DNA from: Perkinsus chesapeaki
Taxonomy: Eukaryota > Perkinsozoa > Perkinsida > Perkinsidae
Reading direction: 5' to 3'
Assembly: GCA_013115145.1 (NCBI GenBank)
Contig: JAAPAO010000313.1
Location: 1 to 40,383 of the forward strand
DNA: 40,383 nucleotides
Shown here: positions 1-40,383 of the stretch, piece after piece
Layout: each line of letters opens with the position of its first letter
How positions within the stretch are numbered: the first letter of the stretch is position 1
Program-made: the position numbers and the translations under genes
Notes under the pieces: model-generated
The model's input: the letters and a program-made list of their open reading frames with translations, nothing else
Databases searched by the model: none
What the model was told of the DNA's origin: nothing

Positions 1-110
1 TCCTATCAGACTCCTTTCTATTATATCTCCTCCTCCGTATCACTAGTAACATATTTCCTATCAAACTCCTTTCGATTATATCTCCTCCTTTGCACTAGTA
101 GCTCTAATCA
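1..110. repeat. Tandem satellite, TC-rich ~50-bp unit
   Basis: About two diverged units containing TATATCTCCTCC, CACTAGTA and CCTATCA(A/G)ACTCCTTTC follow one another and may extend left of the window. Closely related units recur at about 30480-30640. It is non-coding. No function is evident. Confidence 0.6.
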
Positions 111-3003
111 CTTAACAGCTGATGATCCTGAATAATTCCACGGACCTCTGGGGCGCAGTCGGGAACTTTAGTGTTTTACCCACTCCTACTCCTCCTCAGA
201 TGTGGGGAAGTACAGCTACTATGCTCGATATGTTCAGTGACGAAGGATGAGCCAGAGCATTGCCATCATCATCATCATCATCACCGTCACTCACGATGAT
301 AAGCTATCATCTTCTTTTACTTCGGTGCGTCTTTATGGCCTATATTTTCTGTCAAGGAGTCGTAGAGGAACATCGTACTCCCCACTGGGGAGTCCCCAGC
401 AGGAGTACGTTCCATTTTCCCTTTTGAAAAAATACTGCCGTGGAGAATTAGGCTTCTTCATTGCATCTTTTCACGGCCCAGCAAAATCGATCAATCTCAA
501 TCTCAGTTCTGTAGCATTGGATGAGACCATGTTTGATGTTCCATATTTTAGCCCATTTGAAGTACTTGTGCGTCATCAATGATGTTGTGTAAGCAGATGT
601 CATCGGTAGGGTACTACTTGGATCGATGATTTCACAGTCAGTTGCTTCCAGCAGCTTCTACGACTCTTACTGGTGGTTTGCGTTAGGGTGCCGTCGGTGC
701 TTCCATCTAAGGTAGCTCTTCTGTGGAAATCATAGATTGTATCGACTGAAGATCTACGCCACTTCCCGGTCAAGTTAGAGCATTTTTCAATCGATTTCAA
801 AAGACGGCGGCGGATTTGGTTTTTAACCCATTTTTAAAATTCAAATCACCCCAGCGCGGGTACACGGCGGTTGGCGTTAAATGAAATTGCATGGGAAGGT
901 GCATGGCTCAATTGAGGAGCAACTGAGATGGAGTGTTCATAGTGTGAATGGATATGATGGGAACATCATCAACGAGTAGACAGCCAAAAACTAAACTGAA
1001 GTACATTCCTTCTGTCTGGCCCAATATCTGATGACCTCCTGCGGTGCATAGCAACATCACTTGCTGTTGAAGTTGATAATATTAAACTGATGGGTGTACT
1101 GTACTCGATATAATAACTATGTTGAATGTTAAGACGACCTCGCAAACCTTTCCCCTGAGACTGCCTAGTTTGAAACTCGGCGTGTTGGATTGGGCGTCCA
1201 GAACCGGTGCGTCCAAGGCATCACGGTTGGAGGGAGAATGGTTTAGTCGGCAGTATACGACGAAGTTGGTGTTAAAGGAAGAGCTGTCCCACACATCGTC
1301 CTCATCATCATCATCCCAATGCGAGTCCCTTAATACTCGTTTAGACGATAATAAGCCTCTTCAGAAAGCAAACGTGGAGAAATGGAGAGGCAGCATCTTC
1401 CGCCCTTCATACATTTCCACAGGGAAGGCATCAAGGAGCATCGAGGGTCCCCATCCACCACTTTCCCATCCTTTCAGCGGCCTATTTCCAATTCATTATC
1501 GGTAGTGGTTACTATTAGTAACCATCGCGGTTAATAGTACATTATCACCAGAGGCTTCAACGATGATTAACATGCTCTATCGGCAATCACCAGTTGCGGT
1601 TGGCTTTATCTAATACAGATACCTGAAAATGATTCTGAAGCTTATCTATGAAAATTTAATGCTCAGTGGGGCAGCTCCGAGGAAACTAGGATTTTATGTC
1701 CTGGATTTGTCATGCCGGCTTTTGATTCATCTGAGGTCAATCGAACTGAGCGGATTTCGGGGCTTCAAAAAGGCTTTATTATTATTGTTGACAACCCTTT
1801 GTCGTCGACATCAGTGATGTCCATCGATGATCTCGGGTTTGCCGGTGATGTCACGTCACCGGCAGATTTGACATGAGATGGAGTCGGTGCAATGAACGGT
1901 GGTCCGCCCTGGGTGTGACGTGACGTAGAATGTGATAGTGTAGGACAGGCTGGGCTCGACCCGGTGGAGCGCATGCCAGTGACAGTTATTAAAATATATC
2001 TTCAAGTCTGGTCTGCAAAGCTGATCTAGAGAAGTATCGGACGACAAAAGGATCCTGTTATCGTTTTGTCACCCGATTCTTCAGTTGCCACACTTGCCTG
2101 GTCAAACGGTCATTCCAGACTTGCTGTTCCGTGACGCCCCGATTGTCGGGCGCCTCGGAGTTTGTTGCATTATAAAGCATCGTCTTTGTGAAGTAGTGGT
2201 ACTGGAATCTGCCTACTCCATACAGCTCAGCTAGGCCTGGAAATTTCCCGATTTTTCCTCTGGTAAAGAAGATCATCTTGATTTGCTGCGGAAATCTGTG
2301 CTCGTGGCGCCAAACCAGTATGAGTCGGTCTCCGATTCATTTCCAGGTATTTTCTAGGGAAAGACCGCCTCGTTCCTCACCAACGCAATCATTTCCCGAT
2401 ACCCGTTGCTCTAGTAGCGACCTGGGAGGCTGTACCCCCTGAATTAGGCAATCCTTAAGCAGGATTGTAAGTAGGGGCGGTACTGGCCATTGGGACACGG
2501 CGCCCCGCCGAGCACAATAGGGCTCCTTGTCGGCCACAACAGACGACTTGCCTCCTTTCCACTTCTCTTGATCCATCAACCCTGCAGCAACTCGGGCCGC
2601 ATTGGCCACTTCATGCCGGATGTGCTGCGATATCTAGTAGTTTGCTGCCCCACCCGAGCTCTACAATTTCTTCGTCGATTCGTCATAGAGAACGCAGTTC
2701 TGACGTAAAACACGCAAAACGTAGACGGGCATTTCTCGGAAATTTTTTTCTTGGTCAAGTTATGTAGACGACCAACACGTGCAGATATGCCAACACTAAT
2801 TCCTACTACGAATTTCCTACGATACGTACCTTCACTCCGGCGATCAGAATCAACGGTCCGTAACTCAGGTTGTGAAATTCTACACTATGCATTCAGAATC
2901 TGAAATTCAAAGTCGCAGTTAGCGTGTTGAATTGAGAAAGTTAGAAACGGTCCCTTCGACATTTCGTTCGAGCTTCTCGATCGTTTTGCGCTTCAGTTTA
3001 ATT
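111..3003. other. Intergenic stretch without a convincing gene
   Basis: No open frame here shows a domain or a coherent exon-intron chain. Minus-strand frames at 2058-2276, 2337-2609 and 2576-2758 read like one broken coding region (Trp/Gln/Arg-rich, frames interrupted) and could be a decayed mobile-element gene, but I could not identify a family. A perfect palindrome with 9-bp arms (TGGTTACTA) and a one-base centre lies at 1506-1524, the same class as the cluster at 22.9-27.9 kb. Confidence 0.4.
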
Positions 3004-4209
3004 ATGACCCTCGGCGGTCATTTTATATCATTCCTCTTCTGCCTTTCTGTCGCGGATCGATGTAGCGCCGCTCAAGCTCAAAGCAATACTGTTCTCGTTC
3101 CTGAGGACACGGTGATTGCGGAGATCGCCAAATGGGCGTCGGCAAACGCCGCTGGTGCTCCTCGAGTGTCGGTTTTACTGCACACAAGGAGACTGGTCGA
3201 TCCTTCTCAATGCGAGTTGAATCGTCTCTTCCCTATTACGAGCGGTCTCGACCGAGAAGGCGCGCCTTCGGGGGTTGAGGCTGACCTGGACCGGGTCGCG
3301 GCTGCCGTTAAACAGGACGCTGACTTTGACCGTTTCCGGTTTTTCCGTTCCGACACTGTAACTTCGGCGCAAGCTTCCCTCACCGTCTTCATTGGTAAAA
3401 CCTGTCACGCCTCTCTACCAGTGACCAGAAGGACTCCATGGCACCTGGTACCCGACTGGCTCGGTGAAATCGATCTGCCGCTGGCCCATCAAGGCGACCT
3501 GCCCGAATGGCTTCTACAATCGGCGATTGAGAAATCTTTGCCGGTCCTGTTCATCGGTGACGAGGGAGCTGATAAGGTGTACACTGCCGCCTACGGCTTC
3601 CTCGGTGATATGAAGGCACATCGCCACTCTTGTTCTCGTGACCACTCCCACATGCACGCCAGCGCTGAAAGCAATGGTTTATGTGACCCGTTGAAGCTGG
3701 ACGAATCTGTCCCGTTGTGTCGTAGGCAGTATCTAATAGTGCATCCTAGCGCAGAAAACGGTACGCAGCTCCTCGACTATGCCGCGGAAGAGGCGTATTT
3801 CCTACGCGGTCAGCAAAATGTGACCGCCTGGCTTGAGGACTACTTCTACTCCAGACTCACCCCTGATGCCTCCGTAGTGATAGAGGGCGGCGCTGCCGAT
3901 CCTCACGAGCCTTCTTCTGACATCTTTCAAATCCTCTTTGTGGCATTACTTACATCTTTGCCGCATTATATCTTGCCGAATTTCAGTTTGGCCTCGGCGG
4001 CATCGGTCCTCGTAATAGCGTTGAGCGGCAATCTTCCCGGTGCGGTTATCGGCGGGCTGCTGGTGGCCTCTCACAGAACCCGAGAAGTGTCGTATCTTGC
4101 GGCACGTTTCAGTTCCTATTTAGCAGTCGGGATATCTTCCCTCCTTGTCTTTGGTAACAACGGTGCCTGCCTTATGTGCCTGACGGGAAGCTGCGCTGCT
4201 GGAGCCTGA
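3004..4209 (+). CDS. Unknown secreted or membrane protein, intronless (401 aa)
   Basis: The family is not recognised. The open frame extends upstream to 2932, but only through a TTG; the first ATG at 3004 begins a good signal peptide (hydrophobic FISFLFCLSVA, then a likely cut near the AQAQ segment), so I place the start there. The lumenal part has scattered cysteines, a His-rich loop (HRHSCSRDHSHMH) near residue 210 and no domain I can name. The last 100 residues are hydrophobic, with about two membrane spans (around FQILFVALLTSLPHYIL and VLVIALSGNLPGAVIGG) and a Cys-containing C-terminal tail. Clean codon usage and a 402-codon open frame make it very likely real. It lacks introns, unlike most neighbours. 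It could be a type I or multi-span surface protein. Confidence 0.75.
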   Translation: MTLGGHFISFLFCLSVADRCSAAQAQSNTVLVPEDTVIAEIAKWASANAAGAPRVSVLLHTRRLVDPSQCELNRLFPITSGLDREGAPSGVEADLDRVAAAVKQDADFDRFRFFRSDTVTSAQASLTVFIGKTCHASLPVTRRTPWHLVPDWLGEIDLPLAHQGDLPEWLLQSAIEKSLPVLFIGDEGADKVYTAAYGFLGDMKAHRHSCSRDHSHMHASAESNGLCDPLKLDESVPLCRRQYLIVHPSAENGTQLLDYAAEEAYFLRGQQNVTAWLEDYFYSRLTPDASVVIEGGAADPHEPSSDIFQILFVALLTSLPHYILPNFSLASAASVLVIALSGNLPGAVIGGLLVASHRTREVSYLAARFSSYLAVGISSLLVFGNNGACLMCLTGSCAAGA

Positions 4210-5066
4210 CACTAGGGATGCTTCGACGTTGTTGTGATCTCATTTCCGACATGCTGAGATGATTTCAATACCGAATACGAATGAAGCCTCAACTTTAAAG
4301 CCGAGAGCGGCCCAGTAGAGGTTGATATGTCTCCGGGCTTTTTGTAGCATCACCGACTAACGCTTTACTATTTTTACTTATGCCGTTCGGCTCGAGTTAA
4401 GACAGTGCCTGATATAGCTGTGCGTAGGGTCGTTGTCTAACGCCGTGTATAGCTTAGTTAGATTATCCATCCTTTGTGCAACTTAAACCGAAAGGGTTTA
4501 ATACCTGTACTCTTATTCGCACCGTGTGGTTCGGCGAGTGTAACTAGGGTCAAGAGATGCTTCGCGAGGGTTGTTGTGAGCGCCGGGTTAGGCTTGAGGC
4601 ACAAATACAACAAAAGATGACCTCTGCACTCGTGTGCAGGCACATCGCCCGGTAGGTGTCCTAGGTTGACCTAGAGCGCGAACATGTTTTCCGTTCCGTT
4701 CTGGATCTTCTGTCATTGCTGATGATATGGTAGATCGTGATCGACTCGCTTTGACCAGCTCATAATCGACGCTCGACCAAGTTTGACTATGGTCGGGGAG
4801 ATTACCATCCTTTACGTAAATGTTTATTGAGTATTAAAGATGGCTCCTGGGCTTTTGATAGAAACAACGTCGTGTAAACTTCTGAGGACTTGGTTACATA
4901 ACTGTATCTGACGGTGGGAGGTCAGTTGTGCGCTAGCTTATCGTTGAAACACTTCTCGGCTAGCTCACGTCTCCAGTGTGTCGTTCAATGAATCAGAACA
5001 TCTATGAAGACAAGTATCTTCTCCAGATTAAAATAGGGAATCTACAGATTTAATAGCACAGTTCGT
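4210..5066. other. Intergenic / possible minus-strand 3' region
   Basis: I see no supported gene. A minus-strand open frame of 61 codons (4458-4643) lies downstream of the short minus ORF at 5067-5292 and could be part of the same transcript, but I could not join them with a consistent splice phase. Confidence 0.3.
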
Positions 5067-5292
5067 ACCTTTGGTTGGTTCTGCCTGCCCAGAGCTTGAG
5101 CGCTTCTGCTATTTGAGTTATTTTCAAAGTGTCCTCTCCAGCTTCAGTAGACCTTAAGACCTTCCTTTCGGCTCCCATCAAGGCCGAGGCCCCGAGCGCG
5201 GCTGCGAGCACCTCTTCTCTCAAGGAGGTTGCCTTCGCAAGGAAACCCAGATGCGTGGTGTAAGCTCCGCCTGTCACGTTGTCGTCTTTCAT
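5067..5292 (-). CDS. Short Ala/Leu-rich ORF, possible 5' exon
   Basis: The ATG at 5292 opens a frame rich in Ala, Leu, Glu and Lys that looks helical and codon-biased like real exons. It either ends after 80 codons at 5050 or is spliced at a GTACGA donor just below 5069 (phase 2). No family is recognised. It diverges from the plus-strand gene starting at 5425, leaving about 130 bp for a shared promoter region. The 3' end is unresolved, so treat this as a candidate exon. Confidence 0.4.
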
Positions 5293-5424
5293 ATGTTTAT
5301 GAGCAGGTATCTGGTCCGTCGTCTTGGCTGAGGTTTATGTCAATTCGCAGCTCTGAGACTTTCCGCAATAGCGGAAGTAAGTGTTTTTGCAAGTGACTAC
5401 GAGTTAACCTTTTTTGTATCTTAG

Positions 5425-6185
5425 ATGCTAGCTGCGGATTTCAACTGCGATCATGTCCTAGTGACATGGCAACAAGGCGACACTAACGCTTTGGAGAACT
5501 TCAACGACGCCAAGGTGGTCTCGCCAGCGTTTCGGTTTTTGCAGAGTCTCCTTCTCTCAGGTCTCCGATCCTGCTCGTCTGTTCTCCGCCTCTGATGACA
5601 AATTGTGAGCTTCTTATTTATTGGTTTGATTTAAATGTTTTCCCGCGAAGGTACCGAGCATGCAACGCTCATGGCTGTTGGTCAATGATGAAGACGTTGA
5701 CTCAAGGGGAGTTCATGAACAGGAGCTTTTTTAAGGTGGGTTCGGTAAAATCAGCAGATACGCTCTGCTGGAGTCTTCTATTATATGGCCTTGGTTTTTC
5801 CGGTGGGTTTGGCCAATTTTTGCTCAATAATCTCTTCACTTCAAACCTTAAGTATGTGTATACTCTATTATCCGTAGATTCTGTATTGCTCTTTCGAAAC
5901 GTTACTGCTTATTTCAGAAACTCGGCGCCTTTAATCACAACTATAAAGGTGCAAGTCTCAACGGATCTGCAGTGGTGGTCCTCGAGAGCGACGATAAAGC
6001 CACTGACGGAGCGAGAGTTCTGTAAGCTTCTATACAAGTGTCCATGCCTGATTCCTTCGTTTGACAGCTACTCTGTGGTCAACAGTGAATCGCTTGATTC
6101 TGGCGCGGTTATCAAGTCATTGGGTGGAACTGAAGAGCAGTCTTCAAATGCCTCGAAGATGGCAGAAGAAGCTGTTGATAAGTAA
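5425..6185 (+). CDS. Unknown 146-aa protein, five exons
   Basis: The exons I can join with consistent phases are 5425-5514, 5561-5604, 5651-5735, 5918-6021 and 6068-6185, giving 146 codons plus stop. Introns are GT-AG; the first two are 46 nt. The product is a small soluble protein without signal peptide. Its second half contains a compact segment (GASLNGSAVVVLESDDKA) and an acidic, Ser-rich tail ending in EEAVDK. No family is recognised. The start is the first ATG in frame after a TTAG, so a further upstream exon is possible. Confidence 0.6.
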
Positions 6186-7026
6186 GGGGGTCGTACTCTT
6201 ATCAGCTGGAATGTGACCAAATTTATCGGCCGCAGCGTAGAATAGCTCAGTTGTCGCGTGCTTGAATTTGTTTGTATTTACTTTATTTCATTCCTTTCAT
6301 AATTTTCAGTTCAATTCGTTCGATTAAGTGCGACTCAAGTTGGGGCTGAATTTATAAAGCAAGCTTTACGCACGTTGAAACTTCCATCTTGAAATAAGTG
6401 GTGTGTATCCAAATGTTCAACAGCATGCTTCGTGGGGCTCAATGGTGAGTGTTATTCCGTACGATGTCCACCTGGCAGGTATGTCGCTGAGCGTTCTTAA
6501 GAAGCGATGATGCGGTGGTCGATCGAGAAGAAAGACGAACTCGTGTTTTTGAACGAATGAAACAAGGCAGTGAATTCCAGCCTATGGAGACTGTCTTGAT
6601 GATTGTTTCAACGCACAGAAGTCTCGGACTTCCTTTCGGCGGACTGCTTGTTCTTGAAATGTTTTACTCGAGTTTTTCAAACCAGTTGTTGTTTGGTTAT
6701 GTAGTGATGAGTCTATAGAAGATGTGGGAAAGTGTGATCCCGCCCCAATCAAATCCGTCTCACAGCCTTTTGGCCTCGGACAGGAGACAGGCAGTAAACG
6801 CACTCCTGCAAATCTTAGCAGCGCGTGACGGGTTTTGTTCTGCTGGAGTAATGCGTTTTATGCCCTACTAGGGATCCTTTCACTAAAAAGACGGTGAGGA
6901 ATGTCGACTTTGAACCTTCTGCGGGACTTTCTCTCCCCGATTTATGATCCTTCTTGATAATCTGCTGGCATACTATCCTTGAACATGCTGTGCAACTCGG
7001 GTCTATGAAAGATATGAATCGTTAAT
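6186..7026. other. Intergenic, nothing recognised
   Basis: Short open frames at 6515-6718 (+) and 6582-6803 (-) overlap each other on opposite strands and have no coherent splice sites or domain. I see no gene here. Confidence 0.4.
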
Positions 7027-7098
7027 GGGCTGAGCCGAGAATCGAACCCGGGACCTCGCGCACCCGAAGCGCGAATCATACCACTAGACCACACAGCC
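7027..7098 (-). tRNA. tRNA-Pro (anticodon CGG)
   Basis: Read on the minus strand, it is a complete 72-nt cloverleaf. The acceptor GGCTGTG pairs with CTCAGCC (one T-T mismatch), with discriminator C. The A box is TGGTCTAGTGGT and the anticodon stem CGCGC/GCGCG has loop TTCGGGT. The T-arm is built around GGTTCGATTCT. The loop, with U33 and CGG at 34-36, closely resembles eukaryotic tRNA-Pro. It has no intron and no encoded CCA. Several introns in this window carry degenerate tRNA halves; this is the only intact tRNA gene. Confidence 0.95.
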
Positions 7099-7477
7099 AC
7101 TCAACGACAAATCTCAGTTCTCAGACCTGACCTGATACTTCGCGCATTTTTACAGTTGCTTTTCTGTCTCGTCTCGTTCGGACTGTTGACCAATAAGCGC
7201 TTCTCTTGAAAGCTCCTGTAGAAGTGTAATCGGTGAACTCGTTTTCAGTCAACGCAATCTTGGGGCCTTCAGGGGCGTTCTTTGAGGAGGCTCTTTCTCA
7301 GGGGAGGTCTACGAACAGCCCGTTTGATTCCGTGAGATTGTACCGCTAAAATTGTTAGAATTACCGCTATCATTCCTAACGCAAAGCGACCCCCTGTTTC
7401 ATTCTTTTAATCTCCACTGCTTCTCCTTTGCAGTTTTTTTTCTTTCATTAAATAACACTAATAAAGGTATCTTAACT

Positions 7478-10400
7478 ATGGCACATCGGCGTGTAAAGAA
7501 TATCGTCTTTGATGAGGACTTACACGGTGACTATGACGACTATTATGATGATGCTGATTATTGGGGGGAAGGTGGAGACTATGATGAGGACTGGTAGTAC
7601 TGGGAGGACAATAAAAAGGATGCCTACCACCTGACGGGCTTCGGCGTGTTTCGTTTGCAATTCGTTTGATGGTGCACTATGTAATAATTGTTGCACTACC
7701 CTGGAATAAGCTCGTGGTACATATAGAGCTGTGGAAGCAGCAGCAGGACGCGAATGCTTTTATATAATAGTGCTATTTTAGTATGCTACTTTAATAATAT
7801 CTATTCTCCTTGACTAGCAGCTTCAATCAGGTCCTATCAAGCTCAGCCCAAAGCAGCAGCAAAATCTAAAAATAAAGCGAAAGGTAGAATGGTCTGATAT
7901 TTCAGAAATGCCGTCGGTGCAATATAACTGAATCTGTTACGAAATGACTCAAAGTCTCGCTAGAAGTTATAGGATAGTATTTTCTCCTTCTTCCCATAAG
8001 ATTCACTGTGACGATTCGTTTGATAAATGATGCAATGATCGCCAAGTTCTCTCGTCGGAAAATCGGGTTCGCAAGTCAAGAGCGGGCTATCCTCAAAATC
8101 GGAATATATCCACTCGTTTGCAAGGAAAGAACTGCAATTTGTGAAAATCATCGTTAGTGTCGGTGGCAGTACTTAAGGAGGATACATGCATTCTCCATGA
8201 CTAGTCGATGGGGGAAGGGTAGATCTCGATGAAGGACAAGAAGCGGATATTTCAACGTTGTGTATAGTAATAGTAGCCGGGAGTCGTCTGACATCAGCAG
8301 AATAGGTTCGTAGAAAATCGAAAAATGGTTCAATAGAACCTCTTTTCAGCTGTGGAGTTTTATTGCGGAGGAGATACATTGGAAATTTACCGCAATTTGC
8401 AGTGAATTTTACCGGAAATTTTACCGGAAATTTTCTGGGGGGAATTTTGCCGAAAATTTTACCGGAAATTTTGCCGGAATTTTTGGGGGGAGAATTTGTT
8501 CGCGGGAGAAAATCAAATATGAAATGCACATCTCTCTCGCTATTATTCTATGACCGGTACTGTCTTTAATTACATTGTGTTCATCTGTCAGCCAAAGCGG
8601 AATCTAAACCAGCGCCAAAGGTGAAGAAGGCAACGTCATCTCAGAAGCAGGCAGCATCAGCAGGAGGAGGAGGAGGAGAAGGAGGAAGCCGAATGGGTAG
8701 TCATTCACTGGGGGGAGGGAGAGTTGGAGTATATGGTTATGCTCTCCTACACTTATACAGCAAAAATATGGATAGCGATTGATGCTCCTACCACCGTCAC
8801 ATTCGCTCGCTTATGTTGCTGGGGAAACGATACAGATCTCGAGAAAAATACGGTATGAGTTTAAACCTCCGAAGTAGGCTAGTATTTTCTATAATGGTCT
8901 GGGTATGCCATCGCTAAGCAGAAGTGGTGGAGGCAGCAGTCGGCATCGGTGTTAAGGGGTCAAAGGAAAAGCGGAATATTTTTGTCAAGTGTGGCAATGC
9001 ATTTTATTTTTCTTCTTTCACTTATAAAATATTTTTTTTGGATCTCATGAAGATTCCCTGCCTGATTTCATCAGTGCATGATGACATGCGGTACGCTCTA
9101 GGCTGTCTTAGCATCAGCAGGCAGAACTCGCCTCCTCGGAATGGGTTTATAAAGCAGTATTGGAGATTGTGCGTGTTAGCCTGCACGCCGAAGTTGGTCA
9201 GTGTGATGCCCGTTTTGTCATATTTGGGAATGCTCGATCTTGGTGACTGTCAGGGGGAGGGGAGGGTAGCAACACTTTCGATTGGTCACCGTCGGTACAT
9301 CCGGCGTTGCCCGGAAAGTAAAGTTGCAAAGCTCCTCTGCTGTCGCTGGTTACTCCCTGGCTCCAAAGAGATATATCGCCCTTTTCTTCTTTTCCGTGTC
9401 GTTGGTTGCCGACATTGTTATAGGAGAAATCATCTCCTATTAATTGATTGTTGATGCTTAGCTGGCTGAATGTTAGGGGGTTGGTGAAGAAGCATTCTTT
9501 AGGTAGCCAAAAGCATGCTGAAAAGAGTCACGAGGAAGTTGTAGAGGAGGTGAACGAGCGGGTTAAAGACGCTGGGCTGTTGCCTAAGGAAAGGGTGAGA
9601 AAGATGGGCAGCACATGGGAGACCGGGACGGAGGGTTTGAATGGGATGCGGTTAGATAGATTGCAAATATATCTATATGAACGCTAAGTAACTTTGGTAG
9701 GAGTTATACTCGCATTGGAAGGATCATGAGACGCGCTTCTTAGGCATGGCGTGGGTTCGAACCCCGGCGAGGGTATTTTAATTTTCCAGGTGAACCAGCT
9801 GGTTCGGCAGTCGTCACGATCGTTGTCTCGGGCGGAGGAGTTGGTTAAGCAAGATGTGGATGCAATGAAGTCAAAGCATGAGGAATTGTCGGAAAAGGTA
9901 TCTTAGGTTGAAGCGTGCAAGGTACAAAATGGGTTAAGTTTCAGGCCCCTCACGTGCCAAAGATGTGTTTGGTTGTTGTTGGTCACGTTGATTCCGGCAA
10001 GAGTACCCTGATGGGTCATCTTCTAGTTGAACTGGTAAAATGTCATCGCCGAGGATCGAACCCGTGACCGTCTTCCTCAGGGCCATGTATCCTCCAGAGA
10101 AATGCATCGTTTCACTCGAGATGCTGCCGCCTGTGGGAAGCAAAGCTTCGAATACGCCTGGGTAAGTTGAAGAGCTCTGATCGCCAATACCTAGACTGAT
10201 TAAATCATCCCTGCTGAGGTGCAGTGCCCGCTGGAGACAAGAAATTTGCTCTTAATACGGAGGAAATAATGCAATGCAAATTAGGTTGGAGAATAGGTTA
10301 CTGGGCCACAAGGAAGCATGACATGGCACTTCCGACAACTCTTGCGTGGGCCCCGATCGTATGGCGTTCGGAAGCTCTAGAGAGAGGCTCGCTGATGCTG

Positions 10401-13400
10401 TGAATTGGAATTCGGTTTTTGGATTTGCAAAATAATTTCGGATGTGTCCGAGTGGACGATTACGATACCGGGAAAAGATTTTTTCATAAAAATGTGTTCT
10501 AATCAAAGAGTCGTAGAAGATGATCGGATGCGCCCCTCTGAAGGAATGAAATTCATGATGCTTCTTCCTTTTGCCCTTGGAACCAACAGATATGATCTCC
10601 TTTACAAGTATATGTTGTATATATAAATTACTGTATTATATCTTGCTATATCCATACATCTTTGAGCGCTAACTACTAACGAGAAGGAGTCGGGACTTGA
10701 ACATTTGTGAGAAGAATAGTTTTTATAATAGTGATATAAACTGGCATGTGATAGCGCACAATATTATATTAGATATATTCCACCACAATTCGCATTCTAC
10801 GTCCGCATTAGGGACGTTTTCCGGCCCTGGGGAACGCATTTCTCTGAGGGCAGGGGGCTTCCGGGTTCTAGCAGAGATGGTAAATGTTTCACGGTCCGGG
10901 ATGAAGCATTGAACCATTGAAGGGAGGATAATATCTATCATGAACCCTTTGTTGAAGCAAGAAGCCGCGCGAGATCAACTACCGACTAAGTCGTCTCGAT
11001 CTGTCGCAATTGGGGAACACCCGGAACATGCCATTTTTGTGTTGTCGTAGTTGCGGTAATTGATAGGGTTAATGTTTAGGTTCTTGATGAGGGGTCAGAT
11101 GAGAGAGAGCGAGGCGTCACCATTGATGTTTGTGTGAAGCATTTTGCAACACCGAAGGGGACGACGGTATCTTAGCTTCAAGCTTGCATCTTAAACTGGA
11201 GTATCTTAGGTTACTTTGCTTGACGCGCCCGGCCATAAGGATTTCGTTCCTAATATGTTGCTTGGGGCGGTTCAAGCCGATTTTGCGATTGTATTGGCTG
11301 ATGTGAAGGACTTCGATAAAGGGTTCACTCGAGGAGGTAGGCGAGGGATAATCGAACGCTGTGGACCCGAGTTGCTCTTTGGAACTGATTTTGTTGAGCT
11401 TGGTAATGCACTTGAGCTTGGCGGCCAAGGAGATTCAAACCCGGTATTGAACTACTGTAGAACGATTGATTTTGAAGAGAAGGGCCTTGATTGGTATAAC
11501 TTCCTCAGAAACGTGTTGTTGTCGTTGTTGAGGGGAAGCATCGTTGCGTAGATCTCTGGGATAGGAGATCAACAGACCCAGGCTGGCACGTAGTTCGATA
11601 AAAGACGAAGAAGAAATAATTTTTGATGAAAAATACTATAACAATCAAATTGCATTATAAGATTGTTGATCATAATATACGGTTGCCTCGGCTAGTGAGC
11701 ATAATTATATAGAGGTGTACGATAACACTTCCTGGTGGATGCGAGTCCTATACGGGAAAAGATTCTCGAGGTTCATCGAAATGCACTCTTGGCTGGTGAG
11801 TATGTTTGGAGTCAGGTCAAACGAAGGAGCATATTCGACTTCTCCGAGCGTTGGGTATTAGCAAGATTATTGTTGCCATTAATAAGATGGATCTTGTGGG
11901 TAAGCGGGGTAATTAGTCTAGTGGTTAGTTCCTTTGGCTTACTAACCGTTTCACCCTGGTTCTATTCCCGCATGGTGTGTTTTTAGATTATTCCCAGGAG
12001 CGGTACGATAGGGTACATGACGAGCTTGAAACGTTTATTGAAGGCGAATGTGGATTCAAAAAGGGAAATGTTTTCTATGTAAGCATCTTCGCTAGCAAAG
12101 CGAGATTGATGAACTTGATTAATGGAGGAATCTTCGTAGACTTAATTAACTCGGTAAACTACTCGTGGAGTAGCTAATCGTAGTTGATTAATAAACTGAT
12201 TATCGCTCAGTATCCCACCGATCATTCGTCCTTCATATTTCAGCTGTTAGTTACCAACTGCTGGATTTGTTGGAGAGAATCTGGTAGAGAGGAAAGACCC
12301 GAGGCTGACGGCATGGTGGCATGGTAGGCAGAAATAAAAGTCTCCTAGTGCTTTTGGAAACAGCTCCAACAATTCAGCGATGTTAACTGCTCAAGACAGT
12401 TCAGAGGGCCCACCTCGATCAATGTGTCCATTCTTCAAAAACGCTCGCGGAGAGATATTCCCGAACTTAGAATTTCTTTAAATTGTCAATGGAAGAGATG
12501 TCGGTGGCTCTCCCTTATGCACGCCGCTCTGCTTTGCATTTGGCGAGTTAGGCTCTTCTGAATCTTCTCTTGTCGTGTGCTGGTCAGGTTGAAGAAAATC
12601 TGCTTAGGGTGACAATAGAGCGAATTTTCAGGCGTTAGTGACTTTAACTCATCAGGTGATACGTTGGTTACCGCTATTGATCGATTGGCGGAGTCTTCTA
12701 GTGCGGAGGGAGCGGCTGCCAAAGCATCGCTTTCTGCACCACTCAGGATAGCTGTAGCAGATGTGTACAAATCTAGCAGCGGAGCACAGGTGAGATCCGA
12801 GCTTCAAGCGTGCAAGATACGTGTGAGGTTGCTTAGATATCTGGTAGAGTCGAGCAAGGCATGTTCAAAAGTGGTCAGAAGGTTATTGTTCTACCTGGTC
12901 GAGGGGATGATTCGAGCGCATGCACCATCCGAAATGTGTAGGCCATGGAAGCGAGCAACTCGGGAGATTGGAAGTGCGAACTTTTACTTCCCGAACGATC
13001 GTCGATATATGAATCGACAAGACTTCCGGAGGCTTTGATATTTCCAATTCGATAAATTGGCTGATTACTATGTACAACTTGCCTCTATCAGGTATAGGAA
13101 TGGTGAGGCTATGCAAATGGGCCAGAACTCAGAAGGTTACCCTGGGGACTACATCGACTTGGCGACACTACAAGGTGAGAGGGGGGCAGTAGGGATTGGG
13201 GTACTCTCATTTTGATATACGATTAATGGTAGAACCATATGAAGGAATTTGATTATTTACTCATCGAATCTTTTATACTGTATATATTTACTGTTATACA
13301 GAGAAGCGAATATTCAGTCAGATGATGTACAATAGTGTTCGGTTATATAGAAGCCACACTGCAGCACTGTGCACAAGAATGCAGCACGCGTGCGTTAGAC

Positions 13401-14960
13401 CAGTACGCCCCTGTCCCCCTGGGCATCGTTATTTCGCGCTGCACGCAATGAGCTGTCTTCCACTACAGTGAAGGAACCCTAATGAAAACCAAGACCAGAC
13501 CATCTTTGTCTGAGTCATGTGAATCACCACCTATCTGTGTCAGGTTTGGACCCTAATATGGTTAATAGAGGTTCGGTCCTCTGCGCTACCAATTCTACAC
13601 CTTGTCGAGTCTCCGACGTGATTCGAGCCAAGATCATGGTCTTCGATACCACAGTACCGATAGTTAAAGGCCAGAAGGTGAGCGATGCAATCTCGATTTT
13701 CAGTGAGATTCAAAGCAAAAGAGCTCAAAGGGTGCGTTAGAGACTTGTCATCGAGACGCGGCTTTGAGCTCTTTCTGGAGTTACGGAAGCTCGTATGGTT
13801 TTGAAGACAACATTGACGAGAAGTTTGGTATAATTTATAGTTTACAGAGAAGAGGAGTTATGAGGATATGAGTGTATAAATTTTATACCAAACTTCTCCC
13901 CAAAAAATTTTTGTAAAATTAATACCGGCCCGTATTTTATACAGTATAATTTTTGGCAGTAAATCACACCGTATAAAATGTATTCTTAGAAACATTAAAT
14001 GGATTGTTTTTTCTGATTTGTCATTTGCTATGTCAGGTTATGTTATATGCTCATGCATGTGTAGAGTCGGCCACAGTATCCCGGTTTATAGTGTTAGAAG
14101 GCAAGAAGGCTCCTGTGCCAGGGACACGCCCGAAACCTATCAAGTGAGAATGACCCCGTGTATTCGATTGCAAATAAGCAATTTGCCGGCGCTGGAATGT
14201 ATGCATCTGCTCGTCTACGTACGTTGGCGATGGAGAGAAATTTCGACATAAGAGGGCTACGGTGTTACTTAACACCAGTCACATTCTTCTGGGTCAATCA
14301 TACAGTGACAAAAAGAGTATAGGAATTAAACTCTCCCGGCAGCAGTTGCACATAGTATGGATAGTCTGGCGTTGGACTATAAACTCACACACAAGGCTAC
14401 GGTGTTCTTGCGATGACGAGGGAGCTGTAGACCTTCGGAAAGAAAGGTTCAGAAATATCTCAACATTGCATTGTTTGTTTTATAACACATCAATGCTGTC
14501 ATTCCCTGTTGACTATCTCATCACGTCACCTATGTAGAACTTCTACAGAAAAATGTAGACCACAAAGGCTTCTACAGTCTTTGTGGTCTACATTTTTCTC
14601 ATCTTTACAGTCTGTGAACTTTCCCGATTGGGCCAATGTCTGTCTCTCCGTGCTGATGCTTTGAATCCGTACTTGTACCTTTGGGAGGCTGAAAATGCCA
14701 TAATTACCACTTAACGAATGTTCAAGGCTATTGGATGCTTTTCCTCGGTCAGGTGTTTGACGAAAGGAGACTGTTGCACGGTTGAGCTTAGACTGGAGCA
14801 TCCAATATGTACGGATCCTATAGGTAAGTTTGTCACTCGCCACATAATGTGACCTGTTATCATTTCAGACCAGAAAGGTTCCATGGGTAAGGCCACTAGT
14901 TTATCAAGAATAGTTTTAAGAGATCGAGGCGAGACTGTGGCAGCTGGGATGATTGTGTAA
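7478..14960 (+). CDS. HBS1: HBS1-like translational GTPase (ribosome rescue), at least 19 exons
   Basis: Hbs1 works with Pelota/Dom34 to split stalled ribosomes in no-go and non-stop decay. Exons with consistent phases: 7478-7593, 7831-7883, 8592-8696, 9503-9594, 9790-9897, 9945-10034, 10081-10161, 11080-11166, 11210-11336, 11816-11899, 11987-12078, 12251-12283, ~12632-12789, 12837-12937, 13092-13174, 13544-13677, 14037-14143, 14753-14823, 14869-14960. About 604 codons in all, the normal size. The N-terminus ([15 protein letters not shown] plus an Asp/Tyr stretch) is typical of Hbs1. G1 is GHVDSGKST at ~9975. The switch I region reads [18 protein letters not shown]3 is DAPGHKD and G4 is INKMD. 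Domain 2/3 features include [13 protein letters not shown] and a conserved C-terminal barrel ending AAGMIV. The join between the exons at 12283 and 12632 is out of phase, so one tiny exon is missing from my model. Several introns carry tRNA-like inserts. Confidence 0.93.
8395..8492. repeat. AATTTTRCCGGA simple array in HBS1 intron 2
   Basis: Imperfect tandem copies of about 12-16 nt alternate GGAAATTTTACC, GGAAATTTTGCC and runs of G. The array lies inside the intron between 7884 and 8591. Similar AAATTTTCC or GGAAAATTT arrays occur at 20008-20130 and 38500-38605. Confidence 0.65.
9706..9775 (+). pseudogene. Degenerate tRNA-Lys(CTT)-like sequence in HBS1 intron 4
   Basis: This lies inside the intron 9595-9789, ending 14 nt before the 3' splice site. 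The T-arm is well kept (GTGGGTTCGAACCCCGG, a canonical B box). The 5' acceptor strand ATACTCG pairs only partly with CGAGGGT. An anticodon loop TTCTTAG would give CTT, but the anticodon stem has a mismatch and a wobble pair. The D-arm is poor, so it is not a functional tRNA. It is the longest tRNA-derived intron insert in the window. Confidence 0.6.
10035..10080 (-). other. 46-nt HBS1 intron made of an antisense tRNA 3' half
   Basis: The intron runs from GTAAAA to TCCTCAG and its boundaries are fixed by codon phase and the Hbs1 alignment (VEL then GHVSSREMH). On the minus strand it reads CACGGGTTCGATCCTCGG followed by CGATGACA, that is a T-arm with canonical B box, a 7-nt acceptor strand and an A discriminator. 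Nothing corresponds to the D-arm or 5' acceptor. The insert fills most of the intron. Confidence 0.75.
11900..11986 (+). other. 87-nt HBS1 intron consisting of a tRNA-like sequence
   Basis: Exon phase fixes the intron between the NKMDLV and DYSQERYD codons. After GTAA the sequence reads GCGGGGTAATTAGTCTAGTGG (A-box type), an anticodon-like segment, a B-box-like TGGTTCTATTCC, CCGC, then TTTTTAG. Both Pol III internal promoter elements are thus recognisable, at about tRNA spacing, and the 3' splice site is formed in a T run. The arms pair poorly (degenerate T-stem), so it looks like an old tRNA copy used as an intron. Confidence 0.65.
13818..13898. repeat. Inverted repeat in HBS1 intron (possible mini foldback element)
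   Basis: Perfect 16-nt arms, GAGAAGTTTGGTATAA at 13818-13833 and its complement at 13883-13898, extend with a 2-nt offset into AT-rich sequence. It sits inside the intron 13678-14036, followed by more AT-rich near-palindromes up to about 13960. It may be a MITE-like remnant; no target duplication was identified. Confidence 0.6.
14547..14599. repeat. Perfect 21-bp hairpin in HBS1 intron
   Basis: Arms 14547-14567 and 14579-14599 (starting AGAAAAATGTAGACC) are perfectly complementary around an 11-nt loop containing CTTCTACAG. The sequence lies in the intron 14144-14752. The loop repeats a CTTCTACAG found just before the left arm, suggesting a duplicated-then-inverted origin. A structured small RNA is conceivable but unproven. 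Confidence 0.8.
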
Positions 14961-15530
14961 AGTGTGCTGTTGTTTTCAACTAATACTGTTACATTGCTTT
15001 GGAGCTTCCATTAGTCTTATTCCGATTGTGTTCATATAGTTGTCGGTCGACAAGAACCACACAAAAGTGAAGAAAGAGAAGTCGCTTTCAATAACCGCCA
15101 CAACCTTCGATACATTTAATGTTCCTGACAATTCGGGCGATGTGAGAAACGCTGAATGTTGCTCTCGGCAATGCCACAAGAGGAACTATTGTTATTCCCG
15201 AATCGCTCAGGAGTAATAGCGCGATTGTGGAGTGTTGGCGAGAATGTCGAATAGGGTCAGTTAAGTTCATCAGAGGACATTAATGAGGCAAAAGTAACAC
15301 CTTCGAGTGTCATTCCATAACAGCGAAGCCTAGCTGGTCGCTATCACTATACTACGAAAATAGGTACCAAATCATCATGGAAAAATGAGATAGGTTCCCG
15401 AGACTGCAAACTAGCCTATTTGCTAAGTAACACGACATATGCTATCAACACCCGAGAAAGAGCGTTCACTGAAAGAATATCAGTAATGAGCACACCAGTT
15501 CAGTTCACTGGACTTCAGAGCTGAGAAGAC
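14961..15530. other. Intergenic region between convergent genes
   Basis: This lies between the HBS1 stop codon and the minus-strand flavoprotein stop, so it should hold both 3' UTRs. The small minus-strand frames (14976-15270) have no recognisable product and no splice logic. Nothing else is seen. Confidence 0.5.
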
Positions 15531-17744
15531 TCAGCACGTACACACAACATCAGAACCCCAACAAAGTGATGGGGACTTCCAATACATACAGTACGACCCT
15601 GCAACCAACTTGGAACACTGGAGGTCAGCTTGGTGGCAATCAGGAGCAGTAGTGGACCTCTGTGTGGTAACCTCGCCACTCGTTGGAGTGGGCGATTGAG
15701 TGGTGGAAGTTGACAACCCTCCGCTACATTGACAAGGCACGTTGCTTCCCCAACAGACGGGTGGATACTGATCGATTTTACAATAGGACCCAGGATAACC
15801 TTCCGCGCATATTGCATCAGCCATGGAACAGTCCATTCCAGTGGTCGGTGTCGTCGAAGTCGTGGAAGTAGTAGTGACAGGATAGGAACTTGTCGTTGCT
15901 GCAGTGGTTGTAGTGGTGGTAGCAGTTATGGTAGTAAAAGGCAAGGTAGCTGTTGTTGTGGATGGAGTAGTTGTTGTTGCGAACGGAGTGGTTGTTGTTG
16001 TTGTTGTGGATGGAGTAGTTGTTATGGTTGTTGCGAAGGGTGTGGTTGTTGTTGTTGCCTTCCGGCCACAAATCTCATCGTCAATCTGAATAGTCATATT
16101 CTTAATAGAGGGGAAGGCGAACATATCAATGCTATTATACTTGCACTTCACCTGCTGCAGCCTAGCATAGGTCTCGCTGTTTGGGAAGTACTGGTCGATC
16201 CACTCAAAGTCGGTGCTGAGGTCAGAGTCGATGTAGTTCTGATAAGCTTGATGAAGCGATACAGGCAGCACCGTACTATAGGCTTTGTGGAGCCACTGAA
16301 TTCTCTCCTGTGGAGGAGCTTGGTCAGGATACCAGCTTGCTATCATTTGCAGATGCCACCCGTCGACTCTGTGATCGAAAGCAGTGCACTTGCGGCCAGA
16401 ATGAGCGTCACAATCCTTGGGCTCTTCTGCCATGGCGTGACCATAGAAATCAAACTGAAGCACGCAGTCGGTATTCCACTTGCAGATGGGATCGAGGCTG
16501 AGCTCTGCCATGGTTTCGAGAGTAGCGATGTCGATGTCTTTGTCGAAATAGAGGGACTTTGCCTTATAAGGACTAGCCAGACTGTGAGTGTTCCAATCCC
16601 AGCACTCATTCATCGACTTCTTAAGTTCACTCTCACTGCATTTTTGGACACCATCGGGAGGATAGAAATCCATCCAGGACGCCGCAGTGCAGTCTGCCCA
16701 GAACCACATGGCCTCACCGAAGCTTTGCTCCAGGATAGAGTACTTTTCAACACCAACAGAATCAGCTAATGCCTGCACTTTCCCCTGGCAGGATGAGCAG
16801 TCGCCAGACGCATCGCAAATGCACTGCGCGCTAAACTGAATTGCGCCACCACCAAGGAACTTGCCGATTCCGAACATCTCCGGGCCGGCCGCCGAAGAGT
16901 GCATGAAGGTCTGGAAGGCTTTGATGCGTTGTGCTTGCAGGGAAGGATTCACGTCGGAGCTCTTCCCAGATATCACGACCACATTAGTGACTGGGAAGGC
17001 CTTATATCGCAGTGTGACGATGACGCCGTAATTACCACCCATACCACCCCTCAAGGCGAAGAACAGATCAGAGTGCTCGTTGAAGCCTGTGGCGGTCACT
17101 AGCTCGAATTTGCCGGTGGATTCGTTATACACCACAACATCAGCGGAGACCAACCTATCAGCGGTAATGCCGTACTTGGCAGAAGAGAGACCATGTCCCC
17201 CACCAGAGAGCAGACCGGCGATACCAACTGTTGGACCGGAGCCGGCTGCTAGACCGAGTGGAGGGTCGTGGCGGGCCAACCGAGAATATGCTTCAAGCAA
17301 GCGTAGGCCGGCACCCATTGAAGCGATGTAGTCACCGTTGACTTCGGATACACTGAAACCAGTTAGCCTCTCCAAATCGATAACAATACCATTATTAACA
17401 GTGGACTGGCCGATATACGAGCTTCCCTGATTGCTGCGAATCGCCACTGGCGCAACCTCCTCGTGACAAATTTGAAGCGCGGCGATGATGTCGTCGGCAG
17501 AAGTGACATTGACCATGGCAGCTGGCGAGTAACCGTGAGCTTGATCGAAGCGTTCGTTGTAGGGCGGTGGAATATCGGTGGTTTGCACTTGGCCAGGGAG
17601 GGCTGAGATTAAACGGGAGACAGCTGACTGGACATCACCGGTGGCCACCGCGCAAAGGGAGAAAATGGCAAGTATATAGGAAAACCACACCATTACGGAC
17701 GTTAAGACATAGTGCGATGTTCGCGGTAACCAAGTCATTCCCAA
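15531..17744 (-). CDS. Secreted BBE-like FAD oxidoreductase with Thr-rich stalk and two Cys modules
   Basis: A single exon of 737 aa. An N-terminal hydrophobic stretch (MVWFSYILAIFSLCAVATG from Met18) is a signal peptide. Residues ~60-255 match the FAD_binding_4/PCMH fold (GYSPAAMVNV, PPLGLAAGSGPTVG, GLLSGGGHGLSS, LFFALRGGMGGNYGV). Residues ~490-565 match the BBE domain (YQNYIDSDL, LQQVKCKYNSIDMFAFPSI). The two usual covalent flavin anchors are absent: RSNQGSSY (103-110) lacks the histidine and GSGPTVG (168-174) has Gly where the cysteine should be. Then comes a Thr-rich, probably O-glycosylated stalk (~570-645) and two modules with identical spacing C-X6-C-X8-C-X8-C-X6-C-X-C, each with GSYC and CWGS. 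Substrate is unknown. Being intronless among intron-rich genes hints at retroposition or lateral transfer. Confidence 0.93.
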   Translation of the reverse strand: MGMTWLPRTSHYVLTSVMVWFSYILAIFSLCAVATGDVQSAVSRLISALPGQVQTTDIPPPYNERFDQAHGYSPAAMVNVTSADDIIAALQICHEEVAPVAIRSNQGSSYIGQSTVNNGIVIDLERLTGFSVSEVNGDYIASMGAGLRLLEAYSRLARHDPPLGLAAGSGPTVGIAGLLSGGGHGLSSAKYGITADRLVSADVVVYNESTGKFELVTATGFNEHSDLFFALRGGMGGNYGVIVTLRYKAFPVTNVVVISGKSSDVNPSLQAQRIKAFQTFMHSSAAGPEMFGIGKFLGGGAIQFSAQCICDASGDCSSCQGKVQALADSVGVEKYSILEQSFGEAMWFWADCTAASWMDFYPPDGVQKCSESELKKSMNECWDWNTHSLASPYKAKSLYFDKDIDIATLETMAELSLDPICKWNTDCVLQFDFYGHAMAEEPKDCDAHSGRKCTAFDHRVDGWHLQMIASWYPDQAPPQERIQWLHKAYSTVLPVSLHQAYQNYIDSDLSTDFEWIDQYFPNSETYARLQQVKCKYNSIDMFAFPSIKNMTIQIDDEICGRKATTTTTPFATTITTTPSTTTTTTTPFATTTTPSTTTATLPFTTITATTTTTTAATTSSYPVTTTSTTSTTPTTGMDCSMADAICAEGYPGSYCKIDQYPPVCWGSNVPCQCSGGLSTSTTQSPTPTSGEVTTQRSTTAPDCHQADLQCSKLVAGSYCMYWKSPSLCWGSDVVCTC

Positions 17745-18799
17745 GGGGACAGGCTTTGTGTGCTGTGGCGCTAGGAGATAGTTTCATCGTTATTAGTCGA
17801 GTTCAGTGCCCTGAAACATGCCAAATGAGCCTGTGAGTTAACTACCGGGCTGAACCCCAAACTTCAGCGGTTCCGGCTCCAGCCAATAATAAGGGATGCT
17901 CTCGCGGTGCTCACAAAGCTACCGAGGGCCTGCGAGGAGGCCATTTCATCCCAACTTGATCTGGTCAAGTTGACCACTAGTCAATGACTATTGGGATAAT
18001 ACCGCAGTGTGACGGCGGCTGACGGTGATAGTCAACAACTATTCCGGACACCCGCACTTTATGGGGCTGCTGTTCGGACTAGATCGGTAATACCGATTCG
18101 GAGGGGAGGGGGCTCCGACGGAGCCGCTCCGCTTGGAACGGCTTTTCGCTGGATAATGCGGTTGCCCAACTTAATCGACAACATTGACGGCGTAAACAGT
18201 TGTACACTGTACGATTAAGCTTCAAGCAACTTGAACCTTGATCGTACATTGATCACCCTCGAATCAAGTGTGAATGCCGGATACCAGCGGCTGAAAGTAG
18301 TACATCATTACAGTGCGTAACTCCGAAGGAAACGAAATAGGTGTAGGAGACATAGGGCAATATGCCCCTATGGGGGGTATGTTTTTAGTAACATTCTTTA
18401 GATGGAAATTCCTCGTGATGCTTCGGCTCACCAAGCGAATTCGGCGATTAGAATAGTTTGATAAACATACAATAAAATATCAAGAAATATCATCGCCTTG
18501 ACAATGCTCGAGTTGGCCGAGTTGGCTGGCTGTCGATGACTCGAGAATCAGGACGAAGTCTGTTTAGCAGGAAGATGTTGTTCCCTCGGTACCATCTATG
18601 GCCTATTTTGATAAAAGTATTTCCAAGGTGATCGAGTTGCCTTTCTTACAGGGAAGTCGGTCATATGTCTTCTTGGACATTTTATTAGATATTCCCAAAG
18701 GACATCGCGTAAAGTATTTCCTCTCGAGGTTTGTTCCTTATGATACAGTTTACTGTATAAAACAACACGCAACAGTTGGAAAATATTAAAAATTATAGT
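17745..18799. other. Intergenic, with one-base-centre palindromes
   Basis: Upstream of the flavoprotein and downstream of the small GTPase (both minus strand), so promoter and 3' UTR should be here. No gene is recognised. Perfect palindromes with a single central base lie at 17962-17976 (arm TGGTCAA), 18083-18097 (arm ATCGGTA), 18111-18125 (arm GGCTCCG) and, overlapping it, 18119-18131 (arm CGGAGC). They belong to the class described for 22.9-27.9 kb. Confidence 0.5.
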
Positions 18800-20735
18800 T
18801 CAACGCCAATGCTTTGATAATGATCGAATCGCTTTGCTCAACGAGGAGCCGTGCTTCTTATGTCGCTTCCGTTGACCAGACGAACGACTTCGCCGCTTGC
18901 TTATTTTGACGCCACCTGGAGTCTTTCTGTGAGCTGCTTCTGCTACAGCTAGGAAAACATCCCATACACCATCGCCGGTCAGCGCGGAGGTGGGATAGAA
19001 GCCCAAAAGGGGGTTCATCGACGACAGCGAAGGTGCTCCGGATGAGTCGAAGGAATGGAACAACTGAAAGGGAATTTGGACGCCCGAGGAAATCGCTGTC
19101 ACCGTGGCGCCGTTGTCTGAGATGGCCGAGCCGAGATCTGATTTGCTGGCAGCGAACGCTACAGGAATACCAGGCTCTATGTCGTGGACGAGATTGAGCA
19201 TTCTGAGAAGAGATGCCGGCACCGAGGATCGAACCTGCGACCTATCTTACTTGTGCACTTCTGTGTAGTTGTTGCTTTCCTCATCGTTACTGTTGTCGTA
19301 GACTATTACAGCGCCACTTGCACCGTGCAAAACGTGTGGCATCATACTGATCAAATCCTCTTTGAAGTTGATAGCCCACACCTGAGGGAACGGTATGCGA
19401 GACGGAGCGCCGAAAGCAGAATTGAGGAGGAATTCAATAATGAAAGAAGACGGCAACATAGAACTAGAAATCAAGGGACGAAGGCGTACCAAAATGAACC
19501 TAGAAATGGATAGAATTTGCGGAGTAAAAAAGGTTTTGAAAACCACTTTAAACTGTAGAGTCATACTGAAGTATATCAAACTGTAAAGTGACTCCATTAG
19601 AATCGGGCTCGGTAATAGTCGACTGGAGCCAACAGGCCTGGCAGTCGGTGGTGACTGCTAGCTGGTCACCGGAGCTCGCGTCGAATGAGACTTCCACACA
19701 TGGCGAGCCTAATTTCATGGCCCTATCATGGCACTAGGCTAAGCCATTGACAATTAGCCGTGGTTGTGCAGAACTGACTTTGAGCATGATGTGAACTCCA
19801 GGAGGAATTGCAACTGTCTTCCGCATGAACGAGACCCCAACTTCACACTCGTGATCGTCCGCGGTGAGGAAGCTGAAACACGAGCAATACTCTCTAGCAC
19901 TAAAATTCCGNNNNNNNNNNNNNNNNNNNNNNNNNNNNNNNNNNNNNNNNNNNNNNNNNNNNNNNNNNNNNNNNNNNNNNNNNNNNNNNNNNNNNNNNNN
20001 NNNNNNNAGGAAAATTTAGGGAAAAAACTGAGAAATTCGGAAAATTTAGGGAAAAAACTGAGAAATTCGGAAAATTTAGGGAAAAAACTGAGAAATTCGG
20101 AAAATTTAGGGGGAAAAACTGAGAAATTCCGCGCGGTTTTGCATCACTATAGGTGGGGACACTCAGATCTTCGACTAAACCCCAACAGTGTGACATTCGC
20201 GACCGAAGCTCCAGTGATCGCCCGAGAGTGTACTCTACGTTTGAATAACACATTGATAATTATAAAATTTAGATAGTCTTGAAAGAAGAGTATCTTCTTC
20301 CCTTGTTCCCAGAAGGAATGTGGTGGACGTCTCCTTCTGGTCTAGGACACAATCGGCACTCATGTGAGCCTGAATGACTCCTACGTCGTACTTGATCAAC
20401 TGCAAGGTGAAAGTGTAATTATTGGGCGCATAATAGTTAAACCTTAATTCCTCGGACTCTACCAGAGTCCATCGGCGAAGTGTGGACTATCCGATACGAC
20501 TAGGTTTTTCACTGGGAAAATATCTTACACTTCCCGCACTATAAAGATTCCGTGCTACTTCGAAGGTCACTTACCGATCAGTAACGAAACGATGTATTAG
20601 CGCGTTCTTGCCCGCGGAGGGTGGGCCTATGACGACAATCTTAAATTTGGGCAAATCCATTGGCCCGGGGGAATCTATCTCAGATGGGCAGGAAGAAACA
20701 GAGGAAGATGAGTCGAGGTCTCCTTTATGGGACAT
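18800..20735 (-). CDS. Atypical Ras-superfamily small GTPase
   Basis: The first exon (ATG at 20735 to 20575) gives a Ser-rich leader and then KFKIVVIGPPSAGKNALIH, a P-loop with Asn where Ser/Thr normally follows GK. One or more switch exons between 19382 and 20574 are not resolved; the N gap and a tandem array lie there. Exon 19251-19381 begins VWAINFKEDLISMMPHVL and continues GASGAVIVYDNS, the usual strand after switch II but without the DTAG signature. After a 48-nt intron (19203-19250) the last exon, 18800-19202, has FAASKSDL in place of NKxD and a TSALTGDGVWD segment matching SAK. The tail is strongly basic (SKRRSRSSGQRKRHKKHG), with no CaaX. Probably a divergent Rab/Ras-like protein with reduced nucleotide hydrolysis or binding; inference only. 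Confidence 0.75.
19203..19250 (-). other. 48-nt GTPase intron carrying a sense tRNA 3' half
   Basis: On the gene strand the intron starts GTAAGATAG, then CGCAGGTTCGATCCTCGG and TGCCGGCA, and ends TCTTCTCAG. The middle is a T-arm with canonical B box plus a 7-nt acceptor strand and an A. Exon phase (CAC AA joined to A ATG CTC) and the continuous GTPase fold fix the boundaries. It closely resembles the inserts at 10035-10080 and 39162-39210. Confidence 0.75.
19911..20130. repeat. 30-bp tandem array with an assembly gap
   Basis: Positions 19911-20007 are N. From 20008 the unit (containing GGAAAATTTAGGG and ACTGAGAAATTC) repeats about four times at a 30-nt period, nearly identical, then ends near 20130. 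The gap is most likely a longer stretch of the same array. It is inside an intron of the minus-strand small GTPase and its open frame is an artefact of the repeat. Confidence 0.85.
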
Positions 20736-21769
20736 TATTAGTAATGGAAATTCAAAATACTCAACAGTGAATGGGAGCCTACCAGACTGTCAGCTCTGTC
20801 GGATTTTCTCATTTAAAACCGCGGGAATATTTCCCCTCCAGCAGAGACATGTAGCACGATTCCCACAAATCCTATTTTGCCGTGAAAGTTCCAAGGGGAG
20901 GATAGTAATTCGTGAATCTATGAACAACATAGTTGCCGAGCTCTTGGAGGCCTCGAATTCTCCATGAAATGTTTACTGTTGGTCCGAGGATGAAGAGATT
21001 TCGGCACTGCACGCATGTACACGGGGAAATTCCCCGGTTGGTTGGTCGGGGGAAACATCTGACGTTCCGACAAGGAATGTGGTTAGTGTTTCCTTGTGGT
21101 ATAGAAAAATACTTTATGGCAACCGTTGAATCTCCTCTGAGTTAGGAACACCCTTTGATCCCCGACGAACGCATTTTTGTGAGGCGGGCTGACTTCCCGT
21201 TGGTCTTCCGAATTCACCCATGGCCACCCAAGTCAGCTTCTAATTCACATTAATCGTGATCAACCCGACGCTCTTTCCAAGACAGATAAAACAAGCCATG
21301 TTGTCAACCGAAGAATTCCACGACGATTCTGTGTTCCTTTTGGAGCTTCTCGATCGATACGTTACCGACAATCTCCCTGACAGCCGCGAGAACCTAACAA
21401 GAGTACAAATGCTGCAGTAAATGGGAAACAACATCCATAGACAGGTCGTTCAATAAACCGGTTCTCAAATTCAGAATCGACTCCAGAACTGCTTTTCGAA
21501 AGCAAAATGTGATGCTTGAATCGATTCTGAAGGCCAGAATTGATTTTTCGGACAGGGGGAGGATCGGAATGCGTCTTTGCCATTAAACTTCGTTGTGTTA
21601 CGTTGTGGGACTTTACTACCCAGAGTAAGCGAAGAAGATTTTTTTAGGGTTAGAACGGACGAATCCGCGGCGAGGTAAGCTGAAGCCGCCAGGGTCGGGA
21701 CATTAGCGGTGATATCGGCTAACTTAAGTTGAGCTTCACAAACTTGCCGTTTACTCAACCAACTTATAA
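20736..21769. other. Region between two minus-strand genes, possible small gene
   Basis: On the minus strand an ATG at 21758 opens a plausible Ala/Leu-rich exon (QLKLADITANVPTLAAS...) ending at a GTAGTA donor near 21618. A second exon-like stretch follows a CTGTCAG acceptor near 21380 and encodes EIVGNVSIEKLQKEHRIVV before a stop. The phases of the two do not join cleanly, so I do not call a gene. The remainder would be the 5' region of the GTPase. Confidence 0.35.
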
Positions 21770-24700
21770 CTATAATCCATCAGGATAATCACCAGCACAC
21801 TTTCGCTGCAATCTCTCTTGAAAAGCCCCTCCCTGGCATATCTTCAATTCTTCCCCATCAAAGCCTGGCATTTCCCTTTTTCAAGCTCACATCTTTGCAC
21901 ATATTAGTTTGCCCGCAAACCATAACAATGCCAGCCGTATTGCTATCGGCCAGTCCGTCGGCGATGGCCTTTTTGACGACCTCGGATGATCGCAAAATCT
22001 ACATAGTGCGAGATCATGGGTATCTAAGGTTGGAGCTTACATCTTGGACGTATGTTTTATCAGTTTCGAGCTCTCGTGAAAGTGCTAAATGCAATGTAAT
22101 GCTGTCCTTGGCCGCTTCCACCTCCGCACTATAAAGAATATCTTCGCGAGTGCGACAACCATATACGAGATGAATCCTAGGATTGACGGCCCTCTGCAGC
22201 TCGGGGAGCATCGCCCTGAAGTAAGCTTGCTGGAAATGTAGTTTGATAATAGCTGCACTTCAATCTTACCGAAAAGGCGCAATACCAGCTCCAGTGGCCA
22301 CCATCACAATAGGCCCGAGAGGAAGTGGTTTCGGTAGTTTAAAAGTGGATGGCCGAGTCAATAACCGGCTGACACAAAAAATCTGCACGCATGCGCACAT
22401 GACAATGGCTTACATTTCATCACCAGCTTTGATTGATTCACAAAGATATGTGCTAGCCATTCCAAAATAGCTATCAGACCGAGGTGTGATTCGACCTAGT
22501 TCACGGTCGAGCAACGTGAGCTGGCAGGAACGGATGAACTTCGGAGGCAGCTTGGCTGGGAGCGCAGCCGATAGAAGGGAGCAACAGATACCTATCGAAC
22601 CTGAGGAGATACCGAGATTGAATATTAGCAAATAACATGGCATAGACTTCTGATGTGTCGTCTTTCTGTGATTTCTCGTTATGAGTGTGCAAGCCTCAGT
22701 ATGGGTTAAATCATTCCCATTGACTGTAGTAAAGTTTAACTTCTTTCGCAGCGCTCGCAGCGGTAAAGCCTACCAGATCCTCCAGAACTCGCTCCAGTGA
22801 AACTCCTAAGTTTTTGCTTCGCGCATATCTTTGCGAAATCGACCAAGTCGAGGGCCGACACGTCAACTTTGAATAGGTCAAAAAACTCCACGAGTGATAG
22901 ATGAACCTGCAGAGAAGTCACAGAAAACCTTCAGTACCGAACCCTCCCGGTTTAAGTTGCAATGCAACTGTTGCATGTAGCAGGGACAGGCTAAAAAAGC
23001 ATTATTTAGCCTTGGACTATAAACCCACATATACAGGAAACTACTGACGACAAGCATATCACATCTTGTAACGTTTCAAGATTCCAACTACAAACCTCAA
23101 AGGTCTGAGAGCTTCGTGTAAATTATCGAGGCTTGTAAGTCTTTCAGTCGCATATCCAGGTCCCGCTGGTTGGAGTGTCAAACGAACTGGAGACTTCAAC
23201 TTCGATAATGAGACGAGATTATCAAACGAAATGTCATTCCTGGTTCTCGTACCGTCATGAGAGTAGATTCCAGCGTTGTTGCTTACCTCACTAGAATGCA
23301 TTTGTTTATGCAAACCAACTACTTCCCGTAATGCGGGATCGAAGTGTGCTAAAGATGTTATCATTTGCCGAGTCGGAGGAGATCTCAAGTCAAGATAACT
23401 GAATTGAAGCTGAAAGCTTCTATCGTTTCATCGGCCTACTAAAACAGGACGTCCCGAACGGTGGCTGGGACGGGAAAAGGAAACCTAAACAAACAATCCG
23501 GGTTTTCCTTTAGCGGGTTTCGGGTTTCCTGTCTTGTACGTATGACGAGTGCGATGTCTCACCTGCCATCAGTAGATTCGAAATCGATCCAGTAATCGAT
23601 TTTGTCCTCGATTCCGAAAGCCTTTACGAAGTAGTCCACGTCTGCTTTCGAGTTCGCAGGTAGAATCTCTATCGTGTCCGCAGTATCGTAACTGATGACA
23701 GGAAAATACCACGAGTTGGATTATTCAACGTGAATCTACCGTAAGGTGTTTTAGTGAATGGTAGCCTACCATTCACTCATACATGCGAGAATGGTATGGC
23801 GAATAGCCATCCAAGATCCCAGTGGGATAATCCCACCCATTTTAGAGCGGAAAATTCTCCGCTGGTTTGATCAAACTGATCCAACCAGTCCGTGATTTTT
23901 CTAGGTGGAAGCGAGCGCCTGTGCTTCCCCAGTGGCGGTTACCTCATATCTTCAGGCATACTTATGTCAACGTGAACTGCTCGCGACCCCATTTTCGAGA
24001 CTGACAAGACCTTCGCTTTGCAACACTTGAAAATGGCCTTCGATAGGGTATCATCTCCATCGATCGACACTAAAGGAAATGAGAGATCAATTACAGCAGC
24101 CACTGAGTTCCACGAATCGGTAATGATTCACTGTTAGTGAAGGACAATCACTCATCAAATTTCTAAGTGAAAAGAGAGATGAAGAATTATTTTCTAAAAT
24201 TTATTCCCCACGCCAGCTACTGGCTGCCAGCAGTTGCAACTTGCAACTTGTACGTACGTCGTGGTACAAAGGGATCAACACAAAGCCATGTAAATAAATT
24301 ATTATGCAATTAAAGGAAGATCTAGAACGATCTACACTTTTGCAGGTTATCTCACACCGCTTCTAAGGTCCTTACGGTAAGGTATGCTGGTAAACATACT
24401 CTGAAAATTAACCGGCCCATGACTACACAGACCTGGGATTTAACGCTGCGAGCCTCGGAGTCCGAGGTGTGACACCTGAGGTGTCTATCAATATGATTGA
24501 GTGGTAACATACGAAATACACAATATTTCGTCACGAAATCTTCGTGTATCATATCAGTTGTATTTTGATGAATCTAGCAGGTTTATCCCGGTCAAGCACA
24601 TGTAGGCTGATTACCATCAGCCTCGATATTTTCGAAGTTCAATTCGAAGAAAGTCATGATAGTTCGGCCATCCATGTTGCTAGCTGTCATGCCTTTCCAG

Positions 24701-27700
24701 GTGAGAAATACACTCACTGGCCTATACACGTGAATCAGGGAAGTAGTGCCGGTGCCGGCATAGCCCGTTATAAATAATCCTCGTTGTCTTGTAAACAAGC
24801 TCGCTCACAGGTGACCATTCTGCGAGCATAATCCTGCGGCGGGATTCCTGCCATCAGCGAGGAGGAAGCGCAAGGATATTATTCCGGGTACTAGGTTGGT
24901 ACCCGGTAGGTTCTACCAGCTAACACCGGCCCGGTGTCACCGGGTAAAGGTACTGTACTGCAGCATAACAGTGGGCACAGGGACTCGCATCATCTCTATG
25001 CCAAATACTAGCGGGAAGGCTCGTATTAGCAACTTGCTACCAGCTAGTTTAAGCGCCACATTGTACGACTTGGATACGGGAACTTGGATCCGTAACGGAT
25101 CATCCATAACGGATGATCCGTTATAGGTATTCCTTTGCCTAGGAGGTCTAGGCTTAGGCTAGTAGCCTACGAGTAACTTACTCGTAGGCTACTCGGAGTA
25201 AGTGACTCAGTTTAAGTCCGCAACGAGATGCGAGGAAAATCTTCTGCCGAAGACGGCAATCCATTGTCCTAGCTTTCTTTCCTTACTTCGATCACTTTTA
25301 GGGCATTCCTTCGTTATACGCCCATGCTCAATCCTTCTAGGCTCCTCTTCGCCCGCCTTTTTCCCTAGTCCATCAATAACAGTGCTGTGCAGCTCCTCTG
25401 AAAAACTCACAGTTTGCATCGCGTTATGAATAACGATAAGTTAAGACAAGAACGAAATGAAAAGAATTGCCTCCAAAAAACGAAACAGTTTCTACATAGT
25501 TGGACGTAGCTCCTCGACAAGTTCGATACTGTGAGTATATGCTAATAAATATGTGAATATTTTCGACTAGGAATACCTGGATACCGCAACATTTGTACAC
25601 CAGGGGTGCAACCGTTGCCCCCTTGCACCGTTGCAACGTTGCAGTGCAACGTCAAACCGTGGCCAAACCAGACTGGTTTGACCGTGACAAGTTCACAGGA
25701 AGGAAGTTATTCCGACTTGCAATTTTCTTGAGCTTCTCAAAAACTCCGCTGGTGTCGATCCATTTGCGAAAGTCCTCTTCAATGTCTTGTGAGTCGTCAC
25801 CGATGCCTCTGAAAAAGTAGAGAAACTGCCATGGGATCGGGACCTCCATTTGGAGGCCTGGTGAAATAGCGGGAAAGCTTGAGCGAACACGAATGTCCAC
25901 GCGCAAGTGAGGTTTAGTGCTGCTCCTGATTCAGAAGTCCTGGAGGTTGTTTCGATTCAAATAAGCACGAAGCAGGCGCTGCCTGCTCGTCTCTTATTGC
26001 ATTCTGCTCAAGGACCGAGTCGAGTCATAAACCGTGATGACTCGGCCGCTACTCAGTAACGGCAGTAGCGTCTACTGCAGCTGTCGGTGCTACGAAGGCC
26101 GGGAATGCTGATTATGGGTAACAACCAGGCTTAGTTGGATATGGACGTAATGGTGGTCGCCAGCGAATTAGGGCAGCATGCTCATGTTCGTAGAAACTGC
26201 CCACAAAAGAAGCGGGATTATGCTGCCATCATACTAGTGTCACAGGTATGCTGGCAGCATATCATGTCACTGGTCCAGTGACGATACAGATGGTGGTGTA
26301 TGGCATACTGTATGCCGCATACACTGATTGAGGCTGAGCAGCCTCAATCTCGTACAATGACTAATGCTGGTAGTAATATTACCGTAATATTAGGTCTGCT
26401 GGCGTTGAAAATGACGTGGTGTCTTCAGTTCGACACACAACTCTTCCTGGCTCATGCTTGTATTCGTCTGAGCACTGTGTGTCTACTACTGGCACAGGTA
26501 GTCAAGTTTCTTCGCTTTCTTCTGGTCTCTTGAAGCGATTGTCCTTAGCGCATGTCATTGAATCTGCTTGTATTTTTCAGTCTCCTTCTCTAACCGCCGT
26601 TGATGGGTCACAGCTTGCTAGTAGCAAGTTGCTACTGCTGGTTACGTAATCCTGGCTTTCCATCTTAAAGACGATAGATCGGTTTCTCAGAAGTTTTACA
26701 AAACTCTTTTAACCCATCTATCACTCTCAGTGAGAGTCTTTCACCGATCCCTAATTCCTACTCTCAAAAATGTCCGTCGCGCACTAATTCCACATTTTCT
26801 CATTTTTTCACTAACAACCCTTCTTTTATTTCTCTTTATTGATCACACAGCTTTCCGAAATCAGGCAATCGCGCCCCGGTCATTTTTTGTTCCGCGTTGG
26901 ATCATACTTCCATGACTACACGGGTATCTCATGTGTAGCGCTAATGTGTAGCGCTTGTTGATCTTCGTAGAGGTTACGCCCATATGCTTCTTACGTAACA
27001 TGGCCTCTCAGCGCGAGCATTCCAGTTGACATCATACTCCCTTATCGCGATGCGACAGTCTATTTTGTTCCCATGGATCAGTTGAAGAAAGGCCTCACCA
27101 AACGGCCGGCGTCCGTACCTTGAACCCCTTTCCCCATCTAGAGAATTGATTCAATTTGTTGCTGGTTCACGTGAGCCACCCCTTGCATGGGGTCTCCAAG
27201 CGGAGGCTGCGCCATTGCACCATCCAAAGGAACGTGCAGGACATGGGAAACTTGATGGAAGCCAAAAAGAGCGAGTTGCTTAGCAGAGGAGTGAAAAAGC
27301 CAGTCGCTCCCAAGCGACAAGCACATACTACGGATGATACCAGCAGTCCATTTCCAGCGGTTCGTAAGGAGAAGGATACGCGAGGCAGGGGAGATGGACA
27401 GACTAATATCGGCGTTGCTTTACAGTTCAGTGATCCGATTGAGTGTCAGGACAGATAGAGTGTCCAGGGACAAGAAGTCTGCCGACGCGTCCCGGTTGCG
27501 CAGGCTGATCCGGCGCAACGGGCTAGGCCGCAGCAAGTTGCTGCCAGCTGTTGATGCCCCAGATGACCGATTGTGTAATGCGGTGTCCCAGTGGGGACAG
27601 TGTAGTGTCTATCACAAAGCTTATTGATCTGTAGCGTAGTTGTATCCATATTTATAGATTGTATTATCCCTTAATCTCCCTCTTGAGTTAATGACCTTTG

Positions 27701-28566
27701 CTACACCAACGGACAATAACACCAGCAACCAAAATAGGTTTTGACTTGTAACTATTGTCTCAAAAATACCGAGTCGAAGCCAGTAATATTGGCCCAGTAT
27801 AATTGTCCTAGAATGAGGCCACGCATCACGTGCCTCGAATGAGGAATATATATAATATCATATACATTATACAGCGATGGTGTGAGGCATACACTGTAAG
27901 CTCCGCAGTGCGGAGCCGTGCACGCGCGTGCGGAGTCAGCACGAGCGATAGGAGGCTTCTTAAACAAAAAGTATTCAGAGTCTGAATTTTAAACGGCATC
28001 ACCTTTCGAGTATCTTATTCGCCCCAACTCGCTGCATGGCGGCATCGGTCCTCCTAGCCATACCGTTAAACTGAATGTAGTTCAGATCGCCGAGGCCGAA
28101 AATGCAGTAGTTTACACCACTAAAGGTATCTTTCTGAGTGCCGCAAGAGTGCCTCAACCTCTGAAAGATTCCTACCGGAGTCGTCTTAAGATTGATAAAC
28201 TTATCAAATTTAATAGCATTGTCCGTGGCATCACCCTCACCAGTAGTTGCCAGTATCAGTACCTTCTCATAGAAAAAATGCTTTCCAGGAATGACCTTCA
28301 CCTTATACCACGAGCTTATGCTCACGAAAAACTTCCGGCTCGAAATCGGCCAAGTCACAAACCTTATTGGGGATGCCTTCAACAGTGGCCTCATCACCTG
28401 TGAGATACTCTCGCGGTAGATTCCGGGAAGAAAAATCTATACCAAATTGGATCGCGAAGGCTTCAGCTGTGCCGCTCTGCGAACCAAAGTAGATATAGGT
28501 TGTAGCTGAAACAGAGTAATTGAGTTCGAATGGTTTCACGATGTGACGAGTCGAATCTAGGCGCAT
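21770..28566 (-). CDS. Diflavin reductase (flavodoxin-FAD-NADPH type)
   Basis: Electron transfer from NADPH through FAD and FMN, as in the cytochrome P450 reductase, sulfite reductase flavoprotein, methionine synthase reductase and NDOR1 group. The flavodoxin part is encoded by exons 28443 and up (YIYFGSQSGTAEAFA), 28309-28397 and 28003-28262 (LATTGEGDATDNA, FGLGDLNYIQF), then, after a 2.2-kb intron, from 25808 (GIGDDSQDIEEDFRKWI). FAD-domain exons include ~25397 (HGRITKECPKSDR), ~24070-23940 (AKVLSVSKMGSRAVHVDIS), ~23697-23560 (TIEILPANSKADVDYFV), ~23390-23290 (YLDLRSPPTRQMI) and ~22920-22800. The NADP part has FGMASTYLCESIKAGDE, IVMVATGAGIAPFR (22266 side), IHLVYGCRTREDILY, KTYVQD and VMVCGQTNMCKD, with stop at 21770-21772. 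The 5' end and the FAD-binding RxYS exon are unresolved. A Tc1 element sits 160 bp upstream of the first recognised exon. Confidence 0.88.
22956..27916. repeat. Cluster of perfect palindromes with one-base centres in diflavin reductase introns
   Basis: Centres with arms of at least 7 bp and exactly one unpaired base: 23754-23776 (11 bp), 23822-23836, 24232-24248, 24453-24467, 24471-24485, 24525-24539, 24923-24937, 24930-24944, 25087-25101, 25106-25124 (9), 25155-25169, 25162-25192 (15), 25636-25652, 25664-25680, 26247-26261, 26266-26282, 26302-26316, 26374-26392 (9), 26614-26628, 26620-26636, 26723-26737, 27900-27916. Several overlap so that one arm of the first serves as an arm of the next. 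More with 6-bp arms lie at 22956-22968, 23816-23828, 24370-24382, 24465-24477, 25027-25039 and 26310-26322. They lie in introns, not in the exons I could place. Confidence 0.85.
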
Positions 28567-28729
28567 TTAACACCAAGGGAGAAAATGCATCGCGCTGTAG
28601 GTTTGTGGACTTCTCCAACGCGAGCGAGGTAAATCATTTGAGAATGCCTTTCATATCGCGCCAAGACTCTTTGCCTAGGAGAATCGAAGCAGCAAGAAGT
28701 GTCATATGTTTCTGGTAGGGTTAGTAATA

Positions 28730-28940
28730 CAGCCCTCCCCAATGAAATAGAATATTTCGTTTTTTAACGATTTCTCGTCTGCTACTGAGTGTACGACCTT
28801 AAAATTCTGTAGCATAGTACTAGAAGACACAGCAAGGAAGAACATGTAAATCGATCAACCGTTTCATGCCTGGGTGCAAAGATACCGGCGCGCGAAATTT
28901 TCCGCGCGCGCAGAACTGCCTCGGTAAAATAGAATACTTT
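28730..28940. repeat. Left terminal inverted repeat of the Tc1 element
   Basis: It matches the complement of 30090-30300 over 211 bp with one mismatch (in GGAAGAAYATG). The inner part contains its own GC-rich hairpin: CGCGCG arms around AAATTTTC. Long TIRs of this length are unusual for classic Tc1 but occur in IR/DR-type elements. Confidence 0.95.
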
Positions 28941-28995
28941 CGAAAGACACGCGATACCAGCCACCGCCACGCAGTTCCTTCGTTGTTTCTCAAAC

Positions 28996-29984
28996 ATGGG
29001 CCGCTCCACACACGTTTCTACTGAAGATCGCGAAAAGATCAAGCCCATCCTGATGGCCGCAAGAAGTTCACACAGAAAGATTTGGCCGCTGCCTTCCAGC
29101 TCAGCCAAAGTGCGGTCAGTAAGATCATCAAGGAAGGCCCGAAGGACACGCCGGAGAGGAGGGGAGCGAAGCCGAAGCTTTCCCCGGCCCATAAAAGGCG
29201 GATCGTGCGTTCCTTGGTACAGGAGCCGGGGCTTAGCTGTGCGGGACTGGTCAGGGAACTGGGTTTGGATGTAGGTAGGGAGACGGTAAGGCGGTTTCTA
29301 GACTCCGAAGCAGCAGAGTGGGCCTCCGTGAAAGGGGCACCGGTCTTGAAGGCCACTCATAAGGCTGCTAGAGTGGCGTGGGCGAATAAGTATCTTGTTG
29401 GCGGGACAGATTTCAAGACCTTCGTTTTCACTGATGAGAAGAAATTTAATCTGGATGGTCCAGATGGCGTGTATCACTACTGGAAGCTCCCGAAGTCCGC
29501 TGACATCGTCAGGTCGAAACGTAGCTTCGGTGGTGGGTCGGTAATGGTCTGGGGTGCCATATGTGGTAGCAAGAAGCTTTCCTTGGCGGTGGTCGACACC
29601 CGCCTCAACTCTGCCAAGTACCAAGAGCTTCTGGCCGCCCACCTTCTACCCGTTCTGGAGCCAGGGATGACCTTCCAACAAGACAACGCGTCCTGCCACG
29701 CTTCCCGAAGCACTAAAAAGTGGTTGGAGGACCACGATGTACCGACTTGTACCTGGCCCTCGCTTAGTCCAGATTTGAACCCCATCGAAAATGTGTGGGG
29801 AAAGCTCGCTATGATGGTCTATCGGCCTGGTGGCCCCTCATATTCATCGGTGGAGCAGCTACGTGCTGCTATATTCCAGGCTTGGGAAGAAATGGAAGAA
29901 GAATTCGTGGGTAAGTGCACAGATTCCATGCGGAAAAGACTGTGTGCGGTTCTCGAGAGGGGAGGGAAGGTAATTGACTATTAA
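28996..29984 (+). pseudogene. Tc1-type DD34E transposase, frameshifted near its N-terminus
   Basis: The ATG at 28996 starts an N-terminal segment (STHVSTEDREKIKP) whose frame then fails. The helix-turn-helix continues in another frame from about 29050 (KKFTQKDLAAAF, then LSQSAVSKIIKEG), giving a single-base-type shift between about 29040 and 29056. The downstream 300-codon frame (29082-29984) is intact. It has two HTH-like halves and the DDE_3 catalytic core: D118 in FTDEKKF, D201 in QQDNASCH and E236 in NPIENVWG, with 34 residues between D201 and E236. The C-terminus is complete. Either a recent inactivating indel, a sequencing error, or translational frameshifting. Confidence 0.9.
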
Positions 29985-30089
29985 GTTTCTGATTTGTGAG
30001 TAGCATGTCAAAGCGTGTCTTTCATAGTACCTAGTATCACATTATGGAGTATTGAGTTGTCCAGCAGGGCGAGTAGCATTGGCTAGTAT

Positions 30090-30300
30090 AAAGTATTCTA
30101 TTTTACCGAGGCAGTTCTGCGCGCGCGGAAAATTTCGCGCGCCGGTATCTTTGCACCCAGGCATGAAACGGTTGATCGATTTACATATTCTTCCTTGCTG
30201 TGTCTTCTAGTACTATGCTACAGAATTTTAAGGTCGTACACTCAGTAGCAGACGAGAAATCGTTAAAAAACGAAATATTCTATTTCATTGGGGAGGGCTG
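30090..30300. repeat. Right terminal inverted repeat of the Tc1 element
   Basis: It is the partner of 28730-28940, ending GGGGAGGGCTG next to the TA duplication. Confidence 0.95.
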
Positions 30301-30479
30301 TATATCCTTCAATTCTTCTGTTAATTGTAATAGGGCGTTTATCACTTCATATAATATTTGACGACAGAATTGCCCTTTATCAATGCCGACATGCGCCATC
30401 GGATCATCCATGATGTCCCAAAGGAATATCGAAGCCCAAGAGGAATACATTATCCGTTTTCTTCAATTCCATTACAACT

Positions 30480-30640
30480 CCCTCAGAATCTTATTTCCTA
30501 TCGAACTCTTCATTATATCTCCTCCGCACTAGTAACATTCTCTCTATCAAACTCATTATCGTATCTTCGCACTGGTAGCATATTCTCTATCGATCTGTAT
30601 TATATCTCCGCACTAGGAAAATATGCTGTATCGAACTTTT
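30480..30640. repeat. Satellite units related to the window start
   Basis: Three to four diverged units of about 40-45 bp contain TATCTCCTCCGCACTAGTAACAT-like blocks and CTATCGAACT or CTATCAAACT. They share these blocks and their order with 1-110. The plus-strand 141-codon frame through them is not credible as a gene. Confidence 0.6.
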
Positions 30641-31320
30641 TTCTCAGCATGAGGCAGAGAATTGACCCGCTGCATCACACCCCACATCGCCGGAAATCCA
30701 TTTTTATTTTCATTTCTGCAAAATTCTGCAAACTTTATACAACCCAGTCGCTTGAGCACATACGCGTCATCGTGTTTGGTTAACCGAATTACTGTCCCTC
30801 CCCCTACTTCCCGAATACTACTATCACATTCCGTTAATGCCGCCGTAGGCTCCTTTTGGGCAGGGTCGGGCTCTTCGCGATTTGGTGATGCTGGGGGCTT
30901 GAGTTTCGGCATGATATGTTTTACGAGCACACCCCTGAGCTTGAGTATCTGCTCTGATCATCTCGCTATATATCAAAATCCATTATATGATAGGGTCGCT
31001 ACCGGTGAACCCTGGACAGAGCTTGAGTTGCTAAGATTCACGAAGCTGTAGTCCTACTACAGCCCCTGAGGGCCCTATACTCTCTGGAAAGAAAGTGCAG
31101 CGAAATAATAAAAAATATCATATAGCAAGGGCAATATATTTGTTAAATACTTTATTGATTTATTTAGTCTCTTTTGAACAGCGTTTCCACCCCATATTCC
31201 CCGAGCCCGTGTGCCCAGCCCGAGCAACTCAAGAGTGTGAAGTTTGGAAGTGGTCGCTAACAGAAAATTTGTAAAATTTCCGGAAGTACCATCGATGCCC
31301 TCTATTTGGTAGCTGCCTGA

Positions 31321-31430
31321 GGAAGCTCCACAGGCCCACCTCCCTGAACTTTTAAGAGTAGGAAGCTCCACAGGCCCACCTCCCTGAACTTTTAAGAGTA
31401 GGAAGCTCCACAGGCCCCCCTCTCTGAACG
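31321..31430. repeat. 40-bp tandem repeat, 2.75 copies
   Basis: Units at 31321-31360 and 31361-31400 are identical; the third (31401-31430) is truncated and has two substitutions. The unit begins GGAAGCTCCACAGGCCC. The 40-bp period is not a multiple of three, so it does not encode a peptide repeat in one frame, although a minus-strand 166-codon frame runs through it. Confidence 0.85.
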
Positions 31431-32633
31431 AAGGCAACGAAACATTGAGTAACATTACGCAACGCACAGGATAAGCTAGAGACGGACTATTAACCACTTC
31501 ATGTGGTACGTCATGCTGGAGCCGACATTTTTGTAGGATACTGCTGGTATGTTCCCTACCAACAGAAACTACCACAAGAAACTATTACGCTTTACTCTGC
31601 AACGTTCAGGAGATTAGCATGCATTAGCCATCCAAAAGTGGTTCATTCGAGACTACCGGCACTGTCGGTGGGTCAGCCCTGTCGAGCGGAGCAGATACGG
31701 GCCCTCCGGCAGGAACTTATGTCGTAAAGGAACGAACACCTCGGGACTCCTAGGGCCTTCCCGAGGCGCTGAGAATGGGCGGCCATGTGAGTCGATTGAG
31801 GAAATCAAACTCCTGCGTACATTACAAGGCACTGGTCCGAATGTACACACCTTCGACTGTCCCTCCATGTGGTCTTTACTTTCCTGATTGGGCGGAGAGC
31901 TTATCTGAGGAGAGTAAGGAGTTCACCAAGGTAACACTAATGCTGCTGCAAAGCTCACTAGACATGACCGATTACAACTTAAGTCTGCTCGAGGGACTCC
32001 ATATAGTGCATAATTGGTAAAACACCGAGGCTGGTTACCAAGTCACAAGGTGAAGCCTGTCTTCGTCTTCTACTACGTGCAGATGGTACTGCATGGTGCG
32101 CGCATCATCAAAATCGATCAAATTGGCGTGCGCTTTTTACAGCGCATGATGCCCTACGGTCGCATCGTTGCGTTTGATAAGGCCTTATCGTCACGTCGGC
32201 CCTAATAATGATTCTAATAAACCCTCTGAGCTCCGCGTGTGGTGGTTCTGGCCCTACTGGTGCACTGTGCTTTCAGCTATTACCTCACTTTATCAACTAA
32301 ATGCACTTTCCGACTGCCATCATCACCATTTATGGGGTCACCACCATCAACACCATTGAAGTAAGCTCGTCGCTGAATTATTATCCTCCTCTCTTAATTA
32401 ACCCCGCCTCTCAAATCTGCATTTGTCTATGCATGCTATCGTCTATTTTGTTGGCATCTGAAGGGTATTAAGCCATTTTATCTCCCCGTTGGTCGTCCCC
32501 CTTGCCCTACTTGGAGTGATTCTCTAAAGCGTCAAGTAGAGCCACACTAGCTCTACTCGACCCATCTCTTCGCTCGGTTGTGCCCTTTTACGTATTCCCT
32601 CCGCCTATGGTCGAAACACTCCTCTGTTTTCAG

Positions 32634-35600
32634 GCCCGATGCGATCGAAGTTCCTCTGGCCAGTTCCGCGGCTCATCGGCAACATTGAAGCCCGACTCCG
32701 AGGGCGTATCTTTCATCCAAGAGGGGGCTCAGGTTAGTTACACACTATGAAGATTTTCAAGAGGTTCTCCTCAGGCCAGCAGCGAAAGCCGAATGATGGC
32801 GTGGCCGGTCGCCTCGGTAGGCCAAAAACTGCCCTGATAGATTTTTTGTGGATGCTGACTATTTCAGGTTGCCGAGATTGCCTTTGGCCAAGGCCACTAC
32901 TTCAACGTACAATGCATGGAGAGCCATTGTGGAGCTCAATTGAACGACTGCCTGGATGAGACCGATGGCAGCATCGAACCAACTTTCAACAAGTAGGATT
33001 CGCTCTGACCATGCTTGCTCAGCGCCGACGAGAAAATCGAAGGAGAGGTGAAATTCGTTATTTCAGGGACAAAAAGACTCTGCACCAGTCTCAATGTGGA
33101 ATAGTGCTGACTTGCCTTTGGCATGAGGAGCAGGCTGAGGAGAAGACGGAACAGACCGAGAACAAGCAGAACCCGGTAGGTTCTCACCAGGGATCGAACC
33201 CGGGTCGCCTGATGGTTAGTTTCAGGGCAAGCTCTCCGCCCTGGCGACCAAAGCGCTGGAGTTCGCCAGAAGCGCTAGAAGGATGCAAGGCGCCGACCAC
33301 TGCACGGACGGCATCAACCGCCTTGATGAGTCCCCTATGGAGGGAAGTTTGATGAAGTGTGCGGCGGACTTTGGCTGTCAGCGCATCAAGACGTAGGAAA
33401 CTGTCGAGGACTGTTCAGCTGTTTCATTGGCTTCTCTTTAGGGACGACCTGGCAGAGCAAGCAGCTAGTGGTGCCGTGCCGGGGGAGAAGAAAGTGCTGG
33501 AAGAAGTTGCTGAGGTGAGCTAGGCGTTGGGCGGCGGCACTTGGCAGAAAATACGCGGTGCTGCATGCGGAGTGGATGAGGGAATTTGATGTGCATCATC
33601 ATCGGTTTATCAGCCCCCTAGGGAGTAAATGAGGTGATTTACAAATGCTGCGTATTCATGCATATTTCTTTATTACTTGTCTAAGTTAGTCGTGTATGTA
33701 CGCTTTTAGTGGACACTTGACACGATCATTTTTGTGACACTTGAAATGAGTTTTACTCACCTTTGTTGTTTTATTATTATCTTCTGTATTAGGGCAAATC
33801 GATGATGGAAATAGAGTCGTCGGAGCCTCAACTACAACCAGCTTTCGTCAGCTTTGATGCCATTGATCCCGAGTGCTGGCAGAGCAATTGTGATCTCGAG
33901 CTTGGCAACTGCGACCAAGGTGAGCAATGTCTCGTTGCTTCCAGCGGTGCGTTTAATGAAGCCTTACGGAATGCCTGTGGACGTCGTTATATTGTAAACC
34001 TGTAGATGTGGATAGATTTTCAAAGATGTAGCTTACAATAGTAAGCTCATCTGTTTACTATGATCGGTGTAGTGTGGTCGGATCCAAGGTGGTCAGATGC
34101 TCAGGTGGCCACTAGGGGGCGCCGCGTAAACATTAAAGATATAAACATTTATCACTCATCGGGATAACCTGCTTTTTCATATAACTGCACATCTTTACAG
34201 TTTATATGAGATTGACGACTGTATTATCACTTGTGAAGTGAATATAGTGTCATACCTATTGGGGGAATAGTACTCGATACAAGTGAATTGGAGAAACCAA
34301 TGTGGGCTGAAGATTATTTACATTCATACCTTCAGTTGGTTTTGTACAGCTCAAACGGCTGACTAGTGCAACCGATATATCCTCATCGAGTTCGACTCTG
34401 CTGCCTTTTCCCTGTCAGATATCGAGTGTCATTCAATGGTCGAGTGTCTGGAGATTCGGCAGTCCCGAGGGGAGGACGAAAACGAGTGCACGAAACATCT
34501 GTATAAGCTGGACAAGTACAAAAGCGATGTGCTGACTTGTGGAAAAAAGTCGAAGTGTTTTAAGGTGAGCACGCATGGCTCTGGAGTAGAAAGTCATAGA
34601 GGAAATATCAAACACAAATGGAATGCACTTCTTGTACTTTAACAGTTATTATTAGCAAATACTGACTTTAACCTATTTCAAGTTGATCCATACCTTTCAC
34701 GCCTATCATACGTCTCAAATGGAGGAGTTATCGGTTGTTTTCAAGAAAAACTTTCCTACCGCCGTTCCTGGTGATATCTCACTCGCTTCTTCGGGAACAA
34801 TTTTCGATGCCTGAGGGATGCGTTGTCGTGTGACTAGATAAGTCGACGCCGGTAACGTGTCGTGTATGAAGCTCTCTATTTGCAGCACTTGTTAGCCCTG
34901 GACGCAGCCGGATGCATAATCGTTGCTTTAATCGGGGGTCTCCTTGTAGGCGAGCTCATCTCCGGTATCGTTCCTGGAGCTGTCGGAGACCGCAGCCAGT
35001 CCGAGTTCGTTTTTTCAATTGTCGGCCAAATCTTCGAGCGAGAGGAGCCTTGATGAGACGCGAAAGAAGACTGATGAGATGGTCGAGAAGGTGAGTTCCG
35101 AAGGTCTGTAGGAGGAGGAGGCCAATGCGGGTAGACAGTAGTATAATATATTATCACGGTATTACTAGTGCTATCAACTTTCTGAATATCTATAGTCACT
35201 TCACTGATGAAATAGTTTTCAAGTAAGTTATTGTATGTATAGCTGACATTAAGGAGCACTTAATGCATGTTGGCCTCGGTGATGCAAAGTCGCCATGCTC
35301 CGTTATCTTCCCTAAATCCTGCTAAATCTGTTTGTGATTCACTGGGACCGTGTTGAGGCGATGCGTGCACACTATTGATTGGAGTAATTAGTCGACGAAC
35401 GGTGGATCGGTTATTTTACCGAGCGCGAAAGTGGTATTATTTTTCCCAGTAAGGAGTTGTCGTTTTTGTCAGCTGAACGCCAAGATGGCCGAACTCAACA
35501 AGGAATTCGCCGACACTGAAACGGAAGAGAAAAACGACTTTAATAAGCTGGAGAAAGCCAAGGAGGATTCTGACAAGTAGCATAATTTCGTGGCGCGTGA

Positions 35601-38321
35601 AAGTTTATGTACTGTCCAGGAAAATGGAGGAATCTGAGCACAACTTTGAGATGCAGGAAGAGAAAATTATGGATGATCCTAGTGGGGCGCGCGGTCATCT
35701 GATGGCCTCGGAATTTCGCCATTTTCAGTGCCCTCGGCGTCCGGTCCTTCTGGCACGTCCAGCTTCATGCAGTCCTCGGACGGCCCGGCTTTCTTGGAAC
35801 CGCTGAGGAAGATCGCAAAAGAGGCGAGATCGTTCTCCATGAGCATGAGGCAGGAGGCGCAGCAAATGGAAGAGTTTGCTAGGAAAAAGTGTAAGAATCG
35901 AATGGCTACTTTCGCGGGGGCAGGAATGTCTTCATTTTCTTGATGGGAATTTTCGCTAAATTTTTTGTGCATTTCTGTATCCGGAGGGACAATAATTAAT
36001 GGTGGACGAATTCGGACAGTGCGGCAGATTTTTATTACGGCACTTTGATTTCATGACGACTCGTTTTCATATCGGACGGCTCCGTTAACTCCGCAAGTAG
36101 GAATCCGACTTGCGAAGTTAATAGATCTGTCCGATAATAATGATAATAATGGTGTAATAATAGATCCTACTGCAGTATACGGTGCAGTCGATTCTGAATA
36201 AGAATTGTTGGCCGCGGTCTCGAGTTGGGACTTTACCGCTCATTCGGAGGGTTTTGGGAGTCCTTTGACTTTCAGCCAAGAATTTGAAGCACCCGCACCG
36301 ATTGGATTCGGCCTTCGCTCCACTCTCGCTGCTGCAAGTTGGGGACACGGCCGACTATTCGACGGCGATGAAGGCGGAGAGCGACGATGATGCTAAAGTC
36401 CAGGAGAGCTTGGCGAAGGCGCAGAAGGCAGTAGGAAGGCAGTGGTGGTGCAGCAGGAGTTCATACCGCATTTTCATTTCAGTTGGCAAGTTTGAAGGAC
36501 GACGTTCAAGCCCAATCTGCGGAGTTGAGCAAACAACAAAAGGAGGATGCCGCTGAGGAGGCGGCGGCGGAGAAAAATCAGCCAGCGCCGCCGATCGGTG
36601 CTCCGGGAAGTTTCGTCCAGACCGGATCTGGCAAGCATGTGGATGTTTCAGGATGGGTTAACAGGTAAGAAATTCGTGGCGCGCGGGAATAGGGATTGGG
36701 TACTGCAGATTCCGCGAACGGTTGAACAATATTCACGGTGGTTCGGCGGAGCGAAGCGATGATTCTTTGACGGATTTCGGCTCCTCCTCTTCGGATCTCG
36801 ATGACGGTATGTCCCTCCTCGAAACTAAGGCGAAGAGCAAAAAGTCCTTTGATGATTTTGAGGAAGATGGCGGTAACGTCGGCTTTGGCGAGGGCAGCGG
36901 TCTGGCCTTGACCGAGGGAGACATTTTCAAGGATCCCGAGGTCAAGGATGAGACTCCGAGGTTCGTGGATCCTGCGGATGCACCAATCGATACGGACAAG
37001 AGCATTATTGCTGAGCCGGGTGATGACGTGCCGACTCCGGAAGTCGAGCCTGAGTCGTCTTTCTTGGAAGCGAAGGCGAAGGGACCGATTGGCTTGGTGG
37101 GTTGACCTGTTTTGTATCATGCAGGCTTTGAGGTAAGATATGTCTTTTGCTTTTCTCAGGACAGCGATGAGATGAATTCTCGTGAGCGTGAAGTTGCCCG
37201 ACTTGATGATGCCTTCACCGCACAGTTTGCCAAACTTAAAGCGAAGAATCTCGAAATGCAAGCGGAGGCCAAAGCCGAGGTGGGCAGCGAATCGATCGTT
37301 TACAGATTTACAATTGGGCCCCGTGGTATTGGACGGTGACTATTCACCTAGCGGCGTCTGGTCAATCGTCGCGCGCCACGAAATTAAGTACGTTCTTGCT
37401 CAGCTCGATAAGGCTCTGGATGACCAAGCGAAGTTTGAAGCGGAAAATCCGAACATTGGCAACGATATTACATCGTTAATGCAGCTGAATGACCGCGCGC
37501 CATTTAATTTGGAGAAGCACGCGGATGAGATCAGAGAGCTGGAGAGCAAGTGGGAGAGGGAAGCGAAGAAAATCGAGGTGAGTTTGGCAAGTACTTTTCG
37601 ATAGAAGTATTATTTCAGGCGACTCCGGACACTTCCGAGGTAGATTCTGAGTGGCAGAATAAGATTGAGAATTTGAAGGAACAGAAGCAAGAGAAGGACG
37701 CGAAGTTGCAGAAAATTGAGCAGAGAATGTCAGCTAGTGTTGCCGCGTTGAAGCAGGTAAGGATAGCATCTGTACAGCTGCTGTGAGTGAGCTGTTATTT
37801 GCATCAGGACTCGCATCAAATCGGTGATATTGTGAAGCAGCGCAGCCTGCACCGCGACGACGACGGTGCATCCTTTTTTGAGATGAGCGGCAAGCATAGC
37901 AGCAAAGTGGCCCAGAGCCTTCATCAGTAAGAAAAATTGAGGAAAAGTTGGTATGAGATGCACTGCTGCGGACAGGTTGAGCAATATGATAGACGAGAAC
38001 TTGGCCAAGACGAGGGCAGAGGAGTTGACACTTCGAGATGAGGAGAAAGGCTTGGATCAGAACGCTATGGGGGGAGTCGAGTTGGCCAGCCCAGTCGGCG
38101 ATGGAAGCATCTCGTCATTCATGGAAGAGAAGAAGGCGAGGCAGGATGCTATTTTCGGCGATAGGGTAAGGATGCATTATCGATCACTTGATCGATTTCG
38201 TGTTCAGAATCTTTCCCCTACTCTGAGATCTGCTCTTGCCAAGGCGGACGCTACTCTGGCGGCTCTCCAGGAGCAGATCAGACACTCCAAGTTTACTCCG
38301 TTGAAGCCGGCAGATATCTGA
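32634..38321 (+). CDS. Large coiled-coil protein with Cys-rich N-part and SF[LMF][QE] motifs, about 20 exons
   Basis: Exons with fully consistent phases: 32634-32732, 32868-32992, 33067-33175, 33226-33392, 33442-33514, 33793-33919, 34419-34564, 34950-35090, 35473-35576, 35620-35681, 35729-35890, 36276-36430, 36483-36664, 36709-37096, 37160-37279, 37404-37577, 37619-37756, 37808-37926, 37976-38165, 38208-38321; 964 codons plus stop. The first exon (signal peptide expected) is not identified. The N-terminal third is Cys-rich (DIECHSMVECLEI, CGKKSKCFK). The rest is charged, helical and coiled-coil, punctuated by VSFIQ, VSFLE, SSFFQ, SSFMQ, LSLLQ, GSFVQ, MSLLE, SSFLE, TSLMQ, ASFFE and SSFME. Family not recognised. 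From the exon at 34950 onward it is paralogous to the next gene, with matching exon lengths and phases. It may be two genes if the join 34564/34950 is wrong. Confidence 0.8.
33176..33225 (-). other. 50-nt intron carrying an antisense tRNA 3' half
   Basis: The intron GTAGGTTCT...TTTCAG lies between phase-0 exons (QNP and GKLSALATK). On the minus strand it reads GACCCGGGTTCGATCCCTGG then TGAGAACC: a perfectly paired T-arm with canonical B box, followed by an acceptor-like strand. No 5' tRNA half is present. Confidence 0.75.
35577..35619 (+). other. 43-nt intron with the ATTTCGTGGCGC motif
   Basis: This phase-2 intron contains TAATTTCGTGGCGCG at 35583-35597. Related copies occur in the introns 36665-36708 (+), 37280-37403 (inverted, 37368-37386) and 40145-40191 (+), and a weaker one at 39027-39044 (TTTGGTGGCGCAGTGAC). 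Occurrence in both orientations argues against a splicing signal. GTGGCGCAGTG resembles a Pol III A box; that link is inference. Confidence 0.7.
36070..36136. repeat. Imperfect long hairpin in an intron
   Basis: Outer arms TATCGGAC (36070-36077) and GTCCGATA (36129-36136) enclose inner arms around GTTAACTCCGCAAGT (36084-36098) and ACTTGCGAAGTTAA (36108-36121), with a 9-nt loop. It sits in the intron 35891-36275. Possibly a foldback element or a structured intronic RNA. Confidence 0.65.
36665..36708 (+). other. 44-nt intron with the ATTCGTGGCGCG motif
   Basis: This phase-2 intron after ...SGWVNR carries AAATTCGTGGCGCGCG. It occupies the position homologous to the intron 40145-40191 in the neighbouring paralog (after ...EWYAK), which carries the same motif, so this copy probably predates the gene duplication. 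Confidence 0.7.
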
Positions 38322-38747
38322 TAGATGAGCAACACCATGGAATCATGCTGCTGCTGCTATCAGTTGGATGTGGTCATATGTGGAGATCTCGAACGGTGTG
38401 GCGTTGGTTAATTATGAGGCGCGCGGTAAAATAGATGATATGAGCTTTATTCCAGGGATACTTTCAATCAGTCGAAGGCATTTTCAGTTCGGTTGGAACT
38501 TTCAATTTTTTTATCTTTTCTTCTGCGGGGAAAATTTCCCTTTTTCCAGAAATTTTCCTTTTTTTCAGAGATTTTCCTTTTTTTCGGAAATTTTCCTCCT
38601 CTCTCTGTCCCACACGGGAGGCAGTCTACGGCTGGTGAATATAGGTGCGCTCTTGAGGAAGTTGTATTTCTGGGGGTTAAAGGAGTAGTCGGGTGCAGGT
38701 GGTGTCGACGGTTATGTTATGATCAGCTATTACCACTTACAAATAAT
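38322..38747. other. Intergenic spacer with TTTTCC array
   Basis: Between the stop of the first coiled-coil gene and the ATG of the second. Positions 38500-38605 contain repeated AAATTTTCCTTTTT and TTTTTCAGARATTTTCC blocks, resembling the arrays at 8395 and 20008. A partial GAGGCGCGCGGTAAAAT near 38417 resembles the intronic GTGGCGC motif. The spacer must hold the promoter of the second gene; no element is recognisable. Confidence 0.5.
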
Positions 38748-40383
38748 ATGCACTTCGTTCTGATCACTTCATCCCTCACAGCCGTCTTCACCGCTGGAGC
38801 CAGACATCGCAGTAAAGCTGAGATTGACTGGGATAAGAGCCAGAAGGACACTGATGAGCTGGTTGCAAAGGTGAGTGTTGTCTTAATTAGAGGAATAAAT
38901 ACTGTTTTGGACCGTGGGGGATGTGGTCCGTAGATTCTGAAGGGGATCTGCAGAATCGTAGTTGATTAGTCTAGTCAGCAAACAAACCTTCTAGAGTTGC
39001 TCGATAGAGAGAAGTCGATGGTGCATATTTGGTGGCGCAGTGACTTTGTCTTTGTAGGTCAACGCGGAAATGAAGGTACTTGGGAACGACCTGGACAGGA
39101 CTGCCAAGCAAGACAGGAAGGATTTGGCCCTTTTGGAACAGAGCAGGCGTTCTGAGGATATGTAACAAACGCAGGTTCGATCCCCGGCGCCGATTTTTTT
39201 TTCATTTTAGGACCCTCGAAGAGACCGAGGAAAGTCTGAGGAGGCTGGCAAAGCAGGAGAGCAAAGACGACGCCAGTGAGCCGAAGATTATCCGTTCCTT
39301 CAGCTGTCATTGCGGCGTTCTTGTCAGTTCCGTTTTCGAGCTTTTTTCAATCGCATAACAATAACGATACTGCCATTCCCGTCAGTGGCCCGCCAGCCTC
39401 CTCCACGACAGGAGGCTCACTTCTCGAGTCTGGCATTAATAAGGCGAAGGAATGGGCATCATCTATGGTGGACAGCGTGAAGGCGGCAGGTCGGTCGAGC
39501 TGCTGCTGCTGCTCATGAACAGTTGACTCGGTTGAGTTGCGATTCCCTAGTTTCACCGCTACGTCTATTGCGCCCCTCGGAAATATAGCGTAGCTGAGAG
39601 TAGGGTGTAGGAGAGTGGTCCACCACATAGTGGTAGACTGGCAATAGCGTGTTGCTGTGGGCCCTCGTTGTTGAGGTGATCCGGACAAGTGCGATGTTGT
39701 CGAAAATGGAGAAATATGTGTATAGTTCTGTGTAACCTTTTTCACTTCGAGAATCTTCGTGAGGATAATTTTATCGTTCTCAGGTGCCAGTTTTTTACAA
39801 ATACACAATGACGACAGCATCGAAGCCAACAGCGAAAAGGCGCAGCAGAGCATCAACGTCGCTCAGGAAGCGGTAGAATTACCAAAGCCCGTCGGCCTTG
39901 GTTATGCCGGTTTTCAGCTTAGCAAGTTGAACGTGGATTTGGCAAACCAACAGAGAGTTCTAGAGTCTGAGCAGAAGGAATTCGCGAAGAGCTCCGAAAC
40001 CAGGCCGACGCTCAGTTTCGAGGGTCACGAGGCGGCAGGCGTCGCTCCGCTGGATTTCGGCGACTCTGTCGGAGCGTCGTTTTTACAGACTGGCGAGGCC
40101 AAGGGGCCGATCACTCCCGATATGCTGCAGGAGTGGTATGCTAAGTAAGCAGCATAATAATTTCGTGGCGCAGTGACAATACATCGAGTAGGTTTGAAGA
40201 TTCGTTGAGCAAAGTCAGAGCTGACGCTGGTCTTCCGGATATTCCGAGGAGTTCATTTCTCCAGAAGGGGATCAACTTCGCTAGCATGGCTGTAGAATGA
40301 CCGGCGGCGGCGGGGATTCGGAGAGGCAATTGTTGGTTAGGCGAACGAGAAGGTGAAGAAGGACCAGCGAGATGTGGAGCATT
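38748..40383 (+). CDS. Secreted coiled-coil paralog with SF[LF]Q motifs (continues past window)
   Basis: Exons with consistent phases: 38748-38870, 39058-39161, 39211-39275, 39328-39489, 39784-40144, 40192-40291 and 40341 to the window end. The ATG starts a signal peptide (MHFVLITSSLTAVFTAGA). The mature part is charged and helical, with SSFFQ, GSLLE, ASFLQ (twice), and SSFLQ. Exons of 104 nt and 162 nt match in length and phase those at 35473 and 35729 of the upstream gene, and motifs align (KDTDELVAK with KKTDEMVEK; EWYAK-FEDSL with GWVNR-FRERL). So the two are tandem duplicates, this one lacking the Cys-rich N-terminal part. An in-frame TGA at about 40298 is removed if the GTAGAA donor at 40292 is used; the following exon is clearly coding (EKVKKDQRDVEH). 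Confidence 0.82.
39162..39210 (+). other. 49-nt intron with sense tRNA 3' half and T8 run
   Basis: The intron reads GTAACAAA, then CGCAGGTTCGATCCCCGG, CGCCGA, eight Ts, CATTTTAG. The T-arm has a canonical B box and is followed by an acceptor-like strand and a Pol III-type terminator run. It interrupts codon AT|G (SEDM). It sits where the upstream paralog has the GTGGCGC-type intron 35577-35619. Confidence 0.8.
40145..40191 (+). other. 47-nt intron with ATTTCGTGGCGCAGTGAC motif
   Basis: This phase-2 intron contains TAATTTCGTGGCGCAGTGAC from 40158. The GTGGCGCAGTGAC part is also in the intron 38871-39057 (39031-39044) of the same gene. Confidence 0.7.

Follow-up and report, generated by a model that had tools for sequence, protein, structure and literature searches.

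How did short introns in unrelated genes of Perkinsus chesapeaki come to contain what reads as the 3′ half of a tRNA? The question is raised by the window analyzed here, a stretch of 40,383 nucleotides that makes up the whole of contig C239 of this genome (35,393,606 bases in 884 contigs). The host is a perkinsozoan, and P. chesapeaki is known as a clam parasite. The source of new introns is a long-standing question, and introners have, to our knowledge, so far mostly been traced to DNA transposons. A tRNA 3′-half introner family, if true, would provide a system in which intron gain is datable and the source RNA can be named; its setting would be a compact genome in which no fewer than two other families of repeated introns occur. 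We put the probability that the elements described here are introners, one family descended from tRNA 3′ halves, at roughly 0.6.

Element-bearing introns of the window

The tRNA-type introns of the window, their cores and its one tRNA gene are as follows:

7027–7098, minus strand: authentic tRNA-Pro(CGG) gene (ARAGORN; Rfam 49.5 bits)
9595–9789, plus strand: longer intron, in the limits drawn by the earlier note on this DNA, with a B-box element at 9754–9769 near its 3′ end
10035–10080, plus strand: HBS1 intron, 46 nt, GT–AG, antisense element; HBS1L solved-structure alignment ungapped over the junction
10047–10062, minus strand: B box and T-arm/acceptor core GGTTCGATCCTCGGCG of the HBS1 intron (genome motif search)
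19203–19250, minus strand: 48-nt GT–AG intron, sense element, in a minus-strand gene weakly resembling Ras/Roc GTPases
19220–19235, minus strand: core GGTTCGATCCTCGGTG of the 48-nt intron (genome motif search)
33176–33225, plus strand: 50-nt GT–AG intron, antisense element; spliced frame open
33185–33200, minus strand: core GGTTCGATCCCTGGTG of the 50-nt intron, one mismatch to GGTTCGATCCYCGGYG
39162–39210, plus strand: 49-nt GT–AG intron, sense element; frame open when spliced, stops when unspliced
39174–39189, plus strand: core GGTTCGATCCCCGGCG of the 49-nt intron (genome motif search)

The earlier note had described four short introns built from tRNA 3′ halves, and all four were recovered where it had placed them, at 46, 48, 50 and 49 nt, each with GT–AG ends and, as it had proposed, two of them in the sense and two in the antisense orientation relative to the gene. 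The motif that it saw in three of them, GGTTCGATCCYCGGYG, is exact in three, and the fourth (33185–33200, minus strand) departs from it by one mismatch. Its view that codon phase fixes the boundaries holds for three of the four, in which the spliced frame is open; left unspliced, two of these contain stops and the third (33176) is only frame-shifted. HBS1 has no open frame with fixed flanks because its next exon is short, and here the boundary drawn from family alignment was confirmed by the ungapped solved-structure alignment over the 10035–10080 junction. The gene at 19203–19250 gives Pfam Roc/Ras matches only under cut-off. The fifth, longer intron had been called a tRNA-Lys-like copy, which is borne out only in part: its B box is present at 9754–9769, but ARAGORN and Rfam both report no tRNA in it, and 9640–9790 as a DNA query matched only itself. 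The tRNA-Pro(CGG) gene, which offers a comparison for the 3′ half from within this genome, is the only tRNA called in the window by ARAGORN and Rfam, none being called within the introns.

Two further open frames were observed in the window. A single frame of 750 codons with a Thr-rich tail (15534–17783, minus strand) encodes a FAD-binding/berberine-bridge-like oxidase, with its nearest relative in P. olseni (77%) and many relatives in Perkinsus, and a 319-codon frame at 29025–29984 displays the Tc1/mariner-type domains DDE_3 and HTH_Tnp_Tc3_2.

Copy number, anatomy and tRNA register

The GGTTCGATCCYCGGYG 16-mer occurs exactly at 57 places in the genome, at 276 places with up to one mismatch (1 for the reversed pattern), at 820 with up to two (45 reversed) and at 2176 with up to three (637 reversed), or about 1,500 net of control; GGTTCGATCC is found at 841 places compared with 53 in the reversed control. 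Chance occurrence of the motif is ruled out by these reversed-pattern controls. The GGTTCGATCCYCGGYG counts include true tRNA genes, at least 62 tRNA matches having been obtained in a genome tRNA search in which 63 of 3361 first-look candidates were scored. With an HMM of the core, 240,511 fetched bases yielded 88 matches of at least 6 bits and their reversal yielded none; 40 of the loci scanned had been picked for an exact match, so no unbiased density can be derived. The tRNA-half observation is real and genome-wide. The poly(A) polymerase region on contig C48 (20500–25300; L068) contains six exact GGTTCGATCC in 4.8 kb, 13 GGTTCGATCC are listed on this contig between 19 and 36.4 kb, and L068 itself yields no tRNA gene with ARAGORN.

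Matches below 6 bits were left out throughout, and one of 117 was dropped before alignment, leaving 116 copies; taking out the two authentic tRNA genes left 114 for the profiles, and 107 remained where 140–150 flanking bases were required. With the first G of GGTTC as position 0, the 116 aligned copies hold information from about −10 to about +25, a common block of 36 bases, and beyond it hardly any conservation is seen as far as −45 and +59. This block comprises a variable loop, the B box, an acceptor 3′ strand, a discriminator A and a T-run resembling a Pol III terminator, and its core is nearly palindromic. In tRNA numbering we take it to begin near position 42, with the variable loop AGGTC followed by the T-arm, the acceptor 3′ strand (YGRNGGY), A73 and the T-run. 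The 3′ end is constant at the Pol III-type T-run and the 5′ ends are ragged, with certain pairs of copies alike over 46–49 bases and extending to the anticodon loop.

Such a constant 3′ end, ragged 5′ ends and subfamilies that reach the anticodon loop are also what ordinary tRNA-derived SINEs, 5′-truncated by LINE machinery, would leave behind. These SINEs are tRNA-derived elements of very high copy number with a Pol III B box, and the present elements share the descent, the box and the many copies; they differ in that the A box and the 5′ half are nearly absent, and in having neither a body nor duplications. Hardly any 5′ tRNA halves were seen among the copies: an A box lies upstream in only 6 of 116, including two authentic tRNA genes, and shifted windows give one or two. 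No signal of target-site duplications was found around the copies, nor inverted repeats above shuffles, in tests that rest in part on the lenient intron prediction discussed below, and the two longer copies used as DNA queries matched only themselves, by which a SINE with a long body was rejected. We consider SINE truncation an improbable origin.

Origin from tRNA was assessed with a position matrix built from the 114 copies, with the ten B-box columns left out, and scored on 26 tRNA genes from this genome. For the top-scoring gene of each kind the values were 20.7 bits for Ile, 19.3 for Arg, 18.8 for Lys, 16.5 for Phe, 15.9 for Leu, 14.2 for Thr and 11.5 for Pro, the median of the copies themselves being 17.5. 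Fifteen of the 26 genes scored at least 11 bits without the B box and 11 fell below, among them Thr(TGT) at 1.0–4.4, Cys at 3.1 and 5.2 and Gln at 1.4. For scale, the reversed large loci, with a slightly different background, reached at least 14 bits three times and at least 11 bits 18 times. The variable loop, T-loop invariants, acceptor strand, A73 and T-run are all found in the register of a tRNA 3′ half, and A73 followed directly by T's is the register of several tRNA genes in this genome. As a reading of sequence register, a tRNA 3′-half origin of the element is supported, since 15 of 26 tRNA genes still reach at least 11 bits without the B box. A single source tRNA was sought and discarded, with no clear winner among the 26 genes and about ten amino-acid kinds outside the sample. 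A full tRNA gene or pseudogene was likewise rejected, ARAGORN and Rfam recognizing no cloverleaf in the introns of the window.

Resemblance to tRNA could instead be accidental, the elements forming a family of palindromic introners that read GGTTCGATCC by coincidence. The nearly palindromic core agrees with this, as do the core of another repeated family (family C, below), which is likewise conserved without recognized tRNA likeness, and the result with the Rfam tRNA model, which finds no half-element in 15 small loci even at E 10, its one weak, sub-threshold match there being full-length (L044, E 5). The fit of variable loop, acceptor strand, A73 and T-run to many same-genome tRNA genes with the B box left out tells against accident, and the positions at which the 10-mer varies (52, 59 and 60) are those that vary among tRNAs. 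Coincidence thus described appears very improbable.

Within the block, the B box is kept and its surroundings are not. Its invariants are intact in 69 of the 70 non-bait copies, whose flanks have a mean identity of 0.59 to the consensus. Among these 70 copies the T-stem pairs are formed in 37 (49–65), 43 (50–64), 32 (51–63), 61 (52–62) and 70 (53–61), and neither pairing nor covariation exceeds that of shuffles. A folded tRNA T-stem was accordingly ruled out, there being no covariation; the T-arms reported in the earlier note survive as B boxes and not as folded arms, since the outer T-stem pairs pair no more than in shuffles. None of 11 single mismatches in the fetched loci falls on the seven invariant positions of the 16-mer, nor do any in the 43 single-mismatch genome places listed of 219 (by eye), and at two-mismatch sites of the fetched loci 4 of 54 mismatches do. 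Copies had been found through B-box-bearing seeds, a bias that is cured only in part by a flank-only scan with the 16-mer unscored and exact 16-mers left out. That scan gave 56 places with flanks of at least 11 bits, 29 of which carry all seven B-box invariants, one a single change and none two changes; the remaining 26 resemble the 25 places obtained in reversed sequence.

The B box may have been needed by the source sequences or retained after insertion; either reading fits. Its retention raises the question of whether these introns carry sites for Pol III factors. Because the invariants are intact and the flanks and T-stem decayed, splicing may hide, and the B box preserve, many intragenic Pol III-type sites. 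A fuller version, in which tRNA 3′ halves would be a continuing source of introns, the B box under selection and the introns putative TFIIIC-bound Pol III elements, is a doubtful proposal at this point. Extra TFIIIC (ETC) sites are B boxes outside tRNA genes, and the elements resemble them in this respect, with the difference that these candidate sites lie within short introns.

Splicing and the proposed route of intron gain

Splice signals concentrate at the edges of the element. GTRAG peaks within 30 nt 5′ of sense copies (28 in three 10-nt bins compared with about 2 per bin elsewhere), with 10 more at +10 that represent GTGAG within the element, and at 10–40 nt for antisense copies (19 in three bins). 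T-rich YAG peaks at +20 to +40 in the sense orientation (36 in two bins) and is weak in antisense. A joint donor–acceptor signature is displayed by 48 of 107 copies (32 sense, 18 antisense, 2 both) compared with 12.7% among 3000 random places, a set that includes intronic ones. In 12 of 34 predicted introns the antisense donor lies 18 or 19 nt before the core, near the reversed T-run, a spacing that rests on a lenient intron prediction whose score is also high in random places; this open-frame score was dropped as evidence because 47% of random places reach at least 12. A codon-based intron score of at least 8 was obtained for 36 of 116 copies and for 10.0% of random places, a modest separation. 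The 36 predicted introns with coding support measure 42–86 nt with a median of about 52, a spread that is partly imposed, since only 36–90 nt were allowed and lengths above 65 penalized.

Protein alignments verify a number of the junctions. Fifteen of 60 selected spliced peptides, chosen in part for their conserved look, were searched against Pfam, and in six a domain above cut-off spans the junction (DEAD, two kinase pieces, EFG_IV, PAP and an ion channel), the other nine giving no, weaker or barely crossing matches. Alignments to solved structures are clean at the junction in four of five cases, namely HBS1, PRP5/DDX46, poly(A) polymerase and an AGC kinase; EF-G has an 18-residue insert beside the junction. 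The gamma-tubulin junction is not among the clean cases. The protein-verified introns measure 42, 46, 50 and 53 nt around the 36-nt block. As is characteristic of introners, many alike introns occur in unrelated genes (four verified), and their borders coincide with the element, judging from the verified lengths and the splice signals at its edges. Intron status of the element-bearing segments is supported by the protein alignments over four junctions.

As an alternative to intron creation, tRNA fragments may have dispersed and merely survived in pre-existing introns. In favor of this, the joint short-intron signature is missing from 59 of 107 copies, and some sit in AT-rich DNA that may be intergenic (by eye). 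Part of the copies may indeed not be intronic, as the joint signature occurs in fewer than half. The lengths speak against such residence: the verified introns of 42, 46, 50 and 53 nt leave too little beyond a 36-nt element, only 6–17 nt, for an older host intron to be plausible, and the coding-supported introns (36 of 116 copies, subject to the length limits above) have a median near 52 nt. We regard survival in older introns as unlikely.

Creation of introns by insertion of the tRNA-derived element is the preferred reading. Copy number, block boundaries, tRNA register, the two orientations, splice signals and protein-verified junctions are observed, and the step from these to intron creation would follow from intron size. 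Of the earlier note's claim that tRNA-derived sequences create introns, the 3′-half origin is supported, and creation is a proposal drawn from the 42–53 nt size. Very short dispersed elements, spanning tRNA position 42 or so to the Pol III terminator, would insert into coding sequence in either orientation and be removed as short spliceosomal introns. In the sense orientation, a GTAAG-type donor lies directly 5′ of the variable-loop AGGTC, and the terminator T-run would aid as the pyrimidine tract preceding AG. In antisense, the reversed T-run may read GTAAAAATG and act as the donor, and in some copies the reversed AAAGGTC (GACCTTT) precedes AG. Spread is presumed to proceed via short copies of Pol III type, as RNA or as DNA. 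Intron RNA that reverse-splices is a disfavored route because copies occur in both orientations.

Known systems and other repeated short-intron families

Kinds of introner are known from Micromonas, Aureococcus and fungi, commonly, not universally, with target-site duplications or terminal inverted repeats. The elements resemble them in forming introns of unrelated genes from numerous near-copies of a short element, and differ in their tRNA 3′-half content, in a conserved stretch of only some 36 bases and in that inverted repeats and duplications were not detected. The main text of an introner survey (Gozashti et al. 2022, PMC9860276) contains no mention of Perkinsus, tRNA or SINE. Amoebophrya introners share an alveolate host and short invasive introns, and in the portions of that report consulted they carry inverted and direct repeats among non-canonical introns (PMC7789003), whereas those of P. 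chesapeaki have GT–AG ends and neither repeat type; the literature match for introners in Perkinsus concerns Amoebophrya instead (PMC7789003). Dada DNA transposons of P. marinus are likewise Perkinsus elements linked to tRNA genes, into which they insert, three families at TAGCTC in the A box; in the parts of that article seen, moved tRNA 3′ halves are not described for them (PMC3706591). Among literature listings and open main texts, no description of a tRNA-derived introner was found, and the matches for intron gain combined with B box and polymerase III concern tRNA genes.

At least two further repeated short-intron families, B and C, exist besides the tRNA family; these and a further repeat, D, came to light in k-mer counts over 285,722 bases. 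Family B (GTATCTTAGSTTGAAGC) occurs with up to two mismatches at 771 genome places compared with 12 in the control and takes the form GTATCTTAG[GC]TTGAAGC, often with the inverted repeat GTATCTT...AAGATAC. Copies are found in L012, L015, L021 and others, and twice in the window:

9898–9944, plus strand: probable family B intron just 5′ of the conserved HBS1 exons, borders by eye
11167–11209, plus strand: family B HBS1 intron, 43 nt; aligned to a solved structure with a gap of one residue close to the junction

The HBS1 region consequently holds one tRNA-type and two B-type introns, one of the latter bordered by eye only. Family C (GCGGAGCGAAGCGATTCATG) occurs at 262 genome places and none in the control, with copies in L019 (4875–4837), L014 (8030) and L068 (496). 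One copy is a 39-nt intron in an AGC kinase gene, and its removal raises the best solved-structure score from 60.5 to 70.2 bits. Short repeats may be a general means of intron gain in this genome, with the tRNA family as one branch; since families B and C behave alike without recognized tRNA likeness, the tRNA part may not drive movement.

Used as a DNA query, a 9.9-kb locus gave 19 matches of at most about 125 bases and no duplicated or empty locus, a weak test in that the self-match was also absent from the list. The matches comprise G/A-rich simple repeats, a tRNA-type core (C574, 35 bases, 94%) and short pieces including family C and apparently family B. A G/A-rich simple repeat of GGGAAAATT-like units is located at 5076–5213 of L014, with matches on several other contigs. 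Repeat D (TTTCGTGGCGCA) occurs with up to one mismatch at 20 places in the fetched loci; in the window, ATTTCGTGGCGC or a sequence one mismatch from it lies at 35586, 37383 (minus strand), 39028 and 40161, and some copies of this repeat adjoin splice-like signals (by eye).
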